64,000 nucleotides of DNA, taken from positions 1 through 64,000 of the forward strand of contig CAKRDT010000005.1 in NCBI GenBank assembly GCA_934316545.1, read 5' to 3'. This document shows positions 1 to 64,000 of this stretch, in pieces. The first letter of the stretch is position 1. Each line of letters opens with the position of its first letter. The notes below the pieces were generated by a model that worked only from the letters and a program-made list of their open reading frames with translations, did not search any database and had not been told where the DNA came from. A program made the position numbers and the translations under genes. This stretch comes from an uncultured Agathobacter sp. GTDB taxonomy: Bacteria > Bacillota > Clostridia > Lachnospirales > Lachnospiraceae.

Positions 1-141
1 TAGAAAGAGCCCAGCGGACATTTTCAGCAAATTCTTGATTTGGGATAACTAGTGTCAGCGTAGAAGCCCGCCACCGGATCAGCCCAGCCGGAGCACGCCG
101 CCACAGGAGTTTCGCAATCGCCTATGATTCCTATATCATCT
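1..141. other. Intergenic edge, no gene seen
   Basis: This GC-rich stretch lies downstream of the MATE gene and contains no supported gene. Positions about 95-125 contain a string (GGAGTTTCGCAATCGCC) whose reverse complement resembles one arm of the GC-rich sequence at about 20395-20456, so it may be part of a dispersed repeat. The resemblance is partial and the window edge cuts the context. Confidence 0.3.
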
Positions 142-1524
142 TTATTGCGCCTCAACCGGCTCCTTCTCTGTTCCGAGAGACCGGTATGTGCGATAAAACA
201 AAATCGATGTGGTCGTCACGGCGATCACATCCGCGACCGGCTCCGCCAGAAATACCGCCATCAGCTTATCTTCCATAAATGCCGGAAGAATATAGATCAG
301 CGGGATCAGCAAAAGCACCTTACGCAGCAATGCAAGAAACACGGAGGTCTTTGCATTGCCCAATGCGATAAAGGTCTGCTGGCAGGAAATCTGCACACCG
401 AAGATCAAAGATACCGCCATATAGATGCGCATTGCCCACTTCGTAAAAGCGATCAATTCCGCCTGATCCGTAAAGATCAGAATAAACGCCTGCGGAAGCA
501 GCATGCAGATCAGCCAGATTACAGCCGTAAATGTCACACAGGATAATAAAAGCAGCCGAAAGGTCTTCTTTACACGGTCCATCTTCTTCGCACCGTAATT
601 AAACCCGATGATTGGCTGCGCGCCTTGCGTCAGTCCCTGAATCGGCAGCATCGACATCTGCATGACCGAGGAGAGGATTGTCATTGCGCCGACCGCTACA
701 TCTCCGCCATACTTTAACAGACTTGTATTAAAACAGATATTTAACACACTCTCCGTAAACTGCATGATAAACGGTGCCACCCCCAGCGCGATACAAGGTC
801 CCACTGTCTTCGGACGGATCCGCAGATTTTCTTTCCGGATACGAAGCGTCGTCTGCCTGCCGAGCAGGAAACGCACGATCCATACACAGGAAATCCCCTG
901 TGAAATGATCGTTGCCAGTGCCGCTCCTCGCACACCCATATGTAAGCCAAAGATAAAGATCGGATCCAATACAATGTTGCATACCGCTCCGATCACAACC
1001 GTCAGCATTCCGATCTTTGCGAATCCCTGCGCATTGATGAACGCATTCAGTCCCAACGCAAGCTGCACAAAAATCGTTCCGATGGAATAAATCTGCATAT
1101 ACGCCCATGCATACGGCAGCGTACTCTCGCTCGCGCCAAAAAGCATCAGGATATCCGTTCCCCAGATCTGGCTTACTGCCGTCACGATGACTGCCACGAT
1201 TACAAGCATCGACGTACAGTTGCCAAGAATCCGCTCAGCCTCTTCCTGATTGCCGCGTCCCATCATAATGGATGCCCGCGGCGCACCGCCCATGCTCACA
1301 AGTGCCGCAAATGCAGAGACACACATGATAAAAGGCATCGTGACACCCAGCCCCGTTAACGCTACGGAACCGACCTTTGCAATATGGCCGATATACATAC
1401 GATCCACAAGGTTGTAAAGCAGGTTGATCACCTGAGCCAGAATCGCCGGAAGCGCCAGTTTAAAAAGCAATCCTCCGATCCGGTCCCCGCCGAGGTCTGC
1501 TTCTTTTTTTACTTTCTGTTCCAT
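142..1524 (-). CDS. MATE family multidrug/Na+ antiporter
   Basis: This 460-residue hydrophobic protein has the length and roughly twelve membrane segments of MATE (multi antimicrobial extrusion) transporters, which export cationic drugs or metabolites in exchange for Na+ or H+. The N-terminal half carries typical MATE wording, such as LALPAILAQVINLLYNLVD near residues 23-41, which opens the first bundle, and the second bundle starts near residue 240. The ATG at 1524 is preceded by only a weak ribosome site (AGAGTG). A sigma-A-like promoter lies 50-80 bases upstream. It appears to be monocistronic. The substrate cannot be told from sequence; a DinF-like role is possible. Confidence 0.9.
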   Translation of the reverse strand: MEQKVKKEADLGGDRIGGLLFKLALPAILAQVINLLYNLVDRMYIGHIAKVGSVALTGLGVTMPFIMCVSAFAALVSMGGAPRASIMMGRGNQEEAERILGNCTSMLVIVAVIVTAVSQIWGTDILMLFGASESTLPYAWAYMQIYSIGTIFVQLALGLNAFINAQGFAKIGMLTVVIGAVCNIVLDPIFIFGLHMGVRGAALATIISQGISCVWIVRFLLGRQTTLRIRKENLRIRPKTVGPCIALGVAPFIMQFTESVLNICFNTSLLKYGGDVAVGAMTILSSVMQMSMLPIQGLTQGAQPIIGFNYGAKKMDRVKKTFRLLLLSCVTFTAVIWLICMLLPQAFILIFTDQAELIAFTKWAMRIYMAVSLIFGVQISCQQTFIALGNAKTSVFLALLRKVLLLIPLIYILPAFMEDKLMAVFLAEPVADVIAVTTTSILFYRTYRSLGTEKEPVEAQ

Positions 1525-1575
1525 GATAACACTCTTTCTATTTCATAACAAAACTTTTCATCCCATAATGAGATT

Positions 1576-1604
1576 ATTTTGTCACTTCCGGTAAAAGTTG
1601 TCAA
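1576..1604 (-). promoter_or_regulatory. Candidate sigma-A promoter for MATE gene
   Basis: On the minus strand a perfect -35 TTGACA (1604-1599) is followed after exactly 17 bases by CAAAAT (1581-1576). The start codon of the MATE gene is 52 bases downstream of the -10 box. This is a motif match only. Confidence 0.5.
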
Positions 1605-1631
1605 TATCGTACCGGTCATCCCCGCAGAGCG

Positions 1632-1668
1632 TTTTGATTCATAGGAAGGAATTTCCTATGAATCAAAA
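1632..1668. repeat. ATAGGAA palindrome, copy 1
   Basis: Perfect palindrome with 16-bp arms (TTTTGATTCATAGGAA, loop GGAAT, then its complement). On the minus strand it follows directly on the T-run of the DUF1540 terminator. Three other copies of the ATAGGAA core are at 2345-2383, 20773-20795 and 43506-43536. A truncated end of the 97-bp GC-rich repeat (CATCCCCGCAGAGCG) sits next to it at about 1619-1633. Confidence 0.8.
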
Positions 1669-1698
1669 AAACAGACAAAGGCCTTATGCCCTTGTCTG
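1664..1698 (-). terminator. Rho-independent terminator of DUF1540 gene
   Basis: Minus-strand hairpin CAGACAAGGGC / GCCTTTGTCTG at 1698-1672, followed immediately by seven T residues. It lies about 50 bases after the DUF1540 stop codon. Confidence 0.85.
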
Positions 1699-1750
1699 CT
1701 TTCCTTCCTCTTTGCGATCCGAAGATACACAAATCACTGCCGGACAGCCT

Positions 1751-2068
1751 TTAGCAGCTGCATACGAAGCTTCCACACTCGGTCTCTCTGCAGGTATCCG
1801 CATGTCCGCCGGCGATACCGATATGGCTTGCACTGCATGCCCTCTCCCTGTTAAATTTACACTCGGTCGCCTCACAGGCTACGTTTGTATTCTTCTCTGG
1901 CTCACCCATCTTGTTGACTGCACATCCGCAGCCCTTTGCCGCAAAGCTTCCGCAGCAGGTCTCGGAAGGCGTCTTTGCCTGCATGCCCTCGACCTGAATG
2001 TCCTCTCTTCTACAACAGTTGCTCTCATTGTAAGAACAGTTTACAACATTACAATCCAGTTTTGTCAT
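1751..2068 (-). CDS. Tandem DUF1540 domain protein
   Basis: This cysteine-rich 105-residue protein contains two DUF1540 modules, residues about 4-42 and 64-104. Each has the pattern C-x5-C ... C ... C-GSF (for example LDCNVVNCSYN and CRETECGSF). Cysteine spacing of this type suggests a small metal-binding fold. The function of the family is unknown; it is frequent in Clostridia, often with sporulation-era expression. I chose the ATG at 2068 because an AGGAGG ribosome site stands 8 bases before it; the reading frame continues upstream to 2116 but has no ribosome site there. The gene ends in its own terminator. Confidence 0.8.
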   Translation of the reverse strand: MTKLDCNVVNCSYNESNCCRREDIQVEGMQAKTPSETCCGSFAAKGCGCAVNKMGEPEKNTNVACEATECKFNRERACSASHIGIAGGHADTCRETECGSFVCSC

Positions 2069-2253
2069 CACACATACCTCCTGAAATATCTGATTTTTGC
2101 CGGCTTGTTCAAGCATCCGGCATCATCCATCACTCATTTGTTTGGATTCTGAATTAATATGTGTAGATCACACGAAACTATTCTTCCTTTTTGCTGCCAC
2201 ATTTCATACCAGTCAAGAAACCGTTTTTTCAATCAATTTTAATTTCCTGTAAA

Positions 2254-2350
2254 AATAAAATGTGCGCCTGCCGCACACTTTCGCGCGCGAGCGGTATATT
2301 CCATATAAACTTCATCTCCGCGAGCTGCGCACCTCCGCGGAGCGTTTTTA
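2254..2350. repeat. 97-bp GC-rich repeat, copy A
   Basis: A 97-bp sequence repeated at 43397-43493 with only three mismatches. It contains nested inverted repeats, TGTGCG-CCTGC-CGCACA at the left and CTCCGCG ... CGCGGAG at the right. It runs straight into the ATAGGAA palindrome at 2345. No convincing gene is encoded. Confidence 0.85.
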
Positions 2351-2383
2351 AATCATAGGAAGGAATTTCCTATGATTTAAAAA
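2345..2383. repeat. ATAGGAA palindrome, copy 2
   Basis: Palindrome with 17-bp arms around loop GGAAT. It lies between the 97-bp repeat and the terminator of the purine permease gene, the same relative order and orientation as copy 1. Confidence 0.85.
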
Positions 2384-2412
2384 AACATCCGGAGCCTCAT
2401 CGACTCCGGATG
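2379..2412 (-). terminator. Rho-independent terminator of purine permease
   Basis: Minus-strand hairpin CATCCGGAG / CTCCGGATG (2412-2386) followed by seven T residues, 49 bases downstream of the permease stop codon. The T-run merges into the ATAGGAA palindrome. Confidence 0.9.
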
Positions 2413-2460
2413 CTTTCCGATTACAAATTTTAAATTTCGTTTTAAAATCCGTATCCCCGA

Positions 2461-3819
2461 TTACAGGAAAATGTACTTGCAGATAAATAAGACTGCGAGG
2501 ATGTACATAAGAGGTGTGATCTTCTTGTGCTTTCCGCAAACAAGGTTAAGGATCACGTAAGAAATAACACCGATTGCGATACCTTCTGCGATGCTGTACA
2601 TAAGCGGCATAGCGATCAGGCAAAGGTATGCAGGAATCGCATCTGTAAGATCATCAAAATTAACCTTAACAATTGCAGATACCATAAGGAATCCTACGAA
2701 GATGAGTGCAGGAGCAGTAGCAAATCCAGGGATTGCTGTAAAGATCGGAGCAAAGAAGATTGCAAGCAGGAATAAGAAACCTGTTACAACCGATGCAAGA
2801 CCGGTTCTTGCGCCTGCGCCAACACCTGCAGAACTCTCTACGAATGTTGTGGTTGTTGATGTACCGAAGATAGCTCCTGCAGAAGTCGCAACGGCATCCG
2901 CAAGAAGTGCCTGCTTAACATTCGGAAGCTGTCCTTTTTCATCAAGCATTCCTGCCTTGTCCGATACACCGATGAGTGTTCCGATGGTATCGAACATATC
3001 AACAAACAGGAATGAGAATAATACAACGATGAAATCAAGAACACGGACGCCGCTGAAATCAGCAGTAAAGCACTGTCCGAATGTATCCTTGATTGCTGTA
3101 AAATCAGTAAACTGTAATGTTGGATATAAAGAATAATATCCTGCATCCGGATCGATCACATAGATACCGGCTGCCTGGCAGATCATACCAAGAACCCATG
3201 TTGCGATAATACCGATCAGGATGGAAGCCTTCACGCCCTTTACATAAAGGATGGCGGTCAGCATCAGACCAAGCAATGCCAGAACGGCGCAGATGCCTTC
3301 TGTATGCCAGTTCTCTGTAAATTTAACATAAGTTAACAGCGTAGTATCATTGTTTACAACGATATGACCGCCCTGTAAACCGATGAATGCGATAAACAGA
3401 CCGATACCAGCTCCAACACCTTTCTTTAAGGTTGCCGGAATTGCATTAAAGATTGCCTCACGTACGTTGGTCAGTGACAGGATGATGAAGATAATACCTT
3501 CCGCGAATACTGCCATCAAAGCAACTTTCCATGAGTAACCCATGTTACCACATACGGTATAGGCAAAATATGCATTCAGTCCCATACCAGGAGCCAGTGC
3601 AAACGGATAGTTTGCAAGAAGTGCCATCGCAAGTGTTCCTACGAATGATGCAAGACAGGTTGCGATCAATACTGCAGTCGGATTCATTCCTGCTGCACCC
3701 AGCATGTTCGGGTTAACGGCCAGGATGTACGCCATTGTCATGAATGTCGTAATACCGGCGATCACTTCCGTTCTCACGCTGGTGTTGTTCTCTTTGAGTT
3801 TGAACATTTTTTCTAACAT
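2461..3819 (-). CDS. NCS2 family purine permease (PbuG/AzgA type)
   Basis: This 452-residue membrane protein belongs to the nucleobase cation symporter-2 family, AzgA/PbuG branch, which imports guanine or hypoxanthine with protons. Family wording is clear: TEVIAGITTFMTMAYILAVN near the start, ANYPFALAPGMGLNAYFAY in the third membrane segment region, and the SSAGVGAGARTGLASV segment in the substrate-binding half. I chose the ATG at 3819 over the one at 3831 because GGAGGG stands 4-5 bases before it, whereas the upstream ATG overlaps that site. It is a single gene with its own terminator. No purine riboswitch was recognised in the 85 bases before it. Confidence 0.92.
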   Translation of the reverse strand: MLEKMFKLKENNTSVRTEVIAGITTFMTMAYILAVNPNMLGAAGMNPTAVLIATCLASFVGTLAMALLANYPFALAPGMGLNAYFAYTVCGNMGYSWKVALMAVFAEGIIFIILSLTNVREAIFNAIPATLKKGVGAGIGLFIAFIGLQGGHIVVNNDTTLLTYVKFTENWHTEGICAVLALLGLMLTAILYVKGVKASILIGIIATWVLGMICQAAGIYVIDPDAGYYSLYPTLQFTDFTAIKDTFGQCFTADFSGVRVLDFIVVLFSFLFVDMFDTIGTLIGVSDKAGMLDEKGQLPNVKQALLADAVATSAGAIFGTSTTTTFVESSAGVGAGARTGLASVVTGFLFLLAIFFAPIFTAIPGFATAPALIFVGFLMVSAIVKVNFDDLTDAIPAYLCLIAMPLMYSIAEGIAIGVISYVILNLVCGKHKKITPLMYILAVLFICKYIFL

Positions 3820-3904
3820 TGTTCCCTCCATTTAATAAATTAATTTTTTTATGTATAAACCCGAGGGACGCTACGCGACTCATCCCCCGGGCAGATACCT
3901 TATC

Positions 3905-5872
3905 TTACTTGCTCTCCTCTTCGGTCTTAACTTCCTCGCGGATTGCTTTTGTATCAATCTCCTCACAGATCTGGGCAATAAACTCGTCAAGCGGCTTCAC
4001 ACCCTCGTCCCCTGCGAAGCGGCTTCTTACGGAAACCGTTCCGTCAGCCTCTTCCTGCTGTCCGACAACAAGCATGTATGGAAGCTTATCCAGTCTTGCC
4101 TCACGGATCTTGTAACCGATCTTCTCGGCACGGCTGTCAACGGTTACATCGACATGCTTCTTCTTGAGTTCTGCTGCAACCTTGTTTGCGTAATCCATAT
4201 ACTTCTCGGAAATCGGAAGCACACGAACCTGCTCCGGGCAAAGCCATGTCGGGAATTTTCCTGCATAATGCTCAATGAGCCAAGCGAGTGTACGCTCGTA
4301 GCATCCCATGGATGTACGGTGGATGATCCAAGGCAGAACTTTCTCACCCTTCTCATCAATATAGTACATACCGAACTTCTCTGCACTTGCGCAGTCAAGC
4401 TGGATGGTTACCATGGTGTCTTCCTTGCCGTATACATTCTTCGCCTGAATATCGATCTTCGGTCCGTAGAATGCGGCCTCACCGTCAGCCTCTGTGAACG
4501 GAATATGATTCTCATTCATAACGTCACGCAGATACTGCTGGGTGCTGTTCCAGTATTCCTCATCGCCGAGGTATTTCTCTTTGTTGTTCGGATCCCACTT
4601 GGACAGACGGTAGGTAACATCTCCGTCGATACCAAGTGTCTTCATAACATAGTGGCACAGCTCAGTACATCTTGTCAGCTCTTCCTCAGCCTGATCCGGG
4701 CGCAGTATGATATGGGCCTCTGTAATCGTAAACTGTCTTACACGGGTAAGTCCATGCATCTCACCGGAATCCTCGTTACGGAACAGAGTGGATGTCTCTG
4801 ACATACGATACGGAAGATCGCGGTAAGAATGCTGCTCATTCATATATACATAATACTGGAACGGACAAGTCATCGGACGCAGAGCCATGGTTTCCTTGTC
4901 ATCGGAATCCTTATTTAAGATGAACATTCCGTCCATGTAATGATCCCAGTGTCCGGAAATCTTGTAGAGATCAGCCTTCGCCATCAGTGGTGTACGTGTT
5001 CTCACATAACCCCACTCGTTATCCTCCAGATCCTCGATCCAGCGCTGCAGCTTCATGATCATCTTGGTTCCCTTTGGTGTAAAAAGCGGAAGTCCCTGAC
5101 CGATAACGTCAACGGTTGTAAATAATCCCATCTCACGTCCGAGTCTGTTATGATCGCGTAACTTTGCGTCTTCAAGCTTTGCAAGATGATCCTTCAGTTC
5201 GTCCTTCTTATTGAATGCGGTACCGTAGATACGGTGCAGGCGCGCCTTATTGGAATCGCCTCTCCAGTACGCCATAGAAGAAGAAAGCAGCTTGTAGGCC
5301 TTCACTCCCTTGGTGTTCATCAGATGCGGTCCTGCACACAGATCAACGAATCCTCCCTGATCATAGAAAGAGATCTCTGCATCCTCCGGCAGATCCTCGA
5401 TCAGCTCTACCTTGTAGGACTCGCCTTTCTCCTCCATAAACTTGATCGCGTCATTTCTTGAAAGTGTATATCTTGTAATCTCATGACCTTCCTTGATGAT
5501 CTTCTTCATCTCAGCCTCTAAGTTATCAAGATCCTCTCTTGAGAACGACTCAGAATCGAAATCATAGTAGAAACCATCATCGATTGCCGGTCCGATTGCC
5601 AGCTTTGCATTTGGGAAAAGGCGTTTTACTGCCTCTGCTAAAATATGTGATGCGGTATGGCGGATGACGCGCAGACCTTCCGGATCACTTGCGGTCACAA
5701 TGTTAAGCTCGCAATCATCCTTGATCTCTGTACGCAGATCCACGATCTCTCCGTTTACCTCTCCTGCACATGCCACACGTGCTAAACCTTCGCTGATGTC
5801 GGAAGCGATCTCATAAACCGTTTTAGCTTCCTGATACTCCTTGACTGATCCATCTTTTAATGTGATCTTCAT
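3905..5872 (-). CDS. thrS: Threonine--tRNA ligase
   Basis: Threonyl-tRNA synthetase charges tRNA-Thr with threonine using ATP in the cytoplasm. The 655-residue length is normal. Domains in order: TGS domain (about 1-62), the editing/SAD domain with TASHILAEAV (HxxxH-type zinc region), the class II catalytic core with the MTCPFQYY zinc cysteine and motif 2-like RMSETSTLFRNE, and the C-terminal anticodon-binding domain from about residue 550. The frame stays open to 6049, but that extension overlaps the T-box leader. I therefore start at the ATG at 5872, which has GGAGG ten bases upstream. Expression is controlled by the T-box directly upstream. Confidence 0.97.
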   Translation of the reverse strand: MKITLKDGSVKEYQEAKTVYEIASDISEGLARVACAGEVNGEIVDLRTEIKDDCELNIVTASDPEGLRVIRHTASHILAEAVKRLFPNAKLAIGPAIDDGFYYDFDSESFSREDLDNLEAEMKKIIKEGHEITRYTLSRNDAIKFMEEKGESYKVELIEDLPEDAEISFYDQGGFVDLCAGPHLMNTKGVKAYKLLSSSMAYWRGDSNKARLHRIYGTAFNKKDELKDHLAKLEDAKLRDHNRLGREMGLFTTVDVIGQGLPLFTPKGTKMIMKLQRWIEDLEDNEWGYVRTRTPLMAKADLYKISGHWDHYMDGMFILNKDSDDKETMALRPMTCPFQYYVYMNEQHSYRDLPYRMSETSTLFRNEDSGEMHGLTRVRQFTITEAHIILRPDQAEEELTRCTELCHYVMKTLGIDGDVTYRLSKWDPNNKEKYLGDEEYWNSTQQYLRDVMNENHIPFTEADGEAAFYGPKIDIQAKNVYGKEDTMVTIQLDCASAEKFGMYYIDEKGEKVLPWIIHRTSMGCYERTLAWLIEHYAGKFPTWLCPEQVRVLPISEKYMDYANKVAAELKKKHVDVTVDSRAEKIGYKIREARLDKLPYMLVVGQQEEADGTVSVRSRFAGDEGVKPLDEFIAQICEEIDTKAIREEVKTEEESK

Positions 5873-5959
5873 AATGATTATCCTCCTTATCAAACAATCT
5901 TGGCACATCAGTCTTGTGCCTGTACTTTGTCGTCCTATCCGAGGAATTACAAAATTGTG

Positions 5960-6228
5960 TAAAATAGAAATCCCCGGTATCAGACGATCCTGATACCGGG
6001 GACGATAATTCATCGCGGTTCCACCCCAGTTACCACACGTAAGAAACATGTGATCACTTCATTCGATGATAACGGAATCACCGGACCGGATTGGGGTCAC
6101 TCAGAGTTGGTCTTCCATAAACTTCCCATACGGATGCTTGCACCACATTGCTTCCGCAAAGGCATCGTTCTCTGCTATGCTTCGTTTATGTACTCTTCTC
6201 TTCAACGTTTTACTTTATGCTTTAACAT
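5960..6228 (-). ncRNA. T-box riboswitch (thrS leader)
   Basis: The minus strand carries the T-box core GGGGTGGAACCGCG (6027-6014), which pairs with the acceptor end of uncharged tRNA. It is followed by a strong terminator hairpin CCCCGGTATCAG / CTGATACCGGGG (6001-5972) and a T-rich run. Upstream, a Stem I-like region contains AGTA (about 6190) and AGAGAACGATGC. A GTGACC string near 6099-6094 could present an ACC threonine specifier, but I did not fold the RNA. Uncharged tRNA-Thr would favour the antiterminator and allow thrS transcription. Confidence 0.93.
5962..6001 (-). terminator. T-box regulated terminator hairpin
   Basis: A 12-bp perfect stem (CCCCGGTATCAG / CTGATACCGGGG) followed on the minus strand by ATTTCTATTTT. 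Its 5' arm lies just after the T-box sequence, as expected for a terminator/antiterminator switch. Confidence 0.9.
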
Positions 6229-6233
6229 AACCT

Positions 6234-6261
6234 ATTATAGGCTTGATTTTCAGAAAATCAA
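6234..6261 (-). promoter_or_regulatory. thrS promoter
   Basis: Minus-strand TTGATT (6261-6256), 16-base spacer, TATAAT (6239-6234). It would start transcription just before the T-box. The -35 region overlaps a hairpin (CTTGATTTTC / GAAAATCAAG) that may also stop transcription coming from the SEC-C gene. Confidence 0.7.
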
Positions 6262-6276
6262 GAGCTTTTTAAAAAA

Positions 6277-6777
6277 TTATCTGCCGCAGCAATATTTGTA
6301 CTTCTTACCGCTTCCGCATGGACAAGGATCGTTACGTCCAACCTTCTTGCCGACGATAACCGTACCGGACTTCTTCTGCTCAAGATACAGCTTATGCTTC
6401 GTCTCTGCATCAAAGATCTCGTCCCACATCGGAAGATTGTAAAGCCAGTCAGCCTTTGCATCGACCATATTCTTGTACAGCTTTACTTTATCGAAAGCAA
6501 GGCTTACCTTAGTATCCTCTTCCATTGTATCGATCGGGTTCGGCTCAACGAGACTCTCATTGATTCCGTCTAGAAATCCTGCCATCTCAAGTACAGACAA
6601 TCCGTATTTATCAGCCAGTTCCTTAACCGTTCCCTCTACTACTTCATCCGGGTTCGTCAGAAGCTTCTCATAGACACCCTTCTCTAAAAGGAAATATCTC
6701 TGCCAGAATCTCTGTAACTCTCCCTGGTTTGCTTTCTCATTATAGGCAATCTTCTGCCACTCCTGCAATATAGCCAT
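6277..6777 (-). CDS. SEC-C motif protein
   Basis: This 166-residue protein ends in a textbook SEC-C zinc-binding motif, [20 protein letters not shown], as found at the end of SecA and of many small uncharacterised proteins. The first 140 residues are helical and acidic with no recognised enzyme motif; they read like a protein common in Lachnospiraceae. Function is unknown. The ATG at 6777 has an AAAGGTGG ribosome site 7 bases upstream and a good promoter at 6831-6859. The gene stands alone between the GH13 gene and thrS. Confidence 0.85.
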
Positions 6778-6830
6778 CTTTATACCACCTTTATCAATAA
6801 AGAATTCATGGATAACTCACATGTAAAGCC

Positions 6831-6859
6831 ATTATACCAAAATATTGAGCATTTTCCAA
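6831..6859 (-). promoter_or_regulatory. Candidate promoter of SEC-C gene
   Basis: Minus-strand TTGGAA (6859-6854), 17-base spacer, TATAAT (6836-6831), 54 bases before the start codon. Confidence 0.6.
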
Positions 6860-6968
6860 GCTTTTTCTTTCTTATACATACATTGCTTCTTATGCATACA
6901 TTTCCGTAGATCCTATGTATTTCCCGTTTTTGCATGCAGACCTCTGTAATTGTTTCATCCTCGAATCG

Positions 6969-9065
6969 TTAATCCGTGTATCGCAGAAGCATTGCCGAGA
7001 ACTTCGGTAACGTAACCGTAATGTTTCCGTCAACGACCGTAATTTCCACCGGATCCGTCTGATAACCGGTTTCATCCGTACATATAAGCCGCGTCAGCTT
7101 TACTTCCGCTTTCAGTTCGTCCCCCGCCTGTTCCATGTAGTCCATCGCACAAGGGACTCCCGCCATCCACACCGGAACCTTCTGTGTCATCTCCTGATCG
7201 GCGCAGTTCATCAGCACAACCGAATGCATCGATGCATTAAATCGCGCATAGGCAAGGAAATTATCCCCGCTCTTAAGCTCGATGAGCGATCCGGTTCTCA
7301 GTTCCTCACAGGACTTATGGATCCTTATGATTTCCTTGTGGAATGCCACAAGCTCCTGATCCTCATGCCCCCATGGATACGTTCTGCGGTTGTCCGGATC
7401 TGTAAATCCGCAGACACCGGCCTCGTCACCATAGTACAGTGTAGGTGCCCCCGGCCAGGTCATCAGCATCACCACCGCCTCGCGGAATATTGCAGGATTA
7501 TTCCCCTCATCCGCAGCCTTTGCGCCAAGTGTATCGATCCGTCCTGCCTTATGACTGGTTCTTGTCATAAAACGCGAATGATCGTGGTTGGACAGCTGGT
7601 TCATCGCAACAAGCCTGCTCGGCATCGCAAAATTCGCTCCGTTTTTGCGCATTGCCTCCCAAAAGCTGTCCGCATCGCCGACAAGCTCCGACTGATACTC
7701 TTCACTGTGCTTCTCCATTCCGGTTAAGAACCAGGTCATCGGCTCCATGAATGCATCATAATTCATAACAGAATCCCACTCATCGCCGCCGAGCCACGGA
7801 CGCGTATCGCCGTAATGCTCCGCCAGAATGACAGCCTGCGGATTCGCTTTCTTGACCGCCTTACGGAATTCCTTCCAGAAATGGTGGTTAAACTCCGGCG
7901 TAAAGCCCAGATCTGCAGCCACATCCAGTCTCCAGCCATCCGCATGATAGGGTGGCGAAACCCACTTGGCAGCGATCCGCATCACGTAATCGAAAAGATC
8001 CCTAGAATCCTCATAATTTAATTTTGGAAGCGTCTCGTAGTCCCACCAGCTCTCATAATCGCTGTTGTATGGCCACTCGCCCTTCTTCCTGAACTTGAAA
8101 AAGCTTCGGTACGGGCTGTCCGAAGACACATATGCCCCCTTTTCGTAACCTTCTGCATTCTCATAGATGCGTTCCCTGTCCATCCACTTATTGAACGATC
8201 CGCAGTGGTTGAACACACCATCGAGGATCACCTTCATTCCCCGTCTGTGCGCCTCCGCCACCACTTCGGCAAACAGTTCATTGGACGCTTCAAGGTTCGC
8301 CTTGTTCGTCACACGGTCCACATACCGGGTCGCCAGACGATTCTCATCAGACCCCTCCGGCAGAAGCTCTCCCTCATCCTCCACGATCCTTCCAAAATGC
8401 GGATCGATATAATCATAATCCTGAATATCATATTTATGATTGGACGGTGACACGAAAAGAGGATTAAAATAGATCACCTCCACACCAAGCTCCTGCAGAT
8501 AGTCCATCTTATCCAGCACTCCCTGCAGATCACCACCATAAAAATTCGCCACATCCATAGTTTCCGGATACCGGTTCCAATCCGTAACCTGCGCCACGCG
8601 GCGTCCCGCATACTGATACTCGCCGCTTAAGACATCATTCGACGGATCTCCGTTACAGAAACGATCCACATAGATCTGATACATGACCGCGCCTTTGGCC
8701 CAGTCCGGTGTCTCAAAGCCCGGAATCAGGATAAATTCATAATGCGCATCGCGCTCCGGACACAGGGATCCTCGCATATCGTAATATCCGCGGATGCCGT
8801 CTGCCTCCACTTCAAAACAATAGGTAAACTTCTCCGTTCCAAGCGCCACCTGGACCGCATAGTAATCAAAGCAGCCCACGCTCTTCTCCTTTGTCATCGG
8901 ATACCGCGTATCTTTACTTCGCAGGCTGACACACTTGATCGCATCTTTCACCGACCGGAAGCGGATCGTAACAATGTCATTCATCTTCGGCTCCGCCGGA
9001 GATACAAATTCTTCGGTCGTGTCGCTGAACAAAGCCATATTTTTAAAATCATTTGTTGTTTGCAT
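6969..9065 (-). CDS. GH13 alpha-amylase family enzyme (neopullulanase/cyclomaltodextrinase-like)
   Basis: This 698-residue intracellular glycoside hydrolase lacks a signal peptide. An N-terminal beta-sandwich (about 1-130, CBM34-like) precedes a GH13 TIM barrel. The conserved regions are all present: DGVFNHCG (region I), GWRLDVAAD with the catalytic nucleophile Asp near residue 381, ILAEHYGD with the acid/base Glu near 416, and QLSNHDHSR with the third Asp near 496. A long B-domain-like insertion (residues about 240-330) and the N-terminal domain fit the GH13_20 group, which cleaves maltodextrin, cyclodextrin or pullulan in the cytoplasm. Exact specificity is not readable. It is monocistronic, with a candidate promoter at 9153-9181. 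Confidence 0.9.
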   Translation of the reverse strand: MQTTNDFKNMALFSDTTEEFVSPAEPKMNDIVTIRFRSVKDAIKCVSLRSKDTRYPMTKEKSVGCFDYYAVQVALGTEKFTYCFEVEADGIRGYYDMRGSLCPERDAHYEFILIPGFETPDWAKGAVMYQIYVDRFCNGDPSNDVLSGEYQYAGRRVAQVTDWNRYPETMDVANFYGGDLQGVLDKMDYLQELGVEVIYFNPLFVSPSNHKYDIQDYDYIDPHFGRIVEDEGELLPEGSDENRLATRYVDRVTNKANLEASNELFAEVVAEAHRRGMKVILDGVFNHCGSFNKWMDRERIYENAEGYEKGAYVSSDSPYRSFFKFRKKGEWPYNSDYESWWDYETLPKLNYEDSRDLFDYVMRIAAKWVSPPYHADGWRLDVAADLGFTPEFNHHFWKEFRKAVKKANPQAVILAEHYGDTRPWLGGDEWDSVMNYDAFMEPMTWFLTGMEKHSEEYQSELVGDADSFWEAMRKNGANFAMPSRLVAMNQLSNHDHSRFMTRTSHKAGRIDTLGAKAADEGNNPAIFREAVVMLMTWPGAPTLYYGDEAGVCGFTDPDNRRTYPWGHEDQELVAFHKEIIRIHKSCEELRTGSLIELKSGDNFLAYARFNASMHSVVLMNCADQEMTQKVPVWMAGVPCAMDYMEQAGDELKAEVKLTRLICTDETGYQTDPVEITVVDGNITVTLPKFSAMLLRYTD

Positions 9066-9152
9066 CGTTATTCCTCTCTTCCATCACGAAAACGTCAGCC
9101 CCACACGATGATTCACGCAGGACTGACGTCTGTTATTTAACTTCCCATATCT

Positions 9153-9181
9153 ATTTTATCGGATATATACAAGATGCGCAA
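9153..9181 (-). promoter_or_regulatory. Candidate promoter of GH13 gene
   Basis: Minus-strand TTGCGC (9181-9176), 17-base spacer, TAAAAT (9158-9153). It sits directly downstream of the palindromic element that follows thiC. Confidence 0.5.
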
Positions 9182-9187
9182 GATATC

Positions 9188-9329
9188 GTAACTGTTCAGA
9201 GCCAACCTCCAAAATGCTACGCATTTCGTCGGTGTGGCGTATCCGCCAAATAAAATTTCAAAAACAGGCTTAAAAATGCAAGCATTTTATAGCTGTTTTA
9301 TGAAATTTTGCTTGGCTCTGAACAGTTAC
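9188..9329. repeat. Palindromic element abutting thiC (MITE-like)
   Basis: A 142-bp element bounded by perfect 18-bp inverted repeats (GTAACTGTTCAGAGCCAA at 9188-9205 and its complement at 9312-9329). Inner stems include AAATTTCA / TGAAATTT, AACAG / CTGTT and AAATGCAAGCATTT. The thiC stop codon (TAA at 9328-9326) lies inside the right-hand repeat. Layout and inner motifs resemble the element at 23327-23491 after groEL. Confidence 0.85.
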
Positions 9330-10636
9330 AAAATATCGATGTACTCGCCCGCCAAAGCCTTATTCATACTGCGTACAGCACAGAACTTACCACACATACT
9401 GCAGGTATCGCTGTGGTCATCCTCCGGGCTTCGGCTGTCACGGATCGCCTTGGCTGTCTCCGGATCAATGGCACATTCAAACTGTGCGTCCCAGTCAAGC
9501 ACGCGTCTTGCGTCTGCCATACGGTCGTCGATATCTCTCGCTCCCTGAATTCCCTTAGCAATATCCGCTGCATGAGCCGCAATCTTAGAGGCAACAATTC
9601 CCTGCTTTACATCTTCGACATTCGGGAGAGCCAGATGCTCCGCCGGTGTCACATAGCAGAGGAATGCAGCTCCGCTCATCGCTGCCACCGCGCCACCGAT
9701 AGCTGCCGTAATATGGTCATATCCCGGTGCGATGTCCGTAACAAGAGGTCCCAACACATAGAAAGGCGCTCCCATGCAGATGCTCTGCTGCACCTTCATG
9801 TTTGCAGCGACCTGATCAAGCGGCACATGTCCCGGTCCCTCAACCATTACCTGTACGTTGTGATCCCACGCACGCTTTGTAAGCTCTCCGAGACGAACCA
9901 GCTCCTCAATCTGGCATACATCCGTTGCATCTGCAAGACATCCAGGTCTGCATGCATCGCCAAGCGAGATTGTCACATCATGCTCCTCGCAGATGTCTAA
10001 GATTTCATCATAGTACTCATAGAACGGATTCTCCTCACCGGTCATCGTCATCCATGCAAATACAAGGCTTCCGCCGCGACTTACAATATTCATTTTACGC
10101 TTATGCTTTTTGATCTGCTCGATCGTCTTTCTAGTGATTCCGCAATGAAGGGTTACGAAATCCACGCCATCCTCGGCATGCATTCGTACAACATCTATGA
10201 AATCCTTCGCCGTCAGGGTTGCCAGATCTCTCTGATAATGGATCACGCTGTCATAAACCGGAACGGTTCCGATCATCGCCGGACATTCGCTTGTCAGTTT
10301 ACGTCTGAATGGCTGCGTATCTCCGTGGCTCGATAAGTCCATGATCGCCTCTGCACCCATATTGACCGCGCTCATCACCTTCTGCATCTCGATATCATAA
10401 TCCTTGCAGTCTCTTGATACACCAAGGTTTACATTGATCTTCGTGCGAAGCATGCTTCCCACGCCTTCCGGATTCAGTGATGTATGATGCTTATTCGCGC
10501 AGATTGCAACCTTTCCCTCTGCCACCAGCTCCATCATTTTTTTCACCGGCATATGCTCCTTTTCCGCTACCGTCTTGATTTGCGGCGTCACAATGCCTTT
10601 TCTTGCGGCATCCATCTGTGTTGTGTACGTGCTCAT
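9326..10636 (-). CDS. thiC: Phosphomethylpyrimidine synthase ThiC
   Basis: ThiC is a radical-SAM enzyme that converts aminoimidazole ribotide to HMP phosphate, the pyrimidine half of thiamine. The 436-residue protein is the short form without the N-terminal extension of proteobacterial ThiC. The family segments [18 protein letters not shown] and the C-terminal cysteine cluster CSMCGKFC are present. The cluster spacing here is CX2CX3C, one residue shorter than the CX2CX4C usually quoted. The ATG at 10636 is chosen because AAAGGAGAG stands just before it. Expression is governed by the TPP riboswitch about 270 bases upstream. The last codons run into a palindromic repeat. Confidence 0.96.
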
Positions 10637-10902
10637 CTTCTCTCTCCTTTGTCTTTTCTTTGAAATTTCTTCCATTAAAATTTCTTTTTTTCAAGATTTC
10701 CTGTTTCATGTTTGTTTTCCGTCGCTTCGCGTAAATCGAAAAAAAATCTCTGATCGAATTGTTCCATCACGAAAAACATCCCCGATCGGATTGCTCCTTC
10801 GGGGATGTCGTCTGCATATCTTCTGCATCTGCGTATAGGGGATTCTAAAAGAAGTTCCTATACAAAAAAGAGATGCAGAAAGCATCTCTTTGTACACAGA
10901 TA
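10637..10902 (-). other. thiC 5' leader between riboswitch and start codon
   Basis: About 265 bases separate the TPP aptamer from thiC. Reading the minus strand, it holds the riboswitch terminator hairpin (10891-10867) and then a second hairpin, CATCCCCGA / TCGGGGATG (10808-10777), followed by TTTTTCG and later a run of eight T. No convincing leader peptide was found. The leader is longer than a simple riboswitch expression platform needs. Confidence 0.55.
10862..10891 (-). terminator. TPP-riboswitch terminator
   Basis: Minus-strand hairpin AAAGAGATGC-TTTCT-GCATCTCTTT followed by a T-run, 12 bases after the aptamer. It fits a thiamine-dependent transcription terminator for thiC. Confidence 0.8.
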
Positions 10903-10988
10903 TCGCTCCCTACGTTGGCATTATCCAAATCAGGTTTTGGGTCGAAACGATACAGTTCCCTCTCAGCCGACTATGATCAGCTCCCCAT
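10903..10988 (-). ncRNA. TPP (THI-box) riboswitch
   Basis: The minus strand shows the core TPP aptamer strings in order: GGGGAGCTGAT (P1 side), GGCTGAGAGGG (THI box), ACCTGATTTGGATAATGCCA and ACGTAGGGAGC. It lies upstream of thiC, which it is known to control in many bacteria by sensing thiamine pyrophosphate. A terminator hairpin follows. Confidence 0.96.
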
Positions 10989-10996
10989 TTGCTTCT

Positions 10997-11025
10997 ATTT
11001 TACACAAAAACTTCGTTATATTCAA
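10997..11025 (-). promoter_or_regulatory. Promoter of thiC riboswitch transcript
   Basis: Minus-strand TTGAAT (11025-11020), 17-base spacer, TAAAAT (11002-10997). The predicted start is a few bases before the aptamer. Confidence 0.65.
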
Positions 11026-11134
11026 GATATTTTATACTTCCGTTGCCTGGTACATCGAGAAATAAGTTTCTTGCTATATAACGCAGATGGAAAATCAGGC
11101 AAGTCATATGGCTGGTTACTTATTATTCGATGTA

Positions 11135-11873
11135 CTAGTTTGTCTGATGTTTCTTTATACAGCCTTTTAACAGTTCTACCATTTTAGCTGCAATCACTGC
11201 CCATACATATGCAAATAAAATAAGAAGTAACAATTCAAGGTATCTGTAATTTTTAAAAAACCGTTCTAACAGGCCAATCTGTCGAAAAACACGCAATATT
11301 ACAATATGTGCAAAATAAATTTCCAATGAAACAATGCCCCATTTTTTGCAAACGGTATTAAACCACTGCGGTGTATAATAAAAAAGTATCGCCAGCAAAA
11401 AAGTAATGCCAACACCACCGATCCAATAACCATACCTCTCCAGTATATTATGAAACTTTCCTGCATCGAGACATATATGGTCCATTAAAAGGTATCCCAC
11501 GGTCAGAACAATCAGAACGCTGACTCTGATCACTGCGCTTTTCACCGTTTTTTTCTCAAACAGTAAGCTGAAAATATATGGATACAATAAATAAAATACC
11601 ATGATAAGTGATGCAAACCATACCTGCGAATCTTCGCTGATCCAAAACTGCACCAGACTGATCCGGTTAATCAGTCCCCAGATTGTTATCTTATGAAAAC
11701 CAAATAAGCAAGCCATAATGGTACACTTGTAAACAACAGTGGATACATAATTCTTGAAACTCGTTTTTTCATAAAAGCCAGAATGTCCTGATCCCATATA
11801 TTTCACTGCGGTACTCGCTGATTGCTTCCAGACGTAGTTTTCCTTTTTGTATCGGTTTCTCCCTTTTGTCCAT
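11135..11873 (-). pseudogene. Membrane acyltransferase (acyltransferase-3 family) remnant
   Basis: The reading frame opens at the ATG at 11873 (upstream GAGGA) with about 34 residues including EYRSEIYGIRTFW. That resembles the RSELxGIAxxW start of acyltransferase-3 family membrane enzymes, which O-acylate surface glycans. It then meets a stop at 11769. The neighbouring frame (open to 11135, 223 residues) continues with the C-terminal part of such a protein: several membrane helices and the motif VWFASLIMVFYLLYP. About 60 residues expected between the two parts are absent. The simplest reading is an internal deletion with frameshift in a gene that would be about 330 residues. A shorter functional protein starting inside the second frame cannot be excluded. 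Confidence 0.6.
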
Positions 11874-11891
11874 TTTTCCTCATCCCTTGCT

Positions 11892-12110
11892 TTATGTTGT
11901 TATAATCTTCTCTGTGTTAATGTCACGCAATACACAACCACATAATATACTAATCCAGGCAATTATATACGGCAATACACTGTAAACGACTGACGCGTAT
12001 ACATACGATATAAGACTTGCGGGATCTATAGAAAAAAGTCCATGGAAATACCCCACTTTTGCACGAAAGGCGGGGTATTTTGACACAATTTTTCTGTATA
12101 GGTTCCACAC
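11892..12110 (-). CDS. Small membrane protein or gene fragment, function unknown
   Basis: A 72-residue frame from a GTG at 12110, ending 18 bases before the acyltransferase remnant. The second half is hydrophobic (about 25 residues around YSVLPYIIAWISILCGCV) and could span the membrane once. There is no clear ribosome site and no recognised domain. Given the decayed neighbours on both sides it may be a leftover of a larger gene in a degraded surface-polysaccharide locus. Confidence 0.25.
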   Translation of the reverse strand: MWNLYRKIVSKYPAFRAKVGYFHGLFSIDPASLISYVYASVVYSVLPYIIAWISILCGCVLRDINTEKIITT

Positions 12111-12115
12111 GCATT

Positions 12116-12208
12116 CTAATAATTTGGATTTGAAAAGGTATCCTTAATCCTTTTCAATTGATTCCGGCAATTATCGTAATTGGCTCGGAATAGTATTCTC
12201 TTTTTCAT
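12116..12208 (-). CDS. 30-residue ORF with strong ribosome site, possibly truncated gene
   Basis: The ATG at 12208 is preceded by a near-perfect AAAAGGAGA ribosome site at 5-base spacing. The frame encodes a basic 30-residue peptide beginning MKKRILFRANYDN and ends at TAG at 12116. It resembles the 5' end of a longer gene that has been cut by a stop or deletion. No homology was recognised. Confidence 0.3.
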   Translation of the reverse strand: MKKRILFRANYDNCRNQLKRIKDTFSNPNY

Positions 12209-12259
12209 AAGGTTCTCCTTTTATGTTTTGTGTTGAACTTGCTTTTAACCTATATACAG

Positions 12260-12290
12260 TTAGGAGGGGCTGCATTCGCAGTCCCTCCTA
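12260..12290. terminator. Strong hairpin after surface-protein gene
   Basis: Inverted repeat TTAGGAGGG..CTGC-GAAT-GCAG..CCCTCCTAA, about 30 bases downstream of the 1008-residue protein gene on the minus strand. The T-run precedes rather than follows the stem on that strand, so termination efficiency is uncertain. The cap CTGCATTCGCAG also occurs in the purA terminator. Confidence 0.5.
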
Positions 12291-12320
12291 AAAATGCAAT
12301 TCCAACTGATTGCCAGTATT

Positions 12321-15300
12321 TTATTGTGCGGTAAATGTAACTGTATACTTTATCGGACTGCTCTGAGCATCTGGTTCTTCAGCATCTTTATCACGGCAGT
12401 ACTCATATACGTAAGAAAACTTAATTGTATTCTGCCCTTTCGTCCACTGGCCACCATCTGAAGGAGTAAATGCAACACTAACACTGTCATTTTCATCATC
12501 ACTTATATCTGTAAATTCCCAGTCCGGTTCCTCCGGAGAAACTTGAATTAAATTGCCGTATGGCCAATTTTCTTCCTCATCCTCCGTAATTCCATAAGCT
12601 TCCATTTTAAGGTCCTCTAAAGTAACTACAACTTTCTGATTTACACCAACTGATTCTGGTAAATCAAAATTCGTCTTTCCGTCTGTAGCAGCAACACAAA
12701 CATATTTTTGATTACCTCCGGTCAATGTATAGGTACCGCATTGTTTTGCCATAGCCTTTTTGCCATCTTCCCAGGTATACAAATCATATGCCTTATTCAT
12801 TTCCATACCTCGGATTTCCAAATTTCCAAAGCTGTCTCTGTCTGAGCCATCATAAATCTCCGATGCACTAATTACACCGCTTCCACTTGGAACACATGCA
12901 TACATCTGATTTGCTTCAGCACTTATAACAATAGAATTCTGAAGTTGATACTTAACATCTGGTATTTTTAATTTCGGTACATTGTTTTCTGTAAATTGAA
13001 AACTTACATTGTATTCAACCTGTTTCATCGGTTCATTATTTACAACGAATACATATGTAAAATCAAAATTGTGATTTCCAACACCAAATACATTTTCAAG
13101 ATTAGAAAATTCTACATACAGCTTTCCATTTTCATAATCTAACTTCCACCAATCAAATCCATTTTCATCCTGGAAATATGGATTGTCACATTTTATATTT
13201 CCTGAACCTTTTAAGCCTTTCCAATCTCCATAAGTTATGACAACCGTATTCATAGGAACTTTCAAAACAGAATACCCATCATCTTCTGTTACTGTTCCTG
13301 TCAGATTTTTGTTTGGTGCGTCAATAATCACTCCATAAGCTGGATCTTCTGACTTCAAGGAAATTGTAGAATCACTTTTCTCGAATCCGTCAATTCCCGG
13401 AATTCTTGTATAAACTACATATTCTTTATTGGTATCTAATTCATCCATTTCAATATTTCCTAAATCATCTGCGTCAGAAATATCGTACCAATAATCATCA
13501 TCTGTTGGTTGCTTGCCACTTTCTACACAAGTATATTCCTGTCCTGCTTCCGTCTTAACTATAATCGAATTTTTCAGCTGTTTTACAATATTTGGTTTTT
13601 TTATACTAATATTCTCTTCTGTAAATGTCAGTTTAACATTTACAACAATATCTTGTATTGCATATCCTTCACTTACTCGTATTGTGACATTTACAGATGT
13701 AAAATCCTCTTCATTGACTGTACTGCACTTAAACAAGCGTGCCCAAATACCCTTTTCTGAGGCATACGTATTCACTTTTGACTGAAGCATTGCTTTGCAT
13801 AAATCAATGTTATTTGCTGCATTCTTTGGCATTCCATATTTATGACCTTCAAATGCTTCCCTTGCTTCTTCAGCCTCTTCCGCTGTCTTCACTACATCTG
13901 ACTGTAAAAATTGGAAGGTTCCTTCATATTTTTTATTACCATTTTGTGTTGTAACTACATAAGACTGATTATCCTCACAATTTTCGCCTAAAGATATCGT
14001 ATAGCTTCTATCACCGTTATACTCTACTGTTGATATGGATAAGGCAGTTGTGCCATTTTCTTTCTTTACTGTCACATTATCTTTATTCAGGAAATTTTCT
14101 GGTACATCTTCTACTTCAATTTTATTTTGGGATATCACACTCGGATAAATAGTAACGGTCTCTGCTGGTGTTACATCTCCGCCTGTAGATCCGCCCGAAG
14201 AAGAACCACCGCCGGATGTGCTTCCACCACTTGTAGATCCACCATTGTTATCTCCACTTGTATTCGTTGTTGTATCTGTCACCTTTCCGGTATTGTCAAC
14301 TTTAGAAGTGGTATCTTTTGCAACTTCCTGTGTTCCTGCCGGTGTTGTAACTTTGATCACATCTGTTGTGTCATTCTTTACTGCAACCTGTGCGTTTTCT
14401 CCGGTAGTCTCTACCTTACTTCCCTCAGCTCCCTTAGAGAGATTTAATGAAATCTCTGTAGCTGCTTTTACTTCAACAAGCGTGCTGGAAGTAACATCTG
14501 CGCCTTTTGCAGTTTCTTCTACTTTGATTGGAATTGCTGCTGTTGTCTTTCCTTCGACTGCAACCTTTGCCGGTGCGCTGACTGCTACTTCTCCGACAGT
14601 TCCATCAACTGCGAGGCTGACATCTACTGCTGCATCAATCTGAATTGCATCAATGGTTCCTGCAGCTTCAATTTTAATTTTGCCACCGTCCTGTGAAACG
14701 GTCACTTTGGAAAGTGAAGCGCCTGCTTCTACGACAATTCTTGCATCGTCTGCAGTTACTGTAATGGTATTTCCTTTTGCTTTCTCTTTCCAGGTGTTTG
14801 GCTTAATTGCCTTGATATTGATTGACTTGAATGTACCGGCATTGACAACATCTGCATTCGGTGCATCCACAGTCAGATTTACTTTTCCATAATTTCCGGA
14901 AGGAATATTGAATGCTACTTCTTTATCTGTCTTGATTGTCAGATTCTTTACATTCTTATCCTTCAAAGCAGCGGCAAGTGCTTTCTGTGTGGAAACCGTC
15001 TTGCTGACTGCTGCATTCTTAACAGTAACCTTGCAAGTCAGTGTATAATGCTTTTTGCTCTTGGTTACAACCTTACACTTTACATTGGCTGTTCCTGCTT
15101 TTACTGCCTTAACTACTCCCTTTTTTGAAACAGTCGCAACAGTTTTCTTGTTGCTGGACCATTTCAATGTTGCATTTTTCCCTACATTTTTGACAGTAAG
15201 CGTCTTCTTACTGCCAACCTGCAACGTCATCTTCTTTGCACTGATTGTCGGTGCCTTTGTTGCTGCATATGTTGTAGTCGGCTGATATGTAGTAAGAATC

Positions 15301-15347
15301 ATCGCCAGTGCTAAAACAAACGCAAACACTTTTTTCATGTTTTTCAT
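12321..15347 (-). CDS. Secreted Ig-like (Big_2) surface protein
   Basis: A 1008-residue exported protein with a signal peptide (MKNMKKVFAFVLALAMILTTY, cleavage likely after TYAA near residue 28). Residues about 31-110 form one bacterial Ig-like group 2 domain (KWSSNKKTVATVSKKGVVKAVKAG). A Val/Ala/Thr-rich repetitive beta region follows to about 365, then a Gly/Ser linker (about 367-392). The C-terminal 600 residues contain an internal duplication: the segments with FTEENIS..QLKNSIIVKTEA and FTENNVP..QLQNSIVISAEA align along more than 80 residues. No LPXTG, SLH or choline-binding anchor is visible, so it may be released or held by the Ig/beta region. GGAGG lies 6 bases before the ATG. The function is unknown; adhesion is a guess. 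Confidence 0.85.
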   Translation of the reverse strand: MKNMKKVFAFVLALAMILTTYQPTTTYAATKAPTISAKKMTLQVGSKKTLTVKNVGKNATLKWSSNKKTVATVSKKGVVKAVKAGTANVKCKVVTKSKKHYTLTCKVTVKNAAVSKTVSTQKALAAALKDKNVKNLTIKTDKEVAFNIPSGNYGKVNLTVDAPNADVVNAGTFKSINIKAIKPNTWKEKAKGNTITVTADDARIVVEAGASLSKVTVSQDGGKIKIEAAGTIDAIQIDAAVDVSLAVDGTVGEVAVSAPAKVAVEGKTTAAIPIKVEETAKGADVTSSTLVEVKAATEISLNLSKGAEGSKVETTGENAQVAVKNDTTDVIKVTTPAGTQEVAKDTTSKVDNTGKVTDTTTNTSGDNNGGSTSGGSTSGGGSSSGGSTGGDVTPAETVTIYPSVISQNKIEVEDVPENFLNKDNVTVKKENGTTALSISTVEYNGDRSYTISLGENCEDNQSYVVTTQNGNKKYEGTFQFLQSDVVKTAEEAEEAREAFEGHKYGMPKNAANNIDLCKAMLQSKVNTYASEKGIWARLFKCSTVNEEDFTSVNVTIRVSEGYAIQDIVVNVKLTFTEENISIKKPNIVKQLKNSIIVKTEAGQEYTCVESGKQPTDDDYWYDISDADDLGNIEMDELDTNKEYVVYTRIPGIDGFEKSDSTISLKSEDPAYGVIIDAPNKNLTGTVTEDDGYSVLKVPMNTVVITYGDWKGLKGSGNIKCDNPYFQDENGFDWWKLDYENGKLYVEFSNLENVFGVGNHNFDFTYVFVVNNEPMKQVEYNVSFQFTENNVPKLKIPDVKYQLQNSIVISAEANQMYACVPSGSGVISASEIYDGSDRDSFGNLEIRGMEMNKAYDLYTWEDGKKAMAKQCGTYTLTGGNQKYVCVAATDGKTNFDLPESVGVNQKVVVTLEDLKMEAYGITEDEEENWPYGNLIQVSPEEPDWEFTDISDDENDSVSVAFTPSDGGQWTKGQNTIKFSYVYEYCRDKDAEEPDAQSSPIKYTVTFTAQ

Positions 15348-15386
15348 ATGTATCCTCCTTTGTAAAACATAATATTTTTGTATTAT

Positions 15387-15415
15387 ATTTTATATTCGTT
15401 TTTATGATATGTCAA
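15387..15415 (-). promoter_or_regulatory. Promoter of 1008-residue surface protein
   Basis: Minus-strand perfect -35 TTGACA (15415-15410), 17-base spacer, TAAAAT (15392-15387), 40 bases before the start codon. The remainder of the 418-base gap up to 15765 holds only the promoter of the plus-strand gene; nothing else was recognised in it. Confidence 0.75.
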
Positions 15416-15660
15416 TAACAGCAAGCAATAAGTATTTCTGATGAAAATTGCAAAGTTTAATTCTACCATCCACCCCTCAAAATTCTGTATTAATTTTAAA
15501 ACTCATGGTATTGCAGCGCATGAAACTCACGCTTAAATGGATTTGTCAAATCGAAACATATATCCAATCTGATTGAATTTGGATTTGTGGATACAGAGTA
15601 ACGCATCTGCACGGATTCGTCAATACCATTTTGTCCGGTTTTAATTGATTTTTTCACCGG

Positions 15661-15689
15661 TTGACGTTTCCCGCATCTTCCGCTATTAT
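15661..15689 (+). promoter_or_regulatory. Promoter of plus-strand small membrane protein
   Basis: TTGACG (15661-15666), 17-base spacer, TATTAT (15684-15689), 77 bases before the start codon. Confidence 0.65.
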
Positions 15690-15765
15690 TCTATTATTAG
15701 TCTATAAACTTATAAACAGCGCAATGACCTATCCTTTTATTTTATAATTGCAGGGAGGAAATTCT

Positions 15766-16035
15766 ATGAAGAAAGTAAAACAGATCCTTGCCATCATCGG
15801 CATTGTATTTCTCGTTCTCTTATACTTAAGCACACTGATCTGTGCGATCATCGACCGCACAGAAACCATGCGCCTGTTTCAGGCATCCATTATGGCAACC
15901 GTAATTATCCCTGTGTTGCTCTGGGCATACTCATTTATCTACAAGCTCATCAAGAAAAATGCCAAAGACCAGACGGATGAAATGACGAACAACGCTTCTT
16001 TAAAAGATAAAGCGGATCTGTCCAAAAAAGAATAG
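15766..16035 (+). CDS. Small two-helix membrane protein, function unknown
   Basis: The only plus-strand gene supported in the window. It encodes 89 residues with two hydrophobic segments (about 7-27, AIIGIVFLVLLYLSTLICAII, read in part, and about 40-60, ASIMATVIIPVLLWAYSFIY) and a charged, Lys/Asp-rich cytoplasmic-looking tail. The ATG at 15766 has GGAGG seven bases upstream and a good promoter; the frame is open six codons further up without a site. No domain was recognised. The first 52-bp repeat unit begins about 30 bases after its stop codon. Confidence 0.75.
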   Translation: MKKVKQILAIIGIVFLVLLYLSTLICAIIDRTETMRLFQASIMATVIIPVLLWAYSFIYKLIKKNAKDQTDEMTNNASLKDKADLSKKE

Positions 16036-16059
16036 TGCTATCTGAATTTTCAATTTTCT

Positions 16060-16440
16060 TCTGCAGGTCATGCGGTTTCAGCCGTTTGTTTGACCTAAAT
16101 CCTATTTTTTATCTCAGGGTCATGCAGTTCAAGCCTTTTTCTTGACCTGATTCTAGATTTTGTCATTTAGGTCAAGCAATGACTTCTTTTTCCTTGACCT
16201 GATTCTAGATTTTGCCATTTAGGTCAAGGGACGACCTCTTTTTCCTTGACCTGATTCTAGATTTTGTCATTTAGGTCAAGCAATGACCTCTTTTCCCTTG
16301 ACCTGATTCTAGATTTTGCCATTTAGGTCAAGGGACGACCTCTTTTCCCTTGACCTAATTCTAGATTTTGCCATTTAGGTCAAGCAATGACCTCTTTTCC
16401 CTTGACCTGATTCTAAAATTTACGTTCAGGGTCATGCACG
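16060..16440. repeat. 52-bp dyad array I
   Basis: Eight GGTCA boxes start at 16066, 16118, 16170, 16222, 16274, 16326, 16378 and 16430, exactly 52 bp apart. The first seven are the left arm of a 30-bp dyad ending in TGACC; from the third unit the arms are GGTCAAG / CTTGACC. The 22-bp spacers (TGATTCTAGATTTTGYCATTTA) are also conserved. The eighth box is a half-site. It is not a CRISPR, because the spacers are not unique. Confidence 0.95.
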
Positions 16441-16442
16441 CA

Positions 16443-16560
16443 TGCCGGGGCACCCCAATCCTGATTTCGCTTATTGCTAACCCTCTAGATAAAACAAATC
16501 ACGCGCGGTGATAGCTTACATTTATTTGTAAAATAACACCGCGCGTCAATTATTTTTCTT
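16443..16560. repeat. Conserved GC-rich hairpin tail of array I
   Basis: After the last half-site comes GCATGCCGGGGCACCCC, ATCCTGATTTCGCTTATT, then ACAAATCA and a perfect hairpin CGCGCGGTG ... CACCGCGCG (16502-16545) with an inner TTACA / TGTAA stem, followed by TCAATTATTTTTC. The same series is found after array II at 53777-53893. The T-rich end could make it a plus-strand terminator. Confidence 0.85.
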
Positions 16561-16637
16561 ATTAAATTAATTGCTTTCATCGGTTCGTTCCTCATAATAC
16601 TATGAGGCAAAGTTTTGCCAACGAAGTGGTTTTGCCA

Positions 16638-17213
16638 TCATTCCGTTGCATCAACCGATTCCGTCTCCGTACTCTCCTCCTGCACCATCGTATCCGGTGT
16701 CTTCGAGAACGCGTCCTTAAGTGTGGAATCCACAAGATAAATCTTGTCATCACCGCTCACCTTCAGATAATACTCGCTGAGCATCTCGTTGTAATCACCG
16801 ATATCGATTGTGGTTGTCTCATCGCCGCAGATCAAAGTGATCGTATTCTGCGGCTGATCGAGTCCGTAATCCGAAATGGAATCATAATCCGTGATAGCCT
16901 CTGCAGCTGTAACCTTCTTTAAATGCTCAAGAAGCGTTGCGATACTGTCCGCATCCATCTTAAGGGAAGTATCATTCTCACAAATCCATGCATCCCCATC
17001 TTTCGTGTAAGAATACGTCGTACCGTCCGCGATATAAGAAAAGGCATCCACCGCGTCCGGATCAATCACGGTCAGGCTTACCTGCCCCTGTGTCTCGCTG
17101 TCCTTGTCACGCTGTTCCTGCTTTTTCGCATACTGCGTCGCAACGAAATACGCTGCAACGCAGAGAAGAAGGATCACAACAATGACAAGCATTTGAATTT
17201 TCTGCTTTTTCAT
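16638..17213 (-). CDS. DUF4340 domain protein of ABC exporter operon
   Basis: A 191-residue protein with one N-terminal membrane anchor (about 7-26) and an extracytoplasmic domain matching the DUF4340 pattern. It is the third gene of an operon with an ABC ATPase and a GldF/GldG-like permease; DUF4340 proteins are regularly found beside such gliding-type exporters. The ATG at 17213 overlaps the stop of the upstream gene by one base (TAATG), which argues for translational coupling and against the longer frame starting at 17252. Its biochemical role is unknown. Confidence 0.8.
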   Translation of the reverse strand: MKKQKIQMLVIVVILLLCVAAYFVATQYAKKQEQRDKDSETQGQVSLTVIDPDAVDAFSYIADGTTYSYTKDGDAWICENDTSLKMDADSIATLLEHLKKVTAAEAITDYDSISDYGLDQPQNTITLICGDETTTIDIGDYNEMLSEYYLKVSGDDKIYLVDSTLKDAFSKTPDTMVQEESTETESVDATE

Positions 17214-19426
17214 TATTTCTTTCTCCTTACCACAAAAATCACAATGCCACATACAATCAGAACGATCGGGATGATGATGGTAAGCAAAAGTCCAAGCAGG
17301 ATCGTATAGACTGCGGATACGGTCAGATTTCCGAGCGTATATTCCTTCTCCGGGATCACGCTTGCCGCAAGCTTAGTCTCACCGACCAATTTTGTTGTCA
17401 CATCATCAAAAAGCGTTGTATTGTTCGATGTCAGCTGGCTTGCATCATCGCTGAAAATATACGAGCTTCCGAATACAACCAGCTGGGTTGTATGATCATC
17501 GTCAACCATCTGTTCTACCGCCAGACCGATCGAGAACGGGCCCTGGTCATCGCCATCTTCCAATCCGTAATCGCTCATATCATTCGGATTGTTTTTAGAA
17601 ACCGACTGCTCCGTCGTATCAATCAGGGAAGTATAGGTCACCTTATGATCTTCACTGCTGCCATCCGATGCCTCTGCATTGCTGTCCTCAGCTTCTTCCT
17701 CGCTGCCATCATCCGCGTCTTCCGTACTGCTGTCCGGATAAGTAATGCCGAGTGTTGCCGGAACATAGACATAATTTCCACCGATATTTGAGGTGTAATC
17801 ACTGCTGTTTACATCCGGAAGAAGGTAGAATGGTCCACCCATCTTATAATAATGCTGCGCATCATTTTCAGAAATCACGCCCTTGGTAAACTCTACATTG
17901 TAAGCTTCAAGGATGGAATCAAAATTCGGCATATCGGTGTCCGTATAAGAACCAATGATAATTGCCTTACCTCCTGCTTTCAGATAATCAATGACTTTCT
18001 CGGCATCCGCCTCATTGAAATCCTTCTGCGGGGCATTAATGATAATTGCCGAAGCATCCTCCGGGATACTCTCCTCATTGAGAAGTTCCATGCTGGACAA
18101 CGACATATTTGCCTTTTCTACTGCCGACTGGAATTCGCTTCCGAGTGTACCCTCATCATGTCCCGTAATCTGATAGATTACCGGCAGATCATCCGATTCC
18201 ATCGTCACATATTCGATCGCTGAAGTAAGCTGTCCCTCTGCATCAAAGCCAACCAGATCATTTGTATAAGAATAGCTTGAGTAATCCATATTGGACTCAT
18301 AATGATAGATGTCATAATAATCGATGACCTTGGAACGTTTACCGCTCACTACAATCAAACTGTTCTGTGCCGGTGCCGTATCGGTATAATCCTGATAAAA
18401 ATACGGCTTTGTCGACGGATTGACATATTCCACCCGGATGTGCTTGGACAGATCCTCATAACGTTTGAGCACCTGATCGATCTGTGCATCCTTCTTCGCA
18501 TCGGATACCAAAGCATAGATTGTGACATCATCCGAAAGCTTCTTCATCGCCTTCTTGGTATCGCTCGTAATGGAATACAGCTTCGAGTAAGAACAATCAA
18601 TGGAGGTAACCTTTGTCGGCAATGCACCGACCACAAGATTGACAACCACGGTCAAAGCCATCGCTACCGCGATAAACGATACGGAAAAGACACCGGTCGA
18701 AAACGTCTTCTTACTGATGCTCCAGCGGCGCTTCTGGATCGACTGCACCGTCAGGAAATTTAAGATGGCGATCACCGACACATAATAAACGATCGCCGTA
18801 ATATCCAGCGTTCCGCCCGAAAACTTCTCAAACGGTGCATACAGATCAAATACATTCAATATCTTGGTCAGCACATTTCCGCTCGATGAAATCAGATTCG
18901 TGATACCATTCATCATATAGCTGACAAAAAGCACCGCAAACGAAAGAACCGCTGCGATCACCTGGCTCTCGGTCAATGCGGAAATAAACATACCGACCGC
19001 AATACACGCGCAGCCATACAGCCAGAATGCAAGAAGCGAAAGATAACTCTCCCCCATCGGCACGGTTCCGAATGCGCGAAGGATCAGCGGAGTTACTGCA
19101 AATACGGCTATATCAATTGTAAATACGGCTACCATCGCAAGATATTTGCCAAGTACCACTTTACCGATGGACACCGGCGCAGTCAGCGTCAGCTGATCCG
19201 TCTTGTTCTTGCGGTCCTCCGCGAAGCTTCGCATCGTAAGGATTGGTACTGCGATCAGCAGAATAAATGTGATCGCACTCAGGCTATAATCGATATACGG
19301 GTATCCCTGCATCAGATTATACACATAAAAATATAATCCATAGATTGCCAAAAGCGCCGCAACAAAAAGCCATCCGATCACGCTCTGGAAGTAAGCCTTA
19401 AACTCTCTTTTAAATATTGCAAACAT
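17213..19426 (-). CDS. Fused ABC-2 permease and GldG-like protein
   Basis: The 737-residue protein joins two modules. Residues 1-235 are an ABC-2 type permease with about six helices (GldF-like). After a seventh helix near 245-270, residues about 280-690 form an extracytoplasmic GldG/ABC-type auxiliary domain (segments YALVSDAKKDAQIDQVLKRY and VIYQITGHDEGTLGSEFQ). A final helix (about 700-730) with a basic tail ends it. An acidic, low-complexity insertion (about residues 565-595) interrupts the outer domain. In Bacteroidetes the two parts are separate proteins. It overlaps the ATPase gene by one base (TAATG). The exported substrate is unknown. Confidence 0.85.
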   Translation of the reverse strand: MFAIFKREFKAYFQSVIGWLFVAALLAIYGLYFYVYNLMQGYPYIDYSLSAITFILLIAVPILTMRSFAEDRKNKTDQLTLTAPVSIGKVVLGKYLAMVAVFTIDIAVFAVTPLILRAFGTVPMGESYLSLLAFWLYGCACIAVGMFISALTESQVIAAVLSFAVLFVSYMMNGITNLISSSGNVLTKILNVFDLYAPFEKFSGGTLDITAIVYYVSVIAILNFLTVQSIQKRRWSISKKTFSTGVFSVSFIAVAMALTVVVNLVVGALPTKVTSIDCSYSKLYSITSDTKKAMKKLSDDVTIYALVSDAKKDAQIDQVLKRYEDLSKHIRVEYVNPSTKPYFYQDYTDTAPAQNSLIVVSGKRSKVIDYYDIYHYESNMDYSSYSYTNDLVGFDAEGQLTSAIEYVTMESDDLPVIYQITGHDEGTLGSEFQSAVEKANMSLSSMELLNEESIPEDASAIIINAPQKDFNEADAEKVIDYLKAGGKAIIIGSYTDTDMPNFDSILEAYNVEFTKGVISENDAQHYYKMGGPFYLLPDVNSSDYTSNIGGNYVYVPATLGITYPDSSTEDADDGSEEEAEDSNAEASDGSSEDHKVTYTSLIDTTEQSVSKNNPNDMSDYGLEDGDDQGPFSIGLAVEQMVDDDHTTQLVVFGSSYIFSDDASQLTSNNTTLFDDVTTKLVGETKLAASVIPEKEYTLGNLTVSAVYTILLGLLLTIIIPIVLIVCGIVIFVVRRKK

Positions 19427-20361
19427 TACTGATTGTCTCCTTCCTGCGTAATCTGAAGGAATACATCCTCCAGTGATCTGGTCACGGTATGCATCTCAAG
19501 TACCGGAATGTGATTCTCTGCCATCTGGCGGAACACATCTTCTCTTGCATCCACACCGGTTTTCGCACGGACAAGGATTCTGCCCTCCTGCGCATCCTGA
19601 ATCTGTGCATGTTCCACATACTCCATCTCATCCAAAAGCGATTGGGCCTGATCCGCCCCGCTTTTTACAATCAGTTCGATCTCCTGTGCTCCCGACATCT
19701 GATCCAGCAGATTCTCCGTAGAATCACTTGCAACCAGCTTGCCTTTGGAAATGATAAAAACATGATCACAGACCGCACTGATCTCCGTCAGGATGTGCGA
19801 ACTTAAAATCACCGTATGCTTTTCGCCCAGTTTTTTGATCAGATCACGAATCTCAATGATCTGCTTCGGATCAAGTCCGACCGTCGGCTCATCGAGGATA
19901 ATGATCTCCGGATAACCGAGGATCGCCTGTGCAAAGCCGACTCTCTGACGATAACCTTTCGACAGGTTGCGGATCATACGATTTTTGACATCGAGAATTC
20001 CGGTCGTCTCCATTGCCTCTTCCACATAACGCTTACGCAGACTCTTTTGCAGCTTCTTTAACTCTGCGACGAAATTCAGATACTCCAGTACCGTCATATC
20101 CGTGTACAAAGGCGGAATCTCCGGAAGATAGCCGACACACTTCTTTGCCTCTTCCGGCTCCTTAAAAATGTCGTGTCCGTTGATCGTCACCGTTCCGCTC
20201 GTTGCCCCGAGATATCCGGTAATCATATTCATTGTTGTAGATTTTCCGGCACCATTCGGTCCGAGGAATCCGTAAATCCTGCCCGGTTCCACCGTAAGTG
20301 ACAAATGATCTACCGCTACGTGCTCACCGTATTTCTTCACAAGGTTGTCAATCTCAATCAA
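19426..20361 (-). CDS. ABC transporter ATP-binding protein (GldA-like)
   Basis: A 311-residue ABC ATPase, first gene of the exporter operon. Walker A GPNGAGKST is near residue 35, the signature reads LSKGYRQRVG, and Walker B is IIILDEPTVGLDP followed by the H-loop in ILSSH. A C-terminal regulatory extension of about 90 residues is typical of the CcmA/GldA subgroup that pairs with ABC-2 permeases. The start is a TTG at 20361 with a strong AAGGAGG eight bases upstream. The next two genes follow with one-base overlaps, so the three probably assemble into one exporter. Confidence 0.92.
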   Translation of the reverse strand: MIEIDNLVKKYGEHVAVDHLSLTVEPGRIYGFLGPNGAGKSTTMNMITGYLGATSGTVTINGHDIFKEPEEAKKCVGYLPEIPPLYTDMTVLEYLNFVAELKKLQKSLRKRYVEEAMETTGILDVKNRMIRNLSKGYRQRVGFAQAILGYPEIIILDEPTVGLDPKQIIEIRDLIKKLGEKHTVILSSHILTEISAVCDHVFIISKGKLVASDSTENLLDQMSGAQEIELIVKSGADQAQSLLDEMEYVEHAQIQDAQEGRILVRAKTGVDAREDVFRQMAENHIPVLEMHTVTRSLEDVFLQITQEGDNQ

Positions 20362-20542
20362 TGTGAAAACCTCCTTTTTTTATTCGTATTACTAAGCGTT
20401 TCCAAACTCCTGCGGCGGCTCTGTCGGCTCCGCAGTCAGAGTTTTACAATCGCCTAATTCGTGTTACACTCCATACGTTATAGTCTATGCATATCTCATG
20501 TGTAAATTATGGTGAAAATGTGTTAATTTTGTGAACATTGTC
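20362..20542. other. Upstream region of ABC exporter operon
   Basis: About 180 bases without a gene. Positions 20395-20456 contain a GC-rich imperfect inverted repeat (AAACTCCTGCGGCGG facing CCGCAGTCAGAGTTT) ending in CAATCGCCTA, which partly resembles the sequence at 95-125. No clear -35/-10 pair was identified for the operon. Confidence 0.3.
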
Positions 20543-20772
20543 ATGAGGAGGGGCCCACCGCAGGTGGGAGGAGTCCTGATGACCACCCATGAGGAGGGGC
20601 CCACCGCAGGTGGGAGGAGTCCTGATGACCACCCATGAGGAGGGGCCCACCGCAGGTGGGAGGAGTCCTGATGACCACCCATGAGGAGGGGCTCACCGCA
20701 GGTGGGAGGAGTCCTGATGACCACCCATGAGGAGGGGCTCACCGCAGGTGGGAGGAGTCCTGATGACCACCC
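20543..20772. repeat. 46-bp tandem repeat, five copies
   Basis: Five consecutive 46-bp units start at 20543, 20589, 20635, 20681 and 20727. Units are identical except that GGGCCCACC becomes GGGCTCACC in the last two. Each unit contains CCCACC-GCA-GGTGGG, a compact hairpin, in the first three copies perfect. Because 46 is not a multiple of three the long minus-strand reading frame across it is not a gene. Confidence 0.97.
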
Positions 20773-20795
20773 ATAGGAAGGAATTTCCTTCCTAT
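20773..20795. repeat. ATAGGAA palindrome, copy 4
   Basis: Perfect palindrome ATAGGAAGGAA-T-TTCCTTCCTAT between the 46-bp repeats and the purA terminator. It is a variant of the ATAGGAA elements at 1632, 2345 and 43506, again directly after a terminator T-run on the minus strand. Confidence 0.8.
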
Positions 20796-20798
20796 GAA

Positions 20799-20837
20799 TC
20801 AAAAAACTCCCTCACTGCATTCGCAGTGAAGGAGTCC
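20799..20837 (-). terminator. purA terminator
   Basis: Minus-strand hairpin ACTCCTTCACTGC-GAAT-GCAGTGAGGGAGT followed by six T residues, about 12 bases after the purA stop codon. Confidence 0.9.
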
Positions 20838-20847
20838 TTCAGTCACT

Positions 20848-22140
20848 TTATTTGGATAATGGAGACTCACGATAGATGATATCATCTCGTCCCGGTCCGT
20901 TGGATACCATGGTGATCGGATATCCAATCTCATTCTCGATAAATTCAACATACTTGCGGCAGTTCTCCGGAAGATCCTCGTACTTCTTGATTCCGCGGAT
21001 ATCACATTTCCAGCCCGGTAATGTCTTAAGTACCGGCTTTGCCTTCTCTAACTGGCAGGTAACAGGGAAGTCGGTTGTAACCTCTCCGTCGATATCATAA
21101 CCAACACATACCGGAATCTCATCGAGATAGCCAAGTACATCAAGAACCGTGAATGCCACATCTGTTGTACCCTGCATACGGCATCCGTACTTGCTGGCAA
21201 CACAGTCGAACCATCCCATTCTTCTCGGACGTCCTGTTGTTGCGCCGAACTCTCCACCGTCTCCACCGCGGCGGCGAAGCTCATCTGCCTCATCTCCGAA
21301 GATCTCGCTGACGAATGCGCCGGCACCTACTGCAGAAGAATATGCCTTACATACGGTAACGATCTGCTTGATCTCATATGGTGGAAGTCCTGCTCCGATT
21401 GCACCGTAAGCGGCCAATGTGGATGAGGATGTAACCATAGGATAGATTCCGTGATCCGGATCCTTTAATGTTCCAAGCTGTCCCTCAAGAAGGATTGTCT
21501 TGCCTTCCTTAAGTGCCTTATCAAGATATAAAGATACATCGCATACGTATGGCGCGATCATATCGCGGTACTCATGTAATGTATTTAATAACTCGTCTGT
21601 GTCGATGAGCGGCTTGTGATACAGGTGCTCAAGAATTACATTCTTCTGCTCAGCCACACGGACAACCTTCTCTTTTAACAGATCCTCGTCGAACAACTCA
21701 CTGACCTGAAAACCAATCTTTGCATATTTATCGGAATAAAAAGGAGCAATACCAGACTTTGTGGAACCGAATGACTTGCCGCCAAGACGTTCCTCCTCGT
21801 ACTGGTCAAACAAAATATGATAAGGCATTACAATCTGTGCACGATTCGATACAAGAATCTTTGGCATTGGCACATCTCTGTCGGTGATCGACTTAATCTC
21901 ATTGAACAATACCGGAATATTTAAAGCCACACCGTTACCGATAATGCTGGTTGTGTGATTGTAAAATACTCCTGACGGAAGGGTATGTAATGCAAATTTA
22001 CCATAATCGTTTACGATCGTGTGTCCGGCATTTGCACCTCCCTGAAAACGTACAATGATGTCGGCCTGCTTTGCCAGCATGTCTGTAATCTTGCCTTTAC
22101 CTTCGTCGCCCCAGTTAGCGCCAACAACTGCTTTAACCAT
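20848..22140 (-). CDS. purA: Adenylosuccinate synthetase
   Basis: PurA joins IMP and aspartate with GTP to form adenylosuccinate, the first committed step to AMP. The 430-residue length is normal. Diagnostic segments are GANWGDEGKGKITD (P-loop region with the catalytic Asp and Lys), GGANAGHTIV, GNGVALN, and the GTP-binding/aspartate loop TTGRPRRMGWFD. The ATG at 22140 has an AGGAGGAATTGAG ribosome site. A promoter lies 95-120 bases upstream with a hairpin in the leader. It ends in a strong terminator. Confidence 0.97.
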   Translation of the reverse strand: MVKAVVGANWGDEGKGKITDMLAKQADIIVRFQGGANAGHTIVNDYGKFALHTLPSGVFYNHTTSIIGNGVALNIPVLFNEIKSITDRDVPMPKILVSNRAQIVMPYHILFDQYEEERLGGKSFGSTKSGIAPFYSDKYAKIGFQVSELFDEDLLKEKVVRVAEQKNVILEHLYHKPLIDTDELLNTLHEYRDMIAPYVCDVSLYLDKALKEGKTILLEGQLGTLKDPDHGIYPMVTSSSTLAAYGAIGAGLPPYEIKQIVTVCKAYSSAVGAGAFVSEIFGDEADELRRRGGDGGEFGATTGRPRRMGWFDCVASKYGCRMQGTTDVAFTVLDVLGYLDEIPVCVGYDIDGEVTTDFPVTCQLEKAKPVLKTLPGWKCDIRGIKKYEDLPENCRKYVEFIENEIGYPITMVSNGPGRDDIIYRESPLSK

Positions 22141-22192
22141 CTTCTCAATTCCTCCTGTTTATGTCTGCTGATATCCTGCGTGATTACGCAAC

Positions 22193-22227
22193 AAAACGGA
22201 CGGGCCGTAAAAACCCATCCGTTTTTA
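22193..22227 (-). promoter_or_regulatory. Hairpin in purA leader
   Basis: The minus-strand leader starts with AAACGGATGGG-TTTTTACGG-CCCGTCCGTTT followed by TGTTG. It lies between the promoter and the purA start, so it is transcribed with purA. It could be a weak attenuator or a terminator for degV read-through. It matches no purine riboswitch that I recognise. Confidence 0.45.
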
Positions 22228-22234
22228 CTTTCTG

Positions 22235-22263
22235 ATTATAATGGATTCTTCCTAAGATGTAAA
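22235..22263 (-). promoter_or_regulatory. purA promoter
   Basis: Minus-strand TTTACA (22263-22258), 17-base spacer, TATAAT (22240-22235). Confidence 0.7.
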
Positions 22264-22314
22264 CTCATTATTAAAAATATCTATCATTATTATCACAGTT
22301 ATAAGTAAAAATCC

Positions 22315-23178
22315 CTACTCAATCGCTTTCGAGCATGCAATCGCAAGTGCTCCCGGTCCAATATGACAGGACACGGAAAGTGAAAGCGGATTGAGTACTA
22401 TTTCATTGTTCGGGAATGCTTCCTGCACTTCCTTCTTGAATGCTTCCGCAGCTTCAAGATCATAAGTATATGCCATCTCCAGATGCATCTTTTTGCCTTC
22501 CGGATCATGGAAACGCTTCTCAAAATCGTTCTTCATCGACTCGATCATAATAGACTTTGCCTGCTTTAAGGTACGCGCCTTGGCAAAAGCGTCCAGCTTC
22601 TCTCCCTGGATCTGAAGCACCGGCTTTAATTTGAGCAACGTTCCAAGTGCTGCTGCCGCCGGAGTGATGCGACCACCTTTTTTCAAATACTCTAATGTAT
22701 CAACCATGATATAGATCGAAGATTCGAACTTCACTCTCTCTAAGATTTCTTTGATCTCGGCTGCACTTTTCCCCTGATCCGCAAGCATCTTCGCATCGAG
22801 CACCGACTGGCGCATCGTAACGGAAATTCTCTGGTTATTGACAACCTGAACCTTGCCGTCATAATCCTGGGAAAGCATGATGGCTGTCTCGCAGGAACTG
22901 CTCAGCCCGGACGACATCGGAATATAAACGATTTCATCATAGTTCTGTAACAATTGATCCCATTTGTCCGTGACATCACCGACAAGCGGCATCGATGTCT
23001 TGATTTCTCCACCCTCTGTCAGTTTCTGATAAAACTGCTCCTGCGTCAGATCAATTTCTTCGTATAACATCTCTCCGTTAATATAAAAAGGCATCGGAAG
23101 TACAACAACGCCGTATGTGGCAGCCTGCGCCTGCGTAATTCCGCTGTTGCTGTCTGTCATAATCACTACTTTGCTCAT
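22315..23178 (-). CDS. DegV family fatty-acid-binding protein
   Basis: DegV/FakB-type proteins bind a fatty acid that the FakA kinase phosphorylates. This 287-residue protein opens with MSKVVIMTDSNSGIT, the DegV start motif that holds the ligand-binding Ser. It continues with PMPFYINGEMLYEE and the SSGLSSSCETA loop, and ends with GPGALAIACSKA. I chose the ATG at 23178 (GAGGGATAAA upstream). The frame extends to 23286, but the extra residues do not resemble the family. No fakA is nearby in the window. Confidence 0.92.
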   Translation of the reverse strand: MSKVVIMTDSNSGITQAQAATYGVVVLPMPFYINGEMLYEEIDLTQEQFYQKLTEGGEIKTSMPLVGDVTDKWDQLLQNYDEIVYIPMSSGLSSSCETAIMLSQDYDGKVQVVNNQRISVTMRQSVLDAKMLADQGKSAAEIKEILERVKFESSIYIMVDTLEYLKKGGRITPAAAALGTLLKLKPVLQIQGEKLDAFAKARTLKQAKSIMIESMKNDFEKRFHDPEGKKMHLEMAYTYDLEAAEAFKKEVQEAFPNNEIVLNPLSLSVSCHIGPGALAIACSKAIE

Positions 23179-23269
23179 TTTATCCCTCACTTTTGTTATG
23201 TTATTCCATCTTAGAACCGCACCGAAAAGTACGGCACATGGCATAGTATAACATAGGTAAAAACAAAAG

Positions 23270-23293
23270 AAAAGCCTTGAAATCAAGGCTTTT
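23270..23293 (-). terminator. Terminator downstream of groEL
   Basis: Minus-strand AAAAGCCTTGA-TT-TCAAGGCTTTT followed by CTTTTGTTTTT. It lies after the palindromic element and about 200 bases after the groEL stop, before degV. Confidence 0.75.
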
Positions 23294-23326
23294 CATGTCT
23301 ATTTGACGTAGTTTTAAATACTATAT

Positions 23327-23491
23327 AACAGTTTGGCCGCACATATTATTCGCAAAACGCATCTTCGATGCTTTTCCGTTGCTTCGCAACTATTTTTGCT
23401 CATAATTGTGCGTCCACCTCATGAATATTCACTCACTCAAAAATATGCAAGCATATTTTGTGTGTTCATGAATATTCATGGCTAAACTGTT
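23327..23491. repeat. Palindromic element abutting groEL (MITE-like)
   Basis: A 165-bp element with 12-bp terminal inverted repeats (AACAGTTTGGCC and GGCTAAACTGTT, one mismatch). It contains inner hairpins ATATGCAAGCATAT, GTTGCTTCGCAAC, GCATCTTCGATGC and paired ATGAATATTCA blocks. It ends three bases from the groEL stop codon. The AACWGTT ends and the ATGC-AA-GCAT hairpin are shared with the element at 9188-9329. Confidence 0.8.
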
Positions 23492-23494
23492 GGT

Positions 23495-25138
<1,644 letters not shown>

Positions 25139-25228
25139 CTATATTTTTCTAAATGATGCTTTCATCATTCACCTATCCGACTTCTATTGTGCGGACACAT
25201 CTCAATTTTTCCGCACACCGATCCTATG

Positions 25229-25513
25229 TTACTCTACGACTGCAAGAATATCGTTCTGTCTTACGATAATGTACTCTTCGCCTTCAAGCTTTACTTCTGT
25301 TCCTGCATATTTGGAGTAGATCACCTTCTGTCCTTCTTTTACCTGCATAACCACTTCTTTACCGTCAACCATTCCGCCAGGTCCTACTGCGATAACCTCA
25401 GCTTCCTGTGGCTTCTCCTGTGCCGTGCCGGTAAGAATGATTCCGGACTTGGTAGTCTCTTCTGCTTCTAACTGTTTTAATACAACTCTGTCTGTTAATG
25501 GCATTAATTTCAT
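25229..25513 (-). CDS. groES: 10-kDa co-chaperonin GroES
   Basis: GroES caps the GroEL chamber. The 94-residue protein has the family start KLMPLTDRVVLK and the mobile-loop region EAEETTKSGIILTGTAQEKPQ. I chose the ATG at 25513 (AAGGAGG ten bases upstream) because the open frame to 25549 runs into the CIRCE operator. It is the first gene of the groESL operon. Confidence 0.97.
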   Translation of the reverse strand: MKLMPLTDRVVLKQLEAEETTKSGIILTGTAQEKPQEAEVIAVGPGGMVDGKEVVMQVKEGQKVIYSKYAGTEVKLEGEEYIIVRQNDILAVVE

Positions 25514-25538
25514 TGTTAAATAGCCTCCTTCTGCTTTA

Positions 25539-25565
25539 CTAGCACTCATTTAGTTCGAGTGCTAA
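25539..25565 (-). promoter_or_regulatory. CIRCE operator (HrcA site)
   Basis: Inverted repeat TTAGCACTC-N9-GAGTGCTAG on the minus strand, differing from the CIRCE consensus only at the last base. It lies between the groES promoter and start codon. HrcA is known to repress groESL through this site; hrcA itself is not in the window. Confidence 0.97.
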
Positions 25566-25579
25566 TTCGTTCTGTAAAT

Positions 25580-25617
25580 AAAATATCACTGTTGATTTTC
25601 AATGTCAACAGTGATAT
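25580..25617 (-). promoter_or_regulatory. groESL promoter inside a hairpin
   Basis: Minus-strand TTGACA (25608-25603), 17-base spacer, TATTTT (25585-25580), just upstream of CIRCE. The same bases form a perfect 12-bp inverted repeat TATCACTGTTGA / TCAACAGTGATA (25584-25616). The hairpin may serve as a terminator for transcription coming from neighbouring DNA. Confidence 0.75.
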
Positions 25618-25652
25618 CTAAACTTTATATTTTTTTTATATGTTTGCCCGGA

Positions 25653-28600
25653 CTAGTCGAGAAGGAACAAAGCCTGCGTCTGCATATTGAGTTTTGTGTA
25701 TCCGGTTTCCTTGATCTTATTATTTTTGATCTCAAAGGTAATGTTACGCCTTGCATTGGTATGTACATTGCCATCCTTGTCCTTCCAGTTCTCACTTAAG
25801 TATGCTTTCGGATAATAGAAATAATACTCATCCATCGAGTTGATATTGTCGGTAATATAATCTCCCTGCGCATTCTTCTCGTCCGCATATACCCAGTTTC
25901 TGGATTCATTGGTCGTCAGCGTATCCACCTTATCGTCCTCATTGACATGATAGATCGTTGTAACATAATGTTTCTCCCCGCTGTTCCCATCCGTATAGTA
26001 AATAGAAAAACGGAGTCTTGTCGAGATGGCATTTAGTTCAACCGGACTAAACCATACCTTTACCATATCGAAATCCGCATCGCTTCCGGCACCCTCATTG
26101 GCAGTATCCGCAGCTTTTTGCGATAATATTTCCGTTGTATCTCCATCATATTCCTGATTGTAAGTCATCGTATACGACAAATTCTTTGTATCCGTAATCT
26201 CTGCTTCCGGATTTAATACTTCAACGATCGGCGGCTCATACGAAACACGATAGGCTCCAATAATTGTATTGATAAAAAGCTTTGCCTCCATATCACTTTC
26301 TACCTTCGAATGACCCACACCGGAATAAAAGATATTTGCCTTGCTGTAAATATAATAGTTGTTTGCGGTATCATTCGGGGATACCCCATAAACATCTGAT
26401 TTTCCCTCACCACAGACTTTGCCGGCATCCGCCAGACAATACCATACCGTTACTTCCGGATCTTCCATATTAAGCTGATAGTACTGCCCATGCGTTTTGG
26501 CAACTTCTAATTTGGAATCATCGAAAACATTCTCATTCTTATTGTTCGTCGTCCATGTACCAATCTTATAAGGGTACTGTGTGATCTGACCCTCGTTCGT
26601 CTTAGTAACAAGAGTCGTCTCGTCATTCAGATTGTTGAATCCGCTATTTGTTGTCTGCCAGTTAACGTTGCATACCGCATCGCCTTTGGCATCCTTGATC
26701 AGATACTGATATGGCATTTTCCAATTTCTAATTACCTCCCAATCATCAGGTTTCTTTCCCTGCGGCCATTTGTCGTTGTTTTGCCATTTGTCGTCTCTTC
26801 CCCAGTCTTCCTTTGTCCACTTCTGCTTGTCAAATGCCAGGCGCTTGATCTCATAATAGGTAAAACCATGAATTTCATCCAAGGATTTTCCATTGACATC
26901 GGTTACGGTATCATATTTGTTATCGCCCTGCTCATCCTTCTGTTTTTCCTGATATCGAATGATTTTGTTTCTCTCCGCAGCACTCAACTGATTGCTGACA
27001 GCTTTATAACGGTTCATTCCCATCAGGTCACGAAGCAGCGCATTCGCGCTGTATCCATAAGGATTTCTCAAATTAGCCTGCACTTTCACATTGTTCATCG
27101 AAGTGAGATCGTGCGCAAAAAGAATACTCTTTCCCTTCGCAGCAAAATACTTGATGAAATCCACCGCACCATTTTCGTTCGACAGATCCTCGCCGCCATA
27201 ACAGTCTCCAAATCCAATGATAAGCATATTGTATTTATCATACAACTGAGTCTTGATACTATCCGGGTACGCAGAAGGATTCTGCTCCCCATCGCCGCCT
27301 ATGTTCACATCTTTCGATTCATCAAATGAAAAACGGTTACCGTTCTTAAAATACTCCATAAACCTACTACAGGTTATGGTATCCACCGATATCTCATAAT
27401 CATTCAGATTCTTATAATATTTCGTAAAAAGAGGATCCGTACTCAGATTGAGTTTTCCGTTATAATCCCCATCTTTTGGCATAATCTGCAGTACGTTAAT
27501 CTGTTTTTTGGATCCGGTCCGATTCTTTGCCGCCGAGCAGCCGGTCTTCGTAAACCGGATCTGCTGATTATCCGTCCGGTATACTTCGATTTTCCACTGG
27601 ATCAGACCTACATACAATTTTGAGATTTTAATGGTTCTTTGTTGTTCGACACCGGAAGCTGTGGCAGTCTTTGCATGATAAAAAATTTCATCACGCTCAA
27701 ACTTTCCGTCACCGTTCTGGTCAATATAGATCCGATACTTATATTTATGATCAGGATCTTCATCCTTTACCGCAAACTTAAATGTAAGCAGACTTCTTCC
27801 ATTCGTATCTGTGTTCAGATAATCTGCATCCGGAATCGTACTGCTGCTCTTCGATTCCGTCTTTCCGTTGTAAAGCTCCGGCAGCTCTTTCCATTCCACT
27901 TCTGCTTGTGAGCATCGTAACGCTTTCTCAATGGCAGCACGGTCCACCGACCGATACAAGGACGAACCGGCTTCCTTCTCTTCCCTGATAAAAGCACTGA
28001 TATTGCTATACTGGTCAATCCGCAGCTTATTATTCGCATACAGATACCGTTCTGCAACAATCGGATATCCCGCATCCAGATATTTACTCAACTCGTCTTT
28101 CTTGATTTTTGTAATATCATTTCCCGGGAAACGGATAACCGGAAAATCTTCATCCTGCGTAGCAGAAGCTCTGCCCAACCACAAAAACTTCACGGAATGA
28201 TTACTTCTGTAATTCCATTCCCATTCATCATACAATGCCGACTTGGCTACATCCCCCGTGTGGAAATAAACCTTGCCGTTCATCGAAGAATCATTCCATT
28301 TCGTAAACTGTCCCGATACATCTTTATTGTCCGTCGGATCTTTCAATGTCTGTTGTTCTTTGTTATAAGCCCCATCATCCAGTCCCATATAGATCAGATC
28401 ATAGGTACTGTTCAGATCCTGCGCTGTACCGATAAATTCCGCAGTCGTCATGTGGGTAATATTCACCTTACCCTCCAGATTCGGCACCATCATATAAATA
28501 TAATTCTTTGTCAGCGAATAACCATTTTTACTGTCGTAACAAGGTTCAATATCTAAGACGTTCAAATCTCCCTCGATCTTATTGGTATTGTTTCTCTGTC

Positions 28601-30359
28601 CCAAAACATATCGTACCGCATCCGCAGGCGTTGCCTGTCCTTCCCCATGACCATTTGGTTTATTGTCGTCTAAGTATGTCTTAAAATCAGTATATCTGGA
28701 ATTTTGATTTCCTGCGGGAACATTTTGGCTCGTATATTTCTGTGAGATACTACCATCATCCTTACATACAAACAGACGATCATTGACATAACCCTGATTA
28801 ACTTCATCTGTAATATTTCCTGCCACGCCGTAATTATCCCACTTTTCCTGATCGTTTGCCCAATACTGATACCACGAATTGTCACATTTTGGACTCGGTC
28901 TCTCCCCATTTGCATCCGAAAGCATAAATGTAAACATAGACCAATAATTCTGTGCCGTCTGCTTATCATTAACGATTTCATCATTCTCATTTTTGTAAGA
29001 TGATGCATTTAAATACTTTCCGTCAACAATAAGCGGATTGTCTTTATCTAAATATAATTTCTTAAATAATTCAGACTTCATGGAAAAAAGCATCACGGCA
29101 AGCTTATACATATTATTATTATACGCCGGTCTTGTAGCTTCATCATAATATCCGCTAAAATTCAGGTTCCAATCAAAAATCTGGGTTTTTATTTCCTTTT
29201 TCTGCGAAGCATTCATATAACTAGAGGATGTCATAACAATCGGCGCATAGTTTATATCTGCAGTAATTTTATTGTACATTGCTAAAGCTATCTGCCAACT
29301 GATATCTCTATCATTTTGTCCCTCAACATCTTCGAAGCTACTCTCATTCGATGACGATGTTGCATTATGTTGATAACGATTATACCTATTCCACTCTGCT
29401 TTATACGTCTCCCACTCACTATCCTTAACCATCGTCATTTTCGCAGTAGCAATATACAGATCCGCATATTTGACCCAATCAGGATTCGCATTTAATTCCT
29501 GAGGTGTAATCGTTTTAATAATTACAGAATAATCGTTGGCTTCTTCCTCACTAAGTCCCAGTGATTGCTTAAGAAAAGTCTCATTATTCTTGTAATAATA
29601 ATAACTGGCAGTACAATATACGGGATCGTCTTCACCGCTCCTTCTCTCGGTATAAATTCGATCTCCCACTGCAGTCATTAGATCATAAGAATCACTGATA
29701 TCCTGAAATGTCTGATTCGAATAATCATATTTTTTCTCTAATGAACCGATCGTATGCCAAATAATATTTCCGCCATTCTCTTTTACAATTGAACCATCCT
29801 CTTCCTGTACAAAGGAACCCTTACCATTCTCAACCAATTCATAATATCCATAATGATTCTCTTTAATATCATTTCTTAATTTAGGTGCATCCGAAAAATG
29901 TTCTTTATTTGCGATTTCAGGTTCATCTGCAAAAAAATAAGTCGGATTCTGTTGTTCTATAACGCATCCTTTAAATGAAGCCATTGTGCTTATATACCAA
30001 TCGCGTTTTACATAATCAGGATCCATCGGTTCACACCCACCAATCTGATAACCAAACGATCCATATTCCTCATAGGGCACAATCTCCAGAATAAAAAACG
30101 GGTTCTCTTTTGTTCCCAAAGCATACGTTGATTTATCCGCATCATACATATCACGCTTCGACTCCGGAATCTGATTGATCTTATCCACCACGCCTCTGGT
30201 CACAACCGGGAGATTATCTTCCGCCTTCAGCTTATTCTGATATCCGACCACACCAAGGCATAAAGCAACGATCCCCAGCACACAGGCTGCGGATGCGATT
30301 TTCTTTTTTGCTCCGGTAAGCGGACTATGCATTTTTATTTTCCGATTGACGCTTTTCAA
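25653..30359 (-). CDS. Giant DUF5057-type surface protein at end of pilus operon
   Basis: A 1568-residue protein with an N-terminal membrane anchor or signal (about residues 22-42, KIASAACVLGIVALCLGVVGY). The mature region is rich in Tyr, Asn and Asp, which I recognise as the DUF5057 type. It contains a flavodoxin/GATase-like stretch near residues 1020-1110 (MLIIGFGDCYGGED, GKSILFAHDLTSMN). It is the last gene of the type IV pilus operon, 86 bases after a PilW-like pilin, so it is probably surface-exposed and co-expressed with the pilus. The start is TTG at 30359 behind AAGGAAGGGG; an ATG at 30332 is an alternative. Whether it is an adhesin, a tip protein or an enzyme cannot be said. Confidence 0.75.
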   Translation of the reverse strand: MKSVNRKIKMHSPLTGAKKKIASAACVLGIVALCLGVVGYQNKLKAEDNLPVVTRGVVDKINQIPESKRDMYDADKSTYALGTKENPFFILEIVPYEEYGSFGYQIGGCEPMDPDYVKRDWYISTMASFKGCVIEQQNPTYFFADEPEIANKEHFSDAPKLRNDIKENHYGYYELVENGKGSFVQEEDGSIVKENGGNIIWHTIGSLEKKYDYSNQTFQDISDSYDLMTAVGDRIYTERRSGEDDPVYCTASYYYYKNNETFLKQSLGLSEEEANDYSVIIKTITPQELNANPDWVKYADLYIATAKMTMVKDSEWETYKAEWNRYNRYQHNATSSSNESSFEDVEGQNDRDISWQIALAMYNKITADINYAPIVMTSSSYMNASQKKEIKTQIFDWNLNFSGYYDEATRPAYNNNMYKLAVMLFSMKSELFKKLYLDKDNPLIVDGKYLNASSYKNENDEIVNDKQTAQNYWSMFTFMLSDANGERPSPKCDNSWYQYWANDQEKWDNYGVAGNITDEVNQGYVNDRLFVCKDDGSISQKYTSQNVPAGNQNSRYTDFKTYLDDNKPNGHGEGQATPADAVRYVLGQRNNTNKIEGDLNVLDIEPCYDSKNGYSLTKNYIYMMVPNLEGKVNITHMTTAEFIGTAQDLNSTYDLIYMGLDDGAYNKEQQTLKDPTDNKDVSGQFTKWNDSSMNGKVYFHTGDVAKSALYDEWEWNYRSNHSVKFLWLGRASATQDEDFPVIRFPGNDITKIKKDELSKYLDAGYPIVAERYLYANNKLRIDQYSNISAFIREEKEAGSSLYRSVDRAAIEKALRCSQAEVEWKELPELYNGKTESKSSSTIPDADYLNTDTNGRSLLTFKFAVKDEDPDHKYKYRIYIDQNGDGKFERDEIFYHAKTATASGVEQQRTIKISKLYVGLIQWKIEVYRTDNQQIRFTKTGCSAAKNRTGSKKQINVLQIMPKDGDYNGKLNLSTDPLFTKYYKNLNDYEISVDTITCSRFMEYFKNGNRFSFDESKDVNIGGDGEQNPSAYPDSIKTQLYDKYNMLIIGFGDCYGGEDLSNENGAVDFIKYFAAKGKSILFAHDLTSMNNVKVQANLRNPYGYSANALLRDLMGMNRYKAVSNQLSAAERNKIIRYQEKQKDEQGDNKYDTVTDVNGKSLDEIHGFTYYEIKRLAFDKQKWTKEDWGRDDKWQNNDKWPQGKKPDDWEVIRNWKMPYQYLIKDAKGDAVCNVNWQTTNSGFNNLNDETTLVTKTNEGQITQYPYKIGTWTTNNKNENVFDDSKLEVAKTHGQYYQLNMEDPEVTVWYCLADAGKVCGEGKSDVYGVSPNDTANNYYIYSKANIFYSGVGHSKVESDMEAKLFINTIIGAYRVSYEPPIVEVLNPEAEITDTKNLSYTMTYNQEYDGDTTEILSQKAADTANEGAGSDADFDMVKVWFSPVELNAISTRLRFSIYYTDGNSGEKHYVTTIYHVNEDDKVDTLTTNESRNWVYADEKNAQGDYITDNINSMDEYYFYYPKAYLSENWKDKDGNVHTNARRNITFEIKNNKIKETGYTKLNMQTQALFLLD

Positions 30360-30445
30360 TATGAACGCCCCTTCCTTATCTGGGATCTAAGCCCATTTTG
30401 ATCACTCACAGTTTTGCCAAAATAGGTTTCTGACATTTTGCAAGT

Positions 30446-31024
30446 TTATCGCAGTACATTTCTCAGTTTAAACACGTTTTGTATCTCATATTTTTGTTTT
30501 AGATATTCCATCTGAAACGAAACGGTAACGGATGTCTGCGAAGAGGTATCGACCGTCCCTGTAAAAGCCGTCACATACTCTCCGAGCAGATTCTGTTGCA
30601 CTTCATCCACATCTGCGTCGATCACGGTTGTGTCACTTTCTGCATCTGCCACAGCTGCCGTCTTTGTGTACAGTTTCTTTCCGCTTGCCGATAGCCAGAT
30701 CACACGCTTACTGGCCGGTTCGGATGCTGCGGCTCCGTTCGGGTTCTCCACCGAAGTCTTGCGTGGAATCCGATAGATGACAATTCCCTGTGCACCGGAG
30801 GTCGATGGATCCAATGCTTCCACCCGGTTTCCTTCCATTACCCACATACCGATCTGTTCCATCAGAATCTGCGACTCGGATTGCAGATCGATCTGTGCGG
30901 ATGCATTGTTATAATTTTTGTGTGCCGCCCCAAGGAACATGGTTGCGGCAACCATAATGATCGAAGCGATTGCGATCGCAATGATCAGTTCGATGAACGT
31001 AATTCCTCTTTGATCCCGATTCAC
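30446..31024 (-). CDS. PilW-like minor prepilin
   Basis: A 192-residue type IV prepilin-like protein. After a short basic leader the motif RG-ITFIELIIAIAIASIIMV shows the prepilin peptidase site, Glu at +5 and a 20-residue hydrophobic helix. The rest (about 40-190) is a globular domain with the PilW/ComGF flavour (QSESQILMEQIGMWVMEGNRV). The start is a GTG at 31024 with AGGAAGTGG just upstream. It is the fourth minor pilin-type gene of the operon and probably sits at the pilus tip or primes assembly; that is inferred from other systems. Confidence 0.8.
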   Translation of the reverse strand: MNRDQRGITFIELIIAIAIASIIMVAATMFLGAAHKNYNNASAQIDLQSESQILMEQIGMWVMEGNRVEALDPSTSGAQGIVIYRIPRKTSVENPNGAAASEPASKRVIWLSASGKKLYTKTAAVADAESDTTVIDADVDEVQQNLLGEYVTAFTGTVDTSSQTSVTVSFQMEYLKQKYEIQNVFKLRNVLR

Positions 31025-31095
31025 ACAACCACTTCCTTTCTGCTTTCCGCTTCCTAATTTTATACCACGTTTATCAACGCACCATTTTTAACCCA

Positions 31096-31614
31096 TCAAT
31101 TCGACTCAACAAAATGCTTTCCGGTATCCATCACAAGCCGGATACTGTATTTTGGCACACCATCGATCAGAATCGTCTGCACCGTTGTATTGGCGGTATC
31201 AAACGTTGCCTGCTTCGTGTAGGCGATCTTCATGAAACCATTCTCCGCCAGCTCCGTTCCGTCCTGACAGAGTTTGATCGTATTGTTCGATAATTTGGTT
31301 CCGTCCTTCGTCAGCTTCGTTGCATCAAATGTCGAAAGATTATCCGGCAAGATCTGCTCATAATAGCCGTTGTCCAGATGATAAATATACAGATAGTAAT
31401 TTCCGCTTTTGCTGATGGACTTCACCTGCAGCTGATTCAATGAAGCATCCAGGGTCTTCATGACCTTCTGCGTATCCGCATAATGCAGATGCCCGATCAT
31501 CATGACCGCCGTGCTCGCCAGTATTCCTATGATTGCGATCACGATAATGATCTCCACCAGAGTAATTCCCCTTTGATCCTGCCGTCTTTTCTTTTTTAAC
31601 CATCGCTCTCTCAT
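31096..31614 (-). CDS. Type IV prepilin-like protein
   Basis: A 172-residue prepilin with a long basic leader (RERWLKKKRRQDQ), cleavage motif RG-ITLVEIIIVIAIIGIL with Glu at +5, and a small C-terminal domain. The leader is unusually long and charged for a pseudopilin, as in several Gram-positive type IV pilins. I chose the ATG at 31614, 11 bases after the stop of the preceding gene and behind AGGGG. The frame to 31641 overlaps that gene. Confidence 0.8.
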   Translation of the reverse strand: MRERWLKKKRRQDQRGITLVEIIIVIAIIGILASTAVMMIGHLHYADTQKVMKTLDASLNQLQVKSISKSGNYYLYIYHLDNGYYEQILPDNLSTFDATKLTKDGTKLSNNTIKLCQDGTELAENGFMKIAYTKQATFDTANTTVQTILIDGVPKYSIRLVMDTGKHFVESN

Positions 31615-31625
31615 CGGCGCACCCC

Positions 31626-33854
31626 TTAGTTCTTCTTCCATTCATCGTAATTGATATACGAATCCAGATCCAGCTGACCGGAAACACTGTCGACAGCCGT
31701 GCCGGAGCAATCACGGAAGAACTTGGAAAAAAGCGGAGGCTTGCGGCTTTGATCATCTTTAAACAGATTGGAGACAAGCAGTTTGTTGCCTTTTACCTGC
31801 ACGTTCGCATCAAACGTAATCTTACCGCCGGAAATGATCAGCCCTTCAAAATTTCCGCTGACTTTGACGCTTCCGGTTGCCACAACAATGCCCTTTGTGA
31901 TCGAAGTCGGAAGATTATACACACCGGTGTTATCGATCAGGTAGACATCGTCTGCCGGATGATACACTGTGAATTCGGTATCTCCCGGATTCTTGTGTTT
32001 TGCGATCTCCTCCTGCAGTGCGCTTCGGTCAATCAGTTTGTCGAATAACGGATCGATTGACTTGTCGATTTTTTCATGTCCGCTCGCATCCGTCACGCTA
32101 AAGCGTACCTGATCCGGTGTCACAGACTGTCCGGATACTTTTAGCCCAAGTTCCAAAGACTTATAACTTACCGCCAGCTTCGAACAATAATCCCACATAC
32201 GCCCCGCAGAGTCCTTCCAATTGTCCGGTTCAATCGTTACCGCCTTCTCCCGAAACATTTCTTCCGACCTGGTCCGGTACATAATATCTCCGCTCAACGT
32301 CATGATCATATGATTATGCTCATCGATAATTAAGGCATCCTTATCCAGATAGGTTCCGGCAAGCCCGCCTGCTTTAGCAGTATTTCCGGCATAATACGCA
32401 GCATAGAATTCATTCGCATCCTGCTGCGATTGAAAATTCAGATAATAATTGACACCATTGGTGTAATAGTAAGGTACGATCGGATTCGCATGGTTCAACC
32501 AGCCGTCAAGCTTCACCGGATCCACCTGGATGGACGCGGCATAGTCTCTTTCACCGATCGGATACTCCGTTTCACCGATCCTGACCTTCTGCGCATCGTT
32601 CCACTTTAACACAACGCCCTCGGTGCTCTCCACCTTCACATACTTATCCGGAACATAGTAAGCCAGCTGGTTCGTTCTCGCCGCGATCGACTCACCCATC
32701 TGAATATCCGTGTTACTGGAATTGTTCCCGCGTGAGATAAAGGTTCTTCCTGCAAGCAGCAGATAGTTAAGATTTTGTATATTTAATGAGCTGTTTTTTC
32801 CATTGATCATGATTGCACTGCTAAAGTCGGCATCCGTTGCAACCGTATCGCCCGCTCCGTAATTCTTCTGGAAATTGTAACCGTAATAATTTCCCCGAAG
32901 CGTTACCTTGCTCTCCTTTGCATTGAGCGCAAGATCATCCGCTACATAAATGTTTCCGTTCACATCAAGTGTTGCAGCGCTTTTTCCGGTTGTCATAAGA
33001 TTCTCCGCCCAGATGGAGGAATTTCCGTTTCCGACCGTAAGTGCCGATCCCATATCCGCCACAATATCGCCACGGGTAAGGATCATCCTGCCATTCAGCA
33101 CGCCGGTTCCGTTACCGGAAGCCACAATGCCGCCAACTCCCGCATACACGCTTCCGTCCACAGTGACACCGGGTGCATTTACGTTGATCTGATCATCCGC
33201 GATCAAAGCGTATTTCATAAATTCCTTCACCTGGCTCTGACCGGAAAAGTTCATATCCGGTGTGGAAAATACCAGATTGGTCGTGATCGTAGTCTCATAA
33301 TCCTGTGCATCCTTATAGGCCACCCGGACACCTTTTAAGGTAAAAGTGCCGGCTCCGTAATCAATTTCATATTTCGGATCTGCAGGTGCAACAAAACAAT
33401 CCTGCTGCGTTCCATCCAGAATACACCCCTTTACCTTGCCGGTATCGTATCCTGCAACACGGTACACCACGGTTCCCTCATCATTGGTCGTGTCGACCTT
33501 TGTCTTCATCGGATCGGCAAAATACTTTTCCAGACCGTTCATATAGTTCTGCTTAAATACATCCTGCGCATTCTTACCGCCGCTCGTATAGTCCACATAA
33601 TGCTGCAGCACATCCGCATACGCATTTTCTAATGCCGTCTCTGCCTGCTCCCTTGCACCGGTGCGCAGATCATCCATGATTGCATCGGCACTGTAGAAAT
33701 TCTTCTTCGTGCCGCGCTCGACTTCCTTCATCTGGATATTCACGATCGTGATCTTTGTGATCACCACTGCGATCGCGCTGACAACCACCATGAGTATTAA
33801 AACGGCAAGCAGGGAAGCCCCGCGATCATCTTTATGAAAAGAATTCTTTTTCAT
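31626..33854 (-). CDS. PilX-like pilus assembly protein with large beta domain
   Basis: A 742-residue protein whose first 45 residues (DDRGASLLAVLILMVVVSAIAVV) resemble the PilX N-terminal helix, which lacks the strict Glu+5 of major pilins. The long remainder is rich in Gly, Asn and Val with regular DGSVYAG.. and GKNSSLNIQNLN.. strings, suggesting a right-handed beta-solenoid near residues 210-330 and again near 690. Such large PilX-like proteins could be tip adhesins. It starts two bases after the stop of the upstream gene (TAG-CG-ATG) and ends 11 bases before the next. Confidence 0.7.
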   Translation of the reverse strand: MKKNSFHKDDRGASLLAVLILMVVVSAIAVVITKITIVNIQMKEVERGTKKNFYSADAIMDDLRTGAREQAETALENAYADVLQHYVDYTSGGKNAQDVFKQNYMNGLEKYFADPMKTKVDTTNDEGTVVYRVAGYDTGKVKGCILDGTQQDCFVAPADPKYEIDYGAGTFTLKGVRVAYKDAQDYETTITTNLVFSTPDMNFSGQSQVKEFMKYALIADDQINVNAPGVTVDGSVYAGVGGIVASGNGTGVLNGRMILTRGDIVADMGSALTVGNGNSSIWAENLMTTGKSAATLDVNGNIYVADDLALNAKESKVTLRGNYYGYNFQKNYGAGDTVATDADFSSAIMINGKNSSLNIQNLNYLLLAGRTFISRGNNSSNTDIQMGESIAARTNQLAYYVPDKYVKVESTEGVVLKWNDAQKVRIGETEYPIGERDYAASIQVDPVKLDGWLNHANPIVPYYYTNGVNYYLNFQSQQDANEFYAAYYAGNTAKAGGLAGTYLDKDALIIDEHNHMIMTLSGDIMYRTRSEEMFREKAVTIEPDNWKDSAGRMWDYCSKLAVSYKSLELGLKVSGQSVTPDQVRFSVTDASGHEKIDKSIDPLFDKLIDRSALQEEIAKHKNPGDTEFTVYHPADDVYLIDNTGVYNLPTSITKGIVVATGSVKVSGNFEGLIISGGKITFDANVQVKGNKLLVSNLFKDDQSRKPPLFSKFFRDCSGTAVDSVSGQLDLDSYINYDEWKKN

Positions 33855-33856
33855 CG

Positions 33857-34975
33857 CTACTCCCCTTTCGCTGAATCAACGGTAATGTAGCGGTAATCGT
33901 CCTTATCTACTCCATCGCCCTTGTCTTTTTTGTATACACTGACTTCAATATTTACTTTTCGGATCCCCTGTTCCTTTTCCACCAAAGCCTTCACATTACT
34001 CAACAGATAGGAATCCTGCCAGATTTCTCCCTTATTTGTCACTGCCGGATTTTCATAGGATTTCTGTCCCAGATTCGAGGCGATCTCCGGCATCGAACAA
34101 CCATTTTTCGGCGAAATCGTCAACCGGTACAAAGGAAAATCTGTATTGACCTTATCGATATTCTGACAGACGATCACAAGTTTCGGGACTCCCACGCCGA
34201 CATCGCACCTGAGTTCTATTTCATCGGTATTCTGGAAAACCTGATACATCAGATAAATATGCTCGACATTTTCAATGTCCTCTTCCGCATAATTACTGCA
34301 TTGGTACTGATCAGCCGCATCCACTCCGTCCACGCCCTCACAACGGTAAAAGCATTCCACCGCCACATAATCCGCTTTCACCGTAATCGAAATCGTCCGG
34401 TGCAGATTCGCACGGATTACATCCGTACTCATAGCCGAAATCTTGTGTTCGTCCGCATACCCCATGTTTTTTGCGGAGAAATAAGTTAATGCGTCCTGCA
34501 GCTGCCCATTTTCCAGTGCGATCACATCAACCGTTCCGTCAATTCCGTCCACCTGCGGCACTTTGCTTAGATTTTCTGCCTGGTTCGTGCTGACGCTTAC
34601 CCGGATATCGTATTTCTCGCCGATTGCATCTGCCTGTCCGTAGTAATCTACGCTGCCACCGGTCTCAGTGGGTCCCGGCGCAGCCGGCGTATAGGAAACC
34701 TTCACATAATTCTCAGCTTCCAGATAAGGCACATCAAAGCCGGACGCATCCGCATTCTGCACAAGATTCGGCTGGTTTTTCAGATTTTCCATCACTTCCT
34801 GCGCCAGATTCGATGCGTGCTGCTTATCTGCCATCTTCGCATTGTATTTCATGGACTGCGTAAAATACGACATGAGCGGAATCGAGAGGATTGCAAGGAT
34901 TGCCATCGAAAGAATGACTTCCAGCAATGAAAAACCGGCATTGGATAAAGCCCTTTGATTTTTTTGTTTTTTCAT
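33857..34975 (-). CDS. PilV-like prepilin
   Basis: A 372-residue prepilin. NAG-FSLLEVILSMAILAILSIPLM gives the cleavage site, Glu at +5 and the hydrophobic helix; the following heptad-like stretch MKYNAKMADKQHASNLAQEVMENLKNQ is the usual alpha-1 extension of PilV/GspI proteins. The globular part is larger than in Gram-negative PilV. It lies 35 bases after pilO and almost touches the next gene, so they are surely co-transcribed. It is a likely minor pilin. Confidence 0.8.
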   Translation of the reverse strand: MKKQKNQRALSNAGFSLLEVILSMAILAILSIPLMSYFTQSMKYNAKMADKQHASNLAQEVMENLKNQPNLVQNADASGFDVPYLEAENYVKVSYTPAAPGPTETGGSVDYYGQADAIGEKYDIRVSVSTNQAENLSKVPQVDGIDGTVDVIALENGQLQDALTYFSAKNMGYADEHKISAMSTDVIRANLHRTISITVKADYVAVECFYRCEGVDGVDAADQYQCSNYAEEDIENVEHIYLMYQVFQNTDEIELRCDVGVGVPKLVIVCQNIDKVNTDFPLYRLTISPKNGCSMPEIASNLGQKSYENPAVTNKGEIWQDSYLLSNVKALVEKEQGIRKVNIEVSVYKKDKGDGVDKDDYRYITVDSAKGE

Positions 34976-35010
34976 CCGAAAGCCCCCTTTCCGGTCTTTT
35001 TATGCTCCGT

Positions 35011-35859
35011 CTAGTACGGATCTCCCAAAGCTTCCTGTGAACGTTCTATCGTTTTACCGAAGATATTCGATACACCCTTTGGCATGAAGTCAAATACCGG
35101 AGGAACGTACTCTTTACCGGTATTCGTAATATAGTACATGTTCAGTGTCATCTCACCGGTCAGTTTTCCGGTAGCATCGTCAAACGCAGCCGTAAACTGC
35201 GTAATCGTTGTGCGGTCCTGAAACGCATTGACATACGCGATCATTTCTTTTAATCCGTTGTAGCTTGCTTCGTAACGGATTCCGATCGATGCATAATATC
35301 CTGCGACATCTCCGGTTGTATCTGCAGATGCGTCCGTTGCTGCATCGTCTGTTCCGTCCCCGGTGCTCTGGGTATCCGCAGTGGTATCCGTTGTCGCAGA
35401 AGTGTCATCGGCCGCACTGTCGGCGGCTCCGTCCGCGGTCTCCGTGCTGCTGTCCGCAGTATCTGCGCTGCTGTCCGCTGTTGTCGTATCGGCTGCTCCC
35501 ACAAGCGGCATACGCATCGCAAACGTGATATCCGTGATATGGAAATCACTGCTGTGGTCTTCATAATCCTGCAGCGATTCGATGGATTTCTCCGTCGTCA
35601 TATCGGACGGATACTTCGCAATAATGTCCGCCTGCGTCTGCTTCATATTCTCAATATTTTCCTTTACCTGCGACAGGGAAGCCTCCATCTGCTGCATCTG
35701 CTGCACCTTGGCACTATCCTGCTCGTTCTGTGCCTCAAGTTCGCTCGCCTTCGTCATTCCTTTATTGAAGATGAAAAAGTAAGAGCACGCCAGAATCACG
35801 ATTGCAAAGAATATGATCAAAAGCCGCTTATCCGAATCTGAAATTTTTATCTTATTCAT
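35011..35859 (-). CDS. PilO-like pilus alignment protein
   Basis: A 282-residue bitopic membrane protein: short cytoplasmic start, one helix (about 13-31, LLIIFFAIVILACSYFFIF), a coiled coil (about 37-80), then a PilO-type ferredoxin-like domain near 190-260. Between coil and domain is a striking low-complexity stretch (about 118-185) made mostly of Asp, Ala, Thr and Ser. PilO normally pairs with PilN to link the inner platform to the fibre. The ATG at 35859 overlaps the end of pilM/N by 8 bases and has GGAGGAG before it; the longer frame to 35901 is unlikely. Confidence 0.75.
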   Translation of the reverse strand: MNKIKISDSDKRLLIIFFAIVILACSYFFIFNKGMTKASELEAQNEQDSAKVQQMQQMEASLSQVKENIENMKQTQADIIAKYPSDMTTEKSIESLQDYEDHSSDFHITDITFAMRMPLVGAADTTTADSSADTADSSTETADGAADSAADDTSATTDTTADTQSTGDGTDDAATDASADTTGDVAGYYASIGIRYEASYNGLKEMIAYVNAFQDRTTITQFTAAFDDATGKLTGEMTLNMYYITNTGKEYVPPVFDFMPKGVSNIFGKTIERSQEALGDPY

Positions 35860-37576
35860 CTGCCTGCTCCTCCGATTCCTGCACATCTGCATAATATGCA
35901 TTCACTGTATAAGTCCACTCGCTGCTTCCGCTCTCCTCATCCGTCTGTTCCGACATGGATGGGATCGAAGGATCCGTAAGTAATGTCACATTCTGGAAAT
36001 TGAGCAGCATCTGGCCAACCGTAATCTTTCGATCCGCCGTCATATTCAGCGTGATCAGATTGTCATCCGTCTGCATACTGGTTACTTTTATTGCACTCGG
36101 AAGTTCTGCTTCCAACTGCTCGATCAGAGGAAGAAGATATTCATTCTTTGTCTTCGTTGCGTCATCGATTGTGACATAAACCTGCTCCTCCTGCTGCACG
36201 CTGCTGCTCTCGTCATACGTCTGCTGCACATAGGCAAGCGACTCCAACTGATCCGTCAGATGACGATGCTCGGAATGGGCGATCAGCTGACGCACGCTCG
36301 ATCCAAGGATCAAAAGCAGACTAAGCAGTAATGATCCCGCCAGCAGTACATATGCCGTGTGCAGATCATTTTTCTTGGAATCTGCCGCCTGCATCTCCTT
36401 CGGCTTCGCGTCAAGCGGATGCACAGCAGCACCGATCACCGAAAGGAATCCGACCGGCGTGGCTGCACGCGGCTGTCTTGGGGTGCTGCTCTCTTCCATT
36501 ACCGGATCGGTATAATCCTGATGCTCTTTCTTTCCGGCTTTCTTTTTGTCATTTACTCCATTCTGATTTCTCAGATCGATGATCTTTGCGAAATCAATCT
36601 TCTGCAGCGGAAGCGGTAACTCCTGCGCAAAAAGCTTATGGATTCCCGCAAAACGCGATCCGTCGCCGACCAGATACACGTTTCCGACGAACTCTTTTTT
36701 TACCTGATTCTGATAATAGTCCAATGCCGTATTGGCAATGCGCAGATGATACCGGAGCGATTCCGCCAGATCCTCATATGCCTCGTCTGCCTGTGTCTGA
36801 TCGATCGCCTGCTGCGCAGGATCTCCGTTGTCCGGCATCGACGGCTTATTAAAGATGACATTGTGCTCCAGCAGGAAATCAAATGCCTTCTCCTCGTCAT
36901 CGATTCCAAGGATCGGATGATCCACCACGGCGGAAATGGTTGCACCGTATCCGTATGGTGTCACACGCTGGAACGCAAGTTTCTTGTTCTCTAAAATGCT
37001 GATAACGGTCGCCTGCTCCTCCAGCTGGATGATCATCGCATTATCTACGAAGCTGTCACACATCAGCTGAATGCAGCCATTGCCGATATAATCAAAGGTT
37101 TCCACCTTCAGTCCTGCCAGTTGGGCAAAGGACACATAGTTGCCCAGCAGATTATCCGGGATTGCGACCAGAAGAAGCTTTAACTGTTTTTTCCCGTCAT
37201 CCTCAACGACATCCATCTTGCTGTAACTGATCGTGTAGCCACTGATGTCCATCGGGAAATAATCGCGGCTCTGCGCATCGATGATGCCCTTGATCTTGTT
37301 GTCTTTGACATACGGAATCACCACTTCGCGGGTAACGACCTTGGAAGAGGACAACGTAAATACAACGTCCTTTTCCAAAATCTGCCGGCGCACAAGTTCT
37401 TCTTTTAACGCTCTCGCCAGACTGTCTTTATCTCTTATGTATCCGTCTTCCACCGCATGCTCCGGCGTACGGAAGGCAAATGCCTCATGTACCGGTGGAT
37501 TTTTCTTGCGGTAATCGACCAAAGCGACCTTGGTCCACTGGATTCCGGTCTCAATACTGATCACTTTTTTTGCCAC
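35852..37576 (-). CDS. Fused PilM-PilN pilus assembly protein
   Basis: A 574-residue protein. Residues 1-330 have the actin-like ATPase fold of PilM (KVISIETGIQWTKVALVDY at the start, YLVGDGSRFAGIHKLFAQEL near the end of the fold). A Pro/Lys-rich linker leads to a single membrane helix near 405-428 (TAYVLLAGSLLLSLLLILG) and a PilN-like periplasm-side domain with coiled coil to the end. In Gram-negative bacteria these are two proteins held together by the PilN N-terminal peptide; here they are covalently joined. I take the GTG at 37576 as start because GAGGGGGAAG lies directly upstream. Confidence 0.75.
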   Translation of the reverse strand: MAKKVISIETGIQWTKVALVDYRKKNPPVHEAFAFRTPEHAVEDGYIRDKDSLARALKEELVRRQILEKDVVFTLSSSKVVTREVVIPYVKDNKIKGIIDAQSRDYFPMDISGYTISYSKMDVVEDDGKKQLKLLLVAIPDNLLGNYVSFAQLAGLKVETFDYIGNGCIQLMCDSFVDNAMIIQLEEQATVISILENKKLAFQRVTPYGYGATISAVVDHPILGIDDEEKAFDFLLEHNVIFNKPSMPDNGDPAQQAIDQTQADEAYEDLAESLRYHLRIANTALDYYQNQVKKEFVGNVYLVGDGSRFAGIHKLFAQELPLPLQKIDFAKIIDLRNQNGVNDKKKAGKKEHQDYTDPVMEESSTPRQPRAATPVGFLSVIGAAVHPLDAKPKEMQAADSKKNDLHTAYVLLAGSLLLSLLLILGSSVRQLIAHSEHRHLTDQLESLAYVQQTYDESSSVQQEEQVYVTIDDATKTKNEYLLPLIEQLEAELPSAIKVTSMQTDDNLITLNMTADRKITVGQMLLNFQNVTLLTDPSIPSMSEQTDEESGSSEWTYTVNAYYADVQESEEQADE

Positions 37577-37702
37577 TTTTTCTTCCCCCTCATTTTCGTT
37601 CCAAATATATATGGAAAAACATATATAAAACAATCACCAGCTCTCACACTTTCTTTTCCAAACGCAATTGTCTTATATATATTTTCCGTTCTATGCACAG
37701 AC

Positions 37703-37728
37703 AAAAGAAGTAAGTTTTCTCTTCTTTT
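37703..37728 (-). terminator. Weak hairpin between pilD and pilM/N
   Basis: Minus-strand AAAAGAAG-agaaaactta-CTTCTTTT overlapping the pilD stop region and followed by GTCTG. With only four T at the stem base it may attenuate rather than stop pilus operon transcription. The remaining 125 bases to pilM/N show no promoter that I trust. Confidence 0.4.
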
Positions 37729-38491
37729 AGTAAATTCCCATCATGCCAAGATACCATGTCCAGAACCGGTCGCCCCAGAGTGCGGCAATATAGATTCCGG
37801 CAGAAAGATACGGACCCATCGCAAGTAAGTTATTGCGTTTGCTTACTTTCATGCGGATCGTATGAAGAACCGAACCGAGTATGCACGCAAGTACAAATGC
37901 AAGCAGTATGTTTCTGGCTCCGAGCAGAAGTCCCGCATACGCCATAAGCTTGATATCTCCGCCGCCGATCGCCTTGCCGGAGGAGAAATAATACAGACCA
38001 TACAAAAACAGACTGACGCAGAAAGCACCGATCAGGTGCGATACGATATGCCGGTAATCATAGACCGTCATAATGATACCGAGAAGTCCGATAAACAGAT
38101 TAAACGTCACCGGTATCCGAAACGTTCTTTCATCAATGACCGTAATAACGATCAGAGCAGATGTCATGAGACAATACAGCACACTGCTGAACGTGAAACC
38201 GTTCGCCATGAAAACGATCACATACAGCACACCATTCAGAGCCTCGATTAATGGGTACTGTATGGAAATCTTAGCACCACATTGCCGGCATCTGCCCCGA
38301 AGCATTATGTACGAAAATACAGGAACCATATCACGCCAGCCCAGCTTACGCCCACAGCTCATGCAGTGCGAGGAGCGCACGATATTCTCCTTCTTCGGGA
38401 TGCGGAAAATGCAGACATTTAAGAAGCTGCCGATCACGATTCCGTAGAGAAATGCAATTGTGTAGATGAAAATGGTAAGTTGGGTTAGCAT
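37727..38491 (-). CDS. pilD: Prepilin peptidase (PilD, A24 family)
   Basis: A 254-residue polytopic aspartic protease that removes the leader peptide of prepilins and N-methylates them. The N-terminal segment GSFLNVCIFRIPKKE and the zinc/methylase domain with two CxxC motifs (CMSCGRKLGW and CRQCGAKI) show the bifunctional type. The catalytic aspartates lie in IDERTFRIP and GGGDIKLM. It stands directly after the major pilin gene within the pilus operon. The ATG at 38491 has a distant AGGAG (15 bases), which is weak. Confidence 0.92.
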   Translation of the reverse strand: MLTQLTIFIYTIAFLYGIVIGSFLNVCIFRIPKKENIVRSSHCMSCGRKLGWRDMVPVFSYIMLRGRCRQCGAKISIQYPLIEALNGVLYVIVFMANGFTFSSVLYCLMTSALIVITVIDERTFRIPVTFNLFIGLLGIIMTVYDYRHIVSHLIGAFCVSLFLYGLYYFSSGKAIGGGDIKLMAYAGLLLGARNILLAFVLACILGSVLHTIRMKVSKRNNLLAMGPYLSAGIYIAALWGDRFWTWYLGMMGIY

Positions 38492-38520
38492 GGTAGTTTA
38501 TTTACTCCTGAGTAATTATC

Positions 38521-39039
38521 TTAAAGTTCTGTTACTATAGCATCAAATACTTCTTTTCCTGCTGAACAAGCCGCATCTGAATAAGCCTGTGTAGTAATTT
38601 TTTTGTTAGTCAAATCAATGCTAACCTGAATCTCAGCAATTGTCTTTCCTTTTTTTGATGCCATTTTACCAGTTGTAGATGCTGATCCAGCAAGGTCGTC
38701 AATTGAATCATAACCTGTTAATTCTTTAATTTCATCAGAAAGAGCAACCGCAGTTGTGTCACTTCCAGGTGCATATACTTTAAATGTAATATTAGTCTGA
38801 ACCTTTTCCGCATTTGATGAATAAGCCGTAGTAGCTGCTGTACCATAGCTATTAATAATCTGGAAATCCTTTGCTTCCTTGGACTTGTTGATATAAGGAA
38901 GCACCTGTGTACCAACGATACCTACTAAAATTGCCATAATCGCGATAACGATGATCAACTCTACGAGAGAGAAACCTTTGTTATCCTTCTTTTCATTTTT
39001 TGCCTTCATGTTCTGAAGCATTTCCATAATCTTCTTCAT
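38521..39039 (-). CDS. pilA: Major type IV pilin
   Basis: A 172-residue prepilin with a long charged leader (about 21 residues), cleavage motif KG-FSLVELIIVIAIMAIL with Glu at +5, and the N-terminal alpha helix of type IV pilins. The C-terminal domain is small, Thr/Ser/Ala-rich, with a conserved-looking IDLTNKKITTQ strand and a single C-terminal cysteine. An AAAGGAGATC ribosome site and its place right after pilC and before pilD suggest that it is the main fibre subunit. Base composition is more A/T-rich than in neighbouring genes. Confidence 0.85.
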   Translation of the reverse strand: MKKIMEMLQNMKAKNEKKDNKGFSLVELIIVIAIMAILVGIVGTQVLPYINKSKEAKDFQIINSYGTAATTAYSSNAEKVQTNITFKVYAPGSDTTAVALSDEIKELTGYDSIDDLAGSASTTGKMASKKGKTIAEIQVSIDLTNKKITTQAYSDAACSAGKEVFDAIVTEL

Positions 39040-39112
39040 ACCTTAGATCTCCTTTACTTATAAATACTTTTATTTATTACCACATGCCCATGGCAGCATG
39101 TCATAACCCTTT

Positions 39113-40324
39113 TTACACTCCGATGTTGTCATACAGACTATACATCGGCATCATGATCGCCAATACGATTGGCACAACGATGACCGCCATCACGATTATG
39201 ATGAGTGGTTCCATCGCTGCAAGCAGCGACTGCGTCGCCATCTCCACTTCCTCGTCGTAATACGCCGCGATCTTGTCGAGCATATCCTCCATATTACCGG
39301 TTTCCTCACCGATCTCGATCATGTGATAGACCATCGGTGGAAAGACGCCGGATTGTTCCAGCGGTTTGGAAAGCGGAATACCCCGGCTGACTTCTTCCTG
39401 CGCTTCCTTGAGTGCCGCCTTAACCACCTCGTTTTTCATCATGCCGGTGACAAGCTCCAACGCATCGACCAGCTGGATACCGGAGCCCATAAGGGTCGAT
39501 AACGTGCGCGTCATGCTGGCACTCGCCGTCTTGATATTGAGGCTTCCGATCATCGGAAGCTTAAGCATCAGCCTTCCCCAGAGGATTGCTCCGTGTTCCG
39601 TCTTCTTAAACGACTTAACAAAGAGCACGATGCCCACGACGATGGCAACCATCAAAAACCATTTATGTACAAAGAAATCACTGATGCCCATGACCGCACG
39701 CGTGATGCCCGGAAGCGTGCCCCCGACTTCATCAAACTGCGCCGTAAAGGTCGGCACAATCTTGATCATCATGATCGCAACGATTGCAATGATGACAATG
39801 ATCAAGATCACCGGATAGATCGCCGATTTCACGATCAGCCCCTTCAGGTGGGCTTCCTTTTCAAACTGTCCGCCGATCCGGTCGAAGGCTTTATCGATGC
39901 TTCCGGATGCCTCTCCCGCTGCAACCATATGTACCATCAGCTCCGGAAAGATCTTCGGATGCTGGGACATCGCCACCGCAAGCGAATCCCCTTTCTGCAC
40001 GGAGTCGCGCACATCCGCGATTGCCGCGGCGAACCTCTTGTTTTCCGTCTGCTCCGAAAGCATGTTTAATGCTTCGATCACGGTTACGCCGGCGTTTAAC
40101 ACGCTCTCAAACTGCCGGCAGAAGACGGAAAGTTCGCGGACGCTGACCGCTTTTCCAATATGGATTTCCAGATCTTTATTGAATGCATTCGCCCGCGCGA
40201 TGGATACGATCGTACTGCCGCCCGCCTTCAGTTCCGCGGTCGCGATCTCGATATTCTGCGCTTCGATCGTGCCGGATTTCGGTTTGCCGTCCGGTCCTAC
40301 GATCTCATACTTGTAACTTGCCAT
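39113..40324 (-). CDS. pilC: Type IV pilus platform protein PilC (GspF family)
   Basis: PilC is the polytopic inner-membrane platform on which PilB and PilT act. The 403-residue length is standard. It holds two GspF domains (about 68-190 and 270-395), each with AG/GEETGNM..D-type motifs (HMVAAGEASGSIDKAFDRI and YHMIEIGEETGNMEDMLDKI), and three membrane helices near 170-190, 215-235 and 370-392. AGGAGGCGG precedes the ATG and it starts nine bases after pilT. Confidence 0.95.
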   Translation of the reverse strand: MASYKYEIVGPDGKPKSGTIEAQNIEIATAELKAGGSTIVSIARANAFNKDLEIHIGKAVSVRELSVFCRQFESVLNAGVTVIEALNMLSEQTENKRFAAAIADVRDSVQKGDSLAVAMSQHPKIFPELMVHMVAAGEASGSIDKAFDRIGGQFEKEAHLKGLIVKSAIYPVILIIVIIAIVAIMMIKIVPTFTAQFDEVGGTLPGITRAVMGISDFFVHKWFLMVAIVVGIVLFVKSFKKTEHGAILWGRLMLKLPMIGSLNIKTASASMTRTLSTLMGSGIQLVDALELVTGMMKNEVVKAALKEAQEEVSRGIPLSKPLEQSGVFPPMVYHMIEIGEETGNMEDMLDKIAAYYDEEVEMATQSLLAAMEPLIIIVMAVIVVPIVLAIMMPMYSLYDNIGV

Positions 40325-40333
40325 ATCCGCCTC

Positions 40334-41395
40334 CTAATACAGTTTCTGCTGCATCGCAGCGGTATCCTGTGCATACTCGACGGCATTGGCGCCATCGATC
40401 CTGTGCTTTAAGTACAGATTGAAAAGTGACTCGTCCATCGTCTGCATGCCAAGCTTTTTGCTCGTCTGCATGATCGATGGGATCTGGTGCGCTTTGTCCT
40501 CGCGGATCAGATTCTTGATCGCCGGCGTCCCGAGCATGACCTCGAACGCCGCCACTCTGCCTTTGCCATCGATGGTCGGCAGAAGCTGCTGCGAGATGAC
40601 CGCCTCCAGAACCGATGCAAGCTGCGAACGGATCTGGTTCTGCTGATGCGGCGGGAACACATCGACGATACGCTCGATCGTCGGTGCCGCACCGATCGTA
40701 TGCAAGGTCGAGAATACCAGATGGCCAGTCTCTGCCGCGGTAATCGCCGTGGAGATCGTGTCAAAGTCTCGCATCTCGCCCACCAGAATGATATCCGGAT
40801 CCTCACGGAGAGCCGCACGAAGCGCGTTGCCGTACGAATCCGTGTCCAGTCCGATTTCCCTCTGGTTTACGATCGACCGAATATGTTTATGTAAATACTC
40901 GATTGGGTCTTCTAGTGTAATGATATGTTCGTTTCGTTCCTTGTTGATGACATCGATGAGGGATGCCAGCGTCGTTGACTTACCGCTTCCGGTCGGTCCC
41001 GTTACCAGAACCAGTCCTCGTTTTTTCTTGGTAAGCCCTAAGACAGACTCCGGTACCCCAAGCTGATCCGGCGCCGGGATGTCGCTTGCCACAATACGCA
41101 GCACGGCCGCATAGGAGCCTCTCTGATGAAAGGCATTCACACGGAAGCGTCCGATACGCGGATCGGAATATGCGAAATCGACTTCGCCGACTTCTTCCAT
41201 GGTCTGTTTCTGCCTGGGACTAAACATTGATTCCACCAGCTGCTGCGTCATCGCCGGTGTCAGTCGCTCGAAGCCATCCATCTCATAGAGCGTGCCGCTG
41301 ATTCGGCATTTGGGTCTGACTCCTACTGTGATATGTACATCGGATGCATGATTCTCTTTTGCGATAGAAAGAAGTGTGTGCATTGATAATTCCAT
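40334..41395 (-). CDS. pilT: Pilus retraction ATPase PilT
   Basis: PilT is the hexameric ATPase that depolymerises the pilus for twitching motility. The 353-residue protein has Walker A GPTGSGKSTTLA near residue 128, the Asp box ITLEDPIEYLH, Walker B ILVGEMRD, and the retraction-specific motif AIKNLIRE (usually AIRNLIRE) near residue 278. It lies between pilB and pilC with short gaps. Its presence predicts a retractable pilus. Confidence 0.95.
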   Translation of the reverse strand: MELSMHTLLSIAKENHASDVHITVGVRPKCRISGTLYEMDGFERLTPAMTQQLVESMFSPRQKQTMEEVGEVDFAYSDPRIGRFRVNAFHQRGSYAAVLRIVASDIPAPDQLGVPESVLGLTKKKRGLVLVTGPTGSGKSTTLASLIDVINKERNEHIITLEDPIEYLHKHIRSIVNQREIGLDTDSYGNALRAALREDPDIILVGEMRDFDTISTAITAAETGHLVFSTLHTIGAAPTIERIVDVFPPHQQNQIRSQLASVLEAVISQQLLPTIDGKGRVAAFEVMLGTPAIKNLIREDKAHQIPSIMQTSKKLGMQTMDESLFNLYLKHRIDGANAVEYAQDTAAMQQKLY

Positions 41396-41409
41396 TTTTA
41401 AAAACCCCT

Positions 41410-43152
41410 TTATTCATCATCCTCTTCGTAAGCTACCCGCCGCACTTCCTCGACTGTGGTAATTCCCCTGAGTGCATACTCCACTGCACTCATACGAAGC
41501 GTTTTCATTCCATGCTTTCGTGCAATCTCCTCCAGCACGTCCGCATTCTCTCCCCTGTTGATCGCCTGTCTTAAGTCGGAGGTAATCGGCATGATCTCAT
41601 AGACACCGATTCGTCCGAAATAGCCGGTTCCGCCGCAGCGGACACACTCTTTGTGCCCCGGTGTGCGCACCTGGATGCGTTTCGGGCTGCCTGCAAAGCC
41701 AAGCGTTTTTTTCTCTTCTTCGGTTGCGTCCCTTACCACGCCGCACGCCGGACAGACGCGCCGCACCAGACGCTGCGCGATCACACCGACCACAGAGTCT
41801 GCGATCAGATAATTTTCCACTCCCATATCCGCCAGACGCGTGATCGTGTTGGCAGAACTGTTGGTATGTAAGGTACTGACAACCAGATGGCCGGTGATCG
41901 ACGCCTTGACCGCGATCTCCGCCGTCTCCTGATCTCGGATCTCTCCGATCATAATGATATCCGGATCCTGACGCAGAATCGAACGAAGCGCGCTGCCGAA
42001 GGTCAGCCCCGCCTTCTCGTTTACCTGCACCTGATTGACACCGTTTAGATTGGCCTCAACCGGATCCTCAACCGTGATAATATTGACACCCTCCACGTTC
42101 AGCTCACTGAGCGCTGTATAAAGCGTGGTGGACTTACCGCTTCCGGTCGGTCCCGTTACCAGAATCAGTCCGTTCGGATGGCTTAGGATGCGATTGAATT
42201 TTTCCAATTCGTCATCCGGGAATCCTAAATCCCTTTTATCCATGGTGAGTGCCTTCTTCTGCGCAAGTCGCATAACGACCTTCTCACCGTAAACCGTCGG
42301 AAGAATGGATACTCGGATATCGTACTCCTGACGGTCGACAATGCTTGTGGCTCGTCCGTCCTGCGGGCGGCGCTTCTCGGATATGTCAAGTCCGCTGACG
42401 ATCTTGATTCGTGCGATCAAAGCCGCATGCAGACCGATATCGTGCCGCATCGCTTCATGCAGCACTCCATCGACACGGAACCGGATGCGCACCTGATTTT
42501 CCATCGGTTCAATATGGATATCACTGGCTCGTTTATGGACTGCCTGCTCGATGATCTGCGCGAGAAGCTTAACGATCGGTGCCTGCTGCACGCTGCTTTC
42601 TTCGCCGCTTCCCGGTTCGACCGCGGCTCTCGCTTTGGCCTGTTCTTCACGCTCTCTTGTGTACTGTTCCGCCACTCGGAGCGCTTCCGCATTGCCGTAA
42701 TACCGGTCGATCGCCGCAGCAATATCACTTGTCGTGGCCACATACCGTTCCACCTGGCAGCCCGTGATGATCGAAATATCGTCCATCGCACGGATATCCA
42801 TTGGGTCGCTCATCGCTACTTTAAGGAGATTCGGATTCTTCTCATTAAACTGAAAAGGGATCAGCATATACTTTCGAAGAACCGACTCTTCGACCAGTCT
42901 GATGATCTCTTCCGGAATTCGGATCGTCGATAAGTCAATGCTCTCGATCTTCAGCTGCATTTTCAGTGCATCCATGATCTGTTTCTCATCGGTCATGCCC
43001 AGATCGATCAATACGACACCGAGACGATATCCTTTTTTTTCGGTTTTCTGTATCTGTAAAGCCTGCATCAGTTGATCCTGTGTAATGACCCCGGCATCCA
43101 CAAGCAGATCGCCCAATCGCTTCTTTCGGCTTCCCCCCACTAAGTTATCCAT
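41410..43152 (-). CDS. pilB: Pilus assembly ATPase PilB
   Basis: PilB polymerises pilin at the inner membrane. The 580-residue protein has an N-terminal GspE/MshEN domain (about 1-145, GDLLVDAGVITQDQLMQALQIQ), which in some homologues binds cyclic di-GMP. The core has Walker A GPTGSGKSTTLY, Asp box ITVEDPVEANL, Walker B IMIGEIRDQET and a four-cysteine zinc motif (CPACG ... CVRCGGTGYFGR). I take the ATG at 43152 (AGGGGG four bases upstream) over 43167. It is the first gene of the pilus operon. Confidence 0.95.
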   Translation of the reverse strand: MDNLVGGSRKKRLGDLLVDAGVITQDQLMQALQIQKTEKKGYRLGVVLIDLGMTDEKQIMDALKMQLKIESIDLSTIRIPEEIIRLVEESVLRKYMLIPFQFNEKNPNLLKVAMSDPMDIRAMDDISIITGCQVERYVATTSDIAAAIDRYYGNAEALRVAEQYTREREEQAKARAAVEPGSGEESSVQQAPIVKLLAQIIEQAVHKRASDIHIEPMENQVRIRFRVDGVLHEAMRHDIGLHAALIARIKIVSGLDISEKRRPQDGRATSIVDRQEYDIRVSILPTVYGEKVVMRLAQKKALTMDKRDLGFPDDELEKFNRILSHPNGLILVTGPTGSGKSTTLYTALSELNVEGVNIITVEDPVEANLNGVNQVQVNEKAGLTFGSALRSILRQDPDIIMIGEIRDQETAEIAVKASITGHLVVSTLHTNSSANTITRLADMGVENYLIADSVVGVIAQRLVRRVCPACGVVRDATEEEKKTLGFAGSPKRIQVRTPGHKECVRCGGTGYFGRIGVYEIMPITSDLRQAINRGENADVLEEIARKHGMKTLRMSAVEYALRGITTVEEVRRVAYEEDDE

Positions 43153-43237
43153 GTTTCCCCCTAACATGCATATCAGGCCACCCTACAAGACCTGACGACC
43201 TGCTTATACACGCAGGTTTCTCTATTCCATAACAACT

Positions 43238-43266
43238 ATTATAATTTTTCCAACAATATAATGCAA
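43238..43266 (-). promoter_or_regulatory. Promoter of the type IV pilus operon
   Basis: Minus-strand TTGCAT (43266-43261), 17-base spacer, TATAAT (43243-43238). The leader to pilB has two small hairpins (ACCTGC / GCAGGT and CAGG / CCTG). I looked for a cyclic di-GMP riboswitch and did not find its consensus. Confidence 0.7.
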
Positions 43267-43346
43267 TAGTGCAAACCTAAATTTGTATTTTTTTGTGCAA
43301 GTTGCATCAGCTTGTTCCATTGCAGCATCCATCCGGTTCCGTTTTA

Positions 43347-43395
43347 CAGAAACGCAGAAGGCACGTCCATCAAGGCCTGTACCTTCTGCGTTTCT
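43347..43395. terminator. Large hairpin between M14 gene and pilus promoter
   Basis: Perfect 14-bp inverted repeat AGAAACGCAGAAGG / CCTTCTGCGTTTCT around a 20-base loop. It adjoins copy B of the 97-bp repeat and may end transcription from the carboxypeptidase gene, although no T-run follows. Confidence 0.55.
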
Positions 43396-43396
43396 A

Positions 43397-43493
43397 AATA
43401 AAGTGTGCGCCTGCCGCACACTTTCGCGCGCGAGCGGTATATTCCATATAAACTTCATCTCCGCGAGCTGCGCATCCCCGCGGAGCGTTTTTA
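43397..43493. repeat. 97-bp GC-rich repeat, copy B
   Basis: Matches 2254-2350 at 94 of 97 positions, including both inner stems. It is followed by a 14-bp partly duplicated GCGTTTTTT segment and then ATAGGAA palindrome copy 3. Confidence 0.85.
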
Positions 43494-43505
43494 ATTAGGC
43501 GTTTT

Positions 43506-43536
43506 TTAATCATAGGAAGGAATTTCCTATGATTCA
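43506..43536. repeat. ATAGGAA palindrome, copy 3, carrying a stop codon
   Basis: Palindrome TTAATCATAGGAA-GGAAT-TTCCTATGATTCAA. The TGA stop of the M14 carboxypeptidase gene (43536-43534) lies inside its right arm, so the element forms the end of that gene. Confidence 0.8.
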
Positions 43537-45051
43537 AGAAATCGCTTTCGTGATCTTTAAAACAACGTTCTTGTTTTTTAAAAATTCTGTCTTATATTCA
43601 TAGTAGGAACAAGGCGCCCATGTCTTTCCGACTTCGATCGTGATCGACGGAATTCCAAGCAGATACATCACATATTCCCGGTACTGTCCTCCCGGAGATT
43701 TCGTCTTTGAGGACTCCGGCGCCGCTATATAATTCGTTTCCCTTTTTGCGATCTGGTACATGGTTTTTGTATCTTTCGCGATTTTCTTTGACGAACAGCT
43801 TCCGTATATAATCCGCCCCATGGCATGATAATTGATCACGCCCTGCAGCTTCTGTTTCGTTTTCAATTTCACCGTAAGCGCAGCGATAGCCCGCGATTCC
43901 GGCTCGCTCAATGCCTTTTTCCCCGAATAGCCTTCTGCACCCTTTGTGCCTCCGGAAACAAATTTCTTAATCGGGAAGTTGCGGTTTAGATCGACGCCCC
44001 GCGCATTGGATTTCCATCTTGCATAAGATTTCTGCGAGATTTCGACACCATCCGGATTGGCCATCACTACATAGTGAATCTGTGTGTTTTCCAGGACATC
44101 CGCCGGCTTTATGCCGCCGATCCTATGATTGTAATTGCACAGATAATACTCAATTTCCTGCATCAACACTGCCACGCAGATATACTCGCGGGCATGCAGC
44201 GTTCCCACAACCAGAACCGAAGCATCCGCATCCGGGCTGCCGATGGTAAAATCGTAGAGGCTGCGTCCCTTCACCGATGAACCGATCTCCGTCATTTCAC
44301 AATAATCGCTGTACTTGCTCTTCAACATTTTCATCTGCTGCTTCATCTGCGCATAGGTATACTTTTGCGATGCGATCTTTACGATTGCCGCATTGGAAAA
44401 GGCGATCGTAGCTGCCTCTCCCTCCTGATCAAGAGTATTGTATGCAACGATTTTGTAATGATAGTTCTTTCCTTCCTTGATTTTCTTATCGGTATAGGAA
44501 GGCTTCTCTGCCGTCGCAAGTTTATGGTATGCTCCGCTCCCCTGCTTACGGTAGATCGTATAGGCTGCGGCGTTCTCACATGCATTCCACTCGATTTTAA
44601 CTTTTGTCTGCGTCTGTGACGTTGTACGAAGTCCGGTAATCTTTGAAGGAACCGGGACGGGCTGATCCGCATCATCCTGATTCGAGTCATCCTGATTTAC
44701 GCCGTCCTGATTCATGCCATCCTGATTTGTGCCATTCTGATCCGCGCTATTCTGTTCCGCGCCATTCTGATCCGTGCCATTTTGATCCGCGCCATTCTGT
44801 TCCGTGTCATTTTGATCCGCGCTATTCTGTTCCGCGCCATTTTGATTCGCGCCATTCTGATTTGTGCTATTCTGATTTGCGCTATTCTGATTTGCGCTAT
44901 TCTGTTCCGCGCTATTCTGATTTGCGCTATTCTGTTCCGCGCTATTCTGATTTGAAGCTTCCTGTAGCGGTTTCTGCGCTGCATAAGCCGGCTGCACCTG
45001 CAACAACATGGTTACAGCAAGTACTGAGCATAAAATCTTTGTTATTTTCAC
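43534..45051 (-). CDS. Secreted M14 zinc carboxypeptidase with XQNXX repeat tract
   Basis: A 505-residue exported protein: signal peptide (KILCSVLAVTMLLQVQPAYA), then about 95 residues of 19 consecutive pentapeptides of type [N/E/D]QN[S/G][A/T], a fibronectin type III domain (about 140-225), and an M14 carboxypeptidase domain. Zinc ligands are HAREY (HxxE) and the His in INYHAMG; NARGVDLNRNFP binds substrate and TIEVG holds the catalytic Glu. Such enzymes trim peptides or peptidoglycan stems outside the cell. The start is a GTG at 45051 with GAGAGGAAG upstream. The last codon and stop fall in a repeat element. Confidence 0.9.
   Translation of the reverse strand: MKITKILCSVLAVTMLLQVQPAYAAQKPLQEASNQNSAEQNSANQNSAEQNSANQNSANQNSTNQNGANQNGAEQNSADQNDTEQNGADQNGTDQNGAEQNSADQNGTNQDGMNQDGVNQDDSNQDDADQPVPVPSKITGLRTTSQTQTKVKIEWNACENAAAYTIYRKQGSGAYHKLATAEKPSYTDKKIKEGKNYHYKIVAYNTLDQEGEAATIAFSNAAIVKIASQKYTYAQMKQQMKMLKSKYSDYCEMTEIGSSVKGRSLYDFTIGSPDADASVLVVGTLHAREYICVAVLMQEIEYYLCNYNHRIGGIKPADVLENTQIHYVVMANPDGVEISQKSYARWKSNARGVDLNRNFPIKKFVSGGTKGAEGYSGKKALSEPESRAIAALTVKLKTKQKLQGVINYHAMGRIIYGSCSSKKIAKDTKTMYQIAKRETNYIAAPESSKTKSPGGQYREYVMYLLGIPSITIEVGKTWAPCSYYEYKTEFLKNKNVVLKITKAIS
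44672..44957. repeat. 15-bp coding repeat of M14 protein
   Basis: About 19 tandem 15-bp units of the form RTTYTGATYYGCGCYA (plus-strand view), encoding the XQNXX pentapeptides. Because 15 is a multiple of three the pattern also keeps frames open on the other strand and in other phases. Confidence 0.9.
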
Positions 45052-45191
45052 TTTTCCAACTTCCTCTCGTTGTATTTCCCCTTCATTTTGTAGATTCTTC
45101 CTTTGTCCCCTTTTATAAGTTTCGCTCCGCCGTCTCCTATTATAAATTTCGTTCCGCTCACAGGCAGACAGTCCCGACTGCGGATGTAAAA
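45052..45191 (-). promoter_or_regulatory. Upstream region of M14 gene with duplicated promoter-like block
   Basis: Two similar 25-base blocks (GTCCCCTTTTATAAGTTTCG and GTCTCCTATTATAAATTTCG, plus-strand view, at about 45106 and 45132) each contain a TATAAT-like box on the minus strand. They may be duplicated -10 regions; no matching -35 boxes are clear. Confidence 0.35.
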
Positions 45192-45974
45192 CTATATCAA
45201 ATGATAATGCAGCATCGCGTTGCGGACTCCATCCTCATGGATATCGGTGGTAACAAACTCTGCTGCCTCCTTCGGCGGCTGCGTCGCATTTCCCATCGCG
45301 ATACCATGGCCGACATATGCAAGCATGTCCAGATCATTCACACTGTCACCGATTGCATATGTCTCTTCTCTCGGAACTCCAAGATACTTGCAAAGCCACG
45401 CAATCCCGGTTGCCTTGGACGTTCCCTTCGGCACACACTCCACCACATTTCCTTCATGCTCAAGGAAATCAAAATCGTCTCCGAGTTCTTTCTTAATACG
45501 GGCATAGTCCGTATCCGGAAGCACATCCGCCGAGAATTTATTAATCCGGATGTCCGGTGTATATGTTTTCAAAAGCTTAGCGCTTTTTCCCATCTCCTCA
45601 AACAGATAGATCACATACGGATCCTCCTCGAATCCATGCTCATCGATCCAGTGATAATCCGGACCTTCCAGCACAACCGGCATATGACATTCCCGCAAAA
45701 TACGAACAACCTTCTCTGTCAATTCCGGCGAAATGATATTTTCATACACAATCCTGCCATCCAGCTCGACATGATTGCCGCAAGCCGCAAGGATTCCATC
45801 AAATCCGACATCCAATAATGTTTTGTCACGAATGTTTCCTCTCGCCCGCCCGCTGCACAAAAAAATCTTGTGTCCGTTCTGCTGTACCTGCTTTAATGTT
45901 TCAATCGTGCCCTCCGGGATCTTCATATTTTCATCCCAAAGCGTTCCGTCTATATCAAAAAAAATAAGAGCCAT
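45192..45974 (-). CDS. Cof-type HAD-IIB phosphatase
   Basis: A 260-residue cytosolic haloacid dehalogenase-fold hydrolase. Motif I is FFDIDGTLWD (nucleophile and general-acid Asp), motif II is the Ser in LCSGRARG, motif III the Lys of PKGTSKATGI, and motif IV GDSVNDLDML. Members dephosphorylate sugar phosphates, flavin or pyridoxal phosphates; the substrate cannot be named here. It stands alone between two terminators or repeats. Confidence 0.9.
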   Translation of the reverse strand: MALIFFDIDGTLWDENMKIPEGTIETLKQVQQNGHKIFLCSGRARGNIRDKTLLDVGFDGILAACGNHVELDGRIVYENIISPELTEKVVRILRECHMPVVLEGPDYHWIDEHGFEEDPYVIYLFEEMGKSAKLLKTYTPDIRINKFSADVLPDTDYARIKKELGDDFDFLEHEGNVVECVPKGTSKATGIAWLCKYLGVPREETYAIGDSVNDLDMLAYVGHGIAMGNATQPPKEAAEFVTTDIHEDGVRNAMLHYHLI

Positions 45975-46011
45975 ATTTCATCTTTTCTCCTTGTTGTTTC
46001 CGTTTGGATCC

Positions 46012-46045
46012 ATAAAATAAGCCGTGTAACCACGGCTTATTTTAT
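46012..46045. terminator. Bidirectional terminator after Rpn-like gene
   Basis: Inverted repeat AAAATAAGCCGTG-TAAC-CACGGCTTATTTT. On the minus strand the stem is followed by TTTTATGG. It lies 11 bases after the nuclease stop codon and upstream of the HAD gene. Confidence 0.85.
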
Positions 46046-46056
46046 CACGCATCCCA

Positions 46057-46977
46057 TTATACCAGCTCCAATTCTTTGCCTGCAAGAATTGTTTTTACAG
46101 CCTCGATATCTTTGCCTGTAACAGTGGAAATCTGCTCCGGCAACATACCATTCTTATTCATATTCCGAATAAGAATCGCTTCACCTTCTGCTCTGCCTTC
46201 TGCTCGTCCTTTTGCATGTCCCTCTGCTCGCCCCTCTGCTATCGCAATCTTTTTTGCAGCATTAACATCTTTCTCGATTTCATCTTTCATCAATTCTCTT
46301 AATGCTTCACACATCGTTGATTCCCTCCTTATCTCCTCATACAGTTCATAGTTTGCCTTCACACTTGCCTGCAATACAGCATCCATATTGCTTTTATCTC
46401 TAGGATCGCACGCTTCCACATCATTTAAAAACTCTTTGACATCTTCTTTATCTGCCTTGGCAGACAGCACTCTTAAGCTTTTATGTTCTGCACGATTTAA
46501 TTGTTTGATCACTACCACCTGAGCTGAAAACGGCAAACCATAAATATAGTATATGCCAGGATATCTTTCTTCTATTTTATGACCATACTTCTTCAATGTC
46601 AAAAACATTTTCTTCGGATGCTTTTCCCTAAAAATAGAAATCGTGAGTTCATCGACAGGAATTTGATCAACACACTTCCCATATCCTTTATATAAACATG
46701 CATATCCAACTGTCTTATAAAAATCATCGATCGTCAAATTATCTTCCGGACTCTTATATTCGATTACATTATACATTTTCATCATATGACCGATCTCATT
46801 CTTGATTTTTTTACCTCGTTCCTCCTCGTTAATAATCAACAGATCGATCCGGATCGGTTCCTTGCTCAGATTATACTCGGTCATAAATTCTAATTGTTCA
46901 ATATTTTCATGTAATTCCAGTTCCGTTGCTGCATAAAAAGCCGGATGCCACTGGATTTTGTCTGGTGTATCAGTCAA
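46057..46977 (-). CDS. Rpn/PD-(D/E)XK-like nuclease family protein
   Basis: A 306-residue protein with a PD-(D/E)XK-like core near residues 42-85: IRIDLLIIN supplies the Asp and VIEYKSPEDNL the E-x-K pair. The C-terminal part has an EGRAEGHAKGRAEGRAEGEA tract near 250-270, typical of Rpn-like recombination-promoting nucleases and related transposase-associated proteins. Close relatives are multicopy in Lachnospiraceae. No inverted repeats or target duplication were seen around it, so mobility is unproven. The start is a TTG at 46977 with AGGAGG nine bases upstream. Confidence 0.7.
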   Translation of the reverse strand: MTDTPDKIQWHPAFYAATELELHENIEQLEFMTEYNLSKEPIRIDLLIINEEERGKKIKNEIGHMMKMYNVIEYKSPEDNLTIDDFYKTVGYACLYKGYGKCVDQIPVDELTISIFREKHPKKMFLTLKKYGHKIEERYPGIYYIYGLPFSAQVVVIKQLNRAEHKSLRVLSAKADKEDVKEFLNDVEACDPRDKSNMDAVLQASVKANYELYEEIRRESTMCEALRELMKDEIEKDVNAAKKIAIAEGRAEGHAKGRAEGRAEGEAILIRNMNKNGMLPEQISTVTGKDIEAVKTILAGKELELV

Positions 46978-47323
46978 TACACAATACCTCCTCTTTTTCT
47001 CATGAAACTACAAAAACTTCCCCCATTTTTTTGCATTTTCAACTATTCAATTACATTTTTTTGAAATAAAAGCATGTTTCTATAATATCTGAAATAATTT
47101 GTTCTCCATGCCAGTTCTACATGGAATATGATAAATATATGTATTAGATAATTATGCTTTGCGATAAGTTTATCATGACTATTTTAGAAATACAAGTCAA
47201 ATTTACCAACAATTCTTAATCCAATTATTAATTCCTAATCAATCTCAAATGTTCCAAATATATTGATTCTTTGTGTCAGATGCAGATTCTCATTGGTTCT
47301 CTCCGATTGCGGCAAAAAAAGCT
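46978..47323. other. A/T-rich intergenic region, nothing recognised
   Basis: About 345 bases upstream of the Rpn-like gene and downstream of the 1947-residue gene. It is A/T-rich, with a GATAAGTTTATC palindrome near 47160-47175 and no open frame, RNA motif or clear promoter that I trust. Confidence 0.4.
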
Positions 47324-47345
47324 CCGAGAAACTTTCGTTTCTCGG
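47314..47345 (-). terminator. Terminator of 1947-residue surface protein
   Basis: Minus-strand CCGAGAAAC-GAAA-GTTTCTCGG (47345-47324) followed by AGCTTTTTTT, 24 bases after the stop codon. Confidence 0.92.
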
Positions 47346-47368
47346 AACTTTTTGTTTTTGTTCATATG

Positions 47369-50300
47369 TTATTTTACGGTTACCTTCATCTTGACTACTT
47401 TCTTTGTTCCATTGTTCAAAGTAATTGTCGCTTTGATGATCACAGTACCGGCTTTGACTGCTTTGATGCTTCCTTTTTTAGAAACGGTAGCAATCTTTTT
47501 GTTGCTGCTTGTGTACGTAATCTTCTTAATATTGGCTTTGTTCAATTTCTTAGAAAGCTTAAATGAGTCTTTGCCACCTACCTTTAATTTGGCAGATGTC
47601 TTTGCTGCTTTCACAGTCTTCAAAATCTTCTTATCGATTTTTGCAGCCTGTTTTTTGGTTACGAGACGATAGCTGCCTTTTCCTGCCAGCTTGGTAATAA
47701 GTGTCGTATCACCAGCCTTTGCAGTATTGGCTTTTCTGTCCACCATAACCAGCGAGCCATCCCCAGCCACCTTGTATACATACAATTCTGCAGCCGCTGC
47801 GAGATCGGATTTAGAGACTGATACTTTGTATCCCGTCTTGCCGTTCAATTTCTTTGCGGTAAATGTGATGTCTGTATCGCTTGCGGTGTCTGCCAACAGC
47901 TTGTTCGCTGCCGTCATATCGAAGGTATTTTTCTTACCTGCCGAAGTCTGGATGATCTCCATCTTAGAGGCCGTCTCATGTCCCTTTGCATCCAGTCTGG
48001 CTTCCAGTCTGACAACACGCTTTCCATCTGCGGATGTAGCTGTGATCGTCTTGGTTACACTGCCGTCTGCCGCTGTCACAGTCTTAGTCTCTACCTTGGT
48101 TCCGTCTGCCCAGGTTTCTTCCGTATCCTTGGTATCTGCCGGCTTCTGCTCTCCGGATGACGAACCGCCACCGGATGGACTACTAGACGAACCACCGGAC
48201 GAACCACCAGATGAACCGCCGGATGAACCACCGGATGAACCACCAGATGAACCGCCGGATGCTTTGATTTTCCACTCAAGTGTCAGATTTAACAGTGCTT
48301 TCTGCGCTGCGGATACTTTATACTTATCTTCAGGGTAATTGATTGTTGCAGTTACCGTATACGTACCTGCTTCTGTTGCATTCTGCGTTCCCGCATACGT
48401 GACAAAAAATCCTTTATCCAATAATTGGGAGATATCCAGCGCAACCGTCTTTTCCTTGCCATCTGCGGTAAATGGCTGACTGTAATTCCATTTTACTTTT
48501 GTCAGAACCTCATTGACATTGAGCGTCTTTTTACCTGTAATCGTCCACGAAATTGTCTCCGTCTTTTCTAATTTTGCTCTATCCTCGTCACTTAACGAAG
48601 ATGTGTCATAATAGTTTTCATTCAATTTGAATGTGACTTCTGCCGTATAAGTGCCCGGCTCCGTTGCCGAACAGGTTCCGCCGTACTTAACCGTCATGCC
48701 TTCCGGCAAATTATTGTCTACGATCGTAAAGGTCTTGGTCTTGCCATCGTATGTTTTCTTTGTATTATCCTCTGCGCTTGAATCAGTGATAACCTGATTC
48801 ATCGCTGTCGTTAATTTAGTCTTCTCGCTATCATCAATCTGCTTTAATGTTTTCGGCACGATTCCATAGACAGAGAATTTATCCGACTTAAAGGTCAGTG
48901 TCTTCTTTACTCGATCAATAATCGCCTTGATGATCTCAGCCTTTCCATCATGATAACGAATGATATCATAACCCCAATCCTTCCGCATTTCACCCGGATA
49001 TTTGATGGTGATCTCGATCGCTTCGTCTACCTCTGTGATCTTTTCACTGTCTTTAGTCTCATCAAACTTAACTTTATTACCGTCTTTGTCCACTACCGAG
49101 GTCTCCAGATTGACATCAATGGCAGTCATATCATCTACTTTGTAATCCTTGTCACTCTTTACCTTGTCTGTAATAGCCTCGATTGCTGCTTTTGTATTTG
49201 AATCATCATCAATCTTGTCTTTTTCAATTGTGTCAACGACTAAATCGATTTTCACGGAAGCACCGCTATCCGCAATCGCCTTTACCTGATCATCGGTCAG
49301 TTCCACATTCTTAACCGTAGAGATATCCGGTATGGTATCTTCCTTGATGCTGACCGCATCCTTATTATCTTTCACAAAAGTTCCGCTCGTATTGACTTCT
49401 ACTTTCTGCGTAAAGAGCTTCAATGGGAAGGCCGGCAATGTTGCCAGATCGGTTCCATTATCATAGGTCAGTCCGGAAACGGTAAAGGTTTTCTCCTTAT
49501 CCGTACCCAAATTGGCTTTTGTGTAGGTCTTTTTATCAATGATAACCAGCTCATCGGAAGCAGTCCATGTAGGCTCACCGATCGATACCTTTGATTCGGA
49601 ATCCTTGCCCATCAATACTCTGACATCAGACAGATGTCCAAACATGCGGTAATCCGTCGCTCCGTCTGTATTGATCAGGATCTTTGGAGCAGTCAGATCG
49701 TCAAAGAGGGCATGATCCGGCATCCATTCGTCATCGTAAGAAAACAGATCCACTGAAAATGCCTTATCATTCAGCTTAGTGCCTCTTCCTAATTTGTAAT
49801 CGGCATCAGCCCCACCTGCTTTGACATTATATACGTCAAAGGTTTTCGCATCATAATTTTGTAAAACAGTCACATTCTGCAGACCTGCGATATCCAGTCC
49901 AAGACTCTTAAGCCATTCTGCCACTTTTGTATCTGACGTAGCATATACCTGTTCATAGAATCCGACCTTCACACCCACTTTTGCCTGCTTCAGCTGCGGT
50001 CCCATGTCCAGAATGATGCCTTTTAAGGTACCGGTTGAACTGATCAGCTGCTCTGCTTCAAGTACGTTATTCGCAATCGTCTTATCCGATGCATCAAAAG
50101 TGATATGCAGATAATCAAGGGTATTCTCTTCACGAAGCTCCTTTACCTTAGCATTTGGCTGACCAGTGAAGCTAACTTCTGTCTTTCCATTGGCCTGATC
50201 GATCAGATCCTGCATCGTTGCGGCATGGAGATATACAAGTGGTGCCGGCTTCGTATCAAAGCTGGTCTCATCCTCGTAAGTATTCAGATACTCTTCCTCG

Positions 50301-53212
50301 TTCTGCAGCACTGCACAATAGCCCTGTCCGGTTTTATCATCGCTGTAAACCGTTCTTCGCGTTCCCTCCGCGTAGACATTCAATACCTTGGTTTCATCCC
50401 ATGTCCATTCAGGATCGTCGGTCTTTTGGGTATGTGCTTCAACGATAATGCATCCATCGTAACTATGTTCCGGAAGTGTGATTTCATAAATATGGTTTGT
50501 TGAATCCACTTCGGTTACCGTTGCACCGGATAATCCCTCTGTAAATACCTGAATCGGATTTTCAGCCACAAATTGTTCTCCGTCATTTGGAGTAACTTTC
50601 ACACAAATCGTCTTTACCTTATTCTTCCAGCAATCATAGCGGTCAATGCCTTCCTCCGAATCAAACTCCGGTGTGAAGGTTCCTGTCAATGAACCATTCG
50701 CATGACCACTTCCATAGGTCACCATACTCTTTTTAACATTGATGGTAAGCGTCTCACCCTCATAAGTCAGAGTTGCTTCTCCACTGCCGGTTGCAGTAAA
50801 TTCATAACAGCCGGCTATGCCCTTCTCACATTTTTCAACCGTCAGGTTCGAATTACCGGTAATCGTAAGATCCTTAGCACTTGCAGTAATCGGTGTTACC
50901 GTACCATCCGCAGTTTTATTTACAAGGATCATGTGACGCCGGCTTTCCTTTTCTACCATTTCAAACTGATCTTCGATATAATCACAGTTTTCCGGGAAAG
51001 AATGTTGATCATCGACCCAGTCCGGATCAACAAATCCAACACCCGTTGGTGTAAGCCAGATGTCACGCTCAGATTCGACGGTCCAGGAATCTGCCGAAAT
51101 CGTATTGCCTTCTTCATCCTGTCCTTCTGGTCTTGTGATTTTTGCCGTCACACAAAGTCCGAAAGGTTCTTTTTTAGACTTAATCTGATATGCCTTCTTT
51201 TCCTTATCGAAGGTTACATATTTTGCGATTTCAGCTTCATTTGTAATATACTTTCCTTCATCATCTGCATAGGAATGGATTTTGGTTCCGGTAATCTCAA
51301 CTCTCAGATCTTTGGTATACTCCTCATTATCTAAACCGATGTAAATCCAATCGCCATAAACACCATGCTCATAGTCACCGATTCCCCACTCCTGGGTACG
51401 ATTTTCATCCCCATAGAACTGTACATCGTTGCAATCATAATTGATAAAAAGTGTCAGACAATCCTTTGCCTCTGCAGTAGCACCGGATTTTACAATACGG
51501 TATTCACCGATGTTCTCATAGGTTAAACCGGTAAAGGTGATGCTTCCATCTGTTGCATCAGTCATAAGAGATTTTAAAGCATCACATTTGTCATAAGTGA
51601 CCTTTGGTTCTCCACCGTCTTCGACACCTTCCCAGTTTTCAATACGTTGCCATACATCGATGTCTGCTACCTTATACGACTGCTTGCGCTTACCGGTGTC
51701 CGGATTGATGTCTGCAATCGCAATCGTCTGTGTCGATACATTTTCCGTGGCAGGACTGATGACTCTGTCCCGTCCACATTTGTAATAGTTGTTCTCCCCA
51801 TCTTTTTCTACATAAATGAAGTCATTGATGCCATCATCCCAACTGATATAAAGACTTGCACCCTCATCAACGACATTCAGTGATACGTTCAGTGGAACAC
51901 CATTTTCATCTGTTTTAAACTTATCCTTATTCAAGGTCAGCTTGTAGATATTAACATTCTGATTTTCTTTGGATGCCTGCTGTACCGATTCCGCCTTAAA
52001 ATATTCATTCGTTCCTAACAGGTCAACGATTTCTGTCTTTTGGTTGTTCTCACTACCATCTTCAAACACTAACTGGAACGTATATGTATTCGTTCCCTCT
52101 ACTGCATAATAGAAAGATGCCTCCTGATTGTCCTGATAGATCAGGTGATTGATCGGCTCTTTCCAATTTTCTGAACGAAGTGTTTTTGCATCGTCTTGTG
52201 TTGCAAAGAATCCCATATCACCCTTCGTGTGAATGTACTGGCTGCAGCTGCGGGTATAGGTTCCGGCAGAACCATTTTCCTCTGCAGTAAATTCCACTTT
52301 CAGTTCAAAGTCCTTTGGACAATTCTGCTGGATCGTAATCGCATAGCTTATCCATTTATGTTGTTCGCTGACACTGCTATCACTTTCTCCTTCTGTGACG
52401 ACACGCCGCCCATCGTCCGAATAGGTGAATACGCCAGTCTTGGCAGAATTACCAAAATCACACGTTACATACTGTGCTACAGTGGCTGCAACAGAAGTAT
52501 ACTCTGATCCCTCCTCTGCCGGTTTTACAGACACAACCGGATTGGAATACTCGATATGATCCGTCTCGAACTGTGCCAGATAAATCGTGCTTCCACCGGC
52601 ATGGATTTTGTCTCCATCATAATGGCTGTCCTCTGTTGGGACATCCTTCTCATACAACTCGACCTCTCCGGGATAATTGACATCTAACGTCAGAGTTTTG
52701 TCTGTAAGACCGTCTTTTGTGCATCTCAGCTGATATCTTCCGAGTGCAGTTGAAGGGAAATTGCACTTGATGACACCTGCCTGACCGTCTACATCTAACA
52801 GATAGTTTCCTGTAATTTCTTTACCTACATCCGATTGATTAGCCTCACACCAGCTCTCCGTCAGATACAGTTCAAAATCCTTTGTTGTATATCCTGTATC
52901 TGAGGCAACTTTAAATCCACTCTCCGCGGTATCATCTGGCGCAACATCGCAGATTGCGATATAACTGCCCACGCTGTCACCGTCCTTATTGGCCGATACC
53001 CACTGATTATCAGTTGATAATGATACAGACTCACCTTTGCCCGGCAATGCCTGTCCCTGGTCAAGACCATCGTATGACACAAATTGAAATTGCTTTGTCT
53101 CGGCAGTAGTAGTCTCATCCGCACGAACCGTGATACCGGAGAAGGTACTCATCACCATGCTGAGTGATAACAGCAATGCCAGACTTCGTTTTTTCTTTTT
53201 CCTGTTTTTCAT
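47369..53212 (-). CDS. Large secreted surface protein with C-terminal Ig-like domain
   Basis: A 1947-residue exported protein with a signal peptide (KKRSLALLLSLSMVMSTFSG, mature start near residue 32). The long central region is beta-rich and acidic. Two related modules near 1484-1560 and 1575-1645 share YDGK/FTADGKEKT ... V(K/T)YAGT(Q/C)xATEPGTYT and resemble MBG/Ig-like repeats. A Gly-Gly-Ser linker (about 1650-1690) is followed by a compact domain (about 1690-1865). A Big_2-like end follows (YTSSNKKIATVSKKGSIKAVKAGT near 1905-1930). No sortase motif or SLH domain is visible. An adhesin or S-layer-like role is plausible but unproven. Its Ig-like end resembles the N-terminal domain of the 1008-residue protein. 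Confidence 0.85.
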   Translation of the reverse strand: MKNRKKKKRSLALLLSLSMVMSTFSGITVRADETTTAETKQFQFVSYDGLDQGQALPGKGESVSLSTDNQWVSANKDGDSVGSYIAICDVAPDDTAESGFKVASDTGYTTKDFELYLTESWCEANQSDVGKEITGNYLLDVDGQAGVIKCNFPSTALGRYQLRCTKDGLTDKTLTLDVNYPGEVELYEKDVPTEDSHYDGDKIHAGGSTIYLAQFETDHIEYSNPVVSVKPAEEGSEYTSVAATVAQYVTCDFGNSAKTGVFTYSDDGRRVVTEGESDSSVSEQHKWISYAITIQQNCPKDFELKVEFTAEENGSAGTYTRSCSQYIHTKGDMGFFATQDDAKTLRSENWKEPINHLIYQDNQEASFYYAVEGTNTYTFQLVFEDGSENNQKTEIVDLLGTNEYFKAESVQQASKENQNVNIYKLTLNKDKFKTDENGVPLNVSLNVVDEGASLYISWDDGINDFIYVEKDGENNYYKCGRDRVISPATENVSTQTIAIADINPDTGKRKQSYKVADIDVWQRIENWEGVEDGGEPKVTYDKCDALKSLMTDATDGSITFTGLTYENIGEYRIVKSGATAEAKDCLTLFINYDCNDVQFYGDENRTQEWGIGDYEHGVYGDWIYIGLDNEEYTKDLRVEITGTKIHSYADDEGKYITNEAEIAKYVTFDKEKKAYQIKSKKEPFGLCVTAKITRPEGQDEEGNTISADSWTVESERDIWLTPTGVGFVDPDWVDDQHSFPENCDYIEDQFEMVEKESRRHMILVNKTADGTVTPITASAKDLTITGNSNLTVEKCEKGIAGCYEFTATGSGEATLTYEGETLTINVKKSMVTYGSGHANGSLTGTFTPEFDSEEGIDRYDCWKNKVKTICVKVTPNDGEQFVAENPIQVFTEGLSGATVTEVDSTNHIYEITLPEHSYDGCIIVEAHTQKTDDPEWTWDETKVLNVYAEGTRRTVYSDDKTGQGYCAVLQNEEEYLNTYEDETSFDTKPAPLVYLHAATMQDLIDQANGKTEVSFTGQPNAKVKELREENTLDYLHITFDASDKTIANNVLEAEQLISSTGTLKGIILDMGPQLKQAKVGVKVGFYEQVYATSDTKVAEWLKSLGLDIAGLQNVTVLQNYDAKTFDVYNVKAGGADADYKLGRGTKLNDKAFSVDLFSYDDEWMPDHALFDDLTAPKILINTDGATDYRMFGHLSDVRVLMGKDSESKVSIGEPTWTASDELVIIDKKTYTKANLGTDKEKTFTVSGLTYDNGTDLATLPAFPLKLFTQKVEVNTSGTFVKDNKDAVSIKEDTIPDISTVKNVELTDDQVKAIADSGASVKIDLVVDTIEKDKIDDDSNTKAAIEAITDKVKSDKDYKVDDMTAIDVNLETSVVDKDGNKVKFDETKDSEKITEVDEAIEITIKYPGEMRKDWGYDIIRYHDGKAEIIKAIIDRVKKTLTFKSDKFSVYGIVPKTLKQIDDSEKTKLTTAMNQVITDSSAEDNTKKTYDGKTKTFTIVDNNLPEGMTVKYGGTCSATEPGTYTAEVTFKLNENYYDTSSLSDEDRAKLEKTETISWTITGKKTLNVNEVLTKVKWNYSQPFTADGKEKTVALDISQLLDKGFFVTYAGTQNATEAGTYTVTATINYPEDKYKVSAAQKALLNLTLEWKIKASGGSSGGSSGGSSGGSSGGSSGGSSSSPSGGGSSSGEQKPADTKDTEETWADGTKVETKTVTAADGSVTKTITATSADGKRVVRLEARLDAKGHETASKMEIIQTSAGKKNTFDMTAANKLLADTASDTDITFTAKKLNGKTGYKVSVSKSDLAAAAELYVYKVAGDGSLVMVDRKANTAKAGDTTLITKLAGKGSYRLVTKKQAAKIDKKILKTVKAAKTSAKLKVGGKDSFKLSKKLNKANIKKITYTSSNKKIATVSKKGSIKAVKAGTVIIKATITLNNGTKKVVKMKVTVK

Positions 53213-53539
53213 ATTCTCCTCTTTCCTTTCTTCTATATTCTATTATGTTAAACAGATTGTATTTGCCACTACGCCCTTCAACACACCGGCATATACAGTC
53301 TGAAAAACAATTTTACATAGTAATTGTAACAACTATAAACCTCATTATGGTGTGCTAGATTGCACACTTTGTAAAAAAAATCTGAAAAAAATAAAGAGCG
53401 CCCAGATTTTTCTGAATGCTCTTGATATACCAGCTTATTTTTGCTATGAAATATACAACAGATTAGCCACAGTAAACTACTGTCAATCTGTATTCGTTTG
53501 TGAGATATATGGTAAAATTGATCCTATTCCCATTTTTTT
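53213..53539. other. Upstream region of 1947-residue gene
   Basis: About 330 bases. GAGGAG precedes the start codon. A TATTATG/ATAAT-like -10 is possible near 53235-53250, but no good -35 was found. Nothing else was recognised before the repeat array begins. Confidence 0.35.
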
Positions 53540-53706
53540 CTGTAGGTCATGTCCTCCCCTGCTTTCACTTGACCTGGATCTTATTTTTCTCCTGTAGGTC
53601 ATGGTCGCTCCTATTTCCACATGACCCAGATAGCATTTTTCTCCTGTAGGTCATAGCCTTCCCTGTTTCCACATGACCCAATAGTCAAATTTTCTCTCAG
53701 GGTCAT
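53540..53706. repeat. 52-bp dyad array II
   Basis: GGTCAT boxes at 53545, 53597, 53649 and 53701 are spaced exactly 52 bp. The first three open 30-bp dyads ending in TTGACC or ATGACC; in unit 2 the arms are GGTCATG / CATGACC. The fourth is a half-site. Spacers share TTATTTTTCTCCTGTA-like text. The same plan is seen in array I. Confidence 0.93.
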
Positions 53707-53776
53707 TTTGTCACAAACGCAGGGAAAAGGGATATTACATAATGCCCCACTTTGCAAAATTTGCAAGAGGGTGTCC

Positions 53777-53893
53777 CGCATGCCGAGCCCCATCCTTATT
53801 CCGCTTGTTCGATGACACTTTACACAAAACAAATCACGCGCGGCGAAATCTTACATTTATTTGTAGAATAACACCGCGCGTCAATTATTTTAT
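53777..53893. repeat. Conserved GC-rich hairpin tail of array II
   Basis: Shares with the array I tail the series GCATGCCG, CCCC-ATCCT-ATT-CGCTT-TT, AAAACAAATCACGCGCGG, TTACATTTATTTGTA and ACACCGCGCGTCAATTATTTT. The hairpin runs from 53837 to 53880; the arms are CGCGCGGCG and CACCGCGCG, one mismatch on this strand. Confidence 0.85.
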
Positions 53894-54104
53894 TCATAAA
53901 GTCAATCCGTTCCATTAAATATGACCATCATTTTCATTTATTATAGCAATTAATTCCGTCTATTTTGACAACCATTAATCTAACCATTTTTTCTTACTAT
54001 AAGGCAAACATTTGTCGTTGTATCAGATAAACATTTTTAATATACAGATACCGGATATAAAAAAGAAAATTAGCAGTAAACATATTCAACCAACAGGATT
54101 TTAG
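53894..54104. other. A/T-rich intergenic, nothing recognised
   Basis: About 210 bases of A/T-rich sequence between the array II tail and the long inverted repeat. No frame, promoter or RNA was supported. Confidence 0.35.
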
Positions 54105-54330
54105 AATGATTTCAATGACCAAACTTTTCATGCTGCAGGCACCGGAGCCATACTTATTTTTGAAGGACAAATTTGCAACTGCTTCACCGTTCCATTATTA
54201 TCGATAATTGCGTTTATCTCAGTCAATTATCCAAAATCGTTGGTGAAGTTGATTTGCAAATTTTCCTGAACAAAATAATCGTATGGTCCGGTGCCGTAAC
54301 TCCGAAAAATCTACGGTCATTGAAATTATT
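54105..54330. repeat. 225-bp imperfect inverted repeat after gltD
   Basis: Two arms of about 105 bp face each other. Matching blocks are ATTTCAATGACC / GGTCATTGAAAT, GGCACCGGA..CCATAC / GTATGG..TCCGGTGCC, AAATTTGCAA / TTTGCAAATTT, CTTCACC / GGTGAAG and GATAATTG / CAATTATC around a 13-base loop. The outer end lies 25 bases after the gltD stop codon. No reading frame fits both arms. It could be a giant hairpin terminator, a MITE or a structured RNA. Confidence 0.75.
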
Positions 54331-54354
54331 CCAAGTCCGTTGATCTTGTAATAC

Positions 54355-55848
54355 CTACTGGATGGAAAGATACGAATATCCCATCAGACTCTCATCCACC
54401 TCATGCGCCACTTCTCTTCCCTCGCGGATCGCCCATACGACAAGAGACTGTCCGCGGTGCATATCGCCTGCGGTAAAGACATTCTTTACGTTTGTTGCGT
54501 AGTGTCCTTCCTCCGTGGCAACGTTGGTTCTCTGGTTGAGTTCCACTCCGAAAGCCTTGGCAATATAATCCTCGGTTCCGAGGAATCCGGCAGCGATCAG
54601 AACAAGTTCTGCCGGGATCTTCTTCTCGGTTCCGGCTACTTCTACCATGCTTCTGCGTCCGGTTGCCTCATCGACCTTGCTCTCAAGACTTACGATCGTG
54701 ACACCGCTTAACTTTCCGTTCTTGTCTTTATGGAATTCCTTTACGGTTGTCTGATAGATTCTCGGATCGCATCCAAAGCAAGCGATGGCTTCTTCCTGAC
54801 CGTAATCGGTCTTTAAGACCTTCGGCCACTCCGGCCAAGGGTTGTTTGCGGCACGCTCAGTTGGCGGACAAGGCATCATCTCAAGCTGTGTAACGGATTT
54901 CGCGCCCTGGCGGATTGCGGTTCCGACACAATCGTTTCCGGTGTCACCACCGCCGATGATCACAACATGCTTGCCTTTTGCGGAAATATATTTGTTATCC
55001 TTAAAGTTCGAATCCAGAAGGCTCTTTGTCGTGCGGGAGAGATAATCGACTGCAAAGTAGATACCCTCAGCCTCCCTGCCCTTTGCCTTAATATCTCTCG
55101 GATGCTTTGCTCCACAGCAGAGGATCACGCGGTCATACTGCTTCATGAGATCAGCAGCCTTTACATCCACACCAACATTGCAGCTTGTGACGAATTTGAC
55201 ACCTTCCTCTTTCATCACATTGATCTTGCGGTCAATGATCTGCTTTTCAAGCTTCATGTTCGGAATACCATACATCAAAAGTCCGCCGACACGATCATCA
55301 CGCTCATAGACCGTTACCTCATGTCCTCTCTGATTGAGCTGATCCGCGGCAGCCAGTCCGGAAGGACCGGAACCGATGATAGCAACTTTCTTTCCTGTGT
55401 GCACTTTAGGAATATGCGGTGCTGCATATCCCATCTTATAAGCGGTCTCGATCACACCGTGCTCATTGTCACGAACCGTTACCGGATTGCCCCAATGCCC
55501 GCAAGTGCATGCCTTCTCACACAAAGCAGGACAAACACGCGAGGTAAACTCCGGAAAATTGTTCGTCTTGTGGAGCCGGTTGTATGCCTGCTGCCAGTTT
55601 CCGGAGTAAACCAGATCATTCCACTCCGGAACCAGGTTGTGCAGCGGACAGCCGGAAGTCATTCCGGCGATCGTCATACCGGACTGGCAGAACGGAACAC
55701 CGCAATCCATGCAGCGTGCTGCCTGCTCCTGCTGCTTTTCTTTGGAAAGGAAGATATGGAACTCGTTAAAATTCTTGATTCGTTCCTTTGGTTCCACCGA
55801 ACGCGCCTCGGTTCTCTCATATTCTAAAAATCCTGTTGGCTTTCCCAT
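54355..55848 (-). CDS. gltD: Glutamate synthase small subunit
   Basis: GltD takes electrons from NADPH through FAD and iron-sulfur clusters to the GltB subunit. The 497-residue protein has the N-terminal cysteine clusters (CMDCGVPFCQSG, GCPLHNLVPEW, CPALCEKACTCG), the FAD fingerprint GSGPSGLAAADQL near 160 and the NADPH site GGGDTGNDCVGTA near 305. It follows gltB with a 15-base gap in the normal gltBD order. Confidence 0.96.
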   Translation of the reverse strand: MGKPTGFLEYERTEARSVEPKERIKNFNEFHIFLSKEKQQEQAARCMDCGVPFCQSGMTIAGMTSGCPLHNLVPEWNDLVYSGNWQQAYNRLHKTNNFPEFTSRVCPALCEKACTCGHWGNPVTVRDNEHGVIETAYKMGYAAPHIPKVHTGKKVAIIGSGPSGLAAADQLNQRGHEVTVYERDDRVGGLLMYGIPNMKLEKQIIDRKINVMKEEGVKFVTSCNVGVDVKAADLMKQYDRVILCCGAKHPRDIKAKGREAEGIYFAVDYLSRTTKSLLDSNFKDNKYISAKGKHVVIIGGGDTGNDCVGTAIRQGAKSVTQLEMMPCPPTERAANNPWPEWPKVLKTDYGQEEAIACFGCDPRIYQTTVKEFHKDKNGKLSGVTIVSLESKVDEATGRRSMVEVAGTEKKIPAELVLIAAGFLGTEDYIAKAFGVELNQRTNVATEEGHYATNVKNVFTAGDMHRGQSLVVWAIREGREVAHEVDESLMGYSYLSIQ

Positions 55849-55863
55849 CGTATTCTTCCCTCC

Positions 55864-58800
55864 TTATGATCTTGTGCTGGCATAAAAAGCCTCGATCTGT
55901 GCCTGTTCTGCATTCAGACCCTTTTCTTCCATCTGCACGATAGCCATCTGCATACGATTGTAATCGTATGGAATGACTTTCTTGAACTTCGGCAGATACT
56001 CACTAAAGTTGTCCAACACTTCCTTACCCTTTTCCGAGTTCGTCAGCGTTACATGCTCCTTGATCATCTCCTTGAGTTCTAAGACATCGTATTTATTCGT
56101 AACTTCTTCTGTAAATACCATCGATTTATTCGTACGCATGTACAGATCGTTGTCCTCATCAAGAACATAAGCAATACCACCACTCATTCCGGCTGCAAAG
56201 TTCTTTCCAGTCTTACCAAGGATAACGACGCGTCCACCGGTCATATACTCACATCCGTGATCGCCTACACCTTCAACAACCGCTGTTGCTCCGGAGTTAC
56301 GAACACAGAAACGCTCGCCGGCAACACCGTTGATGAACGCCTTACCACTTGTTGCTCCGTATAAAGCAACGTTACCTATGATGATGTTCTCATCCTTCTT
56401 ATAATTAACTCCTGCTGGCGGATAAACGATCAGCTTACCACCGGACAGTCCCTTACCAAAGTAATCATTGGAATCTCCGACCAGTTCCAGTGTCAGTCCC
56501 TTCGGGATAAAAGCACCAAAACTCTGTCCTCCGGCACCGTTACACTTAACAATGTAGGTATCATCCTCAAGGGTATCATCATATGCCTTTGTAATCTCGG
56601 AACCAAAGATCGTACCCAGAGAACGGTTGACGTTGGTTACTTCCGTATCGATCATTCTCTTTTGCTTCTTCTCTAAAGCAGGCATCAGTTGCTTCATAAG
56701 AACCGTCATATCTTTGGTCTGATCCAACTCAAAATCATATACCTGCTTCGGATCAAAGATAACCTTCTGCTTCGTTCCTGCAAATGGGTTATTTAAAATA
56801 TTATCAAGATTTAACTTTGCCTCTCTTCCTGATAAATCCTCGCGAACTTTTAAGAAATCACTTCTTCCGACCAATTCGTCCACTGTGCGGCAGCCGAGCT
56901 TTGCCATATACTCACGAAGCTCTTCGGCGATAAAACGCATGAAGTTTTCAACATACTCCGGTTTTCCCGCAAAGCGTTTGCGAAGCTCAGGGTTCTGCGT
57001 TGCAATACCGGCCGGACAGGTATCAAGATTACATACACGCATCATAACACATCCCATGGTTACGAGCGGAGCGGTTGCAAAACCGAATTCCTCGGCACCG
57101 AGACATGCAGCGATTGCTACATCTCTACCACTCATCAGCTTGCCATCGGTCTCGATACGGACCTTGTTACGAAGTCCGTTCATAATCAAAGTCTGATGCG
57201 TCTCGGCAAGGCCAAGCTCCCAAGGAAGTCCCGCATTATGAATGGAACTGCTTGGTGCGGCACCGGTTCCTCCATCGTATCCCGAAATCAGTACCACCTG
57301 TGCACCGGCCTTGGCAACACCGGCAGCGACCGTTCCGACGCCAGCTTCTGAAACGAGCTTAACAGAGATTCTTGCATCACGATTAGCATTTTTTAAATCG
57401 AAAATTAATTGTTCCAGATCCTCGATGGAATAGATGTCATGGTGTGGTGGCGGAGAAATCAGTGATACACCCGGTGTGGAAAGTCTGGTCTTTGCAATCC
57501 ACGGATATACCTTCTTGCCAGGCAGATGTCCGCCTTCACCTGGCTTTGCGCCCTGTGCCATCTTGATCTGAATTTCCTGTGCACTTGTTAAGTAGCGGCT
57601 TGTTACACCGAAACGTCCGGATGCAACCTGCTTGATCGCAGAACAACGGTTCTTACCGTCTACTCCAATGGTTAGACGATCTTTGTCCTCACCACCCTCA
57701 CCGGTATTGGATTTACCATGCAGATGATTCATTGCGATTGCAAGTGTCTCATGTGCTTCCTTTGAAATAGAGCCATACGACATCGCACCGGTCTTAAAAC
57801 GTGTGACGATGGAATCAACACTCTCGACTTCTTCCAGCTTGACACCTTTCTTTGGATAATTGAAATCCATCAATCCTCGCAGGTTCGTATGCTTCTGTTC
57901 CTCATCGACCAGATTGGTGTACTGCTTGAACATTTCGTAATCACCGCGTTGTGTAGACTGCTGCAGTAAATGAATCGTAGCCGGATTGTACAAATGTGCA
58001 TCCGCGCCGCTTCTCATCTTGTGGCGTCCCTTGCTGTCCAGTGTTACATCCGTCTCCAGTCCGAGCGGATCATATGCTGCCGAATGCAGTGTATTCACAT
58101 CATTTTCGATATCTTTAATCGTGATTCCACCAATACGGCTGACCGTGTTGGTAAAATATTTGTCAATGACTTCTTTATCAATACCGATTGCCTCAAAGAT
58201 CTTTGATCCCTGATAAGACTGAATCGTAGAAATTCCCATCTTCGCTGCAATCTTTACGATACCGGTGATGATCGCATGGTTGTAATCATCGATGGCTGCG
58301 TAGTAATCTTTGTCAAGCATGTGCTCATCCACAAGCTGCTTAACGGTATCCTGTGCAAGATACGGATTGATCGCACTCGCACCGAAACCGAGCAGGGTTG
58401 CAAAATGATGAACCTCACGCGGCTCGCCGGACTCAAGAATCATAGAGAGTGAAGTACGCTTCTTCGTCTTAACCAGATACTGCTGCAAAGCAGAAACTGC
58501 AAGCAGCGAAGGAATCGCAACATGGTTGTCATCCACATCTCTGTCTGAAAGGATCAGGATATTGGCGCCATCGCGGTATGCACGGTCGGCTTCAATATAC
58601 AAACGCTCTACCGCTTTTTCCAGGCTGGTGTTCTTATAATACACAATTGAGATAGTCTCAACCTTGAATCCGTCAACCTTCATGCTGCGGATCTTCATAA
58701 GATCCGTGTTGGTCAGAATCGGGTTGTTGATTCGAAGGACTTTACAGTTCTCAGGCTTGTCCTCAAGCAGGTTACCGCCGGCTCCGATGTAAACAGTTGT

Positions 58801-60417
58801 GGATGTGACCACTTCCTCACGGATGGAGTCGATTGGCGGATTGGTTACCTGCGCAAATAACTGCTTAAAGTAGTTAAAAAGCGGTTCCCGGTTTCCGGAC
58901 AGTGCAGCAAGTGGTGTATCGGTACCCATTGCAGCCGTTCCCTCGATTCCGTTCTTTGCCATCGGCAGGATGGAATCCTTAAGAGACTCGTAGGTATAAC
59001 CGAATGCTCTCTGCATTCTCTGGCGTTCCTCCTTGGTGTACTCCGGGACACGCTCATTCGGGATCTTAAGATCCTTTAACATAACGATATTGCTGTCGAG
59101 CCACTCACCGTAAGGACGCTTGCCTGCATATTTTTCTTTGAGTTCATCATCATCGATCACACGTCCCTGGATCGTATCAACGAGAAGCATCTTACCAGGT
59201 CTTAAACGATCCTTTGTCACAATCTTGGTCGGGTCGATCTCAAGCACACCGACTTCGGAAGAAAGAATCAGGTAATCATCATCTGTAATATAGTAACGGG
59301 AAGGACGAAGTCCGTTACGGTCGAGTACCGCACCCATCATATCTCCATCGGAGAAAAGAATGGAAGCCGGTCCGTCCCACGGTTCCATCATGGTTGCATA
59401 ATACTGATAGAAATCTTTTTTCTTCTGACTCATGATCGAGTTATTTGCCCACGGCTCCGGAATCATGACCATGACTGCAAGGGGCAGTTCCATTCCGGAC
59501 ATAACCAAGAACTCCAGGGTATTATCCAGCATTGCAGAGTCAGAGCCCTCTGTGTTGATAACCGGAAGAACTTTCTGAAACTCTCCGCGAAGTTTTCCGC
59601 ATGCCATCGTTTCCTCACGAGCAAGCATCTTATCCGCATTACCTTTGATCGTGTTAATCTCACCATTATGCACAATAAAACGGTTCGGATGCGCTCTCTC
59701 CCAGCTTGGATTTGTGTTGGTAGAAAATCTTGAATGTACGGTTGCAATCGCGGACTCGTAATCCTCATCCTGAAGATCGGAGAAGAATTGGCGAAGCTGC
59801 TCTACCAGAAACATTCCCTTGTAAACAATGGTTCTGCTTGATAAAGAAGCAACGTAGCTGTCATCGTTTGACTGTTCAAATACGCGTCGTGCTACATACA
59901 GCTTACGATCAAAATCAAGGCCTTTTTCCACATCTTCCGGTCTCTTTACGAAAGCCTGCATAATGCATGGCATACAGTCTCTTGCTTTATCGGAAAGCTT
60001 GTCCGGATGGATCGGCACTTCTCTCCATCCCAAGAACTCCATGCCTTCCTTCTCAACGATCACCTCGAACATCTTCTTCGCCTGATTCTTTTTCAGTTCA
60101 TCCTGTGGGAAGAAGAACATTCCGATACCGTAATCCCTCTCCTCTCCAAGTTCGATTCCAAGAGGCTTTACGGCCTTCTTGAAAAACTTGTGGGAAATCT
60201 GTAAGAGGATACCGACACCGTCTCCGGTCTTACCATCTGCGTCTTTTCCGGCTCTGTGCTTTAAGTTTTCAACAATCTTCAAAGCATTCTCAACCGTCTG
60301 GTGGGTCTTAATTCCTTTAATATTGACAACAGCACCGATTCCACAGTTATCATGTTCAAAACTCGGATCGTATAATCCCTTGGCTACTGCTGTACTCTCA
60401 TTCCACTGTTCTTTCAT
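55864..60417 (-). CDS. gltB: Glutamate synthase large subunit
   Basis: GltB makes two glutamates from glutamine and 2-oxoglutarate, the GOGAT step of nitrogen assimilation. The 1517-residue protein has a short propeptide ending before the catalytic Cys of DNCGIGAV (class II amidotransferase, about 25-430), a central linker, the FMN-binding TIM barrel (GAKPGEGGHLPGKKV, SLISPPPHHDIYSIEDL), the 3Fe-4S cysteines in CNLDTCPAGIATQ, and a C-terminal beta-helix rich in Gly. I choose the ATG at 60417 (AAAGGAAC upstream); the frame extends to 60501 but would lengthen the propeptide to over 50 residues. Confidence 0.97.
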   Translation of the reverse strand: MKEQWNESTAVAKGLYDPSFEHDNCGIGAVVNIKGIKTHQTVENALKIVENLKHRAGKDADGKTGDGVGILLQISHKFFKKAVKPLGIELGEERDYGIGMFFFPQDELKKNQAKKMFEVIVEKEGMEFLGWREVPIHPDKLSDKARDCMPCIMQAFVKRPEDVEKGLDFDRKLYVARRVFEQSNDDSYVASLSSRTIVYKGMFLVEQLRQFFSDLQDEDYESAIATVHSRFSTNTNPSWERAHPNRFIVHNGEINTIKGNADKMLAREETMACGKLRGEFQKVLPVINTEGSDSAMLDNTLEFLVMSGMELPLAVMVMIPEPWANNSIMSQKKKDFYQYYATMMEPWDGPASILFSDGDMMGAVLDRNGLRPSRYYITDDDYLILSSEVGVLEIDPTKIVTKDRLRPGKMLLVDTIQGRVIDDDELKEKYAGKRPYGEWLDSNIVMLKDLKIPNERVPEYTKEERQRMQRAFGYTYESLKDSILPMAKNGIEGTAAMGTDTPLAALSGNREPLFNYFKQLFAQVTNPPIDSIREEVVTSTTVYIGAGGNLLEDKPENCKVLRINNPILTNTDLMKIRSMKVDGFKVETISIVYYKNTSLEKAVERLYIEADRAYRDGANILILSDRDVDDNHVAIPSLLAVSALQQYLVKTKKRTSLSMILESGEPREVHHFATLLGFGASAINPYLAQDTVKQLVDEHMLDKDYYAAIDDYNHAIITGIVKIAAKMGISTIQSYQGSKIFEAIGIDKEVIDKYFTNTVSRIGGITIKDIENDVNTLHSAAYDPLGLETDVTLDSKGRHKMRSGADAHLYNPATIHLLQQSTQRGDYEMFKQYTNLVDEEQKHTNLRGLMDFNYPKKGVKLEEVESVDSIVTRFKTGAMSYGSISKEAHETLAIAMNHLHGKSNTGEGGEDKDRLTIGVDGKNRCSAIKQVASGRFGVTSRYLTSAQEIQIKMAQGAKPGEGGHLPGKKVYPWIAKTRLSTPGVSLISPPPHHDIYSIEDLEQLIFDLKNANRDARISVKLVSEAGVGTVAAGVAKAGAQVVLISGYDGGTGAAPSSSIHNAGLPWELGLAETHQTLIMNGLRNKVRIETDGKLMSGRDVAIAACLGAEEFGFATAPLVTMGCVMMRVCNLDTCPAGIATQNPELRKRFAGKPEYVENFMRFIAEELREYMAKLGCRTVDELVGRSDFLKVREDLSGREAKLNLDNILNNPFAGTKQKVIFDPKQVYDFELDQTKDMTVLMKQLMPALEKKQKRMIDTEVTNVNRSLGTIFGSEITKAYDDTLEDDTYIVKCNGAGGQSFGAFIPKGLTLELVGDSNDYFGKGLSGGKLIVYPPAGVNYKKDENIIIGNVALYGATSGKAFINGVAGERFCVRNSGATAVVEGVGDHGCEYMTGGRVVILGKTGKNFAAGMSGGIAYVLDEDNDLYMRTNKSMVFTEEVTNKYDVLELKEMIKEHVTLTNSEKGKEVLDNFSEYLPKFKKVIPYDYNRMQMAIVQMEEKGLNAEQAQIEAFYASTRS

Positions 60418-60567
60418 AGGACTGTTCCTTTCTGAATTGTATTGCTGCAATGTGAACTGCTCGGTTCTAAATGGTTTTGTTTCATTGATGTCTGTTTTCA
60501 CTCACACCGCATACGCTTTTCTTGTATTTGATTTTACTACTGTGAAGTGTTATCTGTAAATAGTTAT

Positions 60568-60596
60568 TTTTTATCCGTTTTCTGATAATATGTCAA
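60568..60596 (-). promoter_or_regulatory. gltBD promoter
   Basis: Minus-strand perfect TTGACA (60596-60591), 17-base spacer, TAAAAA (60573-60568), about 150 bases before the gltB start. Confidence 0.6.
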
Positions 60597-60670
60597 TTGC
60601 AATATTTATATTATATTTGTATATACAATTATTATATTTTTCTTTTTAAATCAACATTATGCAAACAATT

Positions 60671-60713
60671 AAAGGCTATTACTTTAAAAAGTTTTTTCAA
60701 AGTAATAGCCTTT
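60671..60713. terminator. Hairpin between DUF3877 gene and gltB
   Basis: Perfect 15-bp stem AAAGGCTATTACTTT / AAAGTAATAGCCTTT with T-rich flanks on both strands. It is a probable bidirectional terminator ending the DUF3877 transcript. Confidence 0.8.
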
Positions 60714-60790
60714 TAATATCTATTTTATCGAATTGTGTCTGAATTGTTTCTCAACGAAAGGTCTCTTTTTTCAAAATCAACGCCCCTTAT

Positions 60791-60852
60791 CACTGTATTA
60801 TCTCTCACTGTACTATCTTTCACTGTTCTATCTTTCACTATATTATCTTTCG
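60791..60852. repeat. 15-bp tandem repeat, four copies
   Basis: Four imperfect units of ACTGTAYTATCTTTC lie between the hairpin and the DUF3877 stop codon. They are non-coding on the gene's own strand. Confidence 0.75.
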
Positions 60853-60894
60853 CTGCACTCTTATGTACTTACACCCATTCATCTAAGAATCATA

Positions 60895-61605
60895 TCAAAA
60901 CTCGAAATCCTCATAGTCTTCCGGCAGAAAACGGTGATAGATCATATGCCCGCCTTCCTGCTTGAAGCAATAGTAATACGGATCATCCGCATCATCCTGA
61001 AACCAGATGCGCTCGTCAAACTCTCCGTTATCCATCTTTTCTCTGCCCACCCGATCGGAGTGTGCAGTAAAGAGTTCATATATCTGATCGATCGTGCAGC
61101 CATGCTTTGCCACAAGATTTACCAATTCACGGATAAACTCGTTCTCCTTCGTATTCTCATGTACATACTCCACCCCTTCCGGCGGAATGTGAAAACAAAA
61201 ACGATCGCCTCTGTGTGATACTTCCACCATTCCCAGCTTGTCAGAAAGCCTTGCATTCATGCCCGCCACAATTGGTTCCGCCGGGGCAGATCCTGCTTCT
61301 TTGTCCCCCACAATCGGTTCCGCCAGGGCAGATCCTGCTTCTTTGTCCCCCACAATCGATTCCGCCGGGGCAGATCCTGCTTCTTTGCCCTCCACAATAT
61401 TGCGTGTCGCATCGACATCTTCTCCTGTTCCCTCAAGGATTTTCTGCATTTTATCTGCGTTTACATCCATTCCAAAAAAGTGATTCAATGAACTGAGAGG
61501 ATAATACAGTCGGATATCCTCTCTGTAATATCCCAGCTTCGCCTGTTCCTCCTTGATCACGTCGATCAGGCTTCGTTCTAAGTTGCTATAATCTAACTCA
61601 TGCAT
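60895..61605 (-). CDS. DUF3877 family protein with inserted 14-residue repeats
   Basis: A 236-residue protein of the DUF3877 type known mainly from Lachnospiraceae; function unknown. The N-terminal 70 residues (YSNLERSLIDVIKEEQAKLGY) and C-terminal 120 residues (YELFTAHSDRVGREKM, YYYCFKQEGGHMIYHRF) are the family core. Between them (about 71-115) are three 14-residue repeats of type EAGSAPAEPIVGDK, encoded by 42-bp repeats at about 61262-61400. These look like a recent expansion. I prefer the ATG at 61605 (GGAG ten bases upstream); the ATG at 61614 is possible. Confidence 0.75.
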   Translation of the reverse strand: MHELDYSNLERSLIDVIKEEQAKLGYYREDIRLYYPLSSLNHFFGMDVNADKMQKILEGTGEDVDATRNIVEGKEAGSAPAESIVGDKEAGSALAEPIVGDKEAGSAPAEPIVAGMNARLSDKLGMVEVSHRGDRFCFHIPPEGVEYVHENTKENEFIRELVNLVAKHGCTIDQIYELFTAHSDRVGREKMDNGEFDERIWFQDDADDPYYYCFKQEGGHMIYHRFLPEDYEDFEF

Positions 61606-61680
61606 TTTCCACATTCTCCATTCTTATATATTACGATTATGAAACATGTTCTATTTTACTTGTAAGCTTCAACTTGCTTT

Positions 61681-61835
61681 CGATTTTTCTGTTTTTCTTA
61701 CAGTTTTCAATCTTCTTCCGGATTTTCTGTTTTACCTGCGTTTTCATCCTTCTTCCAGATTTTCTGTTTTACTTGCAGGTTTCATCCTTCTTCCGGGTTT
61801 TCTGTTTTACCTGCGTTTTCATCCTGCCTTCAAAC
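61681..61835. repeat. 37-38-bp tandem repeat, four copies
   Basis: Units of the form TTTTCTGTTTTACCTGCGTTTTCATCCTTCTTCCRG, pyrimidine-rich on the plus strand, lie in the gap (61606-62006) between the DUF3877 gene and the nuclease-like gene. The array has no internal dyad comparable to the 52-bp arrays. Nothing else was recognised in the gap. Confidence 0.75.
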
Positions 61836-62006
61836 TTGCGACCGGTAATTATATTCGAGTTTATCTATACATATTCCTAAAATATTGTATGGCAGACAGG
61901 TAACCCCGTCAAATATATATTTCTTACATTTTCCCATCAACTTATTTCACGTACATTTCTCATTCTAGCCGCTCACGCTATCATTCTGACCTGCCGTAAC
62001 ATACAC

Positions 62007-62792
62007 CTATACGAAATATTCTTTTATCATTTGTTCAATGGTTTCGATATCCAATGGACTTTCCTTGGTTTCATAGGTAAGAATCAAATTGACCGACGGA
62101 ACGATTCCATTCCTGCAATACAATTTTATTTTGTTACAGGCATTTGCGATATAATCAGGATTGTCCATCATTCCCATATGTTCCCAATAATAAATCTTGC
62201 CATTACGCGGATGTCGGATTGTAAAATCCGGATGTATTGTTGTATTTCCCAAAACCAATTTCTGTTCGTAACGAAAAGGAATTCCATAACTGTAAAGTAA
62301 TTTATCAATGATAGCCTCCGATTTTGACCGTACAAAGCGTCCCTGTGTCGCCTTAATGTTACGTGTTTCCGGATGATCATTATTCGTCTCAAAATCTTCC
62401 TCCATCCATTTCTTAAGTTCTTTACTTGCGGAACAAAATTGCCCATCCAATAAACGTACATATTCATCATGCGCCATCATTTGTTCCGTCTTATTTCTCG
62501 CCATCTCCGCAAATCCAATGTATTCCTGGCACGCTCTCAATTCCAGTTCAAGTTCCTCCATCTGATATTGATAGTACTTTTTTAAAGCAAGCTGCCGCGC
62601 CAGATCTTTCTGCTTTTTGGATAGGTAATTTGTTTTTCCATCATACTTCACATACCATTTATACGCATTATTGTTTTTGGCAACGATAATTTCTCCCTCC
62701 GGAAACGATTTTCCCATTTGTTCATATTTTTTCAGTTCACTCTCTATGTATTCGATGCGTTTTCGTATTTTCACTTCATTTTCAAACATCAT
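62007..62792 (-). CDS. Putative PD-(D/E)XK nuclease-fold protein
   Basis: A 261-residue protein not assigned to a named family. Residues 1-130 are charged and helical (coiled coil likely near 10-30 and 70-95). Residues about 145-240 read like a PD-(D/E)XK or VSR/DUF559-type nuclease core: RSKSEAIIDKLLYSYGIPFRYE supplies a Glu (string read in part), then HPDFTIRHP the Asp, and YYWEHMGMMDNPDY a Glu-His pair in place of E-x-K. It could cleave DNA or be an inactive relative. GAGGG stands before the ATG. The third hairpin array lies directly upstream, in what would be its leader. Confidence 0.55.
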   Translation of the reverse strand: MMFENEVKIRKRIEYIESELKKYEQMGKSFPEGEIIVAKNNNAYKWYVKYDGKTNYLSKKQKDLARQLALKKYYQYQMEELELELRACQEYIGFAEMARNKTEQMMAHDEYVRLLDGQFCSASKELKKWMEEDFETNNDHPETRNIKATQGRFVRSKSEAIIDKLLYSYGIPFRYEQKLVLGNTTIHPDFTIRHPRNGKIYYWEHMGMMDNPDYIANACNKIKLYCRNGIVPSVNLILTYETKESPLDIETIEQMIKEYFV

Positions 62793-62816
62793 TTTCCCTC
62801 ATTTTTCTTTCTCCAA

Positions 62817-63209
62817 GGGTATAGGATCTCATTTTCCGTTCCTGTACCCTTGTTCACTTTCCATTTTGGGTATATTTTCAGTTTTTTCTGCTCCTGTACC
62901 CTTGTTCACTTTCCATTTTGGGTATATTTTCAGTTTTTTCTGCTCCTGTACCCTTGTTCACTTTCCATTTTGGGTATATTTTCAGTTTTTCCGCTCCTAT
63001 ACCCTTATTCACTTTCCATTTTGGGTATATTTTCAGTCTTTTCCGCTCCTATACCCTTGTTCACTTTCCATTTTGGGTATATTTTCAGTTTTTTCGCTCT
63101 CATACCCTTTTTGCACTTTTCAAGAGGGTATATTTTCAGTTTTTTCTGCTCCTATACCCTTTTTGCACTTTTCAAGAGGGTATATCGCCGGTTTTTCTTT
63201 TCCTATACC
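62817..63209. repeat. 51-52-bp dyad array III
   Basis: Eight dyads GGGTATA ... TACCC (33-34 bp) with TACCC at 62845, 62897, 62949, 63000, 63052, 63103, 63154 and 63205, so spacing is 52, 52, 51, 52, 51, 51, 51. Spacers are TTGTTCACTTTCCATTTT in the first units and TTTTTGCACTTTTCAAGA in the last. The sequence is unrelated to arrays I and II but the pitch is the same. It fills the gap between the ComEC-like gene and the nuclease-like gene. Confidence 0.93.
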
Positions 63210-63234
63210 CTTTTCAAGTTTGCTCGATACACCT

Positions 63235-64000
63235 TCATTTGCGATATGGTTCTGCCACCATTTCTCCATCCACAAATCGAACCCGGATACGTCCATAGTC
63301 AATCGTACTGTAAAATGCGCTGCCGCTCTCGCCAACTCGTGCAATCACTTCCGGACTCGGGTGCCCGTATCGATTCTTTTTGCCGGCCGATGCGATTGTC
63401 AGACGCGGATGAAGTGTATGTAACAAAACATCACTGTTCGAATACTTTGAGCCATGGTGCGAAGCCTTCAACACATCTGTTTGTCTGCATTTACCAGCCG
63501 AAACAAGCTGTTCCTCAACTTCCGACGAAATATCCCCTCCGAAAAAGGCGCTGAAATTCTCATCTTCATAATACAGCACAAGGCAGCGATCGTTGACATC
63601 TTCGCTATCATTATCGTTCGTTGGATACAGACACTCGATTCTAAAAGTTTCCGCGCGATTCCTCTCATTCACCACATCTTCTTTCCTTGTTCCCAATACA
63701 TCACCGGCCTTCATATAACACACCCGAATTCCATTCTTCTGAGCCAGTTCTGCCAACCGGTGTGCCTTCTCATCCTCTTTTTGTGCCTCCGCCAAAACCA
63801 GCGTTCCAACAGCATACCCACTCTCCATCACTTCAACCAGACCCGAAATATGATCTTCATCCGTGTGACTGACAAACCAATAATCCACCTTTCGGATTGC
63901 CTTCGCTTTCAGAAACGGTAAAATGCGATACGTTCCGACATTCTTAACATCTGTGCTTCCGCCATCAATCATAAAGTTGGTTCCATCCGATGCACAAAGA
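63235..64000 (-). CDS. ComEC/Rec2-type metallo-beta-lactamase domain protein, 5' end missing
   Basis: The frame runs off the right edge; at least 255 C-terminal residues are present. It opens with DGTNFMIDGGS and has the metallo-beta-lactamase signature SHTDEDHISGL (HxDxDH type), then FFGGDISSEVEEQL and LKASHHGSKYSNS. These match the C-terminal hydrolase domain of ComEC, the DNA-uptake channel, and also free-standing homologues. Whether the ComEC membrane part precedes it cannot be seen. If it is ComEC, it could act with the type IV pilus system of this window in DNA uptake, which is inference only. Confidence 0.8.
   Translation of the reverse strand, partial: LCASDGTNFMIDGGSTDVKNVGTYRILPFLKAKAIRKVDYWFVSHTDEDHISGLVEVMESGYAVGTLVLAEAQKEDEKAHRLAELAQKNGIRVCYMKAGDVLGTRKEDVVNERNRAETFRIECLYPTNDNDSEDVNDRCLVLYYEDENFSAFFGGDISSEVEEQLVSAGKCRQTDVLKASHHGSKYSNSDVLLHTLHPRLTIASAGKKNRYGHPSPEVIARVGESGSAFYSTIDYGRIRVRFVDGEMVAEPYRK

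Follow-up and report, generated by a model that had tools for sequence, protein, structure and literature searches.

The closest described counterpart of the system reported here is that of the REPINs and RAYTs. REPINs are dispersed inverted repeats found between genes, with clusters beside one RAYT gene per repeat type, and a genome can hold several distinct RAYTs, each with its own repeat, for which spread in trans has been proposed (PMC3116915, PMC8049555). The portions of these two papers on which we draw give tandem REP spacings without a helical rule. Compared with what those portions describe, our system is similar in that cognate repeats adjoin the enzyme gene (60 of 133 genes have them upstream and 11 of 141 downstream, with none in shuffled flanks, and in a separate comparison none of 300 control genes has them), the repeats of one type lie dispersed within a genome, and tandem clusters occur in both. 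It differs in its unit, a long row of half-sites that alternate in orientation at whole-turn spacing, and in that the protein family is not a Y1/HUH transposase but has a C-terminal domain matching restriction-endonuclease-fold structures.

Three further systems share single features with ours. In type III toxin-antitoxin systems (toxIN), a nuclease-like gene has a repeat array upstream, and the repeats are specific to their own enzyme. The nuclease-like gene and the upstream array are found here too, but our repeats are inverted, helix-phased and present at many loci, also downstream of the gene or between divergent genes. The phage-defence candidate PDC-S68 has a homologous C-terminal nuclease-like domain, but its models have about 1200 residues, the match leaves the N-terminal part of the present family uncovered, and we know of no array for PDC-S68. 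Iterons and helically phased operator arrays set several protein sites at whole turns for cooperative binding, but each belongs to one control locus of a replicon or operon; in our system a genome has many arrays, and every type of array has a nuclease-like gene of its own. A CRISPR array was considered and ruled out, as the half-sites alternate, the spacers are alike within arrays, and no neighbouring gene recurs at more than 9 of 60 loci. Searches of the open-licence literature, covering it in part, returned no description of a system of dyad arrays and a nuclease-like gene. On that partial literature and the family scans given below, this looks like an undescribed partnership of a DNA-binding enzyme and a spreading repeat family.

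Dyad arrays in the window

The window, the whole 64-kb stretch of DNA that was analysed, contains two arrays built on the word GGTCA. The first (16066..16434, plus strand) lies between an ORF ending at 16035 (plus strand) and the 3' end of a minus-strand gene at 16638. Its eight GGTCA boxes start at 16066, 16118, 16170, 16222, 16274, 16326, 16378 and 16430, seven steps of exactly 52 bp each. In the first seven boxes a TGACC partner starts 25 bp on, forming a 30-bp GGTCA-N20-TGACC dyad, and 22 bp separate the end of each dyad from the next box; the eighth box, at 16430, is an unpaired half-site. An earlier note on this DNA had claimed eight boxes at an unvarying 52-bp pitch, ending in a half-site, and the start positions confirm both points. 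Its description of seven GGTCAAG-N16-CTTGACC dyads is correct for the seven dyads as such, but the full seven-letter arms are found in units 3-7 only, unit 1 having GGTCATG...TTTGACC and unit 2 GGTCATG...CTTGACC. Similarly, the spacers it called conserved do keep a length of 22 bp, but their sequences are alike only among the inner units, where a 104-bp super-period is seen.

The second array (53545..53705, plus strand) sits between two minus-strand genes and has three complete dyads at a 52-bp pitch, closed by a half-site at 53701; its first site may be a degenerate TGATCC at 53519. It shares the word and the 20- and 22-bp gaps of the first array and has other filler. Over both strands of the window, these two arrays account for 18 matches to GGTCA-N16-24-TGACC-N16-28-GGTCA, as compared with a mean of 0.02 and a largest value of 1 in shuffled sequence. 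Both are trailed by a 101-bp stretch (16480-16580 and 53815-53915, 82% alike) that contains a CGCGCGG...CCGCGCG hairpin and a run of T and so resembles a terminator; it may be a separate repeat or a piece of the array unit.

A third array, of GGGTATA/TATACCC dyads at a pitch of 51-52 bp (62817..63210, minus strand), lies directly 5' of a gene (62007..62792, minus strand) for an unnamed 261-residue protein with a PD-(D/E)XK-like C-terminal domain. We presume this protein to be the partner of the TATACCC array rather than of the GGTCA arrays. Neither the TATACCC array nor the second GGTCA array figures in the earlier note. A 38-bp tandem repeat lies 3' of the gene (61685-61825), and our dyad-array detector found no dyad array there.

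A nuclease-like protein family

The earlier note had proposed a search of related genomes for GGTCA dyads. When one genome per species was scanned for two dyads in succession, 17 stretches came up, 16 of them in four MAGs (Agathobacter SUG778, 2; Eubacteriales S19M_St_18, 9; Lachnospiraceae RGIG5612, 4; RGIG9612, 1) and one an unrelated repeat in Halomonas. The Halomonas stretch (L010:660-830), from an unrelated genus, consists of GGGGTCAGACCCC palindromes recurring at about 52-53 bp. At one locus in a relative (L014), the gene lying between two GGTCA arrays encodes a protein that shares 30% identity with the product of window 62007-62792. We predict that the GGTCA arrays of the window should have an enzyme of their own elsewhere in the host genome. 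The four MAGs contain 12 homologues, 10 of which adjoin a dyad array or part of one, as judged by eye and with TRF, and the words mostly differ; of the other two, one is at a contig end and one is a fragment that was not inspected.

The family is large. Homologues were found at E 1e-5 in 140 of 397 genomes from Lachnospiraceae, the family of Agathobacter, sampled at one genome per species, with up to seven per genome; in 14 of the 140 the best E value is above 1e-10, and many contigs end at or near the gene or array. A database search at E 0.001 returned 2759 proteins, and none of the 120 listed among them has a precomputed Pfam domain. Scans against Pfam and NCBIfam yielded no family name, and in a Pfam scan of 121 members at E 0.01 the eight families that appeared were each in at most two members, none of them a transposase. 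Residues E159, D189, E204 and H205 are among those invariant across 121 family sequences. The predicted model (mean pLDDT 87.1, pTM 0.54) runs from a helix through a three-stranded beta part and a long helix to a C-terminal alpha/beta domain, which is closest, at middling Z scores, to restriction-endonuclease-fold structures (3hrl, Bax1, VRR_NUC, Hjc). The protein is nuclease-like in these features, and its activity is putative.

The C-terminal domain also matches the C-terminus of PDC-S68, a PADLOC model of a candidate for phage defence, in all 11 members that were scanned (best E 3.9e-31), suggesting that the enzyme might attack foreign DNA, with the host arrays marking self or restraining the enzyme. 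We consider such a defence role improbable, as only the nuclease domain is held in common with PDC-S68, there is no constant partner gene (the largest neighbour family is found at 9 of 60 loci), and invading DNA would be without arrays anyway, which leaves the rule of attack unspecified.

No neighbouring protein family is common to more than 9 of 60 loci. One recurrent context is that of genes which we take to encode ribosomal proteins S9 and L13, beside the homologues at L014:5109-5992, L126, L128, L129, L134, L136, L138 and L140. Four different array words are found among the homologues with strict arrays in this context (L014, L126, L129, L138). Enzyme and core word may change together, and fast enough for the word to differ from species to species at one ribosomal-protein gene.

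Linkage of arrays and genes

We scored arrays with a strict detector, which takes a single 6-mer, with copies alternating in orientation and, among copies of like orientation, at least three spacings that agree to within 1 bp. Arrays were found within 1 kb upstream of 60 of 133 homologue genes and downstream of 11 of 141, and dinucleotide shuffles of the 274 flanks gave none on either side. Homologue genes with identical last 120 residues were counted once, and the set of 143 genes left unscored 10 with less than 250 bp upstream and 2 with less than 250 bp downstream. Because this set takes in homologues from the window, L014, L015 and G001-G004, which were reached via their arrays, it is biased; the family sample alone has an upstream array at 56 of 130 genes and a downstream array at 10. 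All of these counts are lower bounds, as exact 6-mers miss degenerate arrays, and array-less genes of the family may well exist. The last site of an upstream array is a median of 99 bp before the predicted start. In 60 regions from the evenly sampled family, drawn from its best-scoring matches, a dyad array lies within 1 kb upstream of 29 of 56 enzyme genes but of none of 300 control genes (other genes of the same regions, at distances above 3 kb).

An ordinary tandem repeat, or a functionless chance pattern, would account for the duplication visible in the inner units. We find this hardly credible, given that none of the 300 control genes and none of the 274 shuffled flanks scores, and that arrays with differing cores and filler keep their 10.5-bp steps, their alternation and their linkage to the gene.

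Helical spacing

Across 71 arrays beside homologous genes, belonging to 67 genes as several share one gene, the pitch is about 53, 63, 73 or 84 bp and fits 10.47n + 0.24. The mean pitches are 52.8 (30 arrays in 12 enzyme clusters), 63.0 (17 in 10), 73.1 (15 in 11) and 84.3 bp (7 in 6), with two outlying arrays at 94.0 bp (9 turns) and 107.3 bp (10 turns), the latter of which may be a doubled five-turn step. The best period is 10.55 bp for all 71 arrays (R 0.838), 10.4 bp when each of the 35 enzyme clusters is represented by one array (R 0.844), and 10.85 bp for the 41 arrays outside the five-turn group (R 0.791); against a null smoothed by 5 bp, the observed R was reached in none of 20000 draws for any of the three sets.

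The most direct evidence for helical spacing is given by pairs of arrays with the same core. L157 and L158 (core GCATCA, enzymes 66% identical) have spacers of 29/33 and 29/44, a difference of 11 bp; L165 and L175 (GGTACA, 78% identical) have 53/31 and 42/31-32, 10-11 bp apart; and L240 and L263 (CGTTGC, 41% identical) have 33/29 and 54/30, 21-22 bp apart. In each pair the unchanged spacer agrees within about 1 bp. Inside the single arrays L158 and L263, moreover, one spacer each is 10 bp off. The whole-turn pitch and the one-turn changes of spacer indicate, therefore, that the sites work as duplex DNA. The helical phasing claimed in the earlier note is thus found in related arrays at 5, 6, 7 or 8 turns, and in one array each at 9 and 10; variable, non-phased spacing in such arrays had been set beforehand as the check on that claim, and the spacing is phased.

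Chains of transcribed hairpins could instead serve an RNA-cutting enzyme as substrate or antitoxin, on the model of type III toxin-antitoxin systems, where the repeats likewise lie upstream of a nuclease-like gene, as in toxI-toxN. Pitch steps of 10.5 bp at four main levels speak against this, as does the scarcity of compensation between the arms. Where one arm deviates from the core word, the other makes up for it in no more than 59 of 718 and 58 of 704 cells; half-sites with as many as two mismatches enter this count, and some of these may be due to chance. Mispairs in the arrays number 91 G.T and 80 A.C overall, or 50 and 41 by column. Within single arrays they often lean to one kind (chi-square 67.2, p 1.3e-7, in the 18 arrays with at least four mispairs; in the count by column, 63 concordant column pairs against 21 discordant), which could favour an RNA, but the lean is confounded, because tandem duplication multiplies one mutation and each half-site serves two dyads, in both of which that mutation is counted. 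For the same reasons we take the mispair tally as evidence neither for nor against an RNA.

The genes around dispersed arrays also bear on this question. Clean neighbours on both sides were found at 14 of 21 dispersed arrays, in 10 tandem, 2 convergent and 2 divergent gene pairs. The arrays are thus not simply 3' UTRs, the alternative that the earlier note had set against its own reading, and their presence between divergent genes is a further point against a role as RNA. No overlapping ORF call of at least 90 residues was made at 17 of the 21. Taking these points together, we regard an RNA role as highly improbable. Cooperative binding of a dimeric protein, the reading that the earlier note preferred, is supported by the phased pitch, the scant compensation and the gene contexts, and we infer from these both the binding and the dimer.

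Core words and their dispersal

In four genomes picked for having GGTCA arrays (G001-G004), the GGTCA pattern matched 16 to 78 times on each strand, as compared with 0 or 1 for the controls. Four other core patterns were searched in the same eight genomes, and each matched its own genome only, at dispersed loci. Forward and reverse matches were 67 and 72 for ACGTAC in G301, 50 and 49 for ACGGAC in G184, 14 and 16 for GGGTAC in G105, and 8 and 8 for GGCTAA in G228; the patterns are nearly self-complementary, so that the two counts describe the same arrays. The four reversed controls had no match in the eight genomes. Each core occurs on two to at least six contigs of its own genome, with related filler. 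Core similarity also tracks enzyme identity, with a mean of 0.711 for the 7 pairs of enzymes at least 65% identical as compared with 0.31 for the 1412 pairs below 45%; a permutation test over 55 arrays gave 0 of 10000.

Some relatives have no array at the corresponding place. One G184 array (in L324) begins at an element that we take, from its sequence, to be FMN-riboswitch-like. No array was detected over 1200 bp past this element in any of the 15 relatives compared, in which the far flank is not syntenic. At one G301 site, the relative G795 has other repeats but no ACGTAC array between matching flanks, a reading that spans two contigs judged by eye to overlap; in a second relative, G794, the contig stops there. 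Absences of this kind would look the same after gain as after loss. As for the terminal inverted repeats and target-site duplication of a miniature inverted-repeat transposable element, array-free places were found, with flanks too diverged or contigs too broken to show where the arrays end. Just before one G301 array there is an element of about 80 bp (L328:2412-2491) that recurs widely in G301 and more weakly in two congeners.

A proposed mechanism

We propose that each array is a row of half-sites in duplex DNA, bound by its own member of a single protein family, in which the PD-(D/E)XK-like C-terminal domain follows an N-terminal part of helical and beta structure. Individual molecules of the protein would occupy neighbouring half-sites on one face of the helix and touch each other; such contacts would explain why the half-sites alternate and why the repeat keeps to whole turns while core and filler change. 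An array upstream of its own gene would probably serve in autoregulation, and other arrays would lie dispersed between genes. As far as sequence can tell, binding of phased duplex half-sites by the cognate protein is very probable.

Our hypothesis for the spread of the arrays goes further. The enzyme would nick or cut within bound arrays, and repair would expand the arrays in place and sometimes copy them elsewhere, so that enzyme and arrays would behave like a RAYT and its REPINs, the enzyme being unrelated. Cooperative binding by the cognate nuclease-like protein together with a REPIN-like spread of the arrays is the reading that we favour as a whole, with some reserve. More tentatively, the system may be a new class of intragenomic replicator, in which a PD-(D/E)XK-type enzyme assembles on its own phased arrays, nicks or cuts them, expands them and copies them, and in which enzyme and core word change together while the helical register stays; we regard this combined proposal as possible rather than probable.

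It may be, on the other hand, that the arrays are phased binding sites without mobility, belonging to a regulatory or chromosome-organising factor, selected by the host and growing by slippage and local recombination only. Helical phasing and an array upstream of its own gene would be expected of such a factor, units alike within one array and the super-period point to local tandem duplication, and the homologues beside an L13-like gene (7 of 60 loci, and L014) suggest stable inheritance. We consider it rather unlikely all the same, because the nuclease-like residues invariant in 121 sequences would be needless for a pure binder, each of the four cores turns up at scattered places in a single genome, its filler related, and relatives have no array at the corresponding position.

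A large unnamed protein family is linked here to a class of repeats whose whole-turn spacing law can be read from sequence. Cooperative binding along one helical face thereby becomes testable, and many pairs of enzyme and core become available for decoding DNA specificity. If spread of the arrays by their enzyme is true, it would be a second, unrelated partnership of the RAYT and REPIN kind, and the persistence of repeat populations could be compared across enzymes.

Other repeats in the window

The window contains several other repeats. An interspersed repeat is present in two copies (2253-2384 and 43396-43541), 97% alike over 99 bp, each followed by a AATCATAGGAAGGAATTTCCTATGATT palindrome, of which there is a third occurrence at 1628-1670. 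A 46-bp tandem unit at 20542-20778 (5.2 copies, 98% matches) has GGTGG/CCACC inverted parts and a pitch that is not a whole number of turns, and about 19 copies of a 15-bp unit are found at 44662-44952. A TPP riboswitch on the minus strand, at 10893-10997, scores 56.2 bits against a gathering score of 54.3.
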